A stretch of DNA of 64,000 nt from Anaerolineaceae bacterium. Lineage in GTDB: Bacteria; Chloroflexota; Anaerolineae; Aggregatilineales; Phototrophicaceae. A program made the translations under genes and the position numbers. Each line of letters begins with the position of its first letter. The first letter of the stretch is position 1. The notes beneath the pieces are model-generated. The model was not told the DNA's origin and searched no databases. It saw nothing but the letters and a program-made list of their open reading frames with translations. The stretch spans positions 1 to 64,000 of the forward strand of contig REDR01000048.1 of the NCBI GenBank assembly GCA_007693385.1. Reading direction: 5' to 3'. Shown here piece by piece: positions 1-64,000 of this stretch.

Positions 1-79
1 TGAAGTCGCCCAGCCACTCGAAGAACGCCCGCCGCCATTCGTCCTGTAAGTTTATCTTCAGCGCTGAATCATTCGCCAT
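1..79 (-). CDS. N-terminal fragment of unknown gene, cut by window edge
   Basis: An open frame on the minus strand starts with ATG at 77-79 and stays open to base 1, giving 26 residues beginning MANDSALKINLQDEW. The peptide is charged and aromatic-rich (WRRAFFEWLG) and has no signal peptide or membrane segment. No strong Shine-Dalgarno precedes it, but a TATAAT box lies on the same strand about 85 bases upstream. The family cannot be named from so short a piece. The rest of the gene lies outside the window. Confidence 0.45.
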   Translation of the reverse strand, partial: MANDSALKINLQDEWRRAFFEWLGDF

Positions 80-163
80 AAGAATTTCGCATAGTCAATC
101 ACACAATACAGAACAGGAGTTCGCTATTTTTGTGCATCTAATGGTTCTTAGTTACACAAATAG

Positions 164-169
164 ATTATA
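164..169 (-). promoter_or_regulatory. Possible -10 box for the leftmost partial gene
   Basis: A perfect TATAAT reads on the minus strand here, in the only gene-free gap before the edge fragment. No convincing -35 hexamer lies at 16-18 bases, so the promoter call rests on the -10 box and its position. The predicted leader would be about 75 bases. Confidence 0.35.
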
Positions 170-247
170 CCATGCACGGAGGGATTCGATAAACGGGATG
201 CAACCAATCAACCCGACATTCACCGGATGAAATTCCGGCGCGATTTA

Positions 248-2377
248 TCACCGCGATTCTTCCGCGTTCAATGGCACGATGTCGAACCGCGCATACGCCG
301 CCGCCAACTGACGCGAATCCGCGCTACCGAATAACGCGGCGGGACTGTCGGCGCTGGTGTGCGTGATCGCCAGCAGTCGCCCCTCGTACAGATCGTCGCG
401 GCGAATGTCCACGCTGTACTCGCCCCAGTCATCCGCCGTGATGGTCAACGTCTGACCGGCGATGACCACTTCCCGCGCTCGCTCAAACGCCACCGCAGAG
501 AACGTCAAACGGTAGGCGGCGTCCGGCGCGAGATGCAAATACAGGTCGGCGTCCGCTTCCGCCCATCGCGCCGACCTGCCGCCGAATGACTCGGCGTAGT
601 GCCAGCCCGCGCCCAGATGCACCCAATCATCCGCCGCGCCGATGTCGATCATCGCGCTGACCGTGACCGGCGGGCAATCCAACGCGCTATGCCGCCACCA
701 GATCAACAGGCCGTCTTCGCTGATGCGTGGCTGGCAGAAATCGGGGTGCGCGTTCATCCAGCCCACCCAGCGCAGGATGCGTTCCGGCGGCATCCATTCC
801 AGATGCGCGAACACGTACCCCACCGGCCATTCATCCACGTAGGCGTCGAATTGCGCCTGTATCCGCGCCATCTCCTCCGGCGGGCGGTCATCGCCGTTGG
901 CTAGCCATGTGAACAACGGCGAGTCCGCGTAGTAGGCGAAATACGTGTACGGCATCCGCGCCAGAAAGCCATTGACCACGCGCTTTTGATGACGGATGGC
1001 GTAAATCTGCGTATGGTGGCCGCGCCCCATGCCCGTCCAGCCGTAATGCACCGCCAACGGCAGATCAAGCACCACATATTCGCGTGGATCGTCGCCGATT
1101 TCGTGGTGAATCGGGTAGTCGCGCAGTTCACGGGTGGGGAACGTCCGCAGGAGCGCGAGATCGGCGATCAGCACGAAGATCACCGCGACCAGCGCGACGC
1201 GCCCGACGATCTGCCAGCGCCGCACCAATGGCGACCAGAACAACACCGCGAACGTCACCGCGTTGAACAGTGCCGGAAAGACGAAGCGCTCCGGCGTGCG
1301 GAATTGTCCGCTTAGCGCGTCGTGTAGATAGCTATACGGCAGGCGGATGACCGTCTCGCCGATGACCACATCCGCGCCGAGCATCAAGAGCGTGGGCGGG
1401 ATGGTCGCCGCCAGCCACAACCACAAAGCCGCCCTACCCCGTCGCCATATCAACAGGCCGATGAGCGGGATGAAGAACAGCAGATACGGCACAGTCAGCC
1501 CCAGCCGCCGGATCATATCGGAGCGATCTCCGATCAACGCCGAAAGCGGGATCGCCCAGTCGCGGATGGTCTGCAAGCCTGCCGGAGGGAACAGAAACGG
1601 GTCGCCGGTGTCCGTCATGCCGACCTGCGGCAGAGGCCACACCAGCAGAGCCAGCGCCGCCATGATGCCTGCTGACGCGAATCCGGCGATCAATAGCGGC
1701 TGAATCCGGTGGCGATGCGTCCACAATGTCCATAAGCCATACGGCACGACGGTGAACGCCAGAAAAAGCGGCCATTGCAGATCGGTCAGCCAGCTCCCCC
1801 ACAGCGCCAACCCCAGCAAGATCACCGTCACCGCCCGCCGCTTTATCAAGCGCGGCGTCACCACTTCGCGCCACAAGCAGGCGATCAACGGCAACCACCA
1901 CAGCGCCACCAGATTGAAATGCATGGCGGAAGCGGAAACCTGCACATACGGCTGGAACGCATACAGCAGACCACCGGCGAACGCCAGCCCCGCGCTGGTC
2001 GTGTAGCCGCGCAACCACCACCACATCGCCCAGCCACTCAGCGCGAAACTCACCCATAGAATCAGGTTGGCGGTGGCGATCTGCCCGAAGACCGGCGCAG
2101 TCACCGCGTAAGCCGGAAACCAGAGCGGCGTCAGCGTGTGCAAGCTGAGGTTGTGCTGATGCGGATACAGTACATAGTCGGTCTGCCACAGCGATAGGCC
2201 GTTTTCCAGCGCGTAGCCCATCCACCAGTAATTCCAGATGAAATGCGAATAATCCGTGCCCGGTCCATCCGGCACGAAATTTCCGGCGCGTACCAGCAAA
2301 GCGCCCATCATCAGGAAGCTGAGGCCAGCATACGCCGCCAGCACCAGCAAAGCCAACCGCCCGCGATCTGACATCAT
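248..2377 (-). CDS. Multi-membrane protein, GT-C glycosyltransferase-like
   Basis: 709 residues. The N-terminal two thirds is a string of about ten to twelve hydrophobic segments with a short periplasmic-type first loop containing GPGTDYSHFIWNYWW, the layout of GT-C polyprenyl-phosphate-sugar transferases. The last 250 residues are soluble and end in a beta-rich domain (from about residue 580). No catalytic motif is certain, so transferase activity is an inference from topology and context. It is the third and last gene of a minus-strand run behind an NDP-sugar dehydrogenase and an NDP-sugar epimerase, which fits envelope polysaccharide or glycoprotein assembly. Two adjacent ATG codons sit just after a GGGGGG stretch, so the exact start is uncertain by one codon. 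Confidence 0.6.
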   Translation of the reverse strand: MMSDRGRLALLVLAAYAGLSFLMMGALLVRAGNFVPDGPGTDYSHFIWNYWWMGYALENGLSLWQTDYVLYPHQHNLSLHTLTPLWFPAYAVTAPVFGQIATANLILWVSFALSGWAMWWWLRGYTTSAGLAFAGGLLYAFQPYVQVSASAMHFNLVALWWLPLIACLWREVVTPRLIKRRAVTVILLGLALWGSWLTDLQWPLFLAFTVVPYGLWTLWTHRHRIQPLLIAGFASAGIMAALALLVWPLPQVGMTDTGDPFLFPPAGLQTIRDWAIPLSALIGDRSDMIRRLGLTVPYLLFFIPLIGLLIWRRGRAALWLWLAATIPPTLLMLGADVVIGETVIRLPYSYLHDALSGQFRTPERFVFPALFNAVTFAVLFWSPLVRRWQIVGRVALVAVIFVLIADLALLRTFPTRELRDYPIHHEIGDDPREYVVLDLPLAVHYGWTGMGRGHHTQIYAIRHQKRVVNGFLARMPYTYFAYYADSPLFTWLANGDDRPPEEMARIQAQFDAYVDEWPVGYVFAHLEWMPPERILRWVGWMNAHPDFCQPRISEDGLLIWWRHSALDCPPVTVSAMIDIGAADDWVHLGAGWHYAESFGGRSARWAEADADLYLHLAPDAAYRLTFSAVAFERAREVVIAGQTLTITADDWGEYSVDIRRDDLYEGRLLAITHTSADSPAALFGSADSRQLAAAYARFDIVPLNAEESR

Positions 2378-2420
2378 CCCCCCGTCAACACGCCGTCATC
2401 GTGCGAAAATTCGCCCGCGT

Positions 2421-3383
2421 TCATTTTGCCGCTTCGCGTTGTGCCTGATACCACGCGATGGTACGCGCCAGACCGGTGTCAAAATCGACAACCGGCGTGA
2501 AGTCCAGCAGATCGAGCGCCTTCTGCGTTCCGGCGCGAGAATGTAAAATGTCGCCTTTGCGCTCCGGCTCGAAGATCGGCTCGAAGCTGGTGTTCAGATG
2601 CGCGTTAATGCGCTCCACCAGATCGAGCAACGTGACGCGCCCGCCGGTGGCACAGTTGATCGTGTGGCCGCTAGCCGTTTGCGATTCCGCCGCTAGCAGG
2701 TTGCCGTGAATCACGTTGTCGATATAGGTGAAATCACGCGATTGGGTGCCGTCGCCGTAGATCGTCGGCGGGCGTCCGTCCAGCATGGTTGTGATGAACT
2801 TGGGGATCACGGCGGCATATTCCGATTGCGGGTCTTGCCGCGCCCCGAACACGTTGAAGTAACGCAGATTGACCGTCTCTAGCCCGTAGCTATCATAAAA
2901 CGCCTGCGCGTAATACTCCCCCGCCAGCTTCGCCACACCATACGGCGATTTCGGCGCGGGCAATAAATCCTCCGTCTTGTGTTCGGCCTCCGCATCGCCA
3001 TAAGCCGACGAAGAAGCGGCCTGCACCACCCGCCGCACGCCGCTATCACGGGCGGCGATTAGCACGTTCAGCGTGCCGGTCACACAATGATGATGCGTCT
3101 CTAGCGGGTCGGCCACGCTACGCGGCACGGACGGCAACGCCGCCTCATGAAACACCACATCCGCCCCCGCGAAGATCGGGCGCAGGGCGTCGAGATCGGT
3201 GATGCTGGTATGATATACCGTCAAATCAGCAGACAGCGCCGCCAGATGATCGAGATTACTCTGTTTGCCGGTCAGCATGTTATCGACCACGCGCACCGCA
3301 TGGCCGGATTTCAGCAGATGCTCGGCGATGTGCGAGCCGATGAAGCCCGCGCCGCCGGTGATGACATACGTCTTCTTCGTCAT
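2421..3383 (-). CDS. NAD-dependent NDP-sugar 4-epimerase (extended SDR, TviC/WbpP-like)
   Basis: 320 residues, usual length for extended SDR sugar epimerases. The N-terminal Rossmann motif TGGAGFIGSH binds NAD. The catalytic set is visible as SSSAYG followed by YGVAK (Tyr and Lys of the SDR triad). The stretch LRYFNVFGARQDP and the late TYIDNV are standard for UDP-hexose 4-epimerases. It likely interconverts UDP-GlcNAc/GalNAc type sugars or their uronic acids in the cytoplasm. It lies 18 bases after the NDP-sugar 6-dehydrogenase, repeating the TviB-TviC (WbpA-WbpP) pairing known from Vi antigen and O-antigen loci. The start has a good GGGGAAA ribosome site. The exact sugar cannot be read from the sequence. 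Confidence 0.85.
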   Translation of the reverse strand: MTKKTYVITGGAGFIGSHIAEHLLKSGHAVRVVDNMLTGKQSNLDHLAALSADLTVYHTSITDLDALRPIFAGADVVFHEAALPSVPRSVADPLETHHHCVTGTLNVLIAARDSGVRRVVQAASSSAYGDAEAEHKTEDLLPAPKSPYGVAKLAGEYYAQAFYDSYGLETVNLRYFNVFGARQDPQSEYAAVIPKFITTMLDGRPPTIYGDGTQSRDFTYIDNVIHGNLLAAESQTASGHTINCATGGRVTLLDLVERINAHLNTSFEPIFEPERKGDILHSRAGTQKALDLLDFTPVVDFDTGLARTIAWYQAQREAAK

Positions 3384-3401
3384 GTTGTTTCCCCTACCCT
3401 A

Positions 3402-4718
3402 CTACAGCCACACGCGCCGCGCCGCGCCGTCGATGCCGCTAGTGGCGTGCCGTGTATCGACGATCAACGCGCTATGATCGACCACTTCCTGCCAGTCATA
3501 CGACGTGTGATCGGTGACGATCACCACGCAATCCGCCGATTCCAGCAGATCGCGGGAGTATGTCGCGCTCTGCATGTTCTCGTAGCCGACATCATCCAGC
3601 CGGATGTGGGGCACGAACGGATCATGATAGACGACATCGCCGCCCTTTTGCCGCAATAGCTCGATGATGTCCAGCGCCGGACTCTCGCGCACGTCGTCAA
3701 TATCGCGCTTGTACGCCACGCCCAGCACGACGATCTTCGCGCCGCGCACCGCTTTCGTATCATCGTTCAGCGCGTTCATCACCTTATCGACCACATAAAG
3801 CGGCATCTCGGTGTTGATCTCGCTGGCGAGTTCGATGAAGCGGGCGTTATAATTCAGCGTCTTCAGCTTCCAGCTCAGATAATGCGGGTCAACCGGAATA
3901 CAATGCCCGCCTAATCCCGGGCCGGGATAGAATGGCATGAAGCCGAATGGCTTGGTGGCCGCCGCGTGGATCACCTCCCACGCATCGACGCCGAGCCGGT
4001 CACACATCAGCGCCACCTCATTGACCAGCCCGATATTGACGGCGCGGAAAGTATTTTCTAGCAGTTTGGTCATCTCCGCCGTGGTCGGGGACGATACGCG
4101 CACCACTTCATTGACGGCGTGCCCGTACAGCGCGGCGGCGACTTCGGCGCAATGCGGCGTGATGCCGCCGACCACTTTCGGCGTATTGTGTACGGTGAAT
4201 TGCTTGTTGCCCGGGTCGATGCGCTCCGGCGAAAACGCGATGAACACCGACTCGCCGGGCGTCAGGCCGCGCTCCTCGATGCGCGGCGCGATGATCTCCT
4301 CTGTGGTGCCGGGATACGTCGTGCTTTCCAGAATAATCAGCATCCCTTCGCGGACGTGACCGGCGACGGAATCAATCGCGCTGATGACATAAGACATATC
4401 CGGGTCTTTGGTCTTGCGGAGCGGTGTCGGCACGCAGATATTGACGGTATCGGCTTCACGCAGGGCGGCATAATCCGTTGTGGCACGTAACAGCCCGTCG
4501 GCGACCAATGGCGCTAATTCCGCCGTCGGGATGTCGGGGATGTAGCTCTCGCCCTTGTTGATGGCTTCTGCTTTGCGGGCGTCTACGTCAATGCCGATGA
4601 CGTGAAAGCCCTGCTTGGCGAATTCAACCGCAAGCGGCAAACCGACATAGCCCAGCCCGATGATCGCTAGTTTGGCGGTTTTCGCCGCGATTTTGTCCAA
4701 TAATGCTTGTTTGTGCAT
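3402..4718 (-). CDS. NDP-sugar 6-dehydrogenase (UDP-GlcNAc 6-dehydrogenase type, WbpA/TviB-like)
   Basis: 438 residues from the chosen start. The Rossmann motif IGLGYVGLP follows at once, ICVPTPL marks the end of the NAD domain, and the catalytic cysteine lies in GLGGHCIPVDP, the form usual in UDP-GlcNAc/ManNAc 6-dehydrogenases. The C-terminal UDP-binding domain carries YKRDIDDVRESPAL. It would oxidise an NDP-sugar twice at C6 to the uronic acid using two NAD+. The ATG at 4716-4718 is preferred over a longer frame because GGGGAAGG stands eight bases before it and homology begins there. It leads the polysaccharide run with the epimerase and the membrane protein. Confidence 0.88.
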   Translation of the reverse strand: MHKQALLDKIAAKTAKLAIIGLGYVGLPLAVEFAKQGFHVIGIDVDARKAEAINKGESYIPDIPTAELAPLVADGLLRATTDYAALREADTVNICVPTPLRKTKDPDMSYVISAIDSVAGHVREGMLIILESTTYPGTTEEIIAPRIEERGLTPGESVFIAFSPERIDPGNKQFTVHNTPKVVGGITPHCAEVAAALYGHAVNEVVRVSSPTTAEMTKLLENTFRAVNIGLVNEVALMCDRLGVDAWEVIHAAATKPFGFMPFYPGPGLGGHCIPVDPHYLSWKLKTLNYNARFIELASEINTEMPLYVVDKVMNALNDDTKAVRGAKIVVLGVAYKRDIDDVRESPALDIIELLRQKGGDVVYHDPFVPHIRLDDVGYENMQSATYSRDLLESADCVVIVTDHTSYDWQEVVDHSALIVDTRHATSGIDGAARRVWL

Positions 4719-4811
4719 CACAACCTTCCCCAATGTAATAGAGACTAACAGGCGAATTATGACACACAACGCATTAAAATTTAATGGTGGCGCGACGCGA
4801 TGCGCCAATGT

Positions 4812-5696
4812 CTACCGCAGACCGCTAGCCGCGAAGCTCTCAATAAAGCGGCGCTGGAAGATCATGAACAACACCACAAGCGGGAAGATCACCAGCATCG
4901 TACCGGCCATCAGATTGCCCCACTGCGCCCCCGCTTCCGTCGCGGAATAAAGCTGATTCAAGCCGACGGTCAACGGGCGGCCTTCTTCCGGATTGCGCGT
5001 GACGATCAACGGCCACAGCAATTCATTCCAGCGTGCGCTGACCATCACCAGCGCGAACGCGGTATATGTCGGGATGGATAGCGGCACGTACACATGGCGG
5101 ATGACCTGTAGCACGTTCGCGCCGTCCATGCGGGCGGCTTCTTCCAGATCACGCGGGATTTCGCGGAATGTCTGGCGCATCAGCAACACGCCAAACGCCG
5201 ACCCCCAATACGGCATCATCAGCGCCCAGCGCGTGTTAAACACGCCTAGCTCGCGGATGGTCTGTACGTTCTGCACGATCAAGATTCCCGTCGGGATCAT
5301 CAACTGTAGCAGGATGATATACAGCAGTAACGTGCGTCCCGGGAACTTCAGGCGGGCGAAGGCATAACCGGCCATCGTGATCGTCACCAGTTGCACCGAT
5401 AGCACGCCGACCACCACGATGACGCTGGTCAGGAAGTGCCATTCCCACGGCGCGGTATTCCATGCGCGTTCAAAGTTCGCCAGCGTCAGATGACTGCCAA
5501 AGAAGATATTGCCCGTCGAAATCGGCTCGCGCTGGGGACGCAGAGCGACAGCAATCGCCATGATGAACGGGAACAGCCACAGCATAGACATGACGACGGT
5601 CAACACATCCGCCGCCACGCTCCAACGGTTGCGGCTACCCACCGAGCGCGGCGTCATCTCGACTTCGACGCGGCGACGTGTGCCGATTTTATTCAT
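4812..5696 (-). CDS. Sugar/G3P ABC transporter permease, MalG/UgpE type
   Basis: 294 residues with six predicted membrane segments. The EAA loop that docks on the ATPase is visible as EEAARMDGANVLQVIRHVYVP. It would form the inner-membrane channel with the upstream permease, fed by the UgpB-like binding protein. The start is the ATG at 5694-5696, preceded by GAGGGGAGAAG; it overlaps the end of the upstream permease by eight bases, so the two are translationally coupled. The substrate is inferred from the binding protein and nearby glpK/glpD. No ATPase gene lies in this cluster, so a shared UgpC/MsmX-type ATPase elsewhere is presumed. Confidence 0.85.
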   Translation of the reverse strand: MNKIGTRRRVEVEMTPRSVGSRNRWSVAADVLTVVMSMLWLFPFIMAIAVALRPQREPISTGNIFFGSHLTLANFERAWNTAPWEWHFLTSVIVVVGVLSVQLVTITMAGYAFARLKFPGRTLLLYIILLQLMIPTGILIVQNVQTIRELGVFNTRWALMMPYWGSAFGVLLMRQTFREIPRDLEEAARMDGANVLQVIRHVYVPLSIPTYTAFALVMVSARWNELLWPLIVTRNPEEGRPLTVGLNQLYSATEAGAQWGNLMAGTMLVIFPLVVLFMIFQRRFIESFAASGLR

Positions 5697-6663
5697 CTTC
5701 GCTTCTCCCCTCAAACACGATGAAATTGCTGACAGTGAACACCAGCAGTAGGCCAATCAGGATAACCGTCATCGCGTTGACGTACCCCATATTGCTACTG
5801 GAGCCGAGATTCTGGAAGATGAAGTACAGCAACAAATTCCCGCGATCCGCCGGTTGTCCGCGATTCAGCGCTTCCAGTTGTTCCACCGTCTGGAAGGCAT
5901 ACGTCGAGGAGACAATAACCAGAAATAGCGACGTGCGGCGCAAAAGCGGCAACGTCAAATAATACAGCGTGGTGAAGTAACCGCCGCCGTCTAGCTCCGC
6001 CGCTTCGTAGATGTCACGCGGCGTATTCTGCAACGCGGCCAGATAGAAGATCATGAAGAAGCCGGTTTGCTTCCAGATGTTGACCAGCACCAGCGAGAAG
6101 ATGACCAGTTGCGGATTGCCCAGCCAATCCTGCCCGGATATGCCGAACGCCCCCAGCACGGTATTGATGACTCCCGTCGTGTTGGCGAACATGAACGCCC
6201 AGATATTGGCCGCGCCGATCAATGGCAGAAGCACAGTATAGAAGAAGCCGAATCGCCACAGACCTAACCCCCGCATAGGTCGGTTAATCAGCAAGGCGAA
6301 GCCCAGCGCCAACGGCAAGCCGACGACCACCGTCGCCGTCGTGAAGAAGATGGTATTGGTCAGCACACGCGGGAAGCGCCTGCCGAGAAAATGCGTGGAG
6401 TCAAACAGCGCGGTGTAGTTATCAACGCCGACGAATGTCGGTTCGCCCGGCACGCGCCGTCCGGCATCGTCACGGGTGGCGCGTCCCGGCTCGTGCATAC
6501 TGGCCTGTATTGTCTGCGTCACCGGCCATATCGTGAACGTGAATACAAGTATCAGCGTCGGGGCGATCAGCAAATAAGGGACGAGGCGCTGTAAAAGCGG
6601 CTTACTCATCGGCACAACCACCGTTTCCGGCTTTGCGTCACTGGCGATCTCGGATGTATCCAT
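5689..6663 (-). CDS. Sugar/G3P ABC transporter permease, MalF/UgpA type
   Basis: 324 residues, six membrane segments after a roughly 25-residue cytoplasmic tail. The EAA motif reads IYEAAELDGGGYFTTLYYLT in the second half. It is the partner of the following permease, which it overlaps by eight bases, and follows the binding-protein gene by 170 bases. An ATG at 6661-6663 and an in-frame GTG two codons upstream are both possible starts; neither has a strong ribosome site. Family assignment is firm; glycerol-3-phosphate or a related glycerol compound as substrate is an inference from neighbours. Confidence 0.85.
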   Translation of the reverse strand: MDTSEIASDAKPETVVVPMSKPLLQRLVPYLLIAPTLILVFTFTIWPVTQTIQASMHEPGRATRDDAGRRVPGEPTFVGVDNYTALFDSTHFLGRRFPRVLTNTIFFTTATVVVGLPLALGFALLINRPMRGLGLWRFGFFYTVLLPLIGAANIWAFMFANTTGVINTVLGAFGISGQDWLGNPQLVIFSLVLVNIWKQTGFFMIFYLAALQNTPRDIYEAAELDGGGYFTTLYYLTLPLLRRTSLFLVIVSSTYAFQTVEQLEALNRGQPADRGNLLLYFIFQNLGSSSNMGYVNAMTVILIGLLLVFTVSNFIVFEGRSEDE

Positions 6664-6772
6664 AGGCACACTAAACTTTCATGATGCAGACGAATTCAGA
6701 AGACAAACTTCTCGTCACGTTTTTGAAAAATGGTTTTTCCTTCGGAAAGCGCCAAAAACTCTTTGATGATTT

Positions 6773-6802
6773 GTAGAGGCGTAGCACGCCACGCCCCTAC
6801 AG
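6773..6802. repeat. Dispersed palindromic hairpin, copy 1
   Basis: Imperfect palindrome between the UgpB-like and permease genes: left arm TGTAGAGGCGTAGC, right arm GCCACGCCCCTACA, with A/G and A/G exchanges that leave two unpaired positions. It belongs to the GGGCG..CGCCCCTACA family found at several other intergenic sites in this window. Lying inside an operon after the binding-protein gene, it could protect the upstream message or partly terminate transcription. Confidence 0.65.
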
Positions 6803-6832
6803 CTAACGATTAACGATGAAACAGACCGCCGC

Positions 6833-8155
6833 CTAGTTGAATTCTTCCAGCAAGCCGTCGATCTGCGCCTGTGCATTCTCCAACACGCTGGCCGCTTCGT
6901 CCAGCGATACCGAGCCGGAGATGACGTTGCTCAACTCGAAGTTGATGATGTTCTGGATTTCCACCGAGCGATACGCGGTGAATTCCTCATACGCGAAGTC
7001 CAGTTGATCGCGGGCGACAGCGTACTGCGGGAATTCTTCGGTCAAGCTCAGCAGTGGCTCGATTTCCCATGAGCTGATGCGCGAAGCGATGTAGCCGGTG
7101 GCCGCGCCCCAGTCCGATTGAATTTCCGCAGAGGACAGGAACACAACCCAGTCCCACGCCGCCTGCAATTCAGCTTCGGATTTACTGCCATCATCGAAGA
7201 TGTACAGGTTACCGCCGCCGGTGGGCGAACCGTAGCCGGTGCCATCTTCACCCGCCGGGCCGCTGGGCAAGAACGAGAGACCTACTTCAAAGTCGGCGCT
7301 TTGCAGGATGTTGGTCAGCGAGCCGATGGTGTGGTAGATCATGGCCGCCTGACCAGCGACGAACGCCGACGGGGTTTCACCCCACGCGCTACCGCCCATC
7401 GGACCGACGCCAAAGCCGCCATCCTCAACCGACATACCGATGCGCGTCAGGAATTCCAGCGCTTCCAGCGTTTCCGGTGCGTTGAATGTCACTTGCGTCG
7501 GGTCGCCATCGGTCAACGGTGCGCCGTAAGCGTTGGCGAAGCTCTGGAACATCCAGATCGGGAAGTTTCCGGCTACCGGAATTTGCAGGCCGTCGCGGTC
7601 AGACGTGTGGAGCGCTTGCGCGGCGGCGATCAACTCTTCGTTGTTGGTTGGAACTTCAATGCCCTCTTCCGCGAACAGATCGGCGTTGTAGAACATGATC
7701 GGCGTGCTACGCTGGAACGAAACCGACCACACATTACCCGCCGGATCAATGCTGTTCGCCCAGAACGCCGGGAAGAAGTCATCGAACCACGCTTCGCCGT
7801 CTTCCATCTCATCAATGAAGCTATTCAACGGGATGATGTAGCTATCATCAATGAAGGTGTACATATCGGTAGCCAGCATAATCGCCACATCGACGAGCGG
7901 GCTATCGCCTTCGGCTAAAATGGTGTCGCGGGTTTGCGTGTAGGTGCCGGTGTATACCGGATTGATCGTCACGCCCGGGTTCTCCGCTTCAAATTGCGCG
8001 GCATAGTCCGCGAAGATGCCCGGCAGGTCGCCTTCAACCGCCGAAGCCCAATAGAAATTAATCACGACGTCGTCATCCTGTGACATCGTAGCCGGGACGA
8101 CAGCCAACAGCGCCGCCACGATGCCCAATGCGATCAAACGCACGATATAACGCAT
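6833..8155 (-). CDS. ABC transporter substrate-binding protein, UgpB-like
   Basis: 440 residues with a Sec signal peptide (about the first 25 residues, ending near VVPATMS-QDD; no lipobox cysteine). The mature protein has the two-lobed family 1 layout. FYWASAVEGDLPG near the start, NPVYTGTYTQ, and SFQRSTPIMFYNADLFAEEG correspond by eye to the E. coli UgpB motifs around WHSMEGE, PVYKGNYEQ and SSTPVLYYNKDAF, so a glycerol-3-phosphate-type ligand is plausible. Support comes from glpK lying 126 bases upstream on the same strand and glpD next to it. AGGAG sits just before the ATG. An alternative is a general sugar binder; the ligand residues were not aligned. Confidence 0.8.
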   Translation of the reverse strand: MRYIVRLIALGIVAALLAVVPATMSQDDDVVINFYWASAVEGDLPGIFADYAAQFEAENPGVTINPVYTGTYTQTRDTILAEGDSPLVDVAIMLATDMYTFIDDSYIIPLNSFIDEMEDGEAWFDDFFPAFWANSIDPAGNVWSVSFQRSTPIMFYNADLFAEEGIEVPTNNEELIAAAQALHTSDRDGLQIPVAGNFPIWMFQSFANAYGAPLTDGDPTQVTFNAPETLEALEFLTRIGMSVEDGGFGVGPMGGSAWGETPSAFVAGQAAMIYHTIGSLTNILQSADFEVGLSFLPSGPAGEDGTGYGSPTGGGNLYIFDDGSKSEAELQAAWDWVVFLSSAEIQSDWGAATGYIASRISSWEIEPLLSLTEEFPQYAVARDQLDFAYEEFTAYRSVEIQNIINFELSNVISGSVSLDEAASVLENAQAQIDGLLEEFN

Positions 8156-8281
8156 AGTTCAACACTCCTTCAATAGACTTGCTTAAAAAATATTCTGCAC
8201 GGGTGATTAGAACACATCCCCCGCAACATCGCTTCAAACTGTTTTTAAGATCATGTTAAATATACCGTAATCCAACCATTA

Positions 8282-9796
8282 TCACGAATTTTCCACCCAA
8301 TCGAACGTGCGACGCACAGCGCGTTTCCAATCGTAATACAGCGCCTCACGCTCGTCGGCGCTCATCTGCGGACTCCAGCGCTTGGATACCTGCCAGTTAT
8401 TACGCAGTTCGTCTTCGTTCTGCCAGAAGCCCACCGACAGACCGGCGGCATACGCCGCGCCCAGCGCCGTCGTCTCCGATACCACCGGACGCACCACCGG
8501 CACGCCCAGAATATCCGCCTGAAATTGCATCAGCAATTCGTTGTACACCATGCCGCCATCGACTTTGAGCGCGGTCAACTCCACGCCGGAGTCGCTGTTC
8601 ATGGCGTCGGCGACTTCGCGTGTCTGGTAGGCGGTGGCTTCCAGTACAGCGCGGGCCAGATGGCCTTTGTTGACGTAGCGCGTCAGCCCGACGATCACCC
8701 CCCGCGCATCGCCGCGCCAGTACGGGGCGAACAGGCCAGAAAACGCGGGCACAAAGTAGATGCCGCCGTTATCGTTGACCGTCTGCGCCAGCTTCTCGAT
8801 GTCGGGCGCGGAGTCGATCATGTCCAGATTGTCGCGTATCCATTGCACCAGCGAGCCGGTCACCGCGATAGAGCCTTCCAGCGCGTACACGGCGGGCTTA
8901 TCGCCGATCTTGTAGTTGACGGTGGTCAGCAGGCCGTTCTTCGACTGCACGATCTCCGTGCCGGTATTCAGCAACATGAAGTTACCGGTGCCGTATGTGT
9001 TCTTGGCCTCCCCTACCCCGTAGCACGTCTGACCGAACACCGCCGCCTGTTGATCGCCCAGCACGCCGGTGATCGCCACGCCATCGACGGCGGTATCGGC
9101 GCGAATAACGCCGAAATCCTCCGCAGAGCCGGAGGCGACGATCTCCGGCAAGGCCGCTTTCGGGATGTCCAGCGCGGCCAGAATGTCGTCGTCCCAGTCC
9201 AGCGTTTGCAGGTTCATCAACAGCGTTCGGCTGGCGTTGGTCACGTCGGTGACGTGCCGCCCGCCGTTCGCCCCGCCGGTCAAATTCCAGATCACCCAGC
9301 TATCAATCGTGCCGAAAAGCGCGTCGCCCTTCTCCGCGTCGGCGCGTAGCCCGTCCCAGTTTTCCAGCATCCAGATCATCTTCGTGCCGGAAAAATACGT
9401 CGAGATCGGCAAGCCGCACTTTTCGCGGAAGCGATCCGCGCCGCCTTCCGCCGATAACCGGTTCACGATGTCGCCGGTGCGCGTGTCCTGCCACACAATC
9501 GCCTTGCCGTATGGCCTGCCGGTCTTCTTGTTCCACGCGACGGTGGTTTCGCGCTGGTTGGTGATGCCGATGGCGGCCAGACTGTCCGCCTTCGCGCCCA
9601 GACTTTTCATGGTGGCGTCGATCACCTGCCGCGTGCGCCGGATGATTTCGTCCGCGTCATGCTCCACCCAACCGGCACGCGGGAAGATTTGCTCGTGTTC
9701 AAGCTGGTGCATGGCGACCACGTTCCCCGAATGGTCAAAGATCATGAAGCGCGTGCTAGTCGTGCCCTGATCGATAGCGCCGATATATTGGCTCAT
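8282..9796 (-). CDS. glpK: Glycerol kinase
   Basis: 504 residues, the normal size. The phosphate-1 motif [17 protein letters not shown] opens the protein. Q/R-rich [12 protein letters not shown], the FGKI-equivalent [29 protein letters not shown] and [20 protein letters not shown] are all diagnostic of FGGY glycerol kinases. It phosphorylates glycerol to sn-glycerol-3-phosphate with ATP in the cytoplasm. GAAGGAGTAATTTTG precedes the ATG at 9794-9796. It is divergent from glpD across a 305-base gap and co-directional with the UgpB-like importer, so uptake, phosphorylation and oxidation of glycerol are encoded together. Confidence 0.97.
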
Positions 9797-9907
9797 CAAA
9801 ATTACTCCTTCGTCTAAGTGTCATTAAATTACAATATCTCGCCCACACGGGCGATGATCTTTCGTCAATACTATGAACATACCACATCCCCGCGCCCAAT
9901 ACATGCA

Positions 9908-9943
9908 ATCCGGCGCGATTCACGCGGGCGAATCGCGCCGGAT
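9908..9943. repeat. Perfect 14-bp inverted repeat in glpK-glpD gap
   Basis: Arm ATCCGGCGCGATTC at 9908-9921 is exactly complementary to GAATCGCGCCGGAT at 9930-9943 with an 8-base loop (ACGCGGGC). There is no following T-run, so it is not a classic terminator. It may be an operator, an RNA hairpin in one leader, or a mobile palindromic repeat. Confidence 0.7.
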
Positions 9944-9960
9944 GCAACGAACGATCATCT

Positions 9961-9986
9961 GTAGGCGCGTAGCGCCCTACGCGCTA
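9961..9986. repeat. Dispersed palindromic hairpin, divergent copy
   Basis: GCGCGTAG at 9965-9972 pairs with CTACGCGC at 9977-9984 around a 4-base loop, with GTAG at the left edge. It resembles the GTAG-GGGCG family but with GCGCGTAG arms. Confidence 0.5.
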
Positions 9987-10101
9987 GCCCTCCACGCGGG
10001 CAAAAATCACACCAAATGATGACATTGGTGATTAACGGATGTGGCCGAAAATGTTAAAGTTGTTATATACGAAAATCTATCTTGTAAAAGAGAAAAGCCC
10101 T

Positions 10102-11817
10102 ATGAATCGACAGCAGATAATCGACAAGTTCAAGGCCGATCCGTCCGTCGCCGTGCTGATTATTGGCGCGGGCATCAACGGCATCGGTACCTACCGTGAT
10201 CTGGCGGCGCAGGGCGTTGATGTATTGATGGTCGAGCGCGGCGACTTCGGCTCCGGCACGAGCGCCGCTTCCTCACACATGCTACACGGCGGCATCCGCT
10301 ATCTGGAAAACGGCGAGTTCCGTCTGGTACGCGAAGCGCTGACCGAGCGCAATTTGATGCTTCGCAATGCGCCGCACTACGCCAAGCCGCTACCGACGAC
10401 TGTCCCCATCTTTCGCTGGTTCTCCGGCCTGTTCAATGCGCCGTTGAAGTTCGTGCGCCTGCGCGATAAACCCGCCGAGCGCGGCGCGCTGGTCATCAAA
10501 ATCGGCATGATCGTGTATGACATCTTCGCCCGTAACTACCGCGTGATGCCGACGCACAAATTCCGCCTGAAACGGGCGGCGCTGGCGCAATATCCGCAAC
10601 TGAATCCGGAGATCATCTGCGCCGGAACGTATTATGATTCGTGGATGCCGTCGCCAGAGCGTATCTGCATGGACTTGCTACGCGATACCGTCACGCTGAG
10701 CGATACCGCGCACGCGGTCAACTACGTGAGCGCCGTCGATGGTGGCCGCGATACCGTCACCCTGCGCGATGAAATCACCGGCGAGACGTTCGACGTTCAG
10801 CCGCAAGTCGTGGTCAATGCCGGTGGCCCGTGGATCGACTTCATCAACCGCGCTATCGGCAAAGAGACTGAATTCATCGGCGGTACTAAAGGCTCGCATC
10901 TGATTCTGGATAACCCGCTACTGCATGACGCCTGCAACGGCTCGGAAATCTTCTTCGAGAATGACGACGGGCGCATCGTGTTGATATTGCCGTATCTGGG
11001 TAAGGTGATGGTCGGCACGACGGACATTCGCATCGAAGACCCCGACGAAGCGCACGTCACCGACGATGAAATCGAGTATATTCTGGGCATGGTCAACAAG
11101 GTGTTCCCGAATATCGCGGTGGATCATTCGCAGATCGTGTTCCAGTTTACCGGCGTGCGGCCATTGGCGAATAGCGGCGCGTCGTTCACCGGCAACGTCA
11201 CCCGCGACCACACCATCGCGGCCATCAAACCGGCGGAAAGCGGCTTCGCCTACCCGATCTATTCGCTAGTCGGTGGCAAGTGGACGACGTTCCGCGCCTT
11301 CGCGGAGCAGACCGCCGATCAAGTGCTGGAAGCGCTGGGCAAAAAGCGCCACGTCAGCACCGAGCTGATGTTCATCGGTGGCGGGCGCGACTATCCAACG
11401 GATAAAGGCGCTGAGGCGGTATGGATTAACCGCGTCTCCGCCGGGACGAACACGCCGGAAGCTCGCATCGCGGCGCTTTTCGAGCGCTACGGCACGCACG
11501 CCGAGACCATCGCCGCCTTCTGTGCGGAGGCCGACGACGCGCCATTGACCAACCTGCCGGACTTCACGCGCCGCGAAATCCGCTACTTGATCGACAGCGA
11601 AGCGGTCACCCGTCTGGACGACATCTTGATTCGCCGTTCGTTGATCGCGTGGCTGGGGCGCGTCAATCAGGGCTTGGTGCTGGAAATGGCGGAAATCTGT
11701 GCGGAGGCGCTGGGCTGGACGCCGGAGCGCCGCGACGATGAAATCGAGCGCACCATCAACATATTGAACGATAAGCACGGCATGGGCATTGATCCGGTTG
11801 GCTTACAGACCAGCTAA
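10102..11817 (+). CDS. glpD: FAD-dependent glycerol-3-phosphate dehydrogenase
   Basis: 571 residues from the ATG at 10102. The dinucleotide motif VLIIGAGINGIGTYRDLA is followed by ERGDFGSGTSAASSHMLHGG, the FAD/substrate signature of GlpD/GlpA. GSHLILDN and GVRPLANSG also match, and a C-terminal alpha-helical DAO_C domain covers roughly residues 420-560. It oxidises sn-glycerol-3-phosphate to dihydroxyacetone phosphate, passing electrons to quinone at the membrane face. An upstream in-frame ATG at 10039 exists, but homology begins after the chosen start. It is divergent from glpK and followed by pfkA after a hairpin terminator. Confidence 0.95.
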   Translation: MNRQQIIDKFKADPSVAVLIIGAGINGIGTYRDLAAQGVDVLMVERGDFGSGTSAASSHMLHGGIRYLENGEFRLVREALTERNLMLRNAPHYAKPLPTTVPIFRWFSGLFNAPLKFVRLRDKPAERGALVIKIGMIVYDIFARNYRVMPTHKFRLKRAALAQYPQLNPEIICAGTYYDSWMPSPERICMDLLRDTVTLSDTAHAVNYVSAVDGGRDTVTLRDEITGETFDVQPQVVVNAGGPWIDFINRAIGKETEFIGGTKGSHLILDNPLLHDACNGSEIFFENDDGRIVLILPYLGKVMVGTTDIRIEDPDEAHVTDDEIEYILGMVNKVFPNIAVDHSQIVFQFTGVRPLANSGASFTGNVTRDHTIAAIKPAESGFAYPIYSLVGGKWTTFRAFAEQTADQVLEALGKKRHVSTELMFIGGGRDYPTDKGAEAVWINRVSAGTNTPEARIAALFERYGTHAETIAAFCAEADDAPLTNLPDFTRREIRYLIDSEAVTRLDDILIRRSLIAWLGRVNQGLVLEMAEICAEALGWTPERRDDEIERTINILNDKHGMGIDPVGLQTS

Positions 11818-11850
11818 CACGCTTTTGTCACGGTTGAATCGTGATGCACG

Positions 11851-11890
11851 ACCCCGCCGATGGTGGTAAAATCAGCGCGGGGTTTTGTGC
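11851..11890 (+). terminator. Rho-independent-type terminator after glpD
   Basis: ACCCCGC (11851-11857) pairs with GCGGGGT (11877-11883) and runs into TTTTGTGCTTTT. The outer GCAC/GTGC can also pair. It lies 34 bases after the glpD stop. Confidence 0.6.
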
Positions 11891-11962
11891 TTTTCGTTCC
11901 GCAGTGGAGCCAAAACTGTTATTGAGTATCATTGCATCCGACTAAACATTAGGAGCAGAATA

Positions 11963-13111
<1,149 letters not shown>

Positions 13112-13136
13112 GATCAACCGCAGGAAACAAACCAGA

Positions 13137-13166
13137 AGAAGGGACGCAATATATTGCATCCCTTCT
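13137..13166. terminator. Hairpin between convergent pfk and C11 peptidase genes
   Basis: AGAAGGGA (13137-13144) pairs with TCCCTTCT (13159-13166), enclosing GCAAT/ATTGC after one C-A mismatch. No long T-run follows on the plus strand, but the site, 26 bases past the pfk stop, suits a terminator. Its core word CAATATATTG links it to the dispersed palindrome family. Confidence 0.5.
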
Positions 13167-13177
13167 GTTTCGAGTTG

Positions 13178-13204
13178 TGGGCGTAACACGCTACGCCCCT
13201 ACAG
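13178..13204. repeat. Dispersed palindromic hairpin, copy 2
   Basis: GGGCGTA on the left and TACGCCC on the right flank a short ACACGC core, followed by CTACAG. It sits with the previous hairpin in the 118-base convergent gap and probably contributes to two-way termination. Confidence 0.65.
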
Positions 13205-13229
13205 ACCATCGAGAAAGTCTTGCGGCAAT

Positions 13230-16200
13230 CTACTCGCCGGTTTCGCTGATGCTGAAGCGATCCACCATCGGCTCGAAGTTCCGCGCATAGGCGATCTCGG
13301 CTTCTTCACCGTCCGGCGCTTCCGTCCAGATCAAGTAAATCTGATTGTTGACGATGGTGCCATACACGCGCCCCTGATACACGCGCCCGTCGCGGGTGAT
13401 TTCATACGGGCGAGCCGTCCAGCGATGATAGCGCGTGTTGAGGACACGCTCCGGCAACAGTACCAGATTTTGCATCCCGTCCAGCGCATCACGGGCGATG
13501 ACCGCGTTCAACTCGGCGGGGATGTCATCACCGGCCACCACGCCGAACGCGATGAAGCTATCGCTTGCCGGATCATCGGCGTAGCGCGTCCACATGCCAT
13601 CTTCTGACGGTTGCCACGCGGACGGCACCGGATACTCCACGTCATCGCGGAATGGCTGGCGGCCACGCGCCCGATAGAAGCTGAAATCCCACAGGCCGCC
13701 CACCGCCTGCTGGATGGACACCGGCGGGAAGATGCGGACGTTCTCTAGCAACTGGTCGTAAATGCCGTCGATGTCGCCGGTGCCGCGCACCGCCTCTGAT
13801 GCGAACACATAGCCAGAATTACCCGCCGCGTTGAAAGCGGCGAACGCCCGCACATCAACGATGCCCTGCTCGCTCTCGTACTCAAACGAGAAAGCGATGC
13901 CCGGATTGCCGTCCACCGTGATCGGTTCATATTGCCGATCCCATGTTAGATCGGGGAAGTAGAAGAAGAACACGTCATCCACCACAGACTCGATGTCGTC
14001 GGGGTCTACGAAGGACGGGTCAGGATAGTAAACCGCGACATTGCTCAACCCATCCGGGCTGAAACTGCGATCCACAAACGAAGGGTCGGTCGTCAGCAGT
14101 GACCACGTTTTAGGATATGTCAGCGTGAAGCCGATACTGAGGACACTACGACCACGTAAATCGGTATCCATCAGGCCATCATTATTGACGGTGGCCTGTG
14201 TGGAGAAATGGCCGGTTGTGCCGCCAATCGCTTCGATCAGCAAGCCGACATCATACTGACCGTTCGGCGCTGGTTCGTTGGTATACGTCAGACCGTCTTC
14301 CGGCCACACATAGCGATTGCCCTCTTCGACGACCACGCGGCCATCAGGTGTCACCACCGAACGGTTGGCGATGAATTCCGAGCCGGGCGGGATGCTGATG
14401 ACCGCCAGCGCGTTGCTATCATCGGAACGGCTGATGACGCGCTGTGAGCGTCCGATACCGTCGGGGTCATTCTGTGCATTGTTGAAGATGACACTGACTT
14501 CGGTGAAGTTCTGGTCGTTTGGTCCGCGATACCAGCCATCAAGGAACGCGACGTTTTGCCGTACGATGACCAGTTCGTTGTTGGCGCTATTGCCATCAGA
14601 AACCACCGGCAGACCGGCATCCCAGAAGAATTGTTCGTCGGAAACGCCATCATCCCAAACATTGAGCAGTTGCGTCTCGCCCTGCTCGTTGATGACCGGA
14701 CGTAACAGGCGATCCAACCCATAGCGGACAACCGTCCCGCCCGGCTCGATGAAGTCGAACGTGGCGTCGCCGTGCGAGATGTTACGCGCTTCGATCTGGA
14801 AACGCACGTTGAACGGATTCAGCACGTTCACGACGCCATCTTCAGGGTAAACGTTGGCGATGGTGACGATAGGCGCTTTCGGCGGGTGGAAATCCAGCCC
14901 GATGTCGTCGCCTGTCCATACCTGCGGCGTCACCGCGTTATAGTAATTACGCAACATCCGCCCCCATTCAACAAGCGGGCTTTCCTCAAAATACGACACG
15001 GAAAAGCCGGAGCTAGCCTCCGGGAAATAGATGCTATAGTACGATACATCGCTGGTGATGTTGGCTCCGGCGTTGCTGTAGATGATGGCCTGATCGAGCG
15101 CGATCAAGACCAGTTCCGCCGCTTCGATCAATTCCACGTCCCGCGCTTCCGCGATCAACCGGCGCATCAAACTACCGAGATCAACCTCACGGTTGCGTCC
15201 GGCGAAATGCGTGTAGGTGTAAGCGTTCGTCCGTGCCGCGCCCAGCGTTTCGGCGTAGGCCGTCGGATTGCTGTTAAACACGCGGGCGAAGTTCTCGACG
15301 GTGCGCTCTACCGCGTCAAAGCGTGTGAGATCGGTCAGCGCGTGGGTGAAGTAGTCGGCGTCGGCGTCACCGCTAGCGTAGATGTCAATCTGGATATACT
15401 GGTTAATCAGATCAGCGCCCAGATCGACCAGATCAACGTCGCCGCGTTCCGCCTTCAAGCGGTTGGTGAGTAAGGTCATGTTCAACGCCGGATCAACCAC
15501 GACTTCCGGCGAAGCCAGCGACAACTCAAAGAACGGCGCGACGCCAGAGAAATACTCGATACTGCTCATCGAGCAAGCATCGTTAATCAACAGGTCGAAG
15601 CGCTCGACCCCGGCGGTCTCCGTCGCTAACTGAAGGGCTTCGCGCATTTCCGGCACGGAGATGATGGTGTGTGAAACACGCGGGATGTCCTCAGCGGCGG
15701 AGTCGTCGGTGATGATGCCGCGCCACGCCGCGCCATGACTGGCTAGCGCGATAGCGTAATTTTCCGCCGGATAATGGCGCAAGCCCCACGTCAGGAACTT
15801 GGCGAATGTATCGCCGCTACCGCTATCGAACACGCCGAAGTCGGCTAACGGTTCGCTATCCAGTGTCGGCGGAAAGCGGATGGTGGCGTCGTCGGATACA
15901 TCGGCCTGCACTTCAAACAGGCGCATGGTGCGCCAGTCGCCGTTATCGGTCGAATGTTCCGGACTACGGTCAAACATCAGGATGATGCGAACGTTTTCGG
16001 TACTGCCCCCGGCCAATTCAAACTCGTTGAAATCAGCCTGCAAGCCCCATTCCAGATTATTGTCGCCGCCATAATAGGCGAAGATCGTCCAATCAGCCGT
16101 CGGGCGTGGCTCGAGATCGGGGAAGCCCATCTCGCGCAAAGCTTCCGGGCTGACATCATAATCAAGATTGATGCGTGATTCCGTCGGCGCAATGTCGATC

Positions 16201-16592
16201 AATAACTCGAACTCACCATAACTCGCGCCATCCACCACGCCGTAACGGGTAGCGATGGCGGTGTATTCACCGGCAGATGCGAATGGGAATTCGATACGAG
16301 CGTCCAGCACACCGCGCTGACGGTCATCATTCTCATCAATGATGACGCCGGTTTCGTCCAGCAGGTAAAGAAACGTGTCCAGCCGTCCGGGGTTTTCGCC
16401 CACCGCCATCAAGTCAAGAATGATGGTACTGCCATCTTGCGGAACAGTAAAAGTTATCTCGGTGAATGGCGCCGTGTTGTCAATCGTCCCGCGTACGATG
16501 CGCTGGTAACGCCCATCGTCCCCATCTGATTGAGCCGACGCCCCGCTAATGCCTATAACGATTATGAGGATGAAAGACAGTAGACCGCGCAT
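13230..16592 (-). CDS. Large secreted clostripain-family (C11) cysteine peptidase
   Basis: 1120 residues with a signal peptide (first 20, cut near GASA-QSD). Residues 30-135 form a beta domain like the PPC/cell-surface type. The C11 peptidase domain spans about 165-560, with catalytic His286 in ALASHGAAW and Cys340 in INDACSMSS, the usual clostripain dyad. The C-terminal half holds repeated beta domains; one begins near FTLTYPKTWSLL and another near VEYPVPSAWQ, resembling a PsbP-like fold. The protein is strongly acidic, as expected for an extracellular protein. GGAGAAACTGCT precedes the ATG. It heads a block of secreted unknowns. The substrate is unknown; C11 enzymes usually cut after Arg or Lys. 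Confidence 0.82.
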   Translation of the reverse strand: MRGLLSFILIIVIGISGASAQSDGDDGRYQRIVRGTIDNTAPFTEITFTVPQDGSTIILDLMAVGENPGRLDTFLYLLDETGVIIDENDDRQRGVLDARIEFPFASAGEYTAIATRYGVVDGASYGEFELLIDIAPTESRINLDYDVSPEALREMGFPDLEPRPTADWTIFAYYGGDNNLEWGLQADFNEFELAGGSTENVRIILMFDRSPEHSTDNGDWRTMRLFEVQADVSDDATIRFPPTLDSEPLADFGVFDSGSGDTFAKFLTWGLRHYPAENYAIALASHGAAWRGIITDDSAAEDIPRVSHTIISVPEMREALQLATETAGVERFDLLINDACSMSSIEYFSGVAPFFELSLASPEVVVDPALNMTLLTNRLKAERGDVDLVDLGADLINQYIQIDIYASGDADADYFTHALTDLTRFDAVERTVENFARVFNSNPTAYAETLGAARTNAYTYTHFAGRNREVDLGSLMRRLIAEARDVELIEAAELVLIALDQAIIYSNAGANITSDVSYYSIYFPEASSGFSVSYFEESPLVEWGRMLRNYYNAVTPQVWTGDDIGLDFHPPKAPIVTIANVYPEDGVVNVLNPFNVRFQIEARNISHGDATFDFIEPGGTVVRYGLDRLLRPVINEQGETQLLNVWDDGVSDEQFFWDAGLPVVSDGNSANNELVIVRQNVAFLDGWYRGPNDQNFTEVSVIFNNAQNDPDGIGRSQRVISRSDDSNALAVISIPPGSEFIANRSVVTPDGRVVVEEGNRYVWPEDGLTYTNEPAPNGQYDVGLLIEAIGGTTGHFSTQATVNNDGLMDTDLRGRSVLSIGFTLTYPKTWSLLTTDPSFVDRSFSPDGLSNVAVYYPDPSFVDPDDIESVVDDVFFFYFPDLTWDRQYEPITVDGNPGIAFSFEYESEQGIVDVRAFAAFNAAGNSGYVFASEAVRGTGDIDGIYDQLLENVRIFPPVSIQQAVGGLWDFSFYRARGRQPFRDDVEYPVPSAWQPSEDGMWTRYADDPASDSFIAFGVVAGDDIPAELNAVIARDALDGMQNLVLLPERVLNTRYHRWTARPYEITRDGRVYQGRVYGTIVNNQIYLIWTEAPDGEEAEIAYARNFEPMVDRFSISETGE

Positions 16593-16616
16593 AGCAGTTT
16601 CTCCATATCCCTAAAA

Positions 16617-16652
16617 TATAAAAACGGGATGCATCCATAACGAACGCACCCC
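16617..16652 (-). terminator. Rho-independent terminator for the 16689-17288 gene
   Basis: On the minus strand GGGGTGC (from 16652) pairs with GCATCCC (to 16626) with one G-T wobble and is followed by GTTTTTATA. It lies 36 bases past the stop of the small secreted protein gene. Confidence 0.6.
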
Positions 16653-16688
16653 CTGCTTTTTACCCATTTAATGCGATTTAATCAAGTA

Positions 16689-17288
16689 CTAGCACGCACG
16701 CGGGTTAGTGCAGTAATTGGTCACGCCGCTAGTACGGGTGTCATCATAGTAAGCGTTGACACCGGCAACGAACGCCGCGAAGAAGTCCGCATCGGCCAGC
16801 ACGAACACCACGCCTTCAAACGTGCCGAAGAAGCTCGCCGGGTCTTCGATTTCCAGCACGACGAATTCTTCCGTCTCTTCATCGTACAGGAATTCTTCAC
16901 CGGCCACGAATTCAAACTCGAATGTCAGGGTCGGGTTCTCAATATCATAACCGGCCACCGGACGCACCAGCAATTCCATCTGGAAGTCTTCGGTTTCCAG
17001 CACGACATGGGCTTGCAGGTCTTCATCATAGCCGAAAGCGGCTTCAAACGCTTCGGTAATCAGGGTGGACAGTCTAAAGTCGCCATCTTCATCAAAGGTG
17101 ACCGTCGGCACAACGGAGGCGACGCCTTCCAGCACGAGGCCGTCCGCATCGAATGTGATGGACGATGATGCCAGCGTGTACATCGCTACGATGTCGTCAT
17201 CGCCTTCGTGTTCATCAGCCGCAACCATCGTAACAGCCATCAACAGCATCAACAGCAGAGAGAGTGCAACACGGATAGTTACTTTCAT
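16689..17288 (-). CDS. Small secreted acidic protein of unknown function
   Basis: 199 residues: a clear signal peptide (MKVTIRVALSLLLMLLM..., cut near VAADE) and a very acidic mature region rich in Phe, Glu and Asp with alternating beta-like patterns. It ends with NYCTNPRAC, two cysteines that could form a disulfide. No family is recognised. The ATG at 17286-17288 was chosen because AAAGG lies about ten bases before it; two earlier in-frame ATGs have no such site. It lies just upstream of the C11 peptidase on the same strand but is followed by its own terminator, so it is probably a separate unit. Confidence 0.65.
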   Translation of the reverse strand: MKVTIRVALSLLLMLLMAVTMVAADEHEGDDDIVAMYTLASSSITFDADGLVLEGVASVVPTVTFDEDGDFRLSTLITEAFEAAFGYDEDLQAHVVLETEDFQMELLVRPVAGYDIENPTLTFEFEFVAGEEFLYDEETEEFVVLEIEDPASFFGTFEGVVFVLADADFFAAFVAGVNAYYDDTRTSGVTNYCTNPRAC

Positions 17289-17433
17289 TGTAATGCTACC
17301 TTTCATTATATTTACCGTTCGTTGAACCATACCGGCGGATTAAATTCCGTCGGCGTATTCTAACGCATTTGCGCCATATCGAAAAATAAAATCGTCTTTT
17401 TGCTAGTCATCCGCTTCACGGATGGGGGTGGCG

Positions 17434-17467
17434 CTCCGGTGCGGGTGGCTCAGCACGCACACCGGAG
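17434..17467. repeat. Strong hairpin downstream of acidic anchored protein gene
   Basis: CTCCGGTG (17434-17441) pairs with CACCGGAG (17460-17467), with inner GTG/CAC. It lies 21 bases past the stop of the following minus-strand gene and may terminate or stabilise its message, though no T-run follows. Confidence 0.45.
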
Positions 17468-17488
17468 GCCATGAGGGTAAATGCTGGC

Positions 17489-18193
17489 TTACGCTTCTTC
17501 TTGCTCTTCTTCGGCCAGCTCTTCAGCCAATTCGGGGTCGAAACACTCCGCCGACCATAACATGCTTTCCTGACGCGGCCCGTCCAACATTTCCCAGTCC
17601 TTCGGCATTTCGTCCGTCAGTTCATCGGGAATTTGCAGATACAGGTAGATCACCGGCCCGGCGATGCTGTACGGGTCATTATCCAGCCCGAGACACACCT
17701 CAAACTGGAAGCCTTCGTCATCGCCCAGCACATCCGGCATCGCGCCATTGCTGAACAGCATCAGCAGAGCTTGATACACGTTCGCCAGCACGCCGTCCAC
17801 CGTATTGACCTGCTCGCTGAAGTACAGCTCCAGATCGTTACTGGAGTCAATGCCGTTAGCGGCCAGAATCGCCTCAAGCAATTCTTCGCTCACTTCGATG
17901 TCTTCAAATTCCGCGAGAAATTCTTCCAACCATTCGGCGGTTTCATCCATCGTGACGAGGAAGAATGTCGAGTCGGTCAGGTCGAGTTGGCGGCGCTGGA
18001 AAATCACCTCCGGCCCCTGTCCGGCCAGCGCAACTTCGATCCCGTCCAGAATTTGCTGATTATTCTCGGTCACGATCTGACGAACATCATCTTCGCTCAA
18101 TGTCTCCATCGTAACGTTGACCGCCACAATGCCAATTAACACGCCTAATGCCAAACCAACGGCAACAAATGCGATTTTTTGTAAACTCTTCAT
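17489..18193 (-). CDS. Membrane-anchored acidic protein of unknown function
   Basis: 234 residues. One N-terminal hydrophobic segment (about residues 8-28, IAFVAVGLALGVLIGIVAVNV) acts as a signal anchor or uncleaved signal. The outside part is acidic and ends in a Glu/Ala tail (ELAEEEQEEA). A helical linker, about residues 35-55, follows the anchor. No known domain is recognised. AAAGGAACTACGAC precedes the ATG. It is separated by 200 bases from the small secreted protein gene on the same strand and sits in a block of exported proteins, so an envelope role is likely but unproven. Confidence 0.6.
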   Translation of the reverse strand: MKSLQKIAFVAVGLALGVLIGIVAVNVTMETLSEDDVRQIVTENNQQILDGIEVALAGQGPEVIFQRRQLDLTDSTFFLVTMDETAEWLEEFLAEFEDIEVSEELLEAILAANGIDSSNDLELYFSEQVNTVDGVLANVYQALLMLFSNGAMPDVLGDDEGFQFEVCLGLDNDPYSIAGPVIYLYLQIPDELTDEMPKDWEMLDGPRQESMLWSAECFDPELAEELAEEEQEEA

Positions 18194-18350
18194 GTCGTAG
18201 TTCCTTTAACTCCAAACGAACGTACTCATGTTCAGTATATCTAAAAACACGGTACGTATGTGGTAAAAACCCTTTTATTGTTTGGCATTTACGCGCAATG
18301 TAAACACTTTTTTATAGGCAATCGCGTTATAATGCGCTAAAAATCGTTGT

Positions 18351-19232
18351 TTAGCTGATTGTTGCCCGCGCATAACTCAGCACCACTTCATCGCGTTCGA
18401 CGGATTTCGTCTGGAAGATGACCGCAGAATCCGCCACGCGCCACATCTCCGTGACCAGCGTTTCGCCCGGAAAAACGTGCTTGCTAAACCGCGCTTTGAT
18501 CCCCGTCAGGCGGGTGGCGTCGTTATCGCAGAAGTGCTTGAGCACCGCCCGCGTCGCATAGCCAAAAGTGGAAAGCCCGTGCAGGATCGGCTTCTCGAAC
18601 CCGCCGACGGCGGCCATCGCCGGATCAGCGTGAAGCGGGTTGACATCGCCCGATAGCCGGTAGATCAGCGCTTGCTTGGGGCTGGTCTGCTCGGTCATGG
18701 TGGCATCCGGCGGACGATCCGGCGCGGCGTCGCTTTTATCGGATGTGCCGCGCTCCCCGCCGAAGTCGCCCATGCCGCGTATGAACATCGACGAGCGCAA
18801 GACGGCCAATTCGTCGCCGCTTTCGTCCTTGCAGACGACATCATTCAAGACCAGCATCCCGCTTCCCTTGTCGAATATATCGGCGATCACCGGATGGCAT
18901 GTCACCGTACCGGCTGAGGGTAACGGCTTCTTGATGACCAGCGATTGCTCGCCATGCACCAGCATCATCGGGTTGAATTCAATATCGCCGATGCGCCCCG
19001 ATAAGATGTCGTGGATGGTCTGCGAGATGTAGATGACGGCGAAGGACGGCAACACCGCGAAGCCCTCCCCGCTTAGTTCGTAGACGAATTTCAACTCGTC
19101 GGGGTCTAGCGGATCGGCGGGAGCGCCGACGCCGAGCGCGTACAGCGCCACATCGCGGGGGGTGTAAGTATAGGTGAACGGCGCTTGCGGCTTACCGATA
19201 GCGGCTTGCACCTGCTCTAGCGTGACAGACAT
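18351..19232 (-). CDS. MaoC-family enoyl-CoA hydratase (MFE2 hydratase-2 type)
   Basis: 293 residues made of two hot-dog halves. The first (to about residue 140) is the substrate-covering half. The second holds the hydratase-2 motif YRLSGDVNPLHADPAMA followed by FEKPILHGLSTFG, with the catalytic Asp and His. This two-domain arrangement is that of (R)-specific enoyl-CoA hydratases such as the C-terminal part of eukaryotic MFE2. It would hydrate trans-2-enoyl-CoA to (R)-3-hydroxyacyl-CoA in lipid metabolism. The ATG at 19230-19232 has AAAGGA upstream and is preferred to a frame beginning seven codons earlier. No other beta-oxidation genes are adjacent. Confidence 0.87.
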   Translation of the reverse strand: MSVTLEQVQAAIGKPQAPFTYTYTPRDVALYALGVGAPADPLDPDELKFVYELSGEGFAVLPSFAVIYISQTIHDILSGRIGDIEFNPMMLVHGEQSLVIKKPLPSAGTVTCHPVIADIFDKGSGMLVLNDVVCKDESGDELAVLRSSMFIRGMGDFGGERGTSDKSDAAPDRPPDATMTEQTSPKQALIYRLSGDVNPLHADPAMAAVGGFEKPILHGLSTFGYATRAVLKHFCDNDATRLTGIKARFSKHVFPGETLVTEMWRVADSAVIFQTKSVERDEVVLSYARATIS

Positions 19233-19304
19233 AACGGGAGTCCTTTCTAACAAAGTAGATTATAGTTCCCGTTAAGTGTGTCACGCCGGAGCTATTTGTG
19301 CAAT

Positions 19305-21182
19305 TTAGAATCCCCACAATATCGGCAGTAAGATGACACAAATTATCATGCCGATGAACATTAACGGCAGACCAGCCCGCGCATAGTCGCTGAACTTGTA
19401 GTTGCCCGCCGTCATCACCAGCGTATTGACCGGCGACGCGACCGGCGTCGCAAACGCTAGCGACGTTGAGAAGGCAACCGCCAGAATGAACGCTTCCGGC
19501 TTGACGCCCATCTCATTCGCGGTCAACAGCGCGATGGGGGCTAGCAGAACCGCCGTCGTCGTGTTGGAAAGCACCTGCGTGAAGGTCATGCCCATCAAGA
19601 ACAAACCGGCCAGCACCGCCGTCGGACCAATCGCGCCGAGTCCGTCGATCAGGCCATCGGCTACCACGCTGACCAACCCCACCGACTCCAGCGCGGTACT
19701 CATCGGCAACATACCGGCGATCAAGATCAGGCTTTTCCAGTCAATCGCTTCATACGCTTCATCCATCGTCAAGCAACCGGTCAGCACCACCGCCAGCGCC
19801 GCCAACAGGCTGGCCGTCGCTAGATCAAGCATGTTAGATGCGATCAAGACCACCATACCGGCCAGAATCATCAACGCGAACGGGGCGCGGGTGGTGCGGG
19901 CAAACGCGCCCATCTGCGCCGCTTCCGGCTCGCCCATCACGATGAAGTCATGGCGCTTGCGTTTCATGGCGAAGATGTCTTTCCATTCGCCCTCAACGAT
20001 CAGCATATCGCCGAACTTTAGCGGCGTATCTTCCACCGGAAGCACGTCATCACTGCCGGTACGCTTGATCGCCAGCACGGTGACGCGATAGCGCGAGCCG
20101 AACTCCGAACCGCGGATCGTCTTGCCCAGCAAAGCGGAGCGTGGGCGCAAGATCACTTCCGCGATTCCGGTCTGGCCGGTGATGACATCGCCGGTATCTA
20201 CCGGCGCGGACGTGACGAAAATCGCGCCGAACTCGGTGGCCGCCTTGCTGACCGTCTCGCCGTTGCCCTGCACGATCAGCAGGTCGTCGGCCTGAAATTC
20301 GGTCAACGGGCCGGGATGGTTGATCGACTCGTCGGCGCTACGCTGTAGCACACTGCGCCCCTGTCGCCCGCCGCGCCCATTGGTGACCGGCTGGCGAATG
20401 ATGCGAACCACCGTCAGGCCGTGTTCTTCGCGCAGATGCGTTTCTTCAATCGTCTTGCCGACAAGTGATGAATCCGGCGGCACTTTCAAGCGGAACAGAT
20501 TATCCGGCAGGTTGTGAATCTTGAATAGTTGCTCCGGCGTCTCGACGTTCTGCACGGAGATAGCCGGATGGCGCACCGGCAATAGGCGCGTGCCGACGAA
20601 CAGCATGAACGCCGTGCCCACCGCGATCAACGTCAGGCCGAGTGGCGCGAAGCTGAAGAAGCCCAGCGCTTCATAGCCGCCGGTCTGCAACGCTTCGGAC
20701 GCGATGACGTTGGGCGGCGTACCGATCAGCGTCGCCGTGCCGCCCAGCAACGAGCTAAACGCTACCGGAATCAGCAGTTTAGACGGCGGCAAATCCAGCC
20801 GCTTAGACAGGCTGACCATCGCCGGAAGCAACAGCGCGACAACGCCCGTCGAGCTGATGAAAGCGGAGAGTACCGCCACCGAGACCATCAAGACTAGCAT
20901 CAGGCGGCGTTCACTGGCGCCCGCTACCCGTAAAATCTGCGCGGCGATGACGTTGGCTAAGCCGGTATGGAACACCGCCCCGCCGACGATGAACAACGCG
21001 CCAATACTGATAACTGCCGTGCTGGAAAAACCGGCCAGACCTTCCGGCACGGTGATGATGTTCATCACCATCAACGCGACGACTACCCCCAATGCGACCA
21101 CATCCACCCGCAACCATTCGGTGACGAAGAAGATGATCGCAACCAGTAAAATCACTAACGTGATTATCATGTCAGGCGTCAT
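19305..21182 (-). CDS. SLC13-type anion/Na+ transporter with two TrkA-C domains
   Basis: 625 residues. Two blocks of membrane segments (about 1-200 and 420-625) flank a soluble centre with two RCK_C/TrkA-C domains, seen as DSSLVGKTIEETHLREEHG and RSALLGKTIRGSEFGSRY. The paired signatures LIGTPPNVIASEAL in the first block and FATPVASPVNTLV in the second match the SLC13/DASS (CitMHS, SAC1-like) family. Likely substrates are sulfate or dicarboxylates, moved with Na+; the TrkA-C domains probably bind a regulatory nucleotide or ligand. AAGGAATCTAT precedes the ATG. It stands alone, 51 bases after the MaoC start on the same strand direction. Confidence 0.87.
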   Translation of the reverse strand: MTPDMIITLVILLVAIIFFVTEWLRVDVVALGVVVALMVMNIITVPEGLAGFSSTAVISIGALFIVGGAVFHTGLANVIAAQILRVAGASERRLMLVLMVSVAVLSAFISSTGVVALLLPAMVSLSKRLDLPPSKLLIPVAFSSLLGGTATLIGTPPNVIASEALQTGGYEALGFFSFAPLGLTLIAVGTAFMLFVGTRLLPVRHPAISVQNVETPEQLFKIHNLPDNLFRLKVPPDSSLVGKTIEETHLREEHGLTVVRIIRQPVTNGRGGRQGRSVLQRSADESINHPGPLTEFQADDLLIVQGNGETVSKAATEFGAIFVTSAPVDTGDVITGQTGIAEVILRPRSALLGKTIRGSEFGSRYRVTVLAIKRTGSDDVLPVEDTPLKFGDMLIVEGEWKDIFAMKRKRHDFIVMGEPEAAQMGAFARTTRAPFALMILAGMVVLIASNMLDLATASLLAALAVVLTGCLTMDEAYEAIDWKSLILIAGMLPMSTALESVGLVSVVADGLIDGLGAIGPTAVLAGLFLMGMTFTQVLSNTTTAVLLAPIALLTANEMGVKPEAFILAVAFSTSLAFATPVASPVNTLVMTAGNYKFSDYARAGLPLMFIGMIICVILLPILWGF

Positions 21183-21488
21183 ATAGATTCCTTAAACTTT
21201 TATGCCCCATGCACGCGCATAGCGTAACAAACTATACGTTATAGCAGACATGCCGTTTATCATCAAAGATCGGTTACTATGTTATGAAATTCACAATCAA
21301 TTTGCCACCCCGCACATTATCGCCCACACTGCCTTATAATCGAAAGACAGAGGGAAAAGAAAAGGCTTTGAACCCTTTCAAAAGTTTTTGGCGTCCCTCT
21401 GCGAAGCAGAGACCCTTTTCAGAAAGGTGACAAAAAATCTGCATCATTTATCAATCAACAGCTATCGAGTAACCGGAAGGCGTGAAAC
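21183..21488. promoter_or_regulatory. Divergent gap with -10 box and leader hairpin for the nuclease gene
   Basis: This 306-base gap separates the transporter and the nuclease. TATAAT at 21335-21340 reads toward the nuclease but lacks a good -35. The predicted leader contains CTCTGC-GAA-GCAGAG (21397-21411) and an imperfect CTTTGAA/TTCAAAAG pairing. No coding frame is seen. Confidence 0.4.
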
Positions 21489-22310
21489 ATGACCACCACC
21501 TTCAGTCAATCCAGCCTGCACGACTATAGCGTGTGCGCCCGTCGCTTTGAATTGAAATACATCGAAAAATTGGCGTGGCCTGCGCTGGTCGCGGAACCGG
21601 CGACACGCTTTGAGGCGCTGATGAAGCGCGGCGCGGATTTTCACCAGATGATCCACCAGCACCATCTGGGCGTGCCCGCCGACGCCATCACCGCACGGAT
21701 CGCATCAGCAGAAGTCGGCGCGTGGTGGCGGGCATATCTGCAGTCGCCGTATGCCCGCGACGGCGCTATCGGCGGCCAACGTCACCCGGAGGTAATGCTA
21801 CAGGCGAACCGCTACGGCGGGCGCTTGATCGCTAAATACGATCTGCTGATCTTCACCGATGATGACGAAGCGTTGATCGTGGATTGGAAGACCGGCCAGA
21901 ACGTGCCATCCGCCGATGAACTGCGCGGGCGCTGGCAGAGCAAGCTGTATCCGTTTCTGCTGGTTGAGGCGGGCGCGACGTTGGCCGGACGCCGCATCGT
22001 GCCGGACGCGGTGCGGATGGTGTACTGGTTCGCCAACGCGCCACAGGACGCCATCACCCTGCCCTATGACGCGGCGCAACACGCCGCCATCGCCGACGAA
22101 CTCGCCGAACTGGTGCCGCGCATCAACGCGCAAAGCACATTCGACATGACGACGGACACCCGTCACTGTCGGCTGTGTGTGTATCGCTCATTGTGTGATC
22201 GGGGGATCAGCGCGGGCGATGCGTCGGCGTTGACCGACGACGCGCCGCCCTTCACGGAGGAAGATGATCTTCAGATCGACATGGATCAGATCATCGAGAT
22301 TGAATTTTAA
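21489..22310 (+). CDS. PD-(D/E)XK nuclease with AddB/Cas4-like iron-sulfur cysteines
   Basis: 273 residues, RecB-nuclease-like fold. Asp118 (AKYDLL) and the D132-x-K134 motif (VDWKTGQ) are the metal-binding active-site residues, followed by helix QSKLYPFLL, typical of RecB/AddB/Cas4 motif III. Four cysteines are placed as in Fe-S nucleases: Cys16 near the start and Cys227, Cys230, Cys236 (CX2CX5C) near the end, likely a 4Fe-4S cluster. It probably degrades or trims single-stranded DNA ends in repair. GGAAGG precedes the ATG. It stands alone with no helicase and no CRISPR array nearby, so a Cas4 role is not supported. Confidence 0.82.
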   Translation: MTTTFSQSSLHDYSVCARRFELKYIEKLAWPALVAEPATRFEALMKRGADFHQMIHQHHLGVPADAITARIASAEVGAWWRAYLQSPYARDGAIGGQRHPEVMLQANRYGGRLIAKYDLLIFTDDDEALIVDWKTGQNVPSADELRGRWQSKLYPFLLVEAGATLAGRRIVPDAVRMVYWFANAPQDAITLPYDAAQHAAIADELAELVPRINAQSTFDMTTDTRHCRLCVYRSLCDRGISAGDASALTDDAPPFTEEDDLQIDMDQIIEIEF

Positions 22311-22427
22311 CGCCGGTTGGTTTTCGGGGCGCAACTGTGCGACGCCCAGCGCGGGCACGATGGTTCGCGCCCAAAGCATCATCACACCGTAATCAGTATC
22401 CTATAGGGTACCGCCCACTACGCGCAA

Positions 22428-23618
22428 TTATTGACAATCACGCGGCGCATAATCCAGCGTGGACGCCAGCGCGAAGATGGTGTCGGCATACAGCACCATC
22501 TCACCGACATACGCGAAGACCATCATGCTGACCACGTGGCCGCCGCCCATGTCTACCGCCACCACCAGCGCGTCGCGCTCCGGCGTGAACAGATACATAT
22601 AGGCCATGTCGCGCCCGTCGATCTTCAGCGATTCAACGTCGGAATATGTCGCGTTTTGTTCCTCATAAGAAGCCAACCGCGCCTCATTGAGCATCTGAAC
22701 TTCGATCACGCGCTCCGGCGTAATGTCGGCGGCTTGCTCCGGCGCGATGTTACATTCAGCGATGGACTCATGATCGAAGAACGCGGTCATGTTGAAGTCC
22801 GGCGGGATGATATTCACCTGCACCATGCCGCTTTCAATTTGACTGCTGACCAGCCGATCCGTGTTGGTGACGAATACATTGCCGCTAATCGGCAGGATGT
22901 ACCAATCTTTCGGATACGTGAAGCCGAGATCGCCGGTGAATAGATGGCCGATGCTATTCTCGTAGTAGCTGGTCAATGGCATCGCACTGCGGCGCGAGGC
23001 GCGATGATTCGGCGTGTAGTCCAGCGTGCGGGCGATCTCGATGATCGAATCACGGTGGGCTTCCAGTATCGCCGCGCCATCGTGCAACGATGGCGAAGCG
23101 GTGATCGTGACGATGTGATTATTGCCCAGATCAACCGCGATCATGATGACGCCCACCGCATGAACGCCGTCAATCATGTACAGTTGCTCGGAATAGGCGG
23201 CCTGCCGCCCGTTAATCAGATATTCTTCTATCGGTCGCAACGGCGCGGCGAACGCATCCGACGGCACTTCAACGACGCTGTTGGTCATCAATGGCGCGAC
23301 CTGCCGCCATAACGCCATGCGATTGTTGATGATCTGGCGTGGCGTGTTGCCGAAGCCGTTAAGCTGTAATTCGGTGATGGTGGTCGGTGGTGAAACTTCT
23401 ACGCGCAGGGGTTCATCAGCGTCGATGTAAAATTCGCCGATGTTCAAACTGCCCTCACGGGGTTGTACAGTGATGGTCAGATCGCTAGCATACGTGAAGG
23501 TAAATTGCCCATCGTCCGATGTATAGGTCTGGCGAAATTCGGATTGCGCCACGACGGGCAACGCCAGCGCGACAATCGCCAGCAGGAAAATCAATCCGGT
23601 AAAGTGCTTTGTGTACAT
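22428..23618 (-). CDS. Secreted protein with internally duplicated PsbP-like domain
   Basis: 396 residues with a signal peptide (first 24, cut near VVAQS). The mature part falls into two similar halves: each opens with a FTY-rich strand (GQFTFTYASDLTI and LGFTYPKDWYILP), passes a conserved I.GR.A.Y/M block (INGRQAAYSEQLY and IDGRDMAYMYLF) and closes with ARTLDYTP or ASTLDYAP. This looks like an internal duplication of a PsbP/Mog1-like beta domain, also recognisable in the C-terminal part of the C11 peptidase in this window. Function is unknown; such modules are usually extracellular binding domains. It is divergent from the acyl-AMP ligase gene. Confidence 0.7.
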   Translation of the reverse strand: MYTKHFTGLIFLLAIVALALPVVAQSEFRQTYTSDDGQFTFTYASDLTITVQPREGSLNIGEFYIDADEPLRVEVSPPTTITELQLNGFGNTPRQIINNRMALWRQVAPLMTNSVVEVPSDAFAAPLRPIEEYLINGRQAAYSEQLYMIDGVHAVGVIMIAVDLGNNHIVTITASPSLHDGAAILEAHRDSIIEIARTLDYTPNHRASRRSAMPLTSYYENSIGHLFTGDLGFTYPKDWYILPISGNVFVTNTDRLVSSQIESGMVQVNIIPPDFNMTAFFDHESIAECNIAPEQAADITPERVIEVQMLNEARLASYEEQNATYSDVESLKIDGRDMAYMYLFTPERDALVVAVDMGGGHVVSMMVFAYVGEMVLYADTIFALASTLDYAPRDCQ

Positions 23619-23926
23619 CTTGTCCTCATCGATCCTTGCGGAAGTATAAAGGGATTAAATCCGCAAATTAATTTCTTTATGATTACGTTTCGGGCAGGCC
23701 GCAAAATTAGAACCGTTCATGGTTGCCCTTTCTTTCATTGTACCGTTAAGCCATGATATAAGCGTAAAGGATGGCCGAACGTTTATCAGTATAACCGATT
23801 TATAACTATTTTTGTGATGAGATTTCGTTGAGGAGACAATAAAATTGATTTTAACAGATGTCTCAACTTTTAATTTACTTTTCATCACGCTAAAGTCCGC
23901 CATCCACCCGAAAGGAGACTGAGCCG
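23619..23926. promoter_or_regulatory. AT-rich divergent promoter region
   Basis: A 308-base AT-rich gap between divergent genes. On the minus strand TATACT (23643-23648) stands 17 bases from a weak TTAATT -35, a fair promoter for the secreted duplicated-domain protein. The plus-strand promoter was not pinned down. Small open frames here lack ribosome sites and look random. Confidence 0.4.
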
Positions 23927-25645
23927 ATGTTGTTCTTCGCGCAACCGGACGCCACCGCCCCCACCCTGCTCGATCTGCTGGACGCCCGCCTGCACGCTGA
24001 ACCGGACGCGGCCTGCGTGGTCATGCGCCACCGCGACGGCGAACGGACGATCAGCACGCGGCAATTCGTCACGCGGGCGAACGCCTACGCCGGAGCGTTG
24101 CATTCTGCCGGAATCCGGCGCGGCGATCTGGTGGCGTTGATATTGACGCATGGCGAAGATGTGCTTTTCGCGTTCTGGGGGGCGCTGTTGCTGGGCGCGG
24201 TGCCGTCCATCTTCCCGTTTTTGACTGAGAAGCTAGACCGCGAATCGTATTTCGATAGCGCTCGCCGCTTGATCGAAGCGGAGGCGGTGCGCGTGGTCAT
24301 CACCTACGATGCGCTGGAATCCGAACTCCGCGCCCGTCTGCATGGCGTGCCAACCCTGCGGGCGATCCTCAACCGCGACGCGCTACAGCCCGCCCCCGCC
24401 GCCGATCTGCCCGCGCCGAACATCAACGCTGATGATACCGCCTTCTTACAGCATTCATCCGGTAGCACCGGCCTGCAAAAAGGCGTGATGCTCTCCCATC
24501 GCGCCGTATTGAACCAGATCAGCGCGTACAGCGACGCCATCCGGCTAAAGCGCGAAGATGTCATCGCGTCATGGTTGCCGCTTTATCACGATATGGGGCT
24601 GATCGCCGCGTTCATCCTGCCCATCGTGCAGGGCATCAAGCTGGTGTTGATGTCGCCATTTCATTGGGTGCGCGACCCGAAAATCCTGCTATACGCCATC
24701 ACCGATCATCGCGCCACGTTATGCTGGTTGCCGAACTTCGCGTATAACTTCATGGCGTCGCGCATCCGCCCCGCCGATCTGCACCGCGTCGATCTGTCGT
24801 CGGTGCGGGCGCTGATTAACTGCTCCGAGCCGGTCTACGACGAGAGCCACCGCGCCTTCACCGCACGATTCAGCCCGCACGGATTCAACCCGCGAGCGCT
24901 GGCGACATGCTACGCGATGGCGGAAAATACATTCGCGGTCACGCAGGGCGGCATCGACGTGCCGCTAACCGTCGATCATGTGCGCCGTAGCACGCTGATA
25001 AATCAGCGCATCGCCCACCCCGCCGACCCCGCAGGCGACGACGTGCAAGCGTTCGTCTGTAATGGCCGCCCGATTCGTAATTGTGATGTGCAGATCGTCG
25101 GTGAGGATGGTACGACGGCGCAAGCCGAACGGCGCGTCGGTGAAATCCGCGTGCGGAGCGATTGCCTGATGACCGGCTACTACGCCCGTCCCGACCTCAG
25201 CGCCGAAGTCCTGCGCGATGGCTGGTACATGACCGGCGACATGGGCTATCTGGCTGACGGCCAGCTATACATCACCGGACGCAAGAAAGACCTGATTATC
25301 GTCGGCGGCAAAAACATCTATCCGCAGGACATCGAATATCTGCTCAACGAGATTGACGGGCTACACGCGGGGCGGGTGACGGCGTTCGGCGTGATGAATG
25401 CCGAGCTAGGCACGGAGGACATCGCCATCGTCGCGGAAGTGCGCGACGGCATCGACGCGGGCGACGGCAAGCAGACGACGCCAATCATCCGCGCTATTCG
25501 CGGGCGCATCGCCGCGCATACCGACGTGACGGCGCGTTATGTGCATCTAGTCGGCGCGAAATGGTTGATAAAAACCAGTAGCGGCAAGATCGCCCGCGCC
25601 GCCAACCGTGATAAATTCCGCCGCGATGTGCTGGGCGATAAGTAG
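23927..25645 (+). CDS. Fatty acyl-AMP ligase (FAAL-like, ANL superfamily)
   Basis: 572 residues. The ATP-binding P-loop motif reads LQHSSGSTGLQKGVMLSH (about residues 175-190). SWLPLYHDMGLI is the form typical of FAALs and polyketide loading ligases. The adenylation motifs YAMAENTF and WYMTGDMGYL..GQLYITGRKKDLI follow, and the C-terminal catalytic lysine lies in KTSSGKIARA. It would activate a fatty acid as acyl-adenylate and pass it to a carrier protein. No acyl carrier protein or synthase is nearby, so the acceptor is unknown. AAAGGAG precedes the ATG. Distinguishing FAAL from acyl-CoA ligase by eye is probable, not certain. Confidence 0.83.
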   Translation: MLFFAQPDATAPTLLDLLDARLHAEPDAACVVMRHRDGERTISTRQFVTRANAYAGALHSAGIRRGDLVALILTHGEDVLFAFWGALLLGAVPSIFPFLTEKLDRESYFDSARRLIEAEAVRVVITYDALESELRARLHGVPTLRAILNRDALQPAPAADLPAPNINADDTAFLQHSSGSTGLQKGVMLSHRAVLNQISAYSDAIRLKREDVIASWLPLYHDMGLIAAFILPIVQGIKLVLMSPFHWVRDPKILLYAITDHRATLCWLPNFAYNFMASRIRPADLHRVDLSSVRALINCSEPVYDESHRAFTARFSPHGFNPRALATCYAMAENTFAVTQGGIDVPLTVDHVRRSTLINQRIAHPADPAGDDVQAFVCNGRPIRNCDVQIVGEDGTTAQAERRVGEIRVRSDCLMTGYYARPDLSAEVLRDGWYMTGDMGYLADGQLYITGRKKDLIIVGGKNIYPQDIEYLLNEIDGLHAGRVTAFGVMNAELGTEDIAIVAEVRDGIDAGDGKQTTPIIRAIRGRIAAHTDVTARYVHLVGAKWLIKTSSGKIARAANRDKFRRDVLGDK

Positions 25646-25656
25646 ATTACAAACAC

Positions 25657-25688
25657 GAGATGGGCACGTCGGAAGGTGTGCCCATCTC
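25657..25688. terminator. Perfect 11-bp hairpin between convergent genes
   Basis: GAGATGGGCAC (25657-25667) pairs exactly with GTGCCCATCTC (25678-25688), 12 bases after the ligase stop and 28 before the SIMPL stop. The symmetrical position suggests it serves both genes, although the T-run is missing. Confidence 0.55.
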
Positions 25689-25715
25689 TGCATCGTGCGG
25701 CTTATGTGGTGCGGC

Positions 25716-26459
25716 CTAGCCACTTGTGTTGAACGTCACCTCAACCGAGATGCCGACGGTCATCGTGCCGGGTTCGACAATTGCACCGCTACCCATGCCA
25801 TCGGCCATCATGTTGCCGCCCTGAAGCATCGGGTGGAAGTGCCCGCCGCCGAATTCGACCACGCGCACCACCGAGCCGAGCGTAAGGCCGGTCAGGTCGG
25901 CGAGTTCGTTGGCACGCACCCGCGCATCAGCGATAGCGTCCGCCCGCGCTTCGGATTCTAGCTCCGCAGTATCCGATATGCCGAAGCTGAGGCCGTAAAT
26001 CTGGTTCGCGCCCGCATCAACCGCCACGTTAATCACGTCGGCGATCAAGTCGGTATCGCGCACGACGACGCGCACATTATTATTCACAATGTACATGTCG
26101 TTATTATCATCGTCCATGCTCATCGACATCGGCGAACTGCCGTAGTAGTCGCGGTAGATATTGAGGCCAGTGGTGCGGATGTCTTCACGGGCGATGCCCA
26201 GTTCTTCCAGCGCGGCGATGATGGCCTGCACCGTCTCGTTGGATTCGGCGAAGGCGGCGCGGATCGACGAGTTGCGGCTCTCCGCGCCCATCTCTACATA
26301 AGCGGTATCCGGCAGGCCAACCGCCGAACCCTGTCCGGTCACAGTGATGGTGCCGTTATTGCGGTTGCTGTCGTCATCGTTTTGCGCGGCGGCGGGCAAT
26401 GCCATCAGGCCACCGATGACGATGACCATAAAACTGATTAGGAACATGCGTTTGAACAT
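25716..26459 (-). CDS. SIMPL (DUF541) domain secreted protein
   Basis: 247 residues with a signal peptide (MFKRMFLISFMVIVIGGLMA, cut near AAAQN). The mature part opens with GTITVTGQGSAVGLPDTAYV, the typical first strand of SIMPL proteins. A central IAALEELGIAREDIRTTGLNIY and a late VTVGISVEVTFNTSG complete the domain. SIMPL proteins are periplasmic or secreted and associate with oxidative-stress protection; their mechanism is unclear. The ATG at 26457-26459 is chosen because the signal peptide begins there and GGGAGA lies upstream; a longer frame adds 19 unlikely residues. Confidence 0.88.
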   Translation of the reverse strand: MFKRMFLISFMVIVIGGLMALPAAAQNDDDSNRNNGTITVTGQGSAVGLPDTAYVEMGAESRNSSIRAAFAESNETVQAIIAALEELGIAREDIRTTGLNIYRDYYGSSPMSMSMDDDNNDMYIVNNNVRVVVRDTDLIADVINVAVDAGANQIYGLSFGISDTAELESEARADAIADARVRANELADLTGLTLGSVVRVVEFGGGHFHPMLQGGNMMADGMGSGAIVEPGTMTVGISVEVTFNTSG

Positions 26460-26682
26460 TTTGACTATCTCCCAATTTCTAGGATCGGCCATCCCATGAT
26501 GACCGTATATCATCAAGACGACAAAGGCGCGGCATTTGTTCCCGATGTGCCGATTCTGGTGGTGATCTCATCCGCCTCTATCCGCCTCCTACTTGCGCCA
26601 ATTCGTTGAAAGCTGTATGTTGTTTTGCAGGGGCCACAACACCCCATAGACGCCGCCTGATGAAGATTGAGGATAAAAGCTG

Positions 26683-27081
26683 ATGATGGACGATAACCGC
26701 ATCCCGCCACCCGACAATGATGATGATTCCCCCACCCTGTACCGGCGGCCAATCGCCCCCATTAACGCGCCCGTGCGCCTATCGTTAGAGGTGGTCACAC
26801 CGTTGAAAGCGCGGGGGCGGGTGTTTCTGTTCGCCGCCGGACAGGTCATCGGGCGCAAGGACGCCGACGTGCTGATTAACGACAAGCGCGTTTCGCGTCA
26901 GCACGCCCGCATCAACGCCGAGAAAGGCGAAGGCGGCGCGATAGTTCTCGCGCTGTACGACTTCGGCACGCCCAACGGCACATTCATCAACGGCCAGCGC
27001 GTGATGGGGCGCGGCGTGGTGCGCTCCGGCGACGAGATTCGCATGGGCGACCACGTTTTCACCCTGCGCGTGATCGACTGA
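26683..27081 (+). CDS. FHA domain protein
   Basis: 132 residues. After a disordered, Pro/Asp-rich 25-residue start, a single FHA domain shows all its hallmarks: GQVIGRKDADVLINDKRVSR (Gly-Arg and Ser-Arg phosphothreonine-binding residues), QHARI, and GTPNGTFINGQRV. Such domains bind phosphothreonine peptides and link Ser/Thr kinases to targets. GAGGAT precedes the two start ATGs. It converges on the CAP and PP2C genes; together with the PP2C phosphatase this suggests local phospho-signalling, but no Ser/Thr kinase gene is in the window. Confidence 0.92.
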   Translation: MMDDNRIPPPDNDDDSPTLYRRPIAPINAPVRLSLEVVTPLKARGRVFLFAAGQVIGRKDADVLINDKRVSRQHARINAEKGEGGAIVLALYDFGTPNGTFINGQRVMGRGVVRSGDEIRMGDHVFTLRVID

Positions 27082-27105
27082 CCGCGTGAACACGCGGACG
27101 CGGGA

Positions 27106-28065
27106 TCAGCCGCCCAATAGCATCGTGTAATAGTGATTGCCGTCCGGCGATATGGCGTAGGCGATGCCGATGTCGCGGAAATCGGGGAATAGCATGTTCT
27201 CCTGATGCGGCGGGCTGTTCCACCATTGCCCATACGCCGCGCCCGCGTGCCGGTTAGGACGCACCAGCACATTCTCCCCGACTAGCGGCAGAGGATACCC
27301 GTAACGGCGGGCGCGTTCGTCCCATAATGAGCCGTCACTGCCATCATGCCCCATGCGTTCGCGGTTCGCCATGTCCACGCTATGCGCGTAGGCGGCGGCG
27401 GTCAGGCGCGGATCGGGACGCAGAGGAACCAGCCCGCGCTCAATACGCGCTGAATTGAGTAGCTGAAGGATTTGCGCCTGTTGTGCTTCTTGCGATGGAC
27501 CGCCCGCGCCGCCGTCGCCGGACTGCACCGCCAGCGCCTCTTGATGCGAGAGCAACACCATATAATACAGTCGCCCGTCGTCGGCCTGCGCCACGCCGAA
27601 TCCCAGATCGCGCACCGCCGAATCGTTGAAGCGTTCAGCGTGGGTGCGCTGGATGTGGCGCAGGGCTTCGGGCAATGGCATATCATCGACGTAGCCGGGC
27701 ATCTGATATAGCACCTGCCCGATGTAATAGCGGCGGGCGCTCAGGTCGCTGACGATGCGCCGATCTTCGATGAGGTGCGCCGCGCCGTTCTGCGCGTAGC
27801 CGTCGGCGTAAGTTTGCGCGGTCTGCGTCAGTTGCGGGGAATAACGGAATAGCGGCTGGCCTGCCGCCCGCTGTGACGCATTGACCAGCCCCAGAAAATA
27901 CGCGGGCGCGTCGTCTATCGTTACCGCGTTCCGCGTCACGTCGCGGGCGTTGTGTGTCTGCACGCTATACGCGATCACATAGATGCTGAAAGCCAGCATC
28001 GAAGCGATTCCCAGCACCAGCAGTCGCCTGAATACGTTGATGATTGCGCCGACTAATTGCTCCAT
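27106..28065 (-). CDS. Membrane-anchored protein with two CAP/SCP domains
   Basis: 319 residues. One N-terminal membrane segment (about residues 12-32, LVLGIASMLAFSIYVIAYSV) leads to two CAP-like domains. The first (about 50-180) is degenerate. The second (about 195-319) has the bacterial CYAP-type signatures: LLNSARIERGLVPLRPDP, YAHSVDMANRERMGHDGSDG, GENVLVRPN and WWNSPPHQENML. Its putative His/Glu site residues (MGHDG, GENV, PPHQENM) are kept. CAP domains occur in secreted proteins acting in wall, adhesion or defence roles; the activity is uncertain. The ATG at 28063-28065 has AGGTG six bases upstream. It follows the PP2C gene by 29 bases on the same strand, so the two likely share an operon. 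Confidence 0.83.
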   Translation of the reverse strand: MEQLVGAIINVFRRLLVLGIASMLAFSIYVIAYSVQTHNARDVTRNAVTIDDAPAYFLGLVNASQRAAGQPLFRYSPQLTQTAQTYADGYAQNGAAHLIEDRRIVSDLSARRYYIGQVLYQMPGYVDDMPLPEALRHIQRTHAERFNDSAVRDLGFGVAQADDGRLYYMVLLSHQEALAVQSGDGGAGGPSQEAQQAQILQLLNSARIERGLVPLRPDPRLTAAAYAHSVDMANRERMGHDGSDGSLWDERARRYGYPLPLVGENVLVRPNRHAGAAYGQWWNSPPHQENMLFPDFRDIGIAYAISPDGNHYYTMLLGG

Positions 28066-28094
28066 GTTCATCACCTACCCCACCGCGCCACGCG

Positions 28095-28943
28095 CTACAC
28101 GAACCACCCCCGCGTGATGGCATCATCGGACGGCTTGCCCGCCCGATTCAATTGCGTATCCGCATCAAACGCCGAGCCATCCGGCGGTACTTCGTGGCGC
28201 ATATCCAGCAAGATCACCGAGATATTGTCATGACCGCCCCGCGCATTCGCCATCGCTACCAGCGTATCCGCCGCGTCATGCACGGCGGGCGCTTGCCGCA
28301 ACAGATTAGCGATTTCACGACTACCGACATGGCGCGTCAAGCCATCACTGCACAGCATCACCATATCGCCCACCACCACCACGCCACTGACCACATCGAC
28401 CTGCACGGCGGGCGAACCGCCGACACTGCGCGATAGCCGGTTGCGCTCGGGATGGTCGCGGGCTTCTTCGACGGAGATTATGCCGTTTCGTATCTGCTCC
28501 GCAACGAAGCTATGATCGCGGGTGATCTGCACCAGTGGGAAAACATCGCGGGCGATATAAGCGCGGCTATCGCCCACCCAGCCGACGGTCATCTGCCCGC
28601 CATGCACCACCGCGCAGACAATCGTCGTGCCCATGTTGCCCGCCGCACCACGCTGAATCGCCTCATCATGTACGCGGGCGTTGGCGTCCTGTATCGCATC
28701 GCCCAGCGCGTAACGGTGCGCCTGCCCCTCCGCGATGCGGACGTAAAAGCGTTCGGCGACGGTCTGCGCGGCGAGTTGGCTGGCTACCGCGCCGTGTCGT
28801 GCCCCGCCGACGCCATCAGCCACGATGAACAAGCGCCCGCCGCGCTCCTCGTCTTTCGCCGCGTCACAGGTTAAAATAGCGTCTTCATTTGCGTGGCGGA
28901 TCAGCCCGATGTCGGTACGCGCCCCGCAGGTGAGCGTCATCAT
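28095..28943 (-). CDS. PP2C-family Ser/Thr protein phosphatase
   Basis: 282 residues. Metal-binding and catalytic motifs occur in order: RTDIGLIRHANEDAI (N-terminal Arg and Asp), FIVADGVGGARHG, GTTIVCAVV, VGWVGDSRAYI, TRDHSF, VMLCSDGLTRHV and GGHDNISVILLD. This is a bacterial Stp/PrpC-type phosphatase, cytoplasmic, using two Mn/Mg ions. The ATG at 28941-28943 was taken because GGAG stands ten bases before; an earlier frame adds 11 residues without a ribosome site. A fair promoter (TTGATG, 17 bases, TATATC) lies at 29017-29045. The CAP gene follows in the same operon. Confidence 0.93.
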   Translation of the reverse strand: MMTLTCGARTDIGLIRHANEDAILTCDAAKDEERGGRLFIVADGVGGARHGAVASQLAAQTVAERFYVRIAEGQAHRYALGDAIQDANARVHDEAIQRGAAGNMGTTIVCAVVHGGQMTVGWVGDSRAYIARDVFPLVQITRDHSFVAEQIRNGIISVEEARDHPERNRLSRSVGGSPAVQVDVVSGVVVVGDMVMLCSDGLTRHVGSREIANLLRQAPAVHDAADTLVAMANARGGHDNISVILLDMRHEVPPDGSAFDADTQLNRAGKPSDDAITRGWFV

Positions 28944-29016
28944 GGCGTTAATCTCCATGTAATCGCACAATTTCACGGCAAATCCGGCGCAGTCGGCGCG
29001 ATAGTCAACTGCACGA

Positions 29017-29045
29017 GATATAGTATTATCCTATTTTAGCATCAA
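29017..29045 (-). promoter_or_regulatory. Possible promoter of PP2C-CAP operon
   Basis: On the minus strand TTGATG (29040-29045) and TATATC (29017-29022) are separated by exactly 17 bases. The predicted start lies about 65 bases before the PP2C ATG. Confidence 0.4.
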
Positions 29046-29139
29046 CGGGCGGCGCGTGCAGGGGGATACAACGCGGCGCGGGCGCATTTCAGATTATTGG
29101 AAATCCCGCGCCCCGACACGATAATAGCAGGATGTGTAG

Positions 29140-29166
29140 GGGCGGCGCGGGCGACGCGCAACGCCC
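29140..29166. repeat. Degenerate dispersed palindrome
   Basis: TGTAG leads into GGGCG (29140-29144), which pairs with CGCCC (29162-29166), with inner GCG/CGC. The outer TGTAGGGGCG word matches the repeat family, but the core is longer and less regular. Confidence 0.4.
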
Positions 29167-29206
29167 GAAAATATTCGACAGGATGACACGAAGGAGAACA
29201 AACAAC

Positions 29207-29617
29207 ATGCGGAAATGGATCACATTAATCGCCGTGCTGATGATGGCTGGCCTGCTGGCCGCCTGTGATGGCGGCAGTGATGGTGACGTGCTGGCCTACG
29301 AAGACCTGCCCGCCACCGGCGACGCGGCACGCGGCGAAGAACTGTTCACGCAGTCGATCAACCGGACGCCGACCTGTATCAGTTGCCACGCGGTAGAAGG
29401 CGAAGGCGGCGCGGCGTCGCCCAGTCTGGCCGGTTATGGCGCGATTGCTGGCGAGCGCGTGCCCGATATGTCGGCGCGGGAATATAGCTTCTGGGCGATT
29501 GTCGATGTGCGCCGCTTCACCACGCCCGGCTATAACAATGTGATGTATGACGGCTACGGCGACAAGCTATCGCCGCAGGACATCGCCGACCTGATCGCGT
29601 ATATGCTGGAACTATAA
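29207..29617 (+). CDS. Cytochrome c lipoprotein
   Basis: 136 residues. A lipoprotein signal (LLAACDGG, lipidated Cys20) is followed by a single c-type haem domain with CISCH at residues 57-61. Candidate axial methionines lie downstream (VPDMS or NNVMYDGYGDKLS). It is probably a membrane-tethered electron carrier on the outer face of the cytoplasmic membrane. AAGGAGAA stands eight bases before the ATG. Its last bases overlap the end of the convergent VKOR gene by six bases. VKOR-type thiol oxidation next to a cytochrome c could help cytochrome maturation or disulfide formation, but convergent genes need not be linked. Confidence 0.88.
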   Translation: MRKWITLIAVLMMAGLLAACDGGSDGDVLAYEDLPATGDAARGEELFTQSINRTPTCISCHAVEGEGGAASPSLAGYGAIAGERVPDMSAREYSFWAIVDVRRFTTPGYNNVMYDGYGDKLSPQDIADLIAYMLEL

Positions 29618-30094
29618 CGCGCCGGACGTGCGTAGACGCCAGATCGCCGCGCCGAATATCAACGCGATTAACGCTTCATGCGCCAGACACCACGGGCAAT
29701 ACGCGCCGATCTCGAACGCCTGCACGTATACCAGATATACCGAATAGATGAACGCGAAAAGCGCGACGAAGAACACCGCTAGCGGCGCATATTGCGTGAA
29801 ACTGCGGACGACACGCTCCGCGATCAACAGGCCGAGCAGAACCACATTGGTGAAGAAGCCCAGATACGCAATCGGCACACCGGCCACCACCGAGAAGCGG
29901 CTGTTCAATACCGTGTTACAGTCGAAAGTCGCATCCGCCGGACACGCGGGCGCCACCGCCGGAAACAGCTTGAGGTAGCTCAGATAACCGCTAACGGCCA
30001 GCGCCGCCAGCAGGACAACCACTATAAACCCGTACAGCCGGTTATCAAGACTGCTCGGTTCGGCGGGGCGTTGTTGTAAGTTTTGCGCTTGCAT
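29612..30094 (-). CDS. Vitamin K epoxide reductase (VKOR) family protein
   Basis: 160 residues with four or five membrane segments. The loop cysteines Cys51 and Cys59 (CPADATFDC, followed by VLNSRFSVVAGVP) and the active CPWC pair (Cys133, Cys136) are in VKOR order. Bacterial VKOR proteins reoxidise a DsbA-like thioredoxin partner and pass electrons to quinone, making disulfides in exported proteins. No thioredoxin domain is fused and none lies nearby, so the partner is elsewhere. GGAGATTGAGCG precedes the ATG. The many secreted proteins of this window, some with cysteines, are possible clients. Confidence 0.9.
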   Translation of the reverse strand: MQAQNLQQRPAEPSSLDNRLYGFIVVVLLAALAVSGYLSYLKLFPAVAPACPADATFDCNTVLNSRFSVVAGVPIAYLGFFTNVVLLGLLIAERVVRSFTQYAPLAVFFVALFAFIYSVYLVYVQAFEIGAYCPWCLAHEALIALIFGAAIWRLRTSGAL

Positions 30095-30120
30095 CGCTCA
30101 ATCTCCGTTCAGCAAATCGC

Positions 30121-30152
30121 GCGGGCGGGACGGTCTTTCGCATCCCGCCCGC
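30121..30152. terminator. Perfect 10-bp hairpin between MDR and VKOR genes
   Basis: GCGGGCGGGA (30121-30130) pairs exactly with TCCCGCCCGC (30143-30152). It lies just past the minus-strand MDR stop and before the VKOR gene on the same strand. No T-run follows, so it may be a stabiliser rather than a strict terminator. Confidence 0.5.
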
Positions 30153-30164
30153 ACAGGGTCATAA

Positions 30165-31163
30165 TCAATAGGTGATGATGATTTTACCGTTATTCCGCCC
30201 GTCGTACATATACTCGACTGCATCCACGATAGAATCCACGCCTTTGAACACGGTGGGGTCTACCTGTGCGCTGATCTTGCCCGCGCCGTAATCAATCAGG
30301 ATGCGTTGCAGATGCGCCGGTATCGCCTCCGCGAAATGGCCTAAGATGAAGCCGTGAACCATGCGCGATTGCCACAGCAGTTTTTGATACAGGCGCGGCG
30401 CGGTCACGTCCACCGGCCCGCTGAGATATTCGGAGATGAAGCCGTTGACCACCAGCCGCCCCAGCACCGCTAGATTATCCACCGCGTCATCAAACAGCTT
30501 GCCGCCGACGTTTTCCAGCACCAGATTCACGCCGTCGGGATATTCGGCGCTCAATACCGCGCCTAAATCTTCGCGCTTGTAATTCACCACGCGATCACAG
30601 CCGAGCGCCTTCAGCGTTTCGGCCTTCGCGTCGGTACTACACGTCCCGATGACGTGATTGCCCGCTTGTTTGGCGAACTGCACCGCGAACGCGCCGACGC
30701 CACCCGCCGCCGCCGTGATGAGTACCGTCTCGCCACCGGTCATCTTGCCCGCTTCGTACAGCGCGACGGAGGCGGTCAACGCGCCCACCATCAACGCGGT
30801 GATTTCGGCGGATGCGGCAGGAATCGGCACGACATCGAGCGCATTCGCCAGCGCGTAATCGCGGTAGCCGCCGCCCACGTTGAGCATCATCACATGATCG
30901 CCGACGCGCACATGATCGACGCCCGCGCCCACCGCCACAATCTCACCACTGGACTCGACGCCAATATCAAACGGGGTATCCCCCATCGGATACACGCCCG
31001 CCGCCATGTTGATGTCGGAAGCGTTGACGCCCGCGTACATATTGCGGACTAGCACTTGCCCCTCAGCAGGCATTTGAACCGGCGTCTCGACGACTCGCGT
31101 CGCTTCGCGGAAATTATGGCTCAAGCGGGCGACTTCTAGCTTTCGGGCTGTTTTCGGTATCAC
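30165..31163 (-). CDS. Zinc-free MDR oxidoreductase (quinone reductase / PTGR3-like)
   Basis: 332 residues of the medium-chain dehydrogenase/reductase superfamily. The N-terminal GroES-like domain contains MYAGVNASDINMAAG. The NADPH-binding Rossmann motif reads ITAAAGGVGAFAVQFAKQAG, then CDRVVNYKRED. LVLENVGGKLFDDAVDNL and GRLVVNGFISEY resemble prostaglandin reductase 3 / ZADH2. The zinc-binding residues of alcohol dehydrogenases are missing. It likely reduces an alpha,beta-unsaturated carbonyl or quinone with NADPH. The start is GTG, preceded by GGAGGG at good spacing. It is a single-gene unit. Confidence 0.87.
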   Translation of the reverse strand: MIPKTARKLEVARLSHNFREATRVVETPVQMPAEGQVLVRNMYAGVNASDINMAAGVYPMGDTPFDIGVESSGEIVAVGAGVDHVRVGDHVMMLNVGGGYRDYALANALDVVPIPAASAEITALMVGALTASVALYEAGKMTGGETVLITAAAGGVGAFAVQFAKQAGNHVIGTCSTDAKAETLKALGCDRVVNYKREDLGAVLSAEYPDGVNLVLENVGGKLFDDAVDNLAVLGRLVVNGFISEYLSGPVDVTAPRLYQKLLWQSRMVHGFILGHFAEAIPAHLQRILIDYGAGKISAQVDPTVFKGVDSIVDAVEYMYDGRNNGKIIITY

Positions 31164-31390
31164 GATTATCTATCCCTCCGGTTTATCACGATCAATATAG
31201 ATGGACGAACGCACCACAGCGCCCCATCCATGAACATTGTAAACGAGAGCGCGATAAGATGCCCACCACATGACAAAACTGTAAGGGTGTTGTGATCCAG
31301 CGCGGGCGGGAGCTGTCATCAACAGATGCGCCGCGCTGTGCTACACTTCTGGGGCATTACCCCGACATAAGCCAGAGGAGAAACAACCGT

Positions 31391-31798
31391 ATGCGTTTAT
31401 TGCTGGTACTGCTCATCATGCCGTTCGCTGTGTTGCTGGCCGCCTGTGGCGGCGATGGCAATGACGAAAGCGCGGGCGCCGACGATGAGGCCGCCCGCGT
31501 CGTTGAGCGATACTTAGAGGCGAAAGTGGCCGGAGACTTCGACGGCGTGCGCGATAACCTGTGCGCGGCGATGGAGGCCGATTTAGAGCGTGAGGCGTTC
31601 TCGTTCAGTGGCGTTGAGGCGCAGATCAATGACATGGCCTGCCGCGCCGATGACGACGCGCTGACCGTCACCTGCGACGGGCAGATCGAAGCGCTTTATG
31701 GCGCGGATACCCGCTTCTTTGAGCTGACGACATATAACGTCACGCGGGAAGATGGCGTGTGGCGCTGGTGTGGCGAAGCGGCGGACGGCGAACAGTAG
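31391..31798 (+). CDS. Small lipoprotein of unknown function
   Basis: 135 residues. The signal peptide ends in a clean lipobox (VLLAACGG, Cys19), followed by an acidic linker. The remaining 100 residues look like a small alpha/beta domain of the NTF2/DUF4878 type: EAARVVERYLEAKVAGDFDGV, then strands ending in TTYNVTREDGVWRWCGEA. This fold match is by pattern only. It would sit on the outer face of the membrane. GAGGAG stands before the ATG. It is a single gene converging on glgB. Confidence 0.68.
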   Translation: MRLLLVLLIMPFAVLLAACGGDGNDESAGADDEAARVVERYLEAKVAGDFDGVRDNLCAAMEADLEREAFSFSGVEAQINDMACRADDDALTVTCDGQIEALYGADTRFFELTTYNVTREDGVWRWCGEAADGEQ

Positions 31799-31825
31799 CC
31801 GCCCGCCCTGCGGTATCATCCCGCC

Positions 31826-34012
31826 TTACGGCTTCTGCCACTTGAGGATCATCACGCTCAACGGCGGGATGGTCAGCGTCAGGCTGTAGGGCAACATCTG
31901 CCAGCCATGCGGACTCGTCCAGCATCCGCCCGCGTTGCCCATGTTACTACCGCCGTATATCTCGCTATCGCTGTTGAGCAACTCTTTATAATAGCCCTCT
32001 TGCGGCACGCCGACGCGGTAATCATAGCGCGGTATTGGCGTGAAGTTGCACACGACGACTAGAAAATCGTCACGGTCTTCAGCGAAGCGCATATAACTGA
32101 ACACGCTCTGCGCGTTGTCGTTGGCTTCGATCCACTGGAAGCCGTCCGTCGTGTAGTCTTGCTCGTACAGCGCCGGTTGTGCTTGATAGAAGTGGTTCAG
32201 ATCGCGGTGCCAATCCTGCGCCGCCTGATGCGTCTCATAGTCCAGCAGATGCCAGTCCAGCCCTTGCATCTCGCTCCATTCGCGCCACTGGCCGAACTCA
32301 TGCCCCATGAAGTTCAATTTCTTGCCCGGATGCGTGTATTGATAACCGGAGAGCAGGCGCAACGTGGCGAACTTCTGCCACCAGTCGCCGGGCGCTTTGT
32401 TCATCAACGAGCCTTTGCCGTGTACCACCTCATCATGACTCAGCGATAGCACGAAATTCTCGGTGAAGGCGTACATCATAGAGAACGTCAGGTTGTTGTG
32501 ATGATAGCGCCGATGCACCGGATCAAGGCTGATGTATTTGAGCGTGTCGTGCATCCAGCCCATATTCCATTTGAACGTGAAGCCCAGCCCGCCGATGTAG
32601 GTCGGCCTGCTGACCATCGCCCACGCGGTTGATTCCTCCGCGATGGTGATCGCGCCCGGGAACTCGCTGTGAATCACTTCGTTGGCCTGCTTGATGAAAT
32701 CAACCGCCGGTAAATTCTCGTTACCGCCGTGTTCGTTCGGTATCCATTGCCCATCTTCGCGGCCAAAGTCAAGGTACAGCATGGACGACACCGCATCGAC
32801 GCGCAGGCCGTCGATGTGATATTCGCGCAACCAGAATAGCGCGTTAGAGATCAAGAAATTACGCACTTCGTTGCGGCCATAGTTGAAGATGTACGTGCCC
32901 CAGTCCGGATGTTCACCGAGTCGCGGGTCGTCGTGTTCGTAGAGGTGCGTGCCGTCGAAGAAGCTGAGCGAGAAGCCATCTTTCGGGAAATGCGCGGGCA
33001 CCCAGTCCAGAATGACGCCGATGCCGTTCTGGTGGCAGGTATCGACAAAATACTTGAAGTCGTCCGGCGAACCGAAGCGGCGCGTCGGCGCGTAGTAGCC
33101 GGTCACCTGATAGCCCCATGAGCCATCAAACGGATGCTCGGCGACGGGCAATAGCTCGACATGCGTATAGCCCATCTCTTTGACGTAGTCCACCAATTCA
33201 TCGGCCAGTTGGCGGTAGGTCAGCCACGCATTATCGGCATCGCGCCGCCACGAACCGAGATGCACCTCATAAATCGCCATCGGCTTTTGTAGCGGGTCGC
33301 CCTGCCCCCGCGTTTTCATCCAGCCCGCATCCTGCCATTCGTATGTCGTCAGGTCTTCGACGACGGAGGCGGTACTGGGGCGCAGTTCCGAGCCGAACGC
33401 GAACGGGTCGAACTTTTCCGCCTGATAGCGGTTATACTGCGAGCGAATCTCGAATTTGTATTTCGCGCCCGCCGCTAATCCGGGGATGAATAGCTCCCAC
33501 ACGCCGCTATCGCCGTGCCGGTGCATCGGATGCACGCGGGCATCCCAGCCGTTGAAATCACCGATGACGGCCACTTTTTGCGCGTTGGGCGCCCACACCG
33601 CGAAGTTAACGCCGCGCACGCCGCCGACATCGCGCAATTGTGCGCCGAACTTCCGGTAACTATCCAGCAAGCGGCCTTCGTTCCACAAATACAGGTCATA
33701 GTCGCTGAACGTCAACGGGAAGGTGTACGGGTCATGAATCGTGATGGTGTCACCGGCTGGGGTCACGATTTCGTAGCGGTGCGGGCTGGCCGGAACACCG
33801 GCGAGCGGCGCTTCAAATAAGCCGTGATCGTGCAGGCTGGTCATCGCAGTCCGTTCGCCATCCGCCAGCAGATAGGCGGCGCGGGCATACGGATAAAACA
33901 CGCGGGCGACATAGCCTTCATCGACGCGATGGAGGCCGAGAATATCACGCGGCGCACCGTGATCGCCATACACTAGGGCGTTGATTCCGTCGGGGTGTAG
34001 TTCGTTGGGCAT
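31826..34012 (-). CDS. glgB: 1,4-alpha-glucan branching enzyme
   Basis: 728 residues, normal for GlgB. The first 110 residues and a following CBM48 domain ([20 protein letters not shown]) precede the GH13 barrel. Barrel motifs: [12 protein letters not shown], the nucleophile in [13 protein letters not shown], the acid/base Glu in [10 protein letters not shown], and [28 protein letters not shown] is also GlgB-specific. It makes alpha-1,6 branches in glycogen from alpha-1,4 chains. The ATG at 34010-34012 is preceded by AGGTG; a GTG four codons earlier is the alternative. No other glycogen genes adjoin. Confidence 0.96.
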
Positions 34013-34098
34013 GTTGATTTTCACCTGTTGATTGCGAGATTTTTTTCATCACTATATTTGATTTGTTTTTCAAGAAGATAACGCGGATATTCTGGCAA

Positions 34099-34117
34099 GG
34101 GCGCAATACATTGCGCC
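34099..34117. repeat. Dispersed palindromic hairpin, copy 3
   Basis: GGCGCAAT (34100-34107) pairs with ATTGCGCC (34110-34117) around AC, upstream of glgB. Same GGGCG..CGCC frame as other copies but with CA/TG in the variable pair. Confidence 0.6.
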
Positions 34118-34142
34118 GCTATATATCTTCGGGACGGTCTGT

Positions 34143-35312
34143 TCATCGCCCGATTTTTTCATCCGCATTAAAAAATGAAACGGCATCATCCGGCGCTAAT
34201 TCCCGTGCGATGCGTTGCGCCAGCAGGCGCGAGCCTTCCGGCGTCAGGTGTACCGGACTATCGGTGAATTCACCGGCGGGGATGGCGTCCCATAGGTCAA
34301 TATAGCCGCCATCAAGCGCGGCAACAGCGACGGTCAGCGCCTCACGATAGGCGTCATACGCCCAGCGCGGATACCACGCATTATAACGCATGTCGCTATG
34401 CAAACCATCGGCAATAAAGATCGGCTGATTGACGATGAGCAGATCAACCGGCGCGACGCGCTCCGCAATCGCGGCGACTAAATCCAGCGCTAGCGCGGCG
34501 GCGATGTCGTCCGTCGGCGCATCGAAGCCACCCCACGCGATGCTATCCGGCAGGTCATTGGCTGTCGGCGTATAGTCGGCGTACACCTGATCGATGCCGG
34601 TGGCCGCCCATGAGAAGCCGAACATCTGCAAGCGCCACCAATCGGCCAACGGGCGACGCTGACCGGCCAGTGTCCGCGACCAGAAATCGGGATGATCCGG
34701 CAGGCTGTCGGCATCTAGCGCCAGCCCGCCCGCGTCGGTCAAGCGGCGGACGCGCTCCGCGTTATTCGCCACGATGGGCGGGCGCAATTGCGCGGCGGAG
34801 TCTAATGCGTCGAGCGTGGTCAGCCAGATCACCAAGTCCGGCTGATAGCGCATGGCGTAGTCGATCAAGAGCAGGTCTTTTGTCGCGCTCAATAGCGGAT
34901 GGCCGATGTTATAGGCGCGGATCGTCCGCCCGTCCTCAGCGCGTAAATCCAGCGCGTTGATCTGCGCGGTCAGCGTCTGCTCTGGCCGGAGCAAGAAGCC
35001 CCACACCGACGAATCACCGGCCACCAGCACGCGGAACTCATCGGCGGGCTTCCTGCGGGCGATGACGTGCGTGGCGAACATCGCGTCGAGGCTATCCAGC
35101 GATAGATTATAGCTGGCGGGGTCTTCACCATACGGCAGGCGTTCGCGTCCGGCGATCAGCGTATTGTGTAACGTCAGATGGCCGATGGCGGGTAGCGGAT
35201 TGACCAGCGCGAAGGCGACATTCACCAGCGCGAACAACAGCGCCGCCTTGACCACCACGCGGAGCAGAAAAGCGCCACGATGTTCGTATTTCTCCAGCCA
35301 ATCCCAGCCCAC
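34143..35312 (-). CDS. Membrane-anchored SGNH/GDSL-like protein
   Basis: 389 residues from a GTG start. One membrane segment (about residues 15-40) is followed by an exported domain. A block I-like VAGDSSVWGFLL gives the candidate nucleophile serine; SPVHLTPEGSRLLAQRIA near the end gives the His of block V. These resemble SGNH hydrolases such as DltD- or AlgX-type envelope acyl-modifying proteins. Blocks II and III are less clear, so catalysis is uncertain. GGGGAAGGG precedes the GTG at 35310-35312; a TTG eight codons upstream lacks such a site. It may act on cell-surface polymers. Confidence 0.62.
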   Translation of the reverse strand: MGWDWLEKYEHRGAFLLRVVVKAALLFALVNVAFALVNPLPAIGHLTLHNTLIAGRERLPYGEDPASYNLSLDSLDAMFATHVIARRKPADEFRVLVAGDSSVWGFLLRPEQTLTAQINALDLRAEDGRTIRAYNIGHPLLSATKDLLLIDYAMRYQPDLVIWLTTLDALDSAAQLRPPIVANNAERVRRLTDAGGLALDADSLPDHPDFWSRTLAGQRRPLADWWRLQMFGFSWAATGIDQVYADYTPTANDLPDSIAWGGFDAPTDDIAAALALDLVAAIAERVAPVDLLIVNQPIFIADGLHSDMRYNAWYPRWAYDAYREALTVAVAALDGGYIDLWDAIPAGEFTDSPVHLTPEGSRLLAQRIARELAPDDAVSFFNADEKIGR

Positions 35313-35450
35313 TATCGCCCTTCCCCGCTTACGCAAATCTGATATTTTTCCGATTTATTTTTTACGCCGCGCATAACATTTTTTTACGTTGCCGCCCTAT
35401 ATTGTAAGCGTAACGATCAAATAGACAGGATGCAATGAGGAGGTTTTGAG

Positions 35451-35903
35451 ATGAGCACGATTGTACGCTGGAATCCTTTCCGTGAGATGGCGGCCTTGCA
35501 GAGCGCAATGGATCGCATGTTTGATGAGACGTGGCGCAACACCGGCGGCGTCATCGGCAATAGCATCCCGATGGATGTCAACGAGAGCGACACGGCATAC
35601 ACCATCACCGCCGAGATGCCGGGCGTCAACGCCGACAACATCAACATCAACCTGCACGACGGCTTACTGACGATCAGCGCGGAAATCTTCGCGCCGGAAG
35701 TCGGCGAGAACGAGCGCACACTGGTACAGGAGCGCGTATACGGCAAGTTCTCGCGGAGCGTGCGCCTGCCCAACACGGTAGACATCGACAGCGCCAACGC
35801 CAGCTTTGACGACGGCGTGCTGACGCTGGTTCTGCCCAAGACGCCGGAAGTGCAACCGCGTCAAATTCCGGTCAGCGTCGGGCGCAACGGCAAGAAGAAA
35901 TAA
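35451..35903 (+). CDS. Hsp20 / alpha-crystallin small heat shock protein
   Basis: 150 residues. The N-terminal arm MSTIVRWNPFREMAALQSAM is typical of class-A bacterial Hsp20. The alpha-crystallin domain (about 42-140) runs from IPMDVNESDTAYTITAEMPG to the hallmark ANASFDDGVLTLVLPK, and the C-terminal tail carries an I/V-x-I/V-like RQIPVSV. It is an ATP-independent holdase that oligomerises and binds unfolding proteins. AGGAGGTTTTGAG gives a strong ribosome site. The AT-rich 110-base leader has no CIRCE element, so HrcA control is not seen. A strong terminator follows. Confidence 0.95.
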   Translation: MSTIVRWNPFREMAALQSAMDRMFDETWRNTGGVIGNSIPMDVNESDTAYTITAEMPGVNADNININLHDGLLTISAEIFAPEVGENERTLVQERVYGKFSRSVRLPNTVDIDSANASFDDGVLTLVLPKTPEVQPRQIPVSVGRNGKKK

Positions 35904-35927
35904 CCGGCAATCACACCACATAAACGC

Positions 35928-35963
35928 AAAAGGGGATGACCGCGTAGGCCATCCCCTTTTTGT
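35928..35963 (+). terminator. Rho-independent terminator after hsp20
   Basis: AAAAGGGGATG (35928-35938) pairs with CATCCCCTTTT (35950-35960), followed by more T. Because the arm begins with A-run and ends with T-run it can work in both directions, also serving the convergent ABC operon. Confidence 0.85.
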
Positions 35964-35980
35964 GTCACATCATCAGATCA

Positions 35981-36007
35981 TCAGGGGGTAGCGTGCTACG
36001 CCCCTGA
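35981..36007. repeat. Dispersed palindromic hairpin, copy 4
   Basis: TCAGGGG pairs with CCCCTGA and inner TAGC with GCTA across a 2-base centre. It is in the convergent gap next to the hsp20 terminator. Here the outer arm is TCAG/CTGA instead of GTAG/CTAC, again complementary. Confidence 0.6.
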
Positions 36008-36022
36008 AGTTTGATGGTTACG

Positions 36023-37525
36023 TCAGTCGATGATGAGGTCCAGACCAGCCGACGAAATTTCCAACTGCTCGTTGGCGACTTCGTTCAGGTCGGCCAGAAT
36101 CTCCGCCACCGGACGCGGGTCACTGCTGGTTGTGGCGGCCTGCATCACGGAAGCCATCTCGTTACGCACGGGATCATAGCCCGGCACCGGCGGCTCGGCA
36201 CGCACGAACGGCAACAGCTCGAAAGCGGTGGCATAGGCCGGATTCGCCTCGAAGTAGCTGTCCATGCTTTCGGCGGAGCTGATACGCACCGGGAAGTAGT
36301 TGCTGGATTCCGCCCAGACCGCGTTCACGAACGGGTCGGTGTAGAACTTCAGGAATAGCCATGTCGCCAGCTCCTGCACCGGATCGGTGACGGGGATGCT
36401 GACCGAAGCGCCATACACGTTCTGCACCGGCTGTTCGGTGACATGCGGGATAGCGGCCACGCTCCACGCATGACCGGCACCGGCGTCTACCGCGTTACCG
36501 TAGAACGGCAGACCGGAGCTAGAACCGACGGTGAACAGGGTGGTACCCGCGCCGAAGTTGGCCTGATCGCCGAAGCGCTCGAAGACTTCACCGGCACAGC
36601 CTTGATCGAACAGGTCACGCAGGAAGCTGATCGCTTCGACGGCGGCGTCGCTGTCGAGGCTGTACTGCACCGCGTCATAGTCGAAGATGTCGCCACCGAA
36701 GGCGAACGTCCACGAAGCGAAACGGCTAGCATCCATGCTGAGCTGGTAGCCCAACGGCGACTCCGCGCCGGTGGCACCGCTGAACGGGTTCTCGACGGCG
36801 GCACAAGCGGCCTCAGCGAATTGCTCCGGCGTGGTCGGCGGGCCGTCGAAGCTGATCGCGCCAGCTTCGGCCAGTTCCGCCAGCCAGTCGATGTTGTAGT
36901 ACATCACTTCCATCGAGCGATTCGGCGGGAAGGCCAGACGCATGTTGTCGAATGTCGGGAAGATGTCCTGCGCCCAGAAGCCCGGGAAGAAGTCAGCGAT
37001 GTCTTCTTCGGCCAAGCCCCAGATCGGGCTTTCGACGAGCGGGGTCATGTCGATCAGGCCATCAACCACCTGATAGGTGGCGGACTGGTTCTGGTAGGCG
37101 ACGACGAGGCTCGGCAGTTCGCTACCACCGGCGGCCAATTCCGTCGTCATCTTGGAGAAGATGTCACCATAGCCGCCCTGATTGGAGGGGTTGACGATGA
37201 TGCCAAACGGGTTGTATTCGCGGGCATAGTCGCGCACCGCGTCGGCGATAGCCTGCAGGCGCTCGCGCTCGTCGGCATCCGTACCGGCATAACCAGAAGC
37301 CGCGATCAACTCTTCGCCGGTGATGTCCGGATCGTTAAAGACCGCGATCAGCACGTTCAACTGTACTTCGCGGAAGCCGCTGTGCTGGTGCCAGAACGTG
37401 ACGACCTGACCTTCCAATTCAGCCGGATCAATGGCGTCATAGTCACGATCCTGACCGAAGACAGGCGCGACAGCCATCGCCATCACAGCGATGACGAGGG
37501 TTAAAACAACGCTTAGTTTTTTCAT
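36023..37525 (-). CDS. Sugar ABC transporter substrate-binding protein (family 1)
   Basis: 500 residues with signal peptide (MKKLSVVLTLVIAVMAMAVA, cut near VFGQD). VTFWHQHSGFREVQLNVLI opens the first lobe; SNQGGYGDIFSKMTTELAAG and NRSMEVMYYNIDWLAELAEAG are typical of the UgpB/MalE superfamily. It is about 80 residues longer than usual, mainly from an insertion between about residues 60 and 110. A disaccharide or glycoside ligand is likely but not readable. AGGAGGAAAG stands ten bases before the ATG. It is the last gene of the second importer operon, behind the two permeases. No ATPase lies nearby. Confidence 0.85.
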   Translation of the reverse strand: MKKLSVVLTLVIAVMAMAVAPVFGQDRDYDAIDPAELEGQVVTFWHQHSGFREVQLNVLIAVFNDPDITGEELIAASGYAGTDADERERLQAIADAVRDYAREYNPFGIIVNPSNQGGYGDIFSKMTTELAAGGSELPSLVVAYQNQSATYQVVDGLIDMTPLVESPIWGLAEEDIADFFPGFWAQDIFPTFDNMRLAFPPNRSMEVMYYNIDWLAELAEAGAISFDGPPTTPEQFAEAACAAVENPFSGATGAESPLGYQLSMDASRFASWTFAFGGDIFDYDAVQYSLDSDAAVEAISFLRDLFDQGCAGEVFERFGDQANFGAGTTLFTVGSSSGLPFYGNAVDAGAGHAWSVAAIPHVTEQPVQNVYGASVSIPVTDPVQELATWLFLKFYTDPFVNAVWAESSNYFPVRISSAESMDSYFEANPAYATAFELLPFVRAEPPVPGYDPVRNEMASVMQAATTSSDPRPVAEILADLNEVANEQLEISSAGLDLIID

Positions 37526-37637
37526 CTGTACTTCTTTCCTCCTGATAGAGAACACATACTGATAGAACTGCACATTTACTTCAAAGAGGTGCCAACGTGT
37601 ACGGCCAAACCGCGCCGCGCACTCCCTCAAAACTGCC

Positions 37638-38978
37638 TTAACCTTTGAGGCCGGTGGTAGCGATGCCTTCCGTGAACGATTTTTGCGTCACGAAGTACAG
37701 CGCCAGCATCGGCATGATGGTGATGAACGCGGCGGCGGTCAATAGATGCGTCTGCGTGCCCGCTTCATCGTTAAACGCCTGCAAACCATAAGAGATCGGC
37801 CGCCATTCTAGCGGATCGCGGGTGACCAGCAACGGCCACAGCAACGCATTCCACGAACCGATGAAAGCCAGTAGCGTCACCGTGAGGATCGCCGGACGGC
37901 TCATCGGCACGACGATCTGCACCAGAAAGCGGAAATGCCCCGCCCCGTCGATACGCGCCGCTTCCCATAGCTCATGCGGAATCTGTATGAAGAATTGGCG
38001 CAACAAGAAGATGCTGAAGGCGTGCCCCATGAACGGCACCGACAGCGCCGGTAAGGTGTCGATCCAGCTAAAGCCGCGCCCCATGCCGATCTCGAAGAAC
38101 GGGAAATTAGTCATCGACATCGGGATCGGGAAAATCTGGCCGCTAATCGTCAGATAGTTGGGGATCATCACCACGATATCGGGCACCATCAGCGTCGCCA
38201 GAACCAGCGTGAAGATCAGGTTACGCCCGACGAAGTTGATTTTAGCGAAGGCATAAGCCGACAACACCGAAACCGACAGCAAGCCGGTGATGGTGAAGAC
38301 CGCGATGATGACGCTGTTCTGGAAATACACGTTGAAGCGCACCGAATTCCATGCGGTGTAATAATTGCAGACCTGCGCTTCTTGCGGCACCCAGATGCGG
38401 TTGATCGTCTCGCCGAGCGTCATGAACGATGTCGAGATCATCCAGAAGAACGGCACCAGCGCGATGAACGATAGCACGATCATCACGGTGTACATCACGA
38501 TGCTACCCGTCGCCACCCGCGAGCGAATCTTGGCGGCGTCGCCGTTGGTGCTGGCCTTGCTGGTCGAGCGCGAATGCAGAGTCGGTAATTTGCGCGAGAA
38601 AAACACCTGCGTAAACAGGCCACCCGCCGCCACCGCCGACACCCAGAACGCAACCGTCATTTCCAGATTGAAGCGGCAAGCGTTGGAGTAAACATCCATG
38701 TAGTACAGGATCGCGTTCAGGCCGACCACCGCCGCCACGATTGACGACCAGCGACTATAACGCGGGAAATACAGCCCGAACAAGCCCAGCCCGACACCGG
38801 CTAACGCGGTGATCGCCAGATTGATATTGACGCCCAACACGCCCTCAATAGCGGCCAGATACACGGCGGTGACGATCAGCACGAGCGCACAAACGATGGT
38901 GAACAGATCGGCCATCGCCGCCGCCCCGTGCAAAGACGGCAACGCCCGCCTTCTGGTTGCTAGCGTCGCATCAGCCAT
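37638..38978 (-). CDS. Sugar ABC permease (MalG-like) with extra N-terminal membrane domain
   Basis: 446 residues, about 150 more than a normal MalG-type permease. Residues 25-135 hold roughly four extra membrane segments (for example FTIVCALVLIVTAVYLAAI). The standard permease starts near residue 170 (VMYTVMIVLSFIALVPFFWM) and keeps the EAA loop LWEAARIDGAGHFRFLVQIV. The ATG at 38976-38978 has AGAGGGTG upstream and overlaps the end of the partner permease by eight bases. The extra segments are not part of the MetI-type fold; their job is unknown. Confidence 0.82.
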   Translation of the reverse strand: MADATLATRRRALPSLHGAAAMADLFTIVCALVLIVTAVYLAAIEGVLGVNINLAITALAGVGLGLFGLYFPRYSRWSSIVAAVVGLNAILYYMDVYSNACRFNLEMTVAFWVSAVAAGGLFTQVFFSRKLPTLHSRSTSKASTNGDAAKIRSRVATGSIVMYTVMIVLSFIALVPFFWMISTSFMTLGETINRIWVPQEAQVCNYYTAWNSVRFNVYFQNSVIIAVFTITGLLSVSVLSAYAFAKINFVGRNLIFTLVLATLMVPDIVVMIPNYLTISGQIFPIPMSMTNFPFFEIGMGRGFSWIDTLPALSVPFMGHAFSIFLLRQFFIQIPHELWEAARIDGAGHFRFLVQIVVPMSRPAILTVTLLAFIGSWNALLWPLLVTRDPLEWRPISYGLQAFNDEAGTQTHLLTAAAFITIMPMLALYFVTQKSFTEGIATTGLKG

Positions 38979-41160
38979 AGAACACCCTCTTTTCAAATAC
39001 GTTTCGCTGTAGTTGCGTCATGATGAGAATGACGAGGAATAGCACAATCGCTTGTGCGGCGGCCACGCCGTAATTGGTCTGGTCGCGGAATGTATCGTAA
39101 ATGACCAGACCGGCAGTATCCAGCGTGCCACCGGCGGAAGGCGTTCGCATGACGAACAGCGTGTTAAACGCCTGAAACGTGCCGATGAAGCCCAGCAGAG
39201 ATAGATAAAACGTGATCGGCGACAGGAGCGGCAACGTGATATAACGGAACAGATGCCACTGGCTCGCGCCGTCCACTTTGGCCGCTTCGTACAGGTCGCC
39301 CGGGATGCCTCCCAGACCGGCCAGAAAGATGATGGCGTTATAGCCGGTATACGTCCAGATGCCGAGAATAACCACCGAGACCAGCGCCATACTCGGCCCG
39401 GCCATGAAGCCGGTTAACTCCGTGCCGAACACCACGTTCATGAACGGGCGCGGCTCGTTCACCCAGCGATAAGTCTGCGCGTCGATGGACGACAGGAAAC
39501 TGTTCATCAGCGCGACTTCGCTTCCGGTGAAGATGCGCTGAAAGACCACCGCCGCCGCGACTGCGGGCGTCACATACGGGATGAAGAAGATCATGCGGAA
39601 CGTCTGCTTGCCCTGTATGTTCTGGAACAACACATACGCCAGCAACAGGCCGAGCATAAGCTGAAGCGGGATACTGCCGAACGCATAATAAACGGTGATT
39701 TCCAGACCGCGCAAGAACAACCGATCACGGCGGGCTAGATCGCTAGTCATGTCGTTCCAGCCGAAGGAGATCACCGCGAAGCTGATCGCCAGCAGAGCCA
39801 GCGCCACCATCCACCGCGCCAACATGCGCCGCGAATCCGGCTTGAACGCATCTACCCAGATGCGATACGCCACCAGCATCAACAACAGGCCGAAGTAGAA
39901 GAACACCAGCGATGTCCACTGCACCGCGTTCAACACCACGCCGACCACCAGCAGACCGGCGTCTATGAATTGTTTGGCGTGGTAGGTTTGTTCTTCCAGC
40001 CGTACCCCGCGCAGGGCGATCACCGTGAACACCGCCAGCAACAGGAAAACATACCCGCGCAGGCGCACCACATCATCGCCCAGCACGTAGGTGTTGAACG
40101 GGATGCCCAGCAACCCCAGCACGATCAACACCGCATAAGCCAGCGCGATAGCTACCGGCCACGTCAGATCAGCGCCCAGCAGATTCAAGCCGATGCCGAT
40201 GCCGGTGACCAGCGTCAGGTTAGCGAGGATGAACACGCCGAACACGCGCAGGGACAATTGTAAAATCTGCTCCATGCGCGGCGTGATGCCCGATTCGCGC
40301 AGGTTTTCGTTATCCTGTGTGAAGAACAGCAACACCGCCAGCAACATCAAGAAGCCGACATAAGCCGCCATCAGCGCCGCGAAGGAGAACGCCTGCAACA
40401 GCAAGACCACGCCGACCAGCGCGATCACCGCCGCCACCAGCAACAGCGCCCCCACCGCCCCGCCGATCAAGAAGCGGAAAACCCGCGTGATCGTCTGCTC
40501 GACGGGCGTCGGCGTCTCCTCAAAGCGTGGCCGATGCGTGGTAGCGGAGAACCAGAAAACGCCCGCCACCGTCACCCACGAGATGACCAGCAACACCGGC
40601 CAATCCCACGCGCCTTCGCGCACCGCCACGAAAAGCGCCAGCCCTAAAATCACGCTGATAACAAAGCGCCCGACTAAAAGCCGAGCGCCGTTTGTTTTCT
40701 TCTGGAAGGCGTTCACCCACATCCAATACACGATGAACAGCGTTGTAAAACCGAGCGTAGCTACCGCTACCCCGTTCCAACTGCCCAGAATGCTCATCTC
40801 GTAATGGCGCAAACACTGGCGCAAGATTCCTAGCGGATCAGTCGCCGGTTCTGCGCCGCGTGCGATAGGCACTTCACACAGCGAAACACCGCGCCGGATG
40901 ATCCACTGATTGATGCTCATGTAAATGGCGTAGCCGATGGGGAAAATGCCGAACAGGAAAATCAGAAGTAACGCCGGACTAACGAAGATGTAGCCGGTGA
41001 TGTTCTCCCGCACGACGTTCCATTTGATGTTGCGCGGCAAAGCAAAGCGCCGCCGCACCGCCGGATCGTCCCCCACACTTTGCCAGTTAGCCACCGTCGG
41101 CGGCGCTAGCGGATCAATTACAGCGCGGGGACCCTTATCTTGAAGATCAGTAGTCGTCAA
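38971..41160 (-). CDS. Giant sugar ABC permease (MalF-like) with large membrane insertion
   Basis: 729 residues against about 300 for usual MalF/UgpA permeases. The first membrane segment (ITGYIFVSPALLLIFLFGIF, about residues 55-75) is followed by about 350 residues with some ten additional hydrophobic segments. Only then comes the normal permease core (GLEITVYYAFGSIPLQLMLG, PYVTPAVAAAVVFQRIF) and the EAA loop LYEAAKVDGASQWHLFRYIT. The start is TTG at 41158-41160, with AAGGGA six bases upstream. It overlaps the MalG-like partner by eight bases. The frame is continuous, so this is one long protein rather than two genes. Confidence 0.82.
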   Translation of the reverse strand: MTTTDLQDKGPRAVIDPLAPPTVANWQSVGDDPAVRRRFALPRNIKWNVVRENITGYIFVSPALLLIFLFGIFPIGYAIYMSINQWIIRRGVSLCEVPIARGAEPATDPLGILRQCLRHYEMSILGSWNGVAVATLGFTTLFIVYWMWVNAFQKKTNGARLLVGRFVISVILGLALFVAVREGAWDWPVLLVISWVTVAGVFWFSATTHRPRFEETPTPVEQTITRVFRFLIGGAVGALLLVAAVIALVGVVLLLQAFSFAALMAAYVGFLMLLAVLLFFTQDNENLRESGITPRMEQILQLSLRVFGVFILANLTLVTGIGIGLNLLGADLTWPVAIALAYAVLIVLGLLGIPFNTYVLGDDVVRLRGYVFLLLAVFTVIALRGVRLEEQTYHAKQFIDAGLLVVGVVLNAVQWTSLVFFYFGLLLMLVAYRIWVDAFKPDSRRMLARWMVALALLAISFAVISFGWNDMTSDLARRDRLFLRGLEITVYYAFGSIPLQLMLGLLLAYVLFQNIQGKQTFRMIFFIPYVTPAVAAAVVFQRIFTGSEVALMNSFLSSIDAQTYRWVNEPRPFMNVVFGTELTGFMAGPSMALVSVVILGIWTYTGYNAIIFLAGLGGIPGDLYEAAKVDGASQWHLFRYITLPLLSPITFYLSLLGFIGTFQAFNTLFVMRTPSAGGTLDTAGLVIYDTFRDQTNYGVAAAQAIVLFLVILIMTQLQRNVFEKRVFYG

Positions 41161-41172
41161 CGAATATCCCTT

Positions 41173-41202
41173 ATTGACTACATGAACGCGGTTGGAGTCA
41201 AT
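41173..41202. promoter_or_regulatory. Inverted repeat upstream of the sugar ABC operon
   Basis: ATTGACT (41173-41179) and AGTCAAT (41196-41202) are exact complements separated by 16 bases, 12-42 bases before the giant permease start. It could be a regulator operator or a leader hairpin. A run of T follows on the plus strand, but no plus-strand gene ends here. Confidence 0.4.
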
Positions 41203-41295
41203 TTTTTTTGAATAACGTCAGCTACTTTAACCTAAATGATTTACCGAAACAATATAACCATGTTAAGGATCGTTTAAGGTGAGGGCGCGATGTGG

Positions 41296-41943
41296 TTATC
41301 TCTCAACCGGCACGCACAACGCCGCCAGACGATCAAGATTAATGTCAGATAAATCATAAACCATCAGATCGGCAGACGCAACACCGACGCCCACCGTGCG
41401 GAAACCGGCGTCGATGGCGGTGCGGACGCTCTCCGCCGAATCTTCCAGCACGACCACCTCCCGCACGCTGACGCGCAAGTAGCCCGCCGTCCACAGGAAG
41501 ATGTCCGGTGCCGGTTTGGGGTTGACCACGCACGACGGATCACCGATCACGTCGAAATAGTCATCAAGCTGGAGCTTTTGCAGAACGGCGCGTACGTTGC
41601 GGCTGGCCGAAGCCACCGCCAGCTTGACACCGGCAGACCGCGCTTGATCCAAAAGCGCCGCCACGCCCGGCAAGCGATCCGCCGCCGTCATTTGTTGTAG
41701 CAGTTCGAGATAGTAGCGCTGTTTGCGCTGAAGATAGTCTTGCCTTTGCGTCGCGGTGACCGTGTGCCCGTTGAGGAAACGGGTTAGGCTTTCGGCGCGG
41801 TTGATGCCGCGCAGGTGTTCGCCATCGGCGCGGGTGAAGGCGATGCCCTCCTCATCCGCCAGACGCCGCCAGCTTAGATAATGGAATTCGGCGGAAGCGG
41901 CGGTAATCACGCCATCCAGATCAAATATCAGAGCGCTGAGCAT
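41296..41943 (-). CDS. Beta-phosphoglucomutase-like HAD hydrolase
   Basis: 215 residues, HAD subclass with an alpha-helical cap. Asp8 and Asp10 (IFDLDGVIT) are the nucleophile and acid/base, followed by cap motif LRGINRAESLTRFL, characteristic of beta-phosphoglucomutases. VASASRNVRAVLQKL (motif II), VVNPKPAPDIFL (motif III Lys) and VVLEDSAESVRTAIDAG (motif IV) complete it. It would convert beta-glucose-1-phosphate to glucose-6-phosphate, as after phosphorolysis of maltose, trehalose or kojibiose. It lies upstream of the sugar importer on the same strand, which supports disaccharide use. No GH65 phosphorylase is in the window. Confidence 0.87.
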   Translation of the reverse strand: MLSALIFDLDGVITAASAEFHYLSWRRLADEEGIAFTRADGEHLRGINRAESLTRFLNGHTVTATQRQDYLQRKQRYYLELLQQMTAADRLPGVAALLDQARSAGVKLAVASASRNVRAVLQKLQLDDYFDVIGDPSCVVNPKPAPDIFLWTAGYLRVSVREVVVLEDSAESVRTAIDAGFRTVGVGVASADLMVYDLSDINLDRLAALCVPVER

Positions 41944-41949
41944 CGCCGC

Positions 41950-42375
41950 CTAATTTCGAGCGTACCATGAGCCGATGTAGGTCAGCGCTTCTTCCATTGA
42001 GCGCACGATCTCGCGGCGCTCGGAATCATGCGTGACCAGCAGTGTGACCTTCGCCATCTGCTCTTGATAGTAATTGCCGACGATCAAGGCGATGGGATAG
42101 ATGCGATGATCCAATTGTTCGCTGAGGCGCTGGCTTTGCTCGGCGGCGGTGTACAGATTATCGCGCTTGAAGCGCACCACCTTCCGCAGGTCAAAGACCA
42201 GACCGCGCACGCCATGACTATCGACCACATCTTTCATCTGTTCAATCCACTGGTACAGGTTGCCCGATGTCGAAGCATCCAGCACGCCATAGTAGGAAAC
42301 AAACAGAACGCCCGTTTGCGTGTCGAAGTGCGCGTTAACCGTTTTACTGCTCAGTATGGGAATGGTAGCTGTCAT
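41950..42375 (-). CDS. STAS/SpoIIAA-like protein of unknown role
   Basis: 141 residues, no signal. The pattern VSYYGVLDASTSGNLYQWIEQ, then GLVFDLRKVVRFKRDNLYTA and YPIALIVGNYYQEQM resembles the alternating beta/alpha order of STAS-like (SpoIIAA-type) domains. The match is by pattern and the phosphorylatable serine is not certain. AAGGTTAGATTAC precedes the ATG. It is six bases before the HAD gene, so they are co-transcribed and may lead the sugar-import operon. A regulatory role is a guess. Confidence 0.6.
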   Translation of the reverse strand: MTATIPILSSKTVNAHFDTQTGVLFVSYYGVLDASTSGNLYQWIEQMKDVVDSHGVRGLVFDLRKVVRFKRDNLYTAAEQSQRLSEQLDHRIYPIALIVGNYYQEQMAKVTLLVTHDSERREIVRSMEEALTYIGSWYARN

Positions 42376-42515
42376 GTAATCTAACCTTAATCAAACCTTA
42401 TGCCCAATTCTATAACGATAATTCATGCACCGCAAGAACCGCCTCTTAATGGTGTATTTTTCGTGTTTTCCGGCGGGATACAGCGAAGAATCATTTGCGG
42501 GAACGGCGGGCGGCA

Positions 42516-43007
42516 TCACCAACCCCACGTCCCCGCGCCGCCTTTGAACGGGCCGACGACATCGGACGTGATCCAACCGCCGTAAAAATCGCCCGCCTGC
42601 GCCTGCACCTGCTCATCACCGACGAAGCAGGCGTCCATCTGGCTGGCATAAAAGCACAGATAATCCGCGATGGCGGAATACGTCGCCACCGGTTGCGGAT
42701 AGCTCCACGCGGCATTTTGCGCGGCACGCTCGCCGACGGTGATCGTCCAGTATTTGGCCGCGCCCTTGAATTCGCACATCGTCCGGCGCTCGGTGGCGGT
42801 CAGATGCGCGGTCTGCACGTCGGCGGGCGGGATGTAATACGCGGGCGGGTGGCTGGTTTCCAGCAGGCGGTAAGCGTTCACGCTATCGGCGATGGTGACA
42901 CCGTTGAAAACCACGCGGACGCGCTTCTCGGTCTTGACCAGCTTCGGCGGGCGCGGATAATCCCACACCGATTCCTGTCCGGGCTGGGGTTGAATACGTT
43001 TGACCAT
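42516..43007 (-). CDS. DUF427 domain protein
   Basis: 163 residues. The DUF427 fold is recognised from VRVVFNGVTIADSVNAYRLLETSHPPAYYIPPAD, read in pieces, then MCEFKGAAKYWTI and AWSYPQPVATYSAIADYLCFY. This family of small beta proteins is widespread, mostly uncharacterised, sometimes close to redox or glutathione functions. The ATG at 43005-43007 has AAGGAG at good distance; longer frames have no ribosome site. It is alone, 140 bases from the STAS-like gene. Confidence 0.88.
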   Translation of the reverse strand: MVKRIQPQPGQESVWDYPRPPKLVKTEKRVRVVFNGVTIADSVNAYRLLETSHPPAYYIPPADVQTAHLTATERRTMCEFKGAAKYWTITVGERAAQNAAWSYPQPVATYSAIADYLCFYASQMDACFVGDEQVQAQAGDFYGGWITSDVVGPFKGGAGTWGW

Positions 43008-43263
43008 CGGTGGCACTCCTTCGGCTGATTGTTTGAATTGTGTATGTTGATAATCAGCGACGCACGTTAACCTCTGCTGAATGCGATATGATCGCATCCG
43101 GTGAATGGTGGGCGGCTGTTGGTCAATTGATTTTGTCGCCATCTGCCAGCCGCATAGCGGTGTTTGGGAGAGGGATTGAGGGTGAGGGCTTGATTCGTGT
43201 ATTGCGGGCGCAATTGTGATAGAATGCGCTTGTTTTTAGCCGGATAATCAGACAAGAAAAAAC

Positions 43264-43854
43264 ATGCAAAAACCGATTCGGTTCATCCAGAAAGGCGTGG
43301 GCATCGTCACGCGACGCCTGCGCGAACAGGGCATCAAGACAACCGCAATCTGGGTTTACGGACGCGGCGCGGCCAAGCTGACCGGCGTCCCCACCCTGCG
43401 CTATAGCAAGATCACACCGCAATTGTACGTCGGGCCGCAGTATAACAAGCGCGGCATGGCACATCTGCAAAAGCACGGCATCACGCACGGCGTCAATCTA
43501 CGCATCGAGTTCGACGACGCCGAACACGGCCTTGCCCTGCCCCACTATTGCCATCTGCCCACCATCGACGACGACGCGCCCTCGCTGGAACATCTGCATG
43601 AGGGCATCGCCTTCATCAAGCAGGCCATCGTTGACGATGGCAAAGTGTACATTCACTGCGCGGGCGGCGTCGGACGAGCGCCGACGATGGCGGCGGCCTA
43701 CCTGATGAGCACCGGCATGACGTTAGACGAAGCGCTGGCGACCATCCGCCGCACGCGGCCATTCATCAGCATTATGCCGCCACAGATGACGCAATTACGG
43801 CGGCTGGAATCCGAGCTATTCAACGCGGCGGCGGGCGATGATGCGTTTATTTAA
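43264..43854 (+). CDS. Dual-specificity (cysteine-based) protein phosphatase
   Basis: 196 residues. The active site [10 protein letters not shown] gives Cys132 and Arg138 of the CX5R loop. A preceding IDDDAP offers the general acid aspartate, and the late [15 protein letters not shown] is typical of bacterial and archaeal DSPs (as in KIM/VH1-like). No signal peptide, though the first 40 residues are basic. It begins a six-gene plus-strand run and overlaps the sulfotransferase-like gene by 17 bases, so the two are coupled. An extended -10 like TGATAGAAT lies about 45 bases upstream. The substrate could be a protein or a phospholipid/sugar phosphate. Confidence 0.85.
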
Positions 43855-44431
43855 CCGCCGCAAATCCGCAGAACCGGTGATCGTCGTCTCCGGCCTGCCG
43901 CGCAGTGGCACGTCGTTGATGATGCAGATGCTCCGTGCGGGCGGCGTGCCGTTGCTGACCGACGACATCCGCCACGCCGACCAGCATAACCCGCGTGGCT
44001 ACTACGAATATCAGCCGGTGAAACGCCTGAAGCAAGATGGCGCGGACTGGATGCGCTCCGCCACCGGCAAGGCGGTCAAGATCGTGTCGCCGTTGCTGTT
44101 TTACCTGCCGCCGGATTACGATTACCGCGTCATCTTCATGTGGCGCGATGTCGGCGAAGTGGTGCGCTCACAGGCGGCGATGATCGCCCCGCGCCCGATG
44201 GATAGCGCACGGGCGGAAGCCGAATATCACGCGCATCTGGACAAGGTGCGCGGCTGGCTGGCCGTCCAACCGCACATCACCACCTGCACCATCAACCATC
44301 AGGACGCCCTGCGCCAGCCGTCCACCGTCGCCCGCCGCGTCGCGGATTTTCTGGCGCGGCAGTTGGCGACCGGCGCGATGTGTTCTGCCGTTGATCCCGG
44401 CCTATACCGTACAAGAGAGACACGCCCATGA
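43838..44431 (+). CDS. Sulfotransferase-like P-loop protein
   Basis: 197 residues. The PAPS 5-phosphosulfate loop reads [17 protein letters not shown] at about residues 16-32. A second element [16 protein letters not shown] resembles the 3-phosphate loop of sulfotransferases (RDPxxxxxS). Length is short for the family (usually 250-300), so it may be a minimal or divergent member. It overlaps its neighbours at both ends (17 and 4 bases), which implies tight co-expression with the phosphatase and the FkbM methyltransferase. A role in modifying a surface glycan or lipid is likely. Confidence 0.72.
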
Positions 44432-45357
44432 GCAACTTCTTCGACTCCGCGCTGACGCTGTACCGCCGCACATTCAAACGGGTGCGCCCGATCCATGCCG
44501 GTATCCACTGGCTACTGACGCGCACCGCCCTGCCGTTGCTGGAGCGCGTCAAGCGGCTGGAGACGATGCCGGATGATCCGTTCTGGTTCCGGCTGGAATT
44601 GCTGACCGGCCAGCACGAGAAAGAGACGCTGGTGCAGGTCGAGCGACTGGTGAAGCCCGGCATGGTGGTTCTCGATATTGGGGCGCACATCGGCTATTAT
44701 GCGCGGCGCTTCTCGGCACAGGTCGGCGACGGCGGCCGCGTGATCTGCTTCGAGCCGCACCCGCGCACCGCGCAAACGCTGACACGCAACATCGCGGGCG
44801 CGGGCAATGTGACCGTCGTCAGCGTGGCGGTCTCCGATAGCGAAGGCACCGCCGAACTGTACGATTATCTGATGATGTCGGCTAGCGGCTCCTTGCACTA
44901 TGACGAATCCCTGCGCGATTTGCAGAGATCGGGCGCGGGCGCGGGCGACATCGCGCCGCGTCTGGCACGCGATATGCCGGTGGAGAAATTCACGGTGCGA
45001 ACCGCCACCGTTGACCGTTGCCTTGAGGAACTGGGAATCGAGCGCGTCAACGTGGTGAAAATGGACATCGAAGGCGCGGAGATGAGCGCCCTGCGCGGGA
45101 TGCGCGAGACGATCCAGCGTTCGCCCGGACTGGCGCTCATCATGGAGTACAACCCGCAGGCGCTCAGCGCGTCCGGCCTTGATCCGGTGGCGGCGATTGA
45201 CGATGTGCTGGCGTTCGGCTTCCAGCGCGTCAGCATCATCGAGAAGGACGGCACGCTGACCGCCGTCACCGATGCGGGCGATCTGCTACGGACGCGCACC
45301 GCCGCCCTGATGGGAAATATGGCGGTGGTCAATCTATTGTTTGAATCGAGCGAGTGA
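44428..45357 (+). CDS. FkbM-family methyltransferase
   Basis: 309 residues. The SAM-binding motif I is VVLDIGAHIGYYARRF (about residues 80-95), followed by VICFEPHPRTAQTL (motif II acidic residue) and NVVKMDIEGAEMSALRGM, the diagnostic FkbM signature. FkbM enzymes O-methylate sugars or polyketides. The start ATG shares four bases (ATGA) with the end of the sulfotransferase-like gene. Position between a sulfotransferase-like gene and RfbC suggests glycan decoration. Confidence 0.9.
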   Translation: MSNFFDSALTLYRRTFKRVRPIHAGIHWLLTRTALPLLERVKRLETMPDDPFWFRLELLTGQHEKETLVQVERLVKPGMVVLDIGAHIGYYARRFSAQVGDGGRVICFEPHPRTAQTLTRNIAGAGNVTVVSVAVSDSEGTAELYDYLMMSASGSLHYDESLRDLQRSGAGAGDIAPRLARDMPVEKFTVRTATVDRCLEELGIERVNVVKMDIEGAEMSALRGMRETIQRSPGLALIMEYNPQALSASGLDPVAAIDDVLAFGFQRVSIIEKDGTLTAVTDAGDLLRTRTAALMGNMAVVNLLFESSE

Positions 45358-45366
45358 GGCGAAGCG

Positions 45367-46110
45367 ATGACGATTGAGAACGAGCGCGACCTGAAAGGAT
45401 TGATGACCATTGGCCGGATATGCGCGGAGACGATGTATTACATGGCGCAACATCTCAAACCCGGCATCACCACCCGCGAGCTAGACGAAATCGGCGCGGC
45501 CTACCTCAAGAAGAAGCGGGCACGCTCCGCGCCGATACTGGCCTATAAGTTTCCCGGCCACACCTGCATCAGCGTTAACGACGAAGCGGCGCACGGCATC
45601 CCGGGTGATCGCGTGATACAGGCGGGCGATCTGGTCAACATCGACGTATCCGCCGAAAAAGACGGCTATTGGGGCGACACCGGCCGCAGTTTTGCGGTGC
45701 CACCGGTCAGCGATAAAGCGCAGAAGCTACTCGCCGCCACCGAGCAAGCGCTAGAAATCGCCATCGACGCGGCGCGGGCTGGTGTGCCGATCAACGCCAT
45801 CGGCAAAGCGGTAGAAGAACACGCCCGCCAGCACGGGCTGGAAGTCATCCGCGAACTGGGCGGGCACGGCATCGGGCGCGGCATCCACGAGAAGCCGTCC
45901 GTGCCGCACTATTACAACCGGCACGCCCGCCAGCCGCTCAAAGATGGCATGGTCATCACGCTAGAGCCGTTCCTGTCTTACGGGGATCGCCACATCAAGA
46001 CCATGCCGGACGGCTGGACGCTCAAGACCAAGCGCGGCGGCCTTGTGGCGCAATTCGAGCATAGCATCGTCGTGACGCCGCACCGCCCAATCTTATTGAC
46101 CGCCGTCTGA
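45367..46110 (+). CDS. map: Type I methionyl aminopeptidase
   Basis: 247 residues. The pita-bread fold with metal ligands: Asp in VNIDVSAEKDGYWGDTGR (two Asp), His in ELGGHGIGRGIHEKP, Glu in VITLEPF and Glu in AQFEHSIVV. It lacks the N-terminal zinc finger of some MAPs, as usual for bacteria. It removes initiator methionine from nascent proteins in the cytoplasm. It lies nine bases after the FkbM gene. Its place inside an envelope-modification run and away from ribosomal protein genes is unusual and may mean a second, non-essential copy. Confidence 0.93.
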   Translation: MTIENERDLKGLMTIGRICAETMYYMAQHLKPGITTRELDEIGAAYLKKKRARSAPILAYKFPGHTCISVNDEAAHGIPGDRVIQAGDLVNIDVSAEKDGYWGDTGRSFAVPPVSDKAQKLLAATEQALEIAIDAARAGVPINAIGKAVEEHARQHGLEVIRELGGHGIGRGIHEKPSVPHYYNRHARQPLKDGMVITLEPFLSYGDRHIKTMPDGWTLKTKRGGLVAQFEHSIVVTPHRPILLTAV

Positions 46111-46210
46111 AATCGCACAGGCGGCGCCGGACGTGTTGCGCCCGCCCAAAACATAATCAACAGGCGCGACGTGGCGCATTTTTGTAGCAACCCACACAGG
46201 ATAAAAAACC

Positions 46211-46771
46211 ATGCAATTTGAAAAACTCCCCCTCTCCGGCGCGACATTGATTACCCCGCCGCTATTCCCCGACGAGCGCGGTTACTTCACCGTGCCCTAC
46301 CAGCGTCAGGCCTTCGCCGGTCAGGGATTGGCGACGGACTGGGTGCAGGATAACCAATCGCTTTCGGTGCGCGGCGTCCTGCGCGGCTTTCATTTTCAAC
46401 TGCCGCCACACACCGAGTCGAAGCTGGTGCGCGTCATCAAGGGCGCGATTCTGGATGTTATCGTCGATTTACGGACGGATTCGGCCACTTTCGGCCAGCA
46501 TGTCGCGGTGCAACTGACCGACGAAAACCGCAAGATGCTATACATCCCGCGTGGCTTCGCGCACGCTTTCTACACGCTCAGCGAGACCGCGCTGGTGCAT
46601 TACAAAGTCGATAACGACTACACGCCGCAGGCCAACGGCGGCATCATCTGGGATGATCCGACGATTGGCTTTAGCTGGCCGACGACCACGCCGCTACTAT
46701 CGGAGAAAGACCGCGAATTGCCACATCTTAGCGATTTTGAATCACCCTTTCGTATGGCGCATAGCGTCTAG
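46211..46771 (+). CDS. rfbC: dTDP-4-dehydrorhamnose 3,5-epimerase
   Basis: 186 residues of cupin fold. Motifs: PDERGYFT, QDNQSLSVRGVLRGFHFQ with the catalytic His, KGAILDVIVDLR, IPRGFAHAFYTLSE, and YKVDNDYTPQANGGIIWDDP with the active-site Tyr/Asp region. It epimerises C3 and C5 of dTDP-4-keto-6-deoxyglucose on the way to dTDP-L-rhamnose. The partner genes rfbA, rfbB and rfbD are not here, so they must be elsewhere. It lies 100 bases after map and 19 before the tyrosine phosphatase. Confidence 0.94.
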   Translation: MQFEKLPLSGATLITPPLFPDERGYFTVPYQRQAFAGQGLATDWVQDNQSLSVRGVLRGFHFQLPPHTESKLVRVIKGAILDVIVDLRTDSATFGQHVAVQLTDENRKMLYIPRGFAHAFYTLSETALVHYKVDNDYTPQANGGIIWDDPTIGFSWPTTTPLLSEKDRELPHLSDFESPFRMAHSV

Positions 46772-46790
46772 TGAGTGAGGCACAGTCAGG

Positions 46791-47681
46791 ATGATACGCT
46801 GGTTTTTGTTGATAATGGCGGCGGTGCTGGGTACGCCGTGGCGACGCTGGCGCAAGTCGCGCATCGCGTATCCGGCGGCGGCGAGCTTGATCGTTCCCCT
46901 GCCCGATGATGCACACGACGGCGGCGAGCGCTTTCTCGATGTGGCGCATGTGGTCAACTTCCGCGACATTGGCGGCTACCGCACCGCCGACGGGCGGACG
47001 GTCAGGCGCGGGCGCGTGTATCGTAGCGGCAAGCTGGATGTGATGAACGCCGACGGACGCGCCACGCTGGGCACGATGGGCGTTAAGCTGGTGTGCGATC
47101 TGCGGAGCGAGAAAGAATCGGAGGCCGCGCCGTATGTTCTGCCTGCCGATGTCGCCCGTCATGCTCTGCCGGTACACATGGAATCCGACCACCGCGAGCA
47201 ATTGCGGGCGATCCTGTTCAACACGGCGAAACTACGCAACATACTGAGCAATGCTTACCGCGAAATGATAATCGACGATAACCCGTCGATCTTCGCCACG
47301 ATCATCAACTATGTCGCTGACGCTGACAATTTGCCGATGTTGATACACTGCACGGCGGGCAAAGACCGCACCGGCGTCGCCACCGCGTTGATTTTGTCAT
47401 TGTTGGGCGTGCCGGAGCAGACGATCATCGCCGACTATACGCTGAGCAATCACCATTACGACGATTATCACGCCTTCACGGTGAACGCTATCGGGCGTTT
47501 TCGCTTGCTGGGGATAGAGGCTGATGACCTGTGGCCGTTGCTGGTGGCCGAAGCGGACACCATGCGGGCGGCGCTCGACCACATCCGCACCCGTTACGGC
47601 TCGGTGGAGTCCTACGTGCGTGATTATGCGGGCGTGCCGCAAGCCAACATCGACGCGCTACGCGCCAATTTACTGGAATAA
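46791..47681 (+). CDS. Tyrosine-type protein phosphatase (Y_phosphatase3 / MptpB-like)
   Basis: 296 residues. A hydrophobic start (MIRWFLLIMAAVLG) may be an anchor or weak signal. NFRDIGGYRTADGRTVRRGRVYRSG and CDLRSEKE lead to the active loop IHCTAGKDRTGVATALI with Cys187 and Arg193. The Lys and Asp within the loop (AGKDRTG) are the signature of the MptpB/LipA class, which acts on phosphotyrosine and phosphoinositides. This is the second cysteine-based phosphatase in the six-gene run. The end is only five bases from the convergent membrane-protein gene. Confidence 0.88.
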   Translation: MIRWFLLIMAAVLGTPWRRWRKSRIAYPAAASLIVPLPDDAHDGGERFLDVAHVVNFRDIGGYRTADGRTVRRGRVYRSGKLDVMNADGRATLGTMGVKLVCDLRSEKESEAAPYVLPADVARHALPVHMESDHREQLRAILFNTAKLRNILSNAYREMIIDDNPSIFATIINYVADADNLPMLIHCTAGKDRTGVATALILSLLGVPEQTIIADYTLSNHHYDDYHAFTVNAIGRFRLLGIEADDLWPLLVAEADTMRAALDHIRTRYGSVESYVRDYAGVPQANIDALRANLLE

Positions 47682-47686
47682 CGGCG

Positions 47687-48031
47687 CTAAATGCCGATTA
47701 ACGCGGCGAAGTCCATGACGACGAAGCTGGTCAGCAAGGCCAGCGCGAAAGCCGCCAACGGTAGATAATGCCATTTGTATTTATAGTCGATACGCCAGAA
47801 CGTCCGCAGGCTGTACACGATCGCGCCGATAGCGACGGTGTTGATCGCTAGCCCGATCCCCGCCGCGACGCCACTGGTCAGGCCGATGACCGGCAACACG
47901 AACGGCAGAAAAGCGTAGATCAACAGACAGCGTGCGCCGGAGAAAAACAGCGCCAGCCCCAGCGCGTTTTCGGCGTTGCGGGTGGTCTGCTGGTCGGTGG
48001 TTGTCGTCGGCGGTTTGATGTTTTCGGCCAT
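47687..48031 (-). CDS. Small four-helix membrane protein, unknown
   Basis: 114 residues. After a 25-residue Thr/Pro-rich cytoplasmic tail come three or four hydrophobic segments (ALFFSGARCLLIYAFLPFVL, GIGLALNTVAIGAIVY-like, LPLAAFALALLTSFVVM). No family is recognised. The gene converges with the phosphatase (five-base gap). Its leader contains an A/T-rich hairpin (48090-48114) of unknown role. Confidence 0.6.
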   Translation of the reverse strand: MAENIKPPTTTTDQQTTRNAENALGLALFFSGARCLLIYAFLPFVLPVIGLTSGVAAGIGLAINTVAIGAIVYSLRTFWRIDYKYKWHYLPLAAFALALLTSFVVMDFAALIGI

Positions 48032-48181
48032 AGCGATAAGTCTCTTTTCAATCTCGTCATGGGTTAATCAAGTGAGATTAATCTTCTTCGTTCTTTTTTC
48101 TGTAGAAAAAGAACCAAAAAAGACTTTTGCATTCTTTCAAACGCTCATGCAAAAAATCTTGATAATAACGCCTCTATCATA

Positions 48182-49606
48182 TCATGACGCGATGCCAAAC
48201 AAAAGCGCAAACGCGCCGATGGCCTGATCGGTACGCGGCAGAGCGAACCACACCCACCCCAGCGCGACGAAGTGAAACGTGATCGCCACGCCGACGCCAT
48301 GCCATAGCTGAGCCAGACGCGGACGCCCGCGCAAATCGCGGTACCATCCGCGTGTGCGATCCGTCCAGACTTTATGCGCGAACAGCCCGACGCCGTGCCA
48401 CAGTCCCCAGATGAAAAACGGCCACGTCACGCCATGCCATAGCCCGATGATGAGCATGGTCGCCAGCGTGCCGCACAGGATGACCGCCTGATTCGGCCAG
48501 CGTCGGCGCAACAGCGCCCGCGTCAATGGCATGAACACGTAGAAGCGCACCCAATTACTGAGCGTGATGTGCCAGCTTTGCCAGAACGCGGTCAGGTTGG
48601 GCTTGAGATATGGCCGGTTGAAGTTCTCCGGCAGTTTGAAGCCGAACAATAGCCCGATGCCGATGGCGATGTCGGTGTAGCCGCTAAAGTCGAAGAACAG
48701 CCGCAAGGTGTAGGCATACAGCAACAGCCACATACCGCCGGTTGTCGTCGCCTGCTCCACCGTGACCGCGCTCAGGCTGAAAGCGGCCAGACTATCCGCG
48801 ATGATGAATTTCTTGAACAGGCCGGAAGCGATGCGCCCGCCCGCCTCCGCGAAGCGATCCGCATCGTAGCGGCGCATATCGGCCAGCGCTTCGTCGTCGC
48901 GCAGATGGCGCTCGGCGCGGTCAATCGGCCCGGCGGTCAGCGCGGGGAAGAAGATGATGAACGTCAGATATTGGCGCAGACTGAGCGCGGGCAATTTGCC
49001 GCTTTGCCGGTCGCGGATGGTGTGAATCAGCCGGAAAGCGACGTAAGAGAAGCCCAGCCAGCCCAGATCAAGCGGGGAGGCCAGCTCCGGCGCTTGCCCG
49101 ACGCGCTCACGGATGAACGCGCTAACCGCCGTGATGAACGGATCAGTTTTGATGACGATGAACAGGCCGATCAACGCGGTCAGCAGGCCAGCCGATGCGC
49201 GGGATTGTGGCAGGCGGGCGACGGCCAACACCAGCGCACCGGCGATCACCGCGCCGACCAGCACCACATCAAACGGCGGCGGGCGCGACGTGAGCGCGAA
49301 CGGCACGTTGACCGTCCGCGTGGCGGCGATCAACAGCGCGACGGCGACGACCAGCAAGACCACCAGCCGATCTTCGCCGGTGATGGCGACTTGGCGCGGG
49401 CGCGTCGCCGCCCACCCCACCAGCGCGATGACTAGAGTCAGCGTCGGCAAGGCGTAATCCATCCAGCGCACATTGAGCGCCGGTTGTAGCCAGTACACCG
49501 CGCCGATGCTGGCGACCAGCAAAACCCAGCCGCGCCACCGCGCCGGAACGATGAGCGCGTACAGCACGCCCGCGCCCACCATCAAAGCGATATGGTCTAA
49601 TGTCAT
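48182..49606 (-). CDS. MBOAT-family membrane O-acyltransferase
   Basis: 474 residues with about eleven membrane segments. Diagnostic motifs: FFDFSGYTDIAIGIGLLFGF, FWQSWHITLSNWVRFYVF, and GLWHGVTWPFFIWGLWHG with the catalytic His. This is the AlgI/DltB-like branch that O-acetylates or D-alanylates exported polymers. A partner SGNH protein (AlgJ/AlgX-type) would be expected; the SGNH-like protein at 34 kb is a distant candidate. The start has no strong ribosome site. It follows the propeller-like secreted protein by 27 bases on the same strand. Confidence 0.9.
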   Translation of the reverse strand: MTLDHIALMVGAGVLYALIVPARWRGWVLLVASIGAVYWLQPALNVRWMDYALPTLTLVIALVGWAATRPRQVAITGEDRLVVLLVVAVALLIAATRTVNVPFALTSRPPPFDVVLVGAVIAGALVLAVARLPQSRASAGLLTALIGLFIVIKTDPFITAVSAFIRERVGQAPELASPLDLGWLGFSYVAFRLIHTIRDRQSGKLPALSLRQYLTFIIFFPALTAGPIDRAERHLRDDEALADMRRYDADRFAEAGGRIASGLFKKFIIADSLAAFSLSAVTVEQATTTGGMWLLLYAYTLRLFFDFSGYTDIAIGIGLLFGFKLPENFNRPYLKPNLTAFWQSWHITLSNWVRFYVFMPLTRALLRRRWPNQAVILCGTLATMLIIGLWHGVTWPFFIWGLWHGVGLFAHKVWTDRTRGWYRDLRGRPRLAQLWHGVGVAITFHFVALGWVWFALPRTDQAIGAFALLFGIAS

Positions 49607-49633
49607 TGCGCCCGCGCCCTACCCTGCCCGCGC

Positions 49634-51190
49634 CTAGCGGATGATGAGCAGGTTATAGTCAATCAAGACGTACAGCGTGTCGCCATCAACGCCGATACTG
49701 CTCGGCAGGCGGCGCTGTTGTGATAGCGTCTGCGTCAATGGCAGGATGGACGGCTCGCTACCGCGTGCGGGCGGCGGCACCGGCACGATGTACAGCGTAT
49801 CGCGCCTGCTCCGGTTGAAGTACAGCACATCATCCGTCGGCAACAGCACCGCGCTATCGGCGGTCAGCGCCGGTGCGTCGGTCTGGAAGAACGCGCCTTC
49901 GCTCGCCAGTTCGCCGTAGTTAATCAACGGATTTAACGCGCCGGTGGTCAGGCTGAAGTGATACAGATTGCCATAGCTGGCGGTCTGCCCTTCCACACGT
50001 GCGCCGAACAGCACGCCGGTGCTATCGTTCGTCCATTGGGCGCCGGTCAGGGTGAAGCTCTGCACCCAGTCCGGCTCGGCGCTGATGATATTGCCCACCG
50101 TCAAAAGCGGGATCAGGCCGCCCGATGTCAGGTCGATCAGCGCGACGCCGCCCTGCAACGGATCGACGACGTTATTCAGCGCGACCAGCATCAGCAGGCC
50201 GCCCACGTCGCTGTGCGTCGGCGCGATCAGATGCTCGCGGTAGGTGTCCACGATGCGCGAACCGGTCGCCACGCCGGACACCATGCCGACGAAGTTCGGC
50301 TCGATGGCGGGCATCGCGTTCTGTTCCATGTCGGCGACAGCGTATTCCAGCAGAGCGCCTTCCAGCGCCCACGACGGAATATCGCGCAGGCCGGTCATGC
50401 CGATGGACGACGTGCCGAAGTTCTCGACTTCTTCGCGGCGCGTCTCGACCACATCGCGCCGCCCGTCCAGCGTCCCGGCCAGCTCATCGGCGCGGGCTTG
50501 CGCGGATTCGCTCAGCGTCAGGCGGTACGCGGCGAAGGCGTCGTCTAGCTGGTCGGCGGTGACGTGGTGCAATTCCCAGATCGGCGGGTCCTGGCCGGGA
50601 TTGGTGTGGCGGATGAAGAACAGCCGTTGATTGAACGGGTCCCACGTCGGCGCGAAATGCGGCGCGGCGGCTGGCTCGGCATTGGCGGGCGGTTGCGCGT
50701 TGGTGATGTTCAGCAGGAGCATCTCATCGACGGAGAACACCCAGATGTCGGGATTCGCGGCGCTGTTGATGCGCTCATCGGTGAAGAAGATGAAGCGGGC
50801 ATCATCCGACCAGCGCAACGGGCTAAGGTCATCCAGACTGGACGGCAAAAGCTGGCAGAACGTTTCCAGACGGGCGAAGGTGTGCAAGCACAATACATCG
50901 GCGGGCAAATTAGCGACGCGCTGATTGATGTCGCCGTACCACGCCACCTGAGCGCCATCCGGTGATAGTGCCGCGCCCTGCACCGCCCGCACGATGCTGT
51001 TATCCCAGTTGTTGAAAGTGTCTATCGGGCGGACGTGCGGCGAGAAGTTTTCCAGATAGCTGACCAGACCGATACGTTCGCGTATCTGGCCGGGATCAAT
51101 GGCCGGTTGCGCCTCCGCATGGACAGGCATAACCCATCCAGCCATCAGCGCGGCGCACCATATCAGCAATAAAAAGCGGCGATTCTTCAT
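49634..51190 (-). CDS. Secreted beta-propeller-like (TolB/WD40-like) protein
   Basis: 518 residues with signal peptide (MKNRRFLLLIWCAALMAGWV, cut near VHAEA). The mature part shows repeated blade-like units: LSPDGAQVAWYGD, LRWSDDARFIFFTDERIN, APTWDPFNQRLFFIRH, AQWTNDSTGVLFGARV and LPTDDVLYFNRSRRDTLYIV. These match the PD40/WD40-like repeats of TolB and DPP-IV-type propellers. No peptidase domain follows. The ATG at 51188-51190 is chosen because GGGGAG stands nine bases before. It leads a two-gene unit with the MBOAT gene. Confidence 0.72.
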   Translation of the reverse strand: MKNRRFLLLIWCAALMAGWVMPVHAEAQPAIDPGQIRERIGLVSYLENFSPHVRPIDTFNNWDNSIVRAVQGAALSPDGAQVAWYGDINQRVANLPADVLCLHTFARLETFCQLLPSSLDDLSPLRWSDDARFIFFTDERINSAANPDIWVFSVDEMLLLNITNAQPPANAEPAAAPHFAPTWDPFNQRLFFIRHTNPGQDPPIWELHHVTADQLDDAFAAYRLTLSESAQARADELAGTLDGRRDVVETRREEVENFGTSSIGMTGLRDIPSWALEGALLEYAVADMEQNAMPAIEPNFVGMVSGVATGSRIVDTYREHLIAPTHSDVGGLLMLVALNNVVDPLQGGVALIDLTSGGLIPLLTVGNIISAEPDWVQSFTLTGAQWTNDSTGVLFGARVEGQTASYGNLYHFSLTTGALNPLINYGELASEGAFFQTDAPALTADSAVLLPTDDVLYFNRSRRDTLYIVPVPPPARGSEPSILPLTQTLSQQRRLPSSIGVDGDTLYVLIDYNLLIIR

Positions 51191-51342
51191 GGCGATCATC
51201 TCCCCTAAGATTTTGCGATCAGAAAAAGCCATTATAACGCCTGTGCGGGGGACTACGCACCATGCAACCGGACAAGCGATCCCCACGTAATAGTCTCATG
51301 AACTGAATAACCAGAAACATTACAGGGGAGCGATTAGAAACA

Positions 51343-52080
51343 ATGAGCAAAAATGACATCGTACTACGTACAACTGACCTGACCAAGCGCTTTAAGTCCG
51401 GCGAGATGACAGTGGACGCCCTGCGCGGGGTCAGCTTTGAAATCAAGCGCGGTGAATTCATCGGCATCATCGGCCCATCCGGTAGCGGTAAATCGACCTT
51501 GCTGGGCATCATTAGCGGGCTGGATACGCCGACATCGGGCACGGTGGAGATCGACGGTGTGGACATCACCCGCCTGAACGAGCGCAAGCTGACGCGCATC
51601 CGTAATGAGAAAATCGGCTTCGTGTTCCAGTCGTTCAACCTGATCCCGACATTGACCGCGCTGGAGAACGTCGCGTTGCCGGTGCAATTCGCCGCCAAGC
51701 GCAAAGTCAACCCGCACAAGCGAGCGCGGGAATTGCTGGACATGCTAGGGCTGGGTGATCGCATGGGACACCGCCCTACCCAGCTATCCGGCGGGCAACA
51801 ACAGCGCGTCGCCATCGCCCGCGCCCTCGCCAATGATCCGGCGATACTGGTCGGCGACGAGCCGACGGGCAATCTGGACACCGAGTCTAGCGGCATGGTG
51901 ATGCAGGCGCTCAAAGATGTTCAGCGCGACATGAATACCACCGTCATTCTGGTGACGCACGACATGGGCGTGGCCGGACTGACCGAGCGCCTCATCACGC
52001 TGGTTGATGGCGCGATCACAGACGAAACGGATGATATACGCACCGCTACCGGCACGCACTTCGCCGTCAGCGCCGACTAA
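51343..52080 (+). CDS. ABC transporter ATPase, MacB/LolD type
   Basis: 245 residues. Walker [11 protein letters not shown] (43-52), Q-loop [18 protein letters not shown], signature [17 protein letters not shown], Walker [14 protein letters not shown] and switch His VTHD. The Q-loop FNL and the GNLD after Walker B are characteristic of the MacB/LolD/FtsE-type subfamily. It pairs with the following 937-residue FtsX-type permease to form a type VII-like exporter or mechanotransmitting complex. GGGGAG lies 12 bases before the ATG, a slightly long gap. Confidence 0.93.
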
Positions 52081-52102
52081 CACGACGAACGGACGACCTA
52101 AC

Positions 52103-54916
52103 ATGATCGAAAAACTGCGTTTCTATTTCAAGCACTCGCTCAACGATATGCGGGTGAACGCCCAGCGTACTTTCTTCGCCCTGCTGTGCATCGGCGCGGG
52201 CGTGGCCGCCATCGTCAGCTTGCAGACGCTGGCCGTGATGATCGAAGGCACGCTGACCGGCAACTTGCAGGAGCAAAATCTGGGCGACATCAGCGCCAGC
52301 TATGAGGGCTTCACCTTCGCCGGGCCGACATTCGGCGAAGAGGAAGAAGAGATCGACGAGCGCGTGACGCCGGAAGAGCGTAACCGCGCTATCGAACGTG
52401 ACCGCGAAGCCGGATTCTTCGATGCGCTTGAACAAACGTTCGGCGGCTTCGGCGTCACGGAGGAGCGGCTCAGTCAGGTCGGGCTAGAGGCAATGACCGC
52501 CAGCCTGCAAGACGAATTCGGCGATCTGGTCGATGTCACCTTCCGGATGCGTCTGGCCGATTTCGGTCAGGTGTTTATCGGCAACGGGCCGGGCGTCAAC
52601 GTCATCAACGAGGATACCGGCATATTGGAGTCCAACTTCTCCCCCATCGTGACCGATCCGGCGGTATATCCGTTTTACGCGGAGATCGTGCTGGATGATG
52701 GGCGCACGCTGGCGGAAGCCTTCGTCGCGCATAACGGCGAACGGCACGGCATCGTCGTCTCCCGCGATGCGGCGCGGGCGCTGGAAGCCGAAGTCGGCCA
52801 CACGCTGACGCTGGACGGCTCGAACGGCGAATTCACCCTGCTCGGTGTTGTGCCGACCGATACCGAAATCCGTAATCTGATCGACGGTTTTCAATACGGG
52901 CTGTTCGGCATGTATTACTACATCGACTCGGCGGCGCTGGATACGTTCGGCGATGTGCCGCTTTTAGTAGATCAAATGTTCTTGCGGGTGAATGACGTGG
53001 AGCGCGTCGAGGATGTGTCGCTTTTCATGTGGCGCAACTTCCCGTATATGGCGCAGACCACGACCGAAGACCTGCGGCGACAGAATAGCGAGATCGCCGA
53101 AAATCTGGATACGCTGGTCACGGTGATGGGCTTGCTCGGCCTGTTGCTGGGTAGCGTCGGCATCATCAACACGATGCAGGTCGTGGTGCGGCGGCGCACG
53201 GTGGAAATCGCCGTGCTCAAGACGCTGGGCTTGCAAGGCAATCAGGTCACATGGCTATTCCTGACACAGGCGTTCATCATGGGCGTGATCGGTAGTGTGC
53301 TGGGCGTGGTGTTGGGCTGGTTGATGGTGTTCGTCCTGCGGGCATCGGCGGAAGGCGTATTGCGTCAGGGCATCGAGTTTGTGATCGCGCCGTCGGCGGT
53401 GGTCAATGGCTTGATCGTCGGCACGCTGGTGACAACCGTCTTCGGCTTCCTGCCGACGCTGAGCGCCGGACGGGTGCGCCCGGGCGTGGTGTTGCGCCCC
53501 GATGATGTGGTCATGCCGCGTGCCGGTTGCTTCGCCACGATAATCACGCTGGCCGGAATGGTGATCGTGCTGGCGTTCATCGCGCAGACCATTCTCGGCA
53601 CGCAATTCTTGATCGCACTGGGCGTCGTGGCCGGTGCGTTCGTCGCGGCGGGTATCATCTTCGTGACGCTGTGGGTGTTGATCTGGCTGGTCGGGCGCTT
53701 CCTGCCATCGTTTGGCGTGGTCGATGTCAAGCTATCGAAGCGGCAACTGCTGGCTTCCAAGCGGCGCGGCGCGGTGACGTTGCTGGCGCTGGTGGTGGCG
53801 GTGTTCTCGTTGAGTACCATCACGCTATTCGCGGATAGTTTCTCCAACCTGCTCAACAGCCTGTTGACCGACGAGAACGCGCAACCGGTCATCATCCAAT
53901 CGGTGATGCCACGCGGTAACGAGCGCATCGAGCAAATCCTGCGCGATAGCGAAGAAGTGACCAGCTTCAGCGTGACGCGCACCTACAGCAATGTGCAATT
54001 CGGCGGCGCGGTACGGGTGGACGGCACGCGCCTCAGCCGCGAGCAGATGAACGCGCAGTTGCCTAATGGTCAACAGCCGTTCGATGACTTTGCGATGGGC
54101 TACATCGGCGCCTACACCGTCGATCAACTGCCGGATACGCCGATCATCGCGGGCGTGAATCTGGACGAAGCGCCACGCGGCGAGCATATCCCGATGGTGG
54201 TGCCCGAAACCGAGTACACGAAAACCGGATTGATCGCGGTGGGCGATGTGCTGATCTTCCGCGTCAATGCGCGTGAATTGCTGTTTGAGGTGGTCGGTAT
54301 CAGCGAATACGACCCGTTCGGCTTCAGTCTGGATACGTCGGTCGCGTCGATCAGCGTCGCGTGGGAGGCGATGAGCGAAACCGGCTTGCAACCGGACGAC
54401 ATCAACTTCTCGGCGGCTATCGCGCCGGAGGATGTCAACGTGGTGCGGCGGGCGCTGAGCGATGTACCGGGCACGTTCTTGTTCGACACGCGCAATCTGG
54501 AACGGCTGATTAACGTCCTGCTGGATCAATTCCGCGCCTTCCCGACGCTGGTCGCAATACTCGGTCTGGTGGTGGGCGGCGTGGTGATCGCTAACTCGGT
54601 AGCGCTGGCGACGCTGGAACGCCGCAAAGAGATCGCGGTGATGAAAGCTGTCGGCCTGCAACGTGAGCGCGTCCTGCTGATGCTGTTGCTGGAAAATGGC
54701 CTGCTGGGATTGGTCGGCGGTCTGCTGGGCGTGGGTACCGGCCTGCTGACGCTGATCGCGCTATCGACCAGCATCGCGCTACCACTGGATGTCATCCCGT
54801 TCGGCGTCGCCTTCCTGCTGATGAGCCTGTGTATCGTCGTGGCGATCATCGCGGCGCTGACAACCGCGTGGGGTGCATCCGGCGAAAAGCCGTTGAACGT
54901 CCTGCGTTACGAATAA
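52103..54916 (+). CDS. ABC transporter permease with two FtsX domains
   Basis: 937 residues. An N-terminal membrane segment (TFFALLCIGAGVAAIVSLQTL) is followed by a large extracytoplasmic MacB_PCD-like region (about 55-340). The first FtsX domain (about 350-480) has VVVRRRTVEIAVLKTLGLQG; after two central membrane segments and a second outside region, a second FtsX domain (about 810-937) has TLERRKEIAVMKAVGLQRER. This duplicated form is typical of large permeases exporting lipoproteins, lipids or peptides. The start was set at the ATG 22 bases after the ATPase stop. A palindrome with T-run follows as terminator. Confidence 0.92.
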   Translation: MIEKLRFYFKHSLNDMRVNAQRTFFALLCIGAGVAAIVSLQTLAVMIEGTLTGNLQEQNLGDISASYEGFTFAGPTFGEEEEEIDERVTPEERNRAIERDREAGFFDALEQTFGGFGVTEERLSQVGLEAMTASLQDEFGDLVDVTFRMRLADFGQVFIGNGPGVNVINEDTGILESNFSPIVTDPAVYPFYAEIVLDDGRTLAEAFVAHNGERHGIVVSRDAARALEAEVGHTLTLDGSNGEFTLLGVVPTDTEIRNLIDGFQYGLFGMYYYIDSAALDTFGDVPLLVDQMFLRVNDVERVEDVSLFMWRNFPYMAQTTTEDLRRQNSEIAENLDTLVTVMGLLGLLLGSVGIINTMQVVVRRRTVEIAVLKTLGLQGNQVTWLFLTQAFIMGVIGSVLGVVLGWLMVFVLRASAEGVLRQGIEFVIAPSAVVNGLIVGTLVTTVFGFLPTLSAGRVRPGVVLRPDDVVMPRAGCFATIITLAGMVIVLAFIAQTILGTQFLIALGVVAGAFVAAGIIFVTLWVLIWLVGRFLPSFGVVDVKLSKRQLLASKRRGAVTLLALVVAVFSLSTITLFADSFSNLLNSLLTDENAQPVIIQSVMPRGNERIEQILRDSEEVTSFSVTRTYSNVQFGGAVRVDGTRLSREQMNAQLPNGQQPFDDFAMGYIGAYTVDQLPDTPIIAGVNLDEAPRGEHIPMVVPETEYTKTGLIAVGDVLIFRVNARELLFEVVGISEYDPFGFSLDTSVASISVAWEAMSETGLQPDDINFSAAIAPEDVNVVRRALSDVPGTFLFDTRNLERLINVLLDQFRAFPTLVAILGLVVGGVVIANSVALATLERRKEIAVMKAVGLQRERVLLMLLLENGLLGLVGGLLGVGTGLLTLIALSTSIALPLDVIPFGVAFLLMSLCIVVAIIAALTTAWGASGEKPLNVLRYE

Positions 54917-54951
54917 AAGCACGGGCGGTCAATCAACCGAAAAATGTGTAG

Positions 54952-54977
54952 GGGCGTAGCGTGCTACGCCCTTTTTT
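54952..54977 (+). terminator. Terminator after the ABC exporter, built from a dispersed palindrome
   Basis: GGGCGTAGC (54952-54960) and GCTACGCCC (54963-54971) are perfect complements around GT, followed by six T. TGTAG precedes the left arm. This copy of the repeat family appears to serve as the exporter terminator. Confidence 0.75.
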
Positions 54978-54988
54978 GTATGGGATTC

Positions 54989-55013
54989 GGGCGGGATATA
55001 TCCCGCCCCTACG
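54989..55013. repeat. Dispersed palindromic hairpin, copy 6
   Basis: GGGCGGGATA (54989-54998) and TATCCCGCCC (54999-55008) form a 20-base perfect palindrome, followed by CTACG. It lies 12 bases after the previous terminator. A third, decayed copy may lie at about 55040-55064 (GACGCGATACGTCCCGCCGC). Confidence 0.7.
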
Positions 55014-55132
55014 AATATCTGACCGGCGGATGGCAATTTCGACGCGATACGTCCCGCCGCTACCTTGCCCGAAATCGCGCCGAACGGTTAGAATAGGGAC
55101 AACTTTCCGCGTTAAAAACTGGAAAAAATGCC

Positions 55133-55921
55133 ATGAAAGTAATCTCTTTGTTGAATGAAAAAGGCGGCGTCGGCAAGACGACCATCGCCATGCATCTGGC
55201 GGCGGGGCTGGCGGTTCGCGGTTATCGCACCCTGTTGATCGACGCTGACGCGCAAGCCAACGCCACCGCCGGACTCGGCCTGCCGGAAGCGCCCGGATTT
55301 TATGATTTGCTGGTGCGTCAAGCCAACTGGAACGATCTGTTGCGCGTGCTTCCGGCGGAGATGTACGAGCCGCCGGACACCCCCGCTAAAGGACTTCTGG
55401 CGATGTTGCCGGGCAACGGCGAGACACAGCTGATCGCGCAGAAGATCGACGACGCCTACGCCATCTATGACCGGCTGGCGGAACTGGAAGACAGTATCGA
55501 CGTGGTGGTGTTCGACACATCGCCGACGCCCTCGCTTTTGCACGGCGCGATCTATCTCGCGACGGACGCGATCCTGTACCCGACGCTGTGCGAGACGTTC
55601 AGCCTGCAAGGGTTGATGAAAACCATGAAGCATCATGAGAGCTTCGCGGAGAATCGCAAAGCGCAGACCGGACGCATGATCCACACGCTGGGCATCGTGC
55701 CGACGATGTACCGCGCCAAGACGGTTGAACACAGCGAGAACCTGAACGAACTACGCGGGCGCTTCGGCAATCAGGTATGGGACCCGCTATCGTTACGCAT
55801 CACATGGAGCGAAGCCAACACGCTCCGCCGTCCGGTGTTCAGCGTCGCGCCGAACAGTCAGGCCGCGCATGAAGCATGGGGCGCGGTAGACCGCGCCATC
55901 CGGGAGATCAGCTATGTCTAA
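55133..55921 (+). CDS. parA: ParA-family partition ATPase
   Basis: 262 residues. The deviant Walker A motif NEKGGVGKTTIAMHLAAGLA (8-27) and LLIDADAQANATAGLGLP are standard for small (type Ib / Soj-like) ParA proteins. VVVFDTSPTPSLLHGA is motif A-prime/B. There is no N-terminal HTH. It binds DNA as an ATP dimer and positions ParB-bound DNA. It overlaps parB by eight bases. Chromosomal soj genes normally lie near oriC with rnpA/gidB; none of these is here, and a prim-pol replication gene lies just beyond parB, so a plasmid-type origin is plausible. Confidence 0.92.
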   Translation: MKVISLLNEKGGVGKTTIAMHLAAGLAVRGYRTLLIDADAQANATAGLGLPEAPGFYDLLVRQANWNDLLRVLPAEMYEPPDTPAKGLLAMLPGNGETQLIAQKIDDAYAIYDRLAELEDSIDVVVFDTSPTPSLLHGAIYLATDAILYPTLCETFSLQGLMKTMKHHESFAENRKAQTGRMIHTLGIVPTMYRAKTVEHSENLNELRGRFGNQVWDPLSLRITWSEANTLRRPVFSVAPNSQAAHEAWGAVDRAIREISYV

Positions 55922-57149
55922 GCGCGAGCAACGCCGTCAGCAAGGGGCGGCATGGACTGACCAGACCACCGACGAAGGGCGCAATGCGTCGTCGTCTTTG
56001 CGCGATGTGACCGCGCAGGGCTACGGCCTGAACATCGCGCCGAATCAGCAACGCATCATCGCCAAGCCGGTGTCCATCTTCGACATTCAGCCCGATCTCG
56101 CCCAGCCGCGCCGCACCATTCCCTCCAGCATCCGCACCGCATGGGACGGCGATCCAAAAGGCGTCAAAGCGCTGTTCATGGTGTGGTGGGGCGAAGTCCA
56201 GCGCGAGCGCGGCGAAGCGGCGGGCAAGGACGAACTGCCGTTTGATCTGGGCGCGTATCTGGAAAGCGGGCAGACCGAACGCACAGCCGACGAAGACGCC
56301 ACGCACGAAGCATCCGGGCCGCTAGAGCGTAGCCTGCTACAGATCACCATGCTAGCGGCCAGCATCCGCCGCGACGGGCTGATTAATCCGGTGACGGTTG
56401 AGCAGGGCAAAAACAGCCGCTACCGGCTGGAAACCGGCGAGCGTCGCTGGCTGGCCTATCACCTGCTCCATGCGTGGTTTGACGGCCACGACGGGCGGCC
56501 TGATGAGCGCGAAGAATGGGATACGATTCCGGCGCGGGTGGTGGAAAAATTCGACGTGTGGCGGCAAGCCAGCGAGAACAACGCCCGCGACGATCTCAAC
56601 GGCATCGGCAAGGCGCGGCAGTTCGCGGTGTTGATGATGGACTTGCGCGGCATGGAAAACTTTCGCCCGTTTTCCGCGTTTGAAAACGAGCAGGATTATT
56701 ACGCACAGGTCGCGGAGATGGCGTCGCCGTATGGCTCGCGGGAGCAGTTGCTCAACGCGCTGGGCATCAACAGCCCGTCGGTTTTAACGCGCCTGCGCCA
56801 CTTCCTACGCCTGCCGCATGAGATATGGCGCGGCGCGGATGATTACAATCTGTCGGAGGAAATATTGGAAGAACTTTACGGCATCGCCAGACAGGATGTC
56901 GATAAGGCGATCCAGCGCTTCCGCGAGATTATTCATGTAAAGAACGTTCGGATTCAGTCCGGCCAGACCAAGCGCAAAGCGCCACCCACCGAGCCCGGCA
57001 CGCGCCGTCATTTCACGCTGGTCTTGCGGATGATGAAGCAAGCTGGCAAGGGCAAAAAACAGTCCAACCAGCAGGCGCTCAAGACGCTGGCGGAACTGCG
57101 CGACTGGGTGGATGAACAGGAGCGAATCATCCGCAAGCTAGACTCCTGA
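55914..57149 (+). CDS. parB: ParB-like DNA-binding partition protein
   Basis: 411 residues, longer than the typical 280-300. The ParB/Srx CTPase-type motif ETGERRWLAYHLL (GERR at 175-178) and ENNARDDLNGIGKARQFAVL are present, then an HTH region around YGSREQLLNALGINSPSVLTRLRHFL, read in pieces. Its N-terminal segment has an unusual insertion (about 75-135) between VSIFDIQPDLAQPRR and the GERR box, and a basic linker near 340-360 (QTKRKAPP). Overlap with parA and GGGAGAT before the ATG show coupled translation. It would bind parS-type sites; nearby CACTTATCAC repeats are candidates. Confidence 0.88.
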   Translation: MSKREQRRQQGAAWTDQTTDEGRNASSSLRDVTAQGYGLNIAPNQQRIIAKPVSIFDIQPDLAQPRRTIPSSIRTAWDGDPKGVKALFMVWWGEVQRERGEAAGKDELPFDLGAYLESGQTERTADEDATHEASGPLERSLLQITMLAASIRRDGLINPVTVEQGKNSRYRLETGERRWLAYHLLHAWFDGHDGRPDEREEWDTIPARVVEKFDVWRQASENNARDDLNGIGKARQFAVLMMDLRGMENFRPFSAFENEQDYYAQVAEMASPYGSREQLLNALGINSPSVLTRLRHFLRLPHEIWRGADDYNLSEEILEELYGIARQDVDKAIQRFREIIHVKNVRIQSGQTKRKAPPTEPGTRRHFTLVLRMMKQAGKGKKQSNQQALKTLAELRDWVDEQERIIRKLDS

Positions 57150-57341
57150 GCGCCCGCCCTATCGCCGGATTACTCCGTGATAAGTGCCCCGCCCCACCCC
57201 TACCCCATCAGCGCGGATGACCGCCGGATTCACGCCTCCCCCGCCTGAATCTTCGCCTGAATAGCGGGTAGGGCGGGCGGTGGGGTAGGGCAAGCCGGAT
57301 TACTCCGAAAACCACTTATCACTCCCGAAATCACTTATCAC
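57150..57341. repeat. Repeat cluster between parB and prim-pol gene (possible centromere or origin)
   Basis: The 10-mer GTGATAAGTG at 57177-57186 occurs as its reverse complement CACTTATCAC at 57313-57322 and 57332-57341 (the last within the end of the replication gene). GGATTACTCCG occurs twice (about 57168 and 57298), both next to these 10-mers. CGCCCGCCCTA near 57150 is complementary to TAGGGCGGGCG near 57270, and CCCTACCCCA to TGGGGTAGGG, so the middle can fold into a long hairpin. The arrangement suits a ParB-binding site, an iteron-type origin or a two-way terminator. Confidence 0.5.
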
Positions 57342-59460
57342 GATACTTCGCATGTGCCCGCAACCACACCGCCAGATAGCCCGCCGGATTGCGAATCGAG
57401 CGCCCGCCATCGACTGATTTTTGCAACGAGCGCACCCCCCAATCGACCAGCCGCCCGCCATATTTTTCGACCCACTTTTGCGCCGTCCGGCGCGTGACCG
57501 CGTGCGCCGGATCAAGCGCCCGCAATGCGCTGTACAGTCGTTCGGCCATGCCATCATTTGCCGACTGCGGCGCGGCCTCCGGCGCCGGTTGCGGTGTGGA
57601 CGGGCGGAACGTTCGCGGCGGGATGACTCCACCGCGCCATGCGCCATCGAGCGCGGGTGCGGGCGCGTTCTGATCGCGTGCGACGGATGGCGTCGGTGCA
57701 GAATTGACGGGCGGCGCGGCGATGTGGTGGAACAGCGATTGCGGCGGGTGTGGCGTCGCCGGAATCGGCGCGGGCGGCATCGCGGCGGGCTGGTCGGCGA
57801 TCCGGTAATGGTTGGGCTGTTGCGACAGCAACGACACGCGGCGTCCGGCGCGTAATTCACGGCGGGCGATCTCACGGCGCGGCGGGTAACGCTTGCCCTT
57901 TTCCGTCAGCAGAAATTGACCCCATATCGGCGTATCAGACAAGGCGGCATTCACCCCGCGCTGACTCAATGGTGTCTCGTGGTAGCACGGCGTCGCCATC
58001 ACCCCGCACGCACGTTCATAGCGGCGGCAGGTGGTCGGGCTGACGTTCAGCCGTCGCGCTTGCCAGTGGCGGGCGTACTGTCCGGGCGCACGGCGGATCA
58101 ATGCGGTGTGCAGGGCGGCGCGGTACGCGGCGGGCGTGCGTAGGTCGTCGGGCGCGATAGTATCCGCGCCGCGCAAGGGCACGCCGAGCGCATCGCATAG
58201 CGCGGTGATCGACGGCATCACGAAGCACAGATGCGGCCTGCCGCGTCGATTTTTTACCGGCTCTGCTACCCTACCAAACAGGCATTGTTTGGTCTCATCC
58301 GCGTAGCGCTTAACAGCGTTAGCATATTTAGAGGGTGGGGTGCGGGGAGGGAGAGATTTCAGCAAGCGCACCGCCGCGTAGATCGCATTGCGTCCGACGC
58401 CGTGCGGCGCGAGCAGGCGGTAAACTTCCGGGGCGTTGAGCAGGCGTCCGGCTTCCACACCGAGCAGAAGCAAGCCGTCCAACATGCGGGCGACATTCGA
58501 CCAGCCCCGCGCCAGCAAAGACTCGCGGGCGCTGTTGGGCAGTTGCTCCGGTTCGGTTCGCGGCTTGGCGGGACGCGGACGCGGCGCTTGACTGAACGCG
58601 CTACGGATAGTGCGTTCGGCTTCGGCGTGGCGGCGGGTGGCGGCTTCCGGCGGGTGATCGCCATTCGGCGGTTGCGCCACATGATCGGGCGTCAGCGCGT
58701 CGCAAACTTGAAACTCACCGTAGCCAACATCGCGCCCATAGCGGGCACAGGTGAACAGCGCGTTGTTGCGTCCGATGCGCGGCGCGAGATGCTGATACAG
58801 CCGTCGCAGATCGCCCAATGATACCGAATCGCGGTTGAGTAGGTCAGGAGTCAGGTCTACGGGCGCTGAATCCGGCGCTGTGGCGCGATTTCCGGCGTTT
58901 TCTGGCGTTTTGCGCCTGATTGTACTGATAAAGCGCGAAATGCGGCTTAAATCGGCTTCTGTGAGTTTTTTGGGCGGCGCACCGTTGACAACCGCCCACA
59001 CCTTGCCATTGATGCGCGTATTGGGCGCGACGACATATTGACCATCGCCGCGCAATTCGATGCCGAGCGTCTGCTGGCCGCGCACCGTCAGATCGCCGAT
59101 GGCGTAGTAGTAGTGCGGCAGGCCGCGATTGCCGGAGCGCACCGTGAAGGTATCGAGCAGATCGGGGAAGGCGTCGCGGAAGGCGTCGCCGATTTCGTCG
59201 CTGTCGATGTCTACCACGACCACGCCGGAAGCGCGGCCTAACACCACGCCATACGCGCTGAAATAGTCGTGATTGAGCCATTGGTCATATTCGGCGGGGG
59301 TGGGCTGGCGGCGCATGTAAACCGCCCATGAGCGCAACGCGGGCGCTTTCTCCGCGCCGCGCATCAAACCACCGTTGAGCGGTATCAGTGACCATCCGAG
59401 CGCCTGCAACGCCGCTAGATTCTGCCGGATGTCGGTGGTTGTGTGTAGCAGATTAGACAT
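57331..59460 (-). CDS. Prim-pol replication protein (bifunctional primase/polymerase, PriCT)
   Basis: 709 residues. The N-terminal archaeo-eukaryotic prim-pol domain (about 15-170) shows Asp84 and Asp86 (VVVDIDSDE), His116 (GLPHYYYA) and IELRGDGQYVVAPN. A PriCT-1-like region follows (about 225-300: RIGRNNALFTCARYGRDVG, EAERTIRSAF). Then come a winged-helix-like stretch (RLLNAPEVYRLLAPHGVGRN), a central wHTH region and a Pro/Ala-rich linker before a final HTH. There is no helicase domain, which many plasmid prim-pol proteins have. Such proteins start replication of plasmids and phages. It converges on parAB, a common plasmid layout. Confidence 0.82.
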   Translation of the reverse strand: MSNLLHTTTDIRQNLAALQALGWSLIPLNGGLMRGAEKAPALRSWAVYMRRQPTPAEYDQWLNHDYFSAYGVVLGRASGVVVVDIDSDEIGDAFRDAFPDLLDTFTVRSGNRGLPHYYYAIGDLTVRGQQTLGIELRGDGQYVVAPNTRINGKVWAVVNGAPPKKLTEADLSRISRFISTIRRKTPENAGNRATAPDSAPVDLTPDLLNRDSVSLGDLRRLYQHLAPRIGRNNALFTCARYGRDVGYGEFQVCDALTPDHVAQPPNGDHPPEAATRRHAEAERTIRSAFSQAPRPRPAKPRTEPEQLPNSARESLLARGWSNVARMLDGLLLLGVEAGRLLNAPEVYRLLAPHGVGRNAIYAAVRLLKSLPPRTPPSKYANAVKRYADETKQCLFGRVAEPVKNRRGRPHLCFVMPSITALCDALGVPLRGADTIAPDDLRTPAAYRAALHTALIRRAPGQYARHWQARRLNVSPTTCRRYERACGVMATPCYHETPLSQRGVNAALSDTPIWGQFLLTEKGKRYPPRREIARRELRAGRRVSLLSQQPNHYRIADQPAAMPPAPIPATPHPPQSLFHHIAAPPVNSAPTPSVARDQNAPAPALDGAWRGGVIPPRTFRPSTPQPAPEAAPQSANDGMAERLYSALRALDPAHAVTRRTAQKWVEKYGGRLVDWGVRSLQKSVDGGRSIRNPAGYLAVWLRAHAKYRDK

Positions 59461-59493
59461 CGTTATCCCGCCTTTCTACACGGGAAAAACGTG

Positions 59494-59522
59494 TTGCCAA
59501 ACAGCCTTTTGAGCGCTATACT
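59494..59522 (+). promoter_or_regulatory. Strong sigma70-type promoter
   Basis: TTGCCA (59494-59499) and TATACT (59517-59522) each match five of six consensus bases and are separated by exactly 17 bases. It points away from the prim-pol gene into the candidate RNA. Confidence 0.7.
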
Positions 59523-59528
59523 CGTAGT

Positions 59529-59765
59529 AGTAATTTGTGTGCGTTAAACCTCACTTTCAGGGTGCGGTAATACACACAAACGTTCAAAACAACGTAGTTT
59601 GGATGTCCGGCGTCCGAGCCGCTAAAACCGGTTCGGATAACCGCAATCACTTTCGATAGTTATCAGCTAAAGCTGTCTCTCGTGCGTGGGTTCGCGATGC
59701 CGGATGCCCGCCCGTAATTCTGTTTGGCGGCGAAACCACACGAATTACGGGCTTTGCTTTTTTTA
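59529..59765 (+). ncRNA. Candidate structured small RNA, about 235 bases
   Basis: The unit starts about seven bases after a near-consensus promoter and ends at a strong terminator. Within it, TTTGTGTG (59534-59541) pairs with CACACAAA (59573-59580), enclosing a smaller CAC/GTG stem. GTCCGAGCCG (59612-59621) pairs with CGGTTCGGAT (59629-59638) with two G-U pairs and a 7-base loop. ACGTT/AACGT and CAGC/GCTG form further small stems. No open frame with a start site lies inside. It matches no RNA family I can recognise (not tRNA, tmRNA, RNase P or SRP RNA). Confidence 0.55.
59710..59765 (+). terminator. Rho-independent terminator of the candidate RNA
   Basis: GCCCGTAATTC (59710-59720) is exactly complementary to GAATTACGGGC (59742-59752), followed by TTTGCTTTTTTTATA. 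Eleven perfect base pairs plus a T-run is a very strong terminator. Confidence 0.85.
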
Positions 59766-60015
59766 TACCCCACACAAGAGTGCAACTGTGGCCAATACTG
59801 ACCGAATTTGTTTGCGATCTGGACTCGCACCAAACGTCAGTCGCTGGCTGTGTTGGTCATCGTTTTTCCGTCATGTCGTCACGTCCTCTAAACAATCATC
59901 TAAAATTACGCTTGTCGGTTATCTCATCGCGGATCGCTGATTGCTCTCAAGCGCCGCGCCGGTAGATTGCATTTATAGTGCATCTATACAGAATGTTAAA
60001 TCTTGTCGCAACCGC

Positions 60016-60066
60016 TAGTCAAAATCGCCATTCTGTGTTATGATCTATGTCTATTCTGACATAGAT
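60016..60066 (+). promoter_or_regulatory. Promoter overlapped by operator-like palindrome
   Basis: TAGTCA (60016-60021) and TATGAT (60039-60044) are 17 bases apart. A perfect inverted repeat, ATCTATGTC (60043-60051) and GACATAGAT (60058-60066), covers the end of the -10 box and the predicted start site, the position of a repressor operator. Confidence 0.5.
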
Positions 60067-60079
60067 TGTTGTGCGATGG

Positions 60080-60113
60080 CGTGCTGGGTAATACAGCACG
60101 TCAATTCTTTTTA
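60080..60113 (+). terminator. Hairpin with T-run, end of a possible very short RNA
   Basis: CGTGCTG (60080-60086) pairs with CAGCACG (60094-60100), followed by TCAATTCTTTTTAT. It lies only about 30 bases after the predicted start of the previous promoter, so the transcript would be about 60 bases. The T-run begins six bases past the stem, which is late for a standard terminator. Confidence 0.45.
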
Positions 60114-60245
60114 TAGGTCTATGTGCTAATTAATCCCCAGATAATCGCACCACAGCATAATCAACGCGCTTTCCACAATATACATCACCCTGTCAGATTC
60201 CGCAACGGATAGAACAAAACAAACAACGCTTAAATCAAAAACTAT

Positions 60246-60276
60246 AACAGATTCCAAACCTGATTAGACATCTGTT
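60246..60276 (-). terminator. Terminator for the GT2 gene
   Basis: On the minus strand AACAGAT (from 60276) pairs with ATCTGTT (to 60246), followed by ATAGTTTTTG. It lies 17 bases past the GT2 stop. The loop of 17 bases is rather long. Confidence 0.5.
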
Positions 60277-60293
60277 CTAACTTTCGGCGCGGG

Positions 60294-61760
60294 TCAATGC
60301 GCGGTCTGGTACAGATTCCACGCGGCGAAGACGCCGAAAGCGACGGCATAAGTCAGCATGTACGGCGCGAAGGCGGGCAGATGCGCCAGCGCGATCCACA
60401 CCCCGCCCAGCGCATACACCGTCAGCAAGCCCTCAAAGAAGGTGACGCCATCCATCGTCAGCCGGTAGTGGCTGGTCGTCCAGTTTTCGCGGTGGGCGGT
60501 GACGCGAAACTTGGGCGTCCGTTTGAATTCATCCGTCTGCTGGGCGGGCAGGAACACGCGCAGGACGGCGACGCTGTTACTGAGCACAACGGCCACTCCG
60601 ACCAGCAATTGCGCCGGAAAGTACAGCAGGCGGCGCGGCCAATCGTCATATAGCGCGGCCTGCCCGCACGCGATCAACAACGGCGGGATGATGCCGAATA
60701 GCGATAGGATGCCGGGCGCTGGTAAGCGCTGGAAGAAGCCGCCGAGCAATAGCGGCGGCGCGAGTAAGAACAGGCACAGCAAAACCGGCTGGATCAGATA
60801 TTGGCCGAGATGGGTCAAGCCCATGAACTTTTGCAGGGCGTTATGGCGCGGGCTGGTCAGCAGGTCGTGCAGATGTCGCCGTAAACATTGCGTGCTACCC
60901 GTCGCCCAGCGTGCTTGTTGCGTCTTGTAGGCTTGCACCTGCGGCGGCAATTCGCCGGGCACGGCCACATCACGCAGATACAGAAAGCGCCAGCCGCGTA
61001 ACAGGGCGCGATAGGACAGGTCTAAATCTTCGGTGAGGGTGAGCGCAGACCAGCCGCCTGCCGCGTTGATCGCGGATACGCGCCAAACCGCGCCGGTGCC
61101 GTTCATCGACATCGGCAGTCCGCCACGATTGCGGGCGACTTGCTCGACGGCGAAATGCGCGTCGATGTTGAGCGACTGGGCGCGGGTCAGCCAGTTGGTG
61201 TCATGGTTGAGGTGGCTCCAGCGCGTTTGCACCATCGCTAAATGCCGGTCAGCGCTGAAATAGGGCAGGGTGCGCCGCAGGAAATCCGGCGCGGGCACGA
61301 AGTCGGCGTCGAAGATGGCGACGCAATCCGTCGTCACATCGCGCAGACCGTAGGCCAACGCGCCCGCTTTGTAACCGGTGCGTTCCGCCCGCCGAATATG
61401 GTGGATGTTATCGCGGCGCACGTTGTAGCGGCGCAGATCGGCCAGCACATCGGCGATCAAGTCGGTGGTGTGGTCGGTGGAGTCGTCCAATATTTGAATG
61501 TGCAGTTTATCCGGCGGGTAATCCAGCGCGGCGCAAGCGTGCAATAAGCGCTCGACGACGTGCGCCTCGTTGTAGATCGGAAGCTGAATCGTGACCGACG
61601 GCCACCCCTCCGGCGGGACGGTGGGCGGCGGTGGATCGGCGCGGCGATGCGTCACGTAGATCAGCAAGAGCACGGTATAGGCCAGCACGTACAGCAGGAC
61701 GAAGGCGCTAGCCGCGATGTAGGCAAATCCGGCGATTTCCAGCAATATCTGAATAATCAT
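60294..61760 (-). CDS. Family 2 glycosyltransferase, processive polysaccharide synthase-like (CslA/CelA-like)
   Basis: 488 residues. An N-terminal membrane segment (about 5-36) is followed by the GT-A domain: PIYNEAHVVERLL, ILDDSTDHTTD (Asp92-Asp93), FDADFVPAPDFL (DxD at 151-153), TEDLDLSYRALL (TED) and QTQQ-like KTQQARWATGS (QxxRW box). Four or five membrane segments complete it. The DDS, DxD, TED and QxxRW set is that of processive beta-glycan synthases such as mannan and cellulose synthases. No PilZ domain is fused. A 39-residue membrane peptide is encoded seven bases upstream and may be a helper subunit. It has its own terminator downstream. Confidence 0.88.
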   Translation of the reverse strand: MIIQILLEIAGFAYIAASAFVLLYVLAYTVLLLIYVTHRRADPPPPTVPPEGWPSVTIQLPIYNEAHVVERLLHACAALDYPPDKLHIQILDDSTDHTTDLIADVLADLRRYNVRRDNIHHIRRAERTGYKAGALAYGLRDVTTDCVAIFDADFVPAPDFLRRTLPYFSADRHLAMVQTRWSHLNHDTNWLTRAQSLNIDAHFAVEQVARNRGGLPMSMNGTGAVWRVSAINAAGGWSALTLTEDLDLSYRALLRGWRFLYLRDVAVPGELPPQVQAYKTQQARWATGSTQCLRRHLHDLLTSPRHNALQKFMGLTHLGQYLIQPVLLCLFLLAPPLLLGGFFQRLPAPGILSLFGIIPPLLIACGQAALYDDWPRRLLYFPAQLLVGVAVVLSNSVAVLRVFLPAQQTDEFKRTPKFRVTAHRENWTTSHYRLTMDGVTFFEGLLTVYALGGVWIALAHLPAFAPYMLTYAVAFGVFAAWNLYQTAH

Positions 61761-61767
61761 AACGTGC

Positions 61768-61887
61768 TCAAAATGCCTGATAAATCCACTGCGGGGCGCT
61801 ATCCGTCGTGACGATCAAAAGCCAGATAGCCAGCAGGCATAACGCAACTGCGTACAGATTTTCTCGCGTGAATAATCGTCTGAACAT
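61768..61887 (-). CDS. 39-residue single-pass membrane peptide upstream of GT2 gene
   Basis: A short frame on the minus strand, ATG at 61885-61887 and TGA at 61768-61770. The peptide begins MFRRLFTRENLY and continues with a hydrophobic run (AVALCLLAIWLLIVTT) and a short polar tail (DSAPQWIYQAF). The basic N-terminus and one membrane helix predict a type II-like topology with the start inside. It ends seven bases before the GT2 ATG, so the two genes should be co-translated. GCGAGAG before the ATG is a modest ribosome site. Small membrane subunits accompany several glycan synthases, which makes a helper role reasonable. Confidence 0.6.
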   Translation of the reverse strand: MFRRLFTRENLYAVALCLLAIWLLIVTTDSAPQWIYQAF

Positions 61888-61908
61888 GCTCTCGCTTTCT
61901 GTGTGGGT

Positions 61909-61934
61909 GGGCGTAGTACGCTACGCCCCTACAG
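61909..61934. repeat. Dispersed palindromic hairpin, copy 7
   Basis: GGGCGTAG (61909-61916) pairs with CTACGCCC (61921-61928) around TACG, followed by CTACAG. It lies between the small winged-helix gene and the membrane-peptide gene. Confidence 0.7.
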
Positions 61935-61948
61935 ATTTTCTTCTGGAT

Positions 61949-61973
61949 TGTAGGGGCACAATGTATTGTGTCC
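61949..61973. repeat. Dispersed palindromic hairpin, copy 8
   Basis: TGTAG then GGGCACAAT (61954-61962) pairs with ATTGTGTCC (61965-61973) with one G-U around GT. It is inverted relative to copy 7, 15 bases away, so the two TGTAG/CTACA ends face each other. Confidence 0.65.
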
Positions 61974-61993
61974 AAAACCGATTGCGCCCGCGT

Positions 61994-62272
61994 TTATGGA
62001 TTCTCATCCGGTGGGGGATCGTCAAATATGCCGTACAGCCAGCGAAAGCCCTCACGGGAATACCCCTTTTGCTGACGGGATTGGATGAAGCCTTCATCGA
62101 CGAAAAGCTCCAGCAAGGTAATATCATACGGGGTGAGCCGCCGTTTACCCAGCGCCGCCGCGATTTGCCCGCGTGTCAGCCAGCGATTGCGCTGTGTCTG
62201 CAAGATCGCAAGGATTTTTTGCCCGTGCTCGGTGATATGCTGTCGGCGTGAATCCGGATCAGGTGATGACAT
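61994..62272 (-). CDS. Small winged-helix-like protein
   Basis: 92 residues, no signal. The centre reads GQKILAILQTQRNRWLTRGQIAAALGKRRLTPYDITLLELFVDEG, here taken in pieces, as helix-helix-turn-helix, followed by a wing-like strand pair (FIQSRQQKGYSREGFRWLYGIF). This resembles small MarR/ArsR or RepA-type winged-helix units that tell DNA sequence. An acidic Pro/Asp tail ends it. AGGA before the ATG supports the start. It sits between the PHAX-domain gene (divergent) and the GT2 unit (same strand), so it may regulate either. Confidence 0.62.
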   Translation of the reverse strand: MSSPDPDSRRQHITEHGQKILAILQTQRNRWLTRGQIAAALGKRRLTPYDITLLELFVDEGFIQSRQQKGYSREGFRWLYGIFDDPPPDENP

Positions 62273-62573
62273 AATTCATCCTGTTCGTTGCAATTTGACT
62301 GTGCGCGAAGGGCGGTTAAACCCACTGTCACGATATATCCCATCGCACAGAACGTCAAGTCAGGGCGCAAGGGCGCAATCGCCGATAAATTGGTTTTCCG
62401 TCGGAATTTATGTTAATCTTGTCGTATATCCTTCTGAGGACCGCGCACAAACGACGCGATGCACGCCTGCCGGTTGGCCGGTCATCGCGCTATAATGGTG
62501 GTGATATCTATTTGCCCGCGCTGGTCGGTCATTTCAACCGTCGCGTGATAGTCAGCATGAATAGGGGGGAAGT
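62273..62573. promoter_or_regulatory. Divergent gap with TATAAT box for the PHAX-domain gene
   Basis: This 301-base gap lies between the winged-helix gene and the PHAX-domain gene. A perfect TATAAT at 62491-62496 reads toward the latter with a leader of about 70 bases; no good -35 accompanies it, so an activator may be needed. No other feature is seen. Confidence 0.45.
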
Positions 62574-63782
62574 GTGTCCCAAGATAAACCCAAACAGAAA
62601 CGACGCGGCAAGACACCGTCCAGAAAAGAGGTGTACAGCCCGGAGGAGATGCAGATTCGCAAGGTCGCCTCTGAGGTTGCCAATACGCTGGGCGAAAAAG
62701 ATCGTAAACCGTACGGACAGATTGCGGCATTGGTGCGAATGCGTGGCGAGGACTTCATCCGTGAAGTGCTGGCCGATACGCTACAGATCGAGGCGCAGGG
62801 CGGCATGATGACCGCGAAGGGCGACAGACGGCGCACAATCGGCGGCGTGTTCTTCCGGTTGGCGCGGGAACGCCTGACCCGCAATGAAGGCCTGTTGATT
62901 TTCGCTCGCGGTGACGTGTCGAAACTTAAACGCGCCAAATCTGAAGCGCAATTTCCCGCTTTCACATGGGATGATCGCGCAGAGGTCATCCATAATTTGA
63001 AAAATCAGGAGCAGGGAGAGGTATCGGACGTGAAGATCATCTTGCAAGGACATCCTAAGTCAACGGAACGGCGCGAAAATCTGGTCATCCTGCGTATGCA
63101 ACACGATCTCGACAAAATCCCGAATATGCCGCGAGGTGTACCTGATCCGGGCGATAAAGCGATGCCGTACACGGTGATCGTCAACTCAGAACAATATGAA
63201 ACCGCCGAAGCCGCCATTCAGAAAGACCCCAAAGACGAGCTTCACATCGAAGGGTTTGCGGCGTATGACGCGGAGACATCCGATATTGTGGTGTTTGCGA
63301 CGCGAGCGATCACCCGAAAGATACACAAACAAGAGCGCCGCCGCGAACTCGAAACGATGGTGAAGCAGACGCAAGAGGCGCAACAACGCAAAGAGATCGC
63401 CAAGCAGAAGAGCGACGAGAACCGGCGTAAGCAGTTAGAAGCCAACGCCAAGAAGAAGGAGCAAGCCGCGCCCTCATCAGCAGGCGAAGCAGTCAAGCCG
63501 GAGGGCAAGAACGATGTGCCGTTCGCGCCGGTACGCATGGGCGAGAGCGCCCGCGCCGAACGCACCATCGAAGAATTCAGCGCCGAGCCGCCGCCGCATC
63601 TGGACGCGGAAGCCGCCAAGAAATACGCCGATCTTCTGCGGGCGGAGGCCACATACCGCCAGCGCATCGCCGACATCGAAGCCAAGCCGGAAGATCAGCG
63701 CTTCGGGCTGGAGATGACGCTTAAACTATTGACCAGCATCCAGAAACAGATCAAAGCGCTGGTCGATCAAACCGACGAATAA
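62574..63782 (+). CDS. Protein with PHAX-type RNA-binding domain and coiled coil
   Basis: 402 residues from a GTG start with AGGGGGGAA upstream. Residues about 30-105 match the RNA-binding domain of eukaryotic phosphorylated adapter for RNA export (PHAX): QIEAQGGMMTAKGDRRRTIG then GVFFRLARE lines up with human EIEQNGGLFIMNGSRRRTPG and GVFLNLLKN. Residues about 145-235 form a beta-rich region (VKIILQGHPKS, LHIEGFAAYDAETSDIVVFA) that might be an OB-like fold. Residues 240-300 are a Lys/Glu/Gln-rich coiled coil, then a disordered linker and a final helical hairpin. Such domains are known in some bacteria but have no settled function. It lies just upstream of a candidate structured RNA. Confidence 0.8.
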   Translation: MSQDKPKQKRRGKTPSRKEVYSPEEMQIRKVASEVANTLGEKDRKPYGQIAALVRMRGEDFIREVLADTLQIEAQGGMMTAKGDRRRTIGGVFFRLARERLTRNEGLLIFARGDVSKLKRAKSEAQFPAFTWDDRAEVIHNLKNQEQGEVSDVKIILQGHPKSTERRENLVILRMQHDLDKIPNMPRGVPDPGDKAMPYTVIVNSEQYETAEAAIQKDPKDELHIEGFAAYDAETSDIVVFATRAITRKIHKQERRRELETMVKQTQEAQQRKEIAKQKSDENRRKQLEANAKKKEQAAPSSAGEAVKPEGKNDVPFAPVRMGESARAERTIEEFSAEPPPHLDAEAAKKYADLLRAEATYRQRIADIEAKPEDQRFGLEMTLKLLTSIQKQIKALVDQTDE

Positions 63783-63867
63783 GCGCGATAACGGGCGAAT
63801 AAACGCGATAAAGCGATATTTTGTGCATTTTGGACATGAATCATTTGTATCTTCGTCCGTTTAACGC

Positions 63868-63873
63868 TACAAT
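63868..63873 (+). promoter_or_regulatory. -10 box of the candidate RNA after the PHAX gene
   Basis: TACAAT matches five of six bases of TATAAT. A weak TTTGTA lies 18 bases upstream. The predicted start is at about 63880, where the first strong RNA stem begins. Confidence 0.4.
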
Positions 63874-63877
63874 AACA

Positions 63878-64000
63878 ACCTAACGGCGAACGGGTATTAT
63901 GCGCATATCTCGAATAATCGAGATGGTGGGCATGATGGCATTGGTTCGTTAGGTGTACCAGACCTGTTATAACCTCACATGGAAAAACTTCCGGTACACT
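63878..64000 (+). ncRNA. Candidate structured RNA downstream of PHAX-domain gene, reaching window edge
   Basis: ACCTAACG (63878-63885) pairs with CGTTAGGT (63947-63954), with a further GAAC/GTTC just inside. Within lies a 7-bp hairpin ATCTCGA (63907-63913) and TCGAGAT (63918-63924) with an ATAA loop. A second domain follows directly: GTGTACC (63953-63959) pairs with GGTACAC (63993-63999), enclosing a small GGAA/TTCC hairpin. No open frame is present. The nested, side-by-side stems starting right at a -10-predicted start favour a structured RNA over chance. It may continue past the window. Confidence 0.5.

Follow-up and report, generated by a model that had tools for sequence, protein, structure and literature searches.

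A candidate antisense RNA opposite the leader of a Prim-Pol replication gene in an Anaerolineaceae bacterium

In plasmid R1, the antisense RNA CopA runs out of the rep leader (CopT), pointing away from the rep gene, and provides copy-number feedback, for which it works through a leader peptide. Antisense RNA control of a rep gene by way of its leader is documented for pT181, pSK41 and pIP501 (PMC5703833). Here we analyzed a 64,000-nt stretch of contig REDR01000048.1 from an Anaerolineaceae bacterium (hereafter the window), in which a short RNA unit on the + strand adjoins a replication gene on the – strand. This gene, prim-pol (57331–59460, – strand; PF09250, E 1.5e-17), encodes a protein of 709 aa and is the proposed target of the RNA. 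As in R1 CopA/CopT, the RNA of the window reads out of the rep leader and away from the rep gene, although a leader peptide was not identified here. Judging from sequence, we consider it probable that the RNA is a cis-antisense copy-number regulator of the Prim-Pol replication gene, and one of a family. The first-pass annotation of this DNA had guessed at copy-number or replication control, which is now the leading reading; its statement that the RNA is not antisense to prim-pol was not supported by the analysis.

The promoter of the RNA (59494–59522, + strand) has a –35 box TTGCCA (59494–59499), a 17-nt spacer and a –10 box TATACT (59517–59522), i.e., it matches the consensus at 10 of 12 positions, a score reached by only one further site between 57000 and 62000. 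With the start site placed from the –10 box, the predicted transcript of about 235 nt covers 59530–59766 (+ strand), and its folding energy of –85.5 kcal/mol compares with –66.3 on average for shuffles (z –4.0; none of 200 shuffles equaled it). Folding resolves a 5′ hairpin (59534–59580, + strand) with the stem TTTGTGTG/CACACAAA, then a central structured domain (about 59601–59708, + strand) made of a closing stem and inner hairpins, and finally a terminator hairpin (59710–59765, + strand) with an 11-bp stem free of mismatches (59710–59720/59742–59752), a 21-nt loop and the tail TTTGCTTTTTTT. The near-consensus promoter with its 17-base spacer, the two internal hairpins and a transcript of about 235 bases without a reading frame had been described from the first inspection of the sequence, and each is borne out here, the longest ORF within the RNA being 40 codons, not above the average of 46 in shuffles. 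The terminator had been described as an 11-bp perfect stem followed by a T-run; the stem stands, but the T-run tail is interrupted by GC, and it is because of this broken tail and the 21-nt loop that a simple terminator scan overlooked the terminator of the window. The terminator hairpin may possibly also be the recognition loop of the RNA. An Rfam scan of the window RNA, which had been proposed as a check, gave no real match at either gathering or permissive thresholds.

The search for related loci started from the protein, and relatives of prim-pol were found in 46 of 101 genomes, those used in the profile being 31–43% identical to the Prim-Pol of the window. At most prim-pol loci a divergent TTGCNN-17-TAnAnT promoter lies ~20–50 nt from the prim-pol start. 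Scored with a single matrix (at least 9 bits, within 5–110 nt of the start), a divergent sigma70-like promoter was present at 66% of 44 prim-pol loci from 30 genomes versus 6.8% of 263 control ORFs, i.e., other ORFs of the same loci (Fisher p 1e-17), counts that are not fully independent, as some loci come from related genomes, and in which the uncertain, rule-assigned start codons of some prim-pol genes would if anything lower the divergent-promoter signal. Some prim-pol loci had no recognizable divergent promoter (G073, G070 and G016); these loci (L074, L075 and L076) have a strong promoter in sense orientation, either TTGACA-17-TATACA or TTGACG-17-TATACA, ~340 nt upstream of prim-pol. A terminator, defined as a hairpin with a T-run 60–290 nt downstream, followed 29 of the 36 candidate units, where shuffles predict 4.6. 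The predicted RNAs of the relatives, about 60–290 nt in length, are structured (mean z –3.4, with z below –2 in 23 of 29) and noncoding, with longest ORFs like those of shuffles. A short noncoding RNA with its own promoter and terminator is a mark of antisense-RNA-controlled replicons, and the predicted units at the prim-pol loci are of this kind.

Among 61 related genomes compared, a convincing DNA homologue of the RNA unit was found only in G003, where it lies directly upstream of the prim-pol gene in divergent orientation, as in the window. The G003 promoter is TTGCCA-17-TATAAT, and the –35 box region (GGAAAAACGTGTTGCCAAA) is identical to that of the window at 19 of 19 nt. Promoter and terminator hairpin are kept and the middle of the unit has diverged, the terminator hairpin being the best-conserved part (79% identity, E 3.8e-6). 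Across the prim-pol loci, RNA sequence is common only to close relatives. Covariation in one subfamily was set aside as the register of the alignment was unsure. Taken together, the promoter, the fold (z –4.0), the terminator and the recurrence in the family confirm, in sequence terms, the earlier claim of a stand-alone RNA unit beside the replication gene.

A distance of 33 nt separates the –35 box of the RNA from the start codon of prim-pol. Among prim-pol-sense promoters the best, TTGACT-18-TAACAT (60022–59993, – strand), is weak on its own (9/12 match; p 0.02 by shuffles); it sits past the 3′ end of the RNA, and the predicted leader of about 525 nt spans the whole complement of the RNA, within which no prim-pol-sense promoter above chance was found in the window. 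Across loci, prim-pol-sense promoters were enriched beyond the RNA end (combined p 0.001), with no such signal within the RNA's complement (p 0.96). In many relatives prim-pol is preceded on its own strand by parA and parB, with the RNA in the gap between parB and prim-pol, and in many the RNA extends into the antisense strand of parB. With its best promoters past the end of the RNA, or with parB ahead of it on the same strand, prim-pol is predicted to yield an mRNA that crosses the RNA region, and the RNA would therefore be complementary to the leader of this mRNA. Thus, by predicted promoters and gene order, the RNA is positioned opposite the rep mRNA leader. It had been argued at first that the RNA reads away from prim-pol and so is not antisense to it; this argument fails for the predicted mRNA, and would hold only if the prim-pol mRNA started between the RNA and the gene. 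A second possible short unit (60016–60103, + strand) overlaps the predicted prim-pol-sense promoter; its features are the promoter-like elements TAGTCA-17-TATGAT with TG before the –10 box, a terminator-like hairpin with a T-run and an inverted repeat of 9 bp (ATCTATGTC/GACATAGAT).

On the side of the target, a hairpin that holds the prim-pol Shine-Dalgarno sequence (AAAGGCGGG) occupies 59461–59491 (– strand), directly before the ATG at 59460, with a folding energy of –13.1 kcal/mol (z –2.36). A Shine-Dalgarno hairpin immediately 5′ of the prim-pol start codon is present in many loci, including that of G003 (–13.4 kcal/mol, z –4.0), in which the 5′ arm is retained and the 3′ arm differs. In several relatives (G007a, G023a, G071, G080 and G006) the hairpin is followed by a U-run; the hairpin of the window has none, and in this it departs from attenuators of the pT181/pIP501 type. 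The RNAs also carry copies of the 5′ arm of the hairpin: over 25 loci, the mean longest match between RNA and leader 5′ arm was 6.76, compared to 5.80 for shuffled RNAs (0/300 as high) and 5.70 when loci were swapped (0/20000). Examples are GTCACTTGCC in G043, ACCTCTACC in G009 and AAACCACC in G071, as well as CACCCAT in G007a, CACCACC in G023a and AATCGCC in G080. A copy of the 5′ arm in the RNA implies a complementary element in the leader, i.e., the counterpart of the pT181 pre-emptor. No pre-emptor-like copy was found in the window, where the longest match was 5 nt, below its shuffle mean.

We infer that transcription of the RNA uses the opposite strand to that of the prim-pol leader, beginning a short distance 5′ of the prim-pol start codon and running to the RNA's own terminator, and that, as a cis-encoded counter-transcribed RNA, the unit would limit synthesis of the Prim-Pol protein and in this way set the copy number of the replicon. 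Every prim-pol mRNA would contain the full complement of the RNA, because the mRNA is predicted to start beyond the RNA terminator or in parB. Pairing of the RNA with the nascent leader would favor the hairpin in which the Shine-Dalgarno of prim-pol is hidden, and since the concentration of the RNA would be set by copy number, the outcome would be negative feedback. Shine-Dalgarno sequestration as in pSK41 is likelier in the window than attenuation because the hairpin there is not followed by a U-run; in relatives that have the U-run, premature termination of the mRNA, i.e., attenuation, is possible as well. For the direction of the effect we rely on the analogy with known systems, because equilibrium folding of the leader with its RNA-complementary part blocked gave no consistent change in Shine-Dalgarno accessibility.

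Other readings of the unit have to be weighed against antisense control of prim-pol. As the RNA adjoins the rep gene, it or the mRNA opposed to it might chiefly be a replication primer or origin transcript, as in ColE1 or pAMbeta1, so that its position would mark the origin and have no bearing on prim-pol translation. The Synechocystis plasmid pSYSA offers a parallel, where an antisense RNA beside a primase-helicase Rep gene has been suggested to regulate a primer transcript (PMC9978351). The strong terminators, the Shine-Dalgarno hairpin and the copies of it in the RNA, however, favor control of the mRNA, and a Prim-Pol protein could presumably make its own primers; we hold this origin-centered reading to be distinctly unlikely. 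A structured, independently terminated RNA could also act in trans on other targets of the replicon, but among relatives the sequence has changed almost completely while place and promoter are kept, as would suit a cis-antisense partner rather than a conserved trans-acting seed, making this very improbable.

It is equally hard to accept that the RNA itself has no role and that the conserved divergent promoter works through transcriptional interference or by binding a Rep or Par protein. The –35 region is indeed more constant than any other element and borders directly on the ribosome binding region of prim-pol; yet the two boxes have been preserved at a spacing of 17 nt, the units run into terminators, and the RNAs fold with a stability beyond chance. 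We give hardly any credence to the idea that the unit serves a divergent protein gene as leader or promoter. The candidate would be the next sizeable + strand gene downstream, which encodes a PHAX-domain protein and starts at 62574; against this, the unit ends in a terminator, the gene is 2.8 kb off, and in many relatives the RNA enters the antisense strand of parB. The evidence thus argues for the cis-antisense regulator as the preferred reading.

The prim-pol gene belongs to a replicon module with parA (55133–55921, + strand; PF13614) and parB (55914–57149, + strand; PF02195). The parAB pair is convergent with prim-pol in the window and in G003, and parA-parB-primpol clusters were found in relatives. 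Between parB and prim-pol, repeats at 57164–57342 (GTGATAAGTG three times, in either orientation, and GCCGGATTACTCCG twice) are candidates for parS or origin iterons. In an Anaerolineaceae metagenome-assembled genome, contigs G007:C6 (49,823 bp) and G007:C13 (485,746 bp) each have one strong prim-pol match; both contigs are circular, since their 99-nt ends are identical, and each, with its prim-pol module, is a plasmid. The 97-kb contig of the window showed no end overlap in the circularity check and carries ordinary metabolic genes; the contig could represent a large plasmid, part of a chromid or an integrated module. A scan of a genome collection with the Prim-Pol of the window yielded no hit; with the G007 protein it led to the Anaerolineaceae metagenome-assembled genome. 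A tblastn search of prim-pol against a plasmid collection gave no match, and comparison with viral contigs returned distant primases only, mostly at about 26% identity.

The PHAX domain is known from eukaryotic snRNA export. In the window, the gene at 62574–63782 (+ strand) encodes a 402-aa protein with this RNA-binding domain (PF10258, E 1.2e-16). The domain was found in 28 of 61 relatives versus 0 of 14 control genomes, and four genomes (the window, G003, G006 and G008) have a PHAX-domain gene at a distance of up to about 3 kb from the parAB/prim-pol module; the domain is also present in genomes that have no such module. One could imagine an Anaerolineae Prim-Pol plasmid family with antisense RNAs inside the parAB-rep operon and a plasmid-borne PHAX-domain protein as RNA chaperone, like Rop or FinO, a proposal that we regard as unlikely.

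Antisense control of plasmid replication is already known as a kind of regulation; the family, the replication gene and the phylum in which it is proposed here appear undescribed in searchable papers, a set that leaves out most subscription journals. In the literature searched, no copy-number control was described for the phylum, Chloroflexota. If antisense control of prim-pol holds true, it would give this phylum a testable copy-number control and extend antisense replication control to Prim-Pol replication genes. The dozens of diverged RNA/leader pairs would then lend themselves to a study of specificity, and the combination of counter-transcribed RNA, prim-pol and parAB would be a signature by which plasmids for Anaerolineae could be recognized and built.

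Set beside the documented systems, the locus resembles pT181 RNAI/repC and pIP501 RNAIII/repR in its short predicted antisense RNA opposite the rep mRNA leader, in the hairpin that holds the ribosome binding site directly before the rep start and, in several relatives, in the pre-emptor complementary to the 5′ arm of this hairpin. It differs from them in that the replication gene is a Prim-Pol gene instead of Rep_trans or RepR, that the phylum is another, that the window has neither a pre-emptor nor a U-run after the hairpin, and that the RNA matches no Rfam family. As with asRNA1/CyRepA1 of the large plasmid pSYSA in Synechocystis, the predicted antisense RNA adjoins a gene for a Rep protein with a primase domain (PMC9978351); asRNA1, however, opposes a small upstream ORF (ssr7036), of which no equivalent was seen here, and has been compared with ColE1 RNAI, with RNase E in a central role (PMC9978351). 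pSK41 RNAI/rep, of the RepA_N type, also has an antisense RNA to the rep leader, and there an SD-sequestering hairpin is the proposed output (PMC5703833). Its RNAI is about 83 nt long, compared to about 235 nt here, and the rep genes are unrelated. Of the systems compared, pSK41 RNAI/rep is the closest fit to the predicted anatomy of the window.
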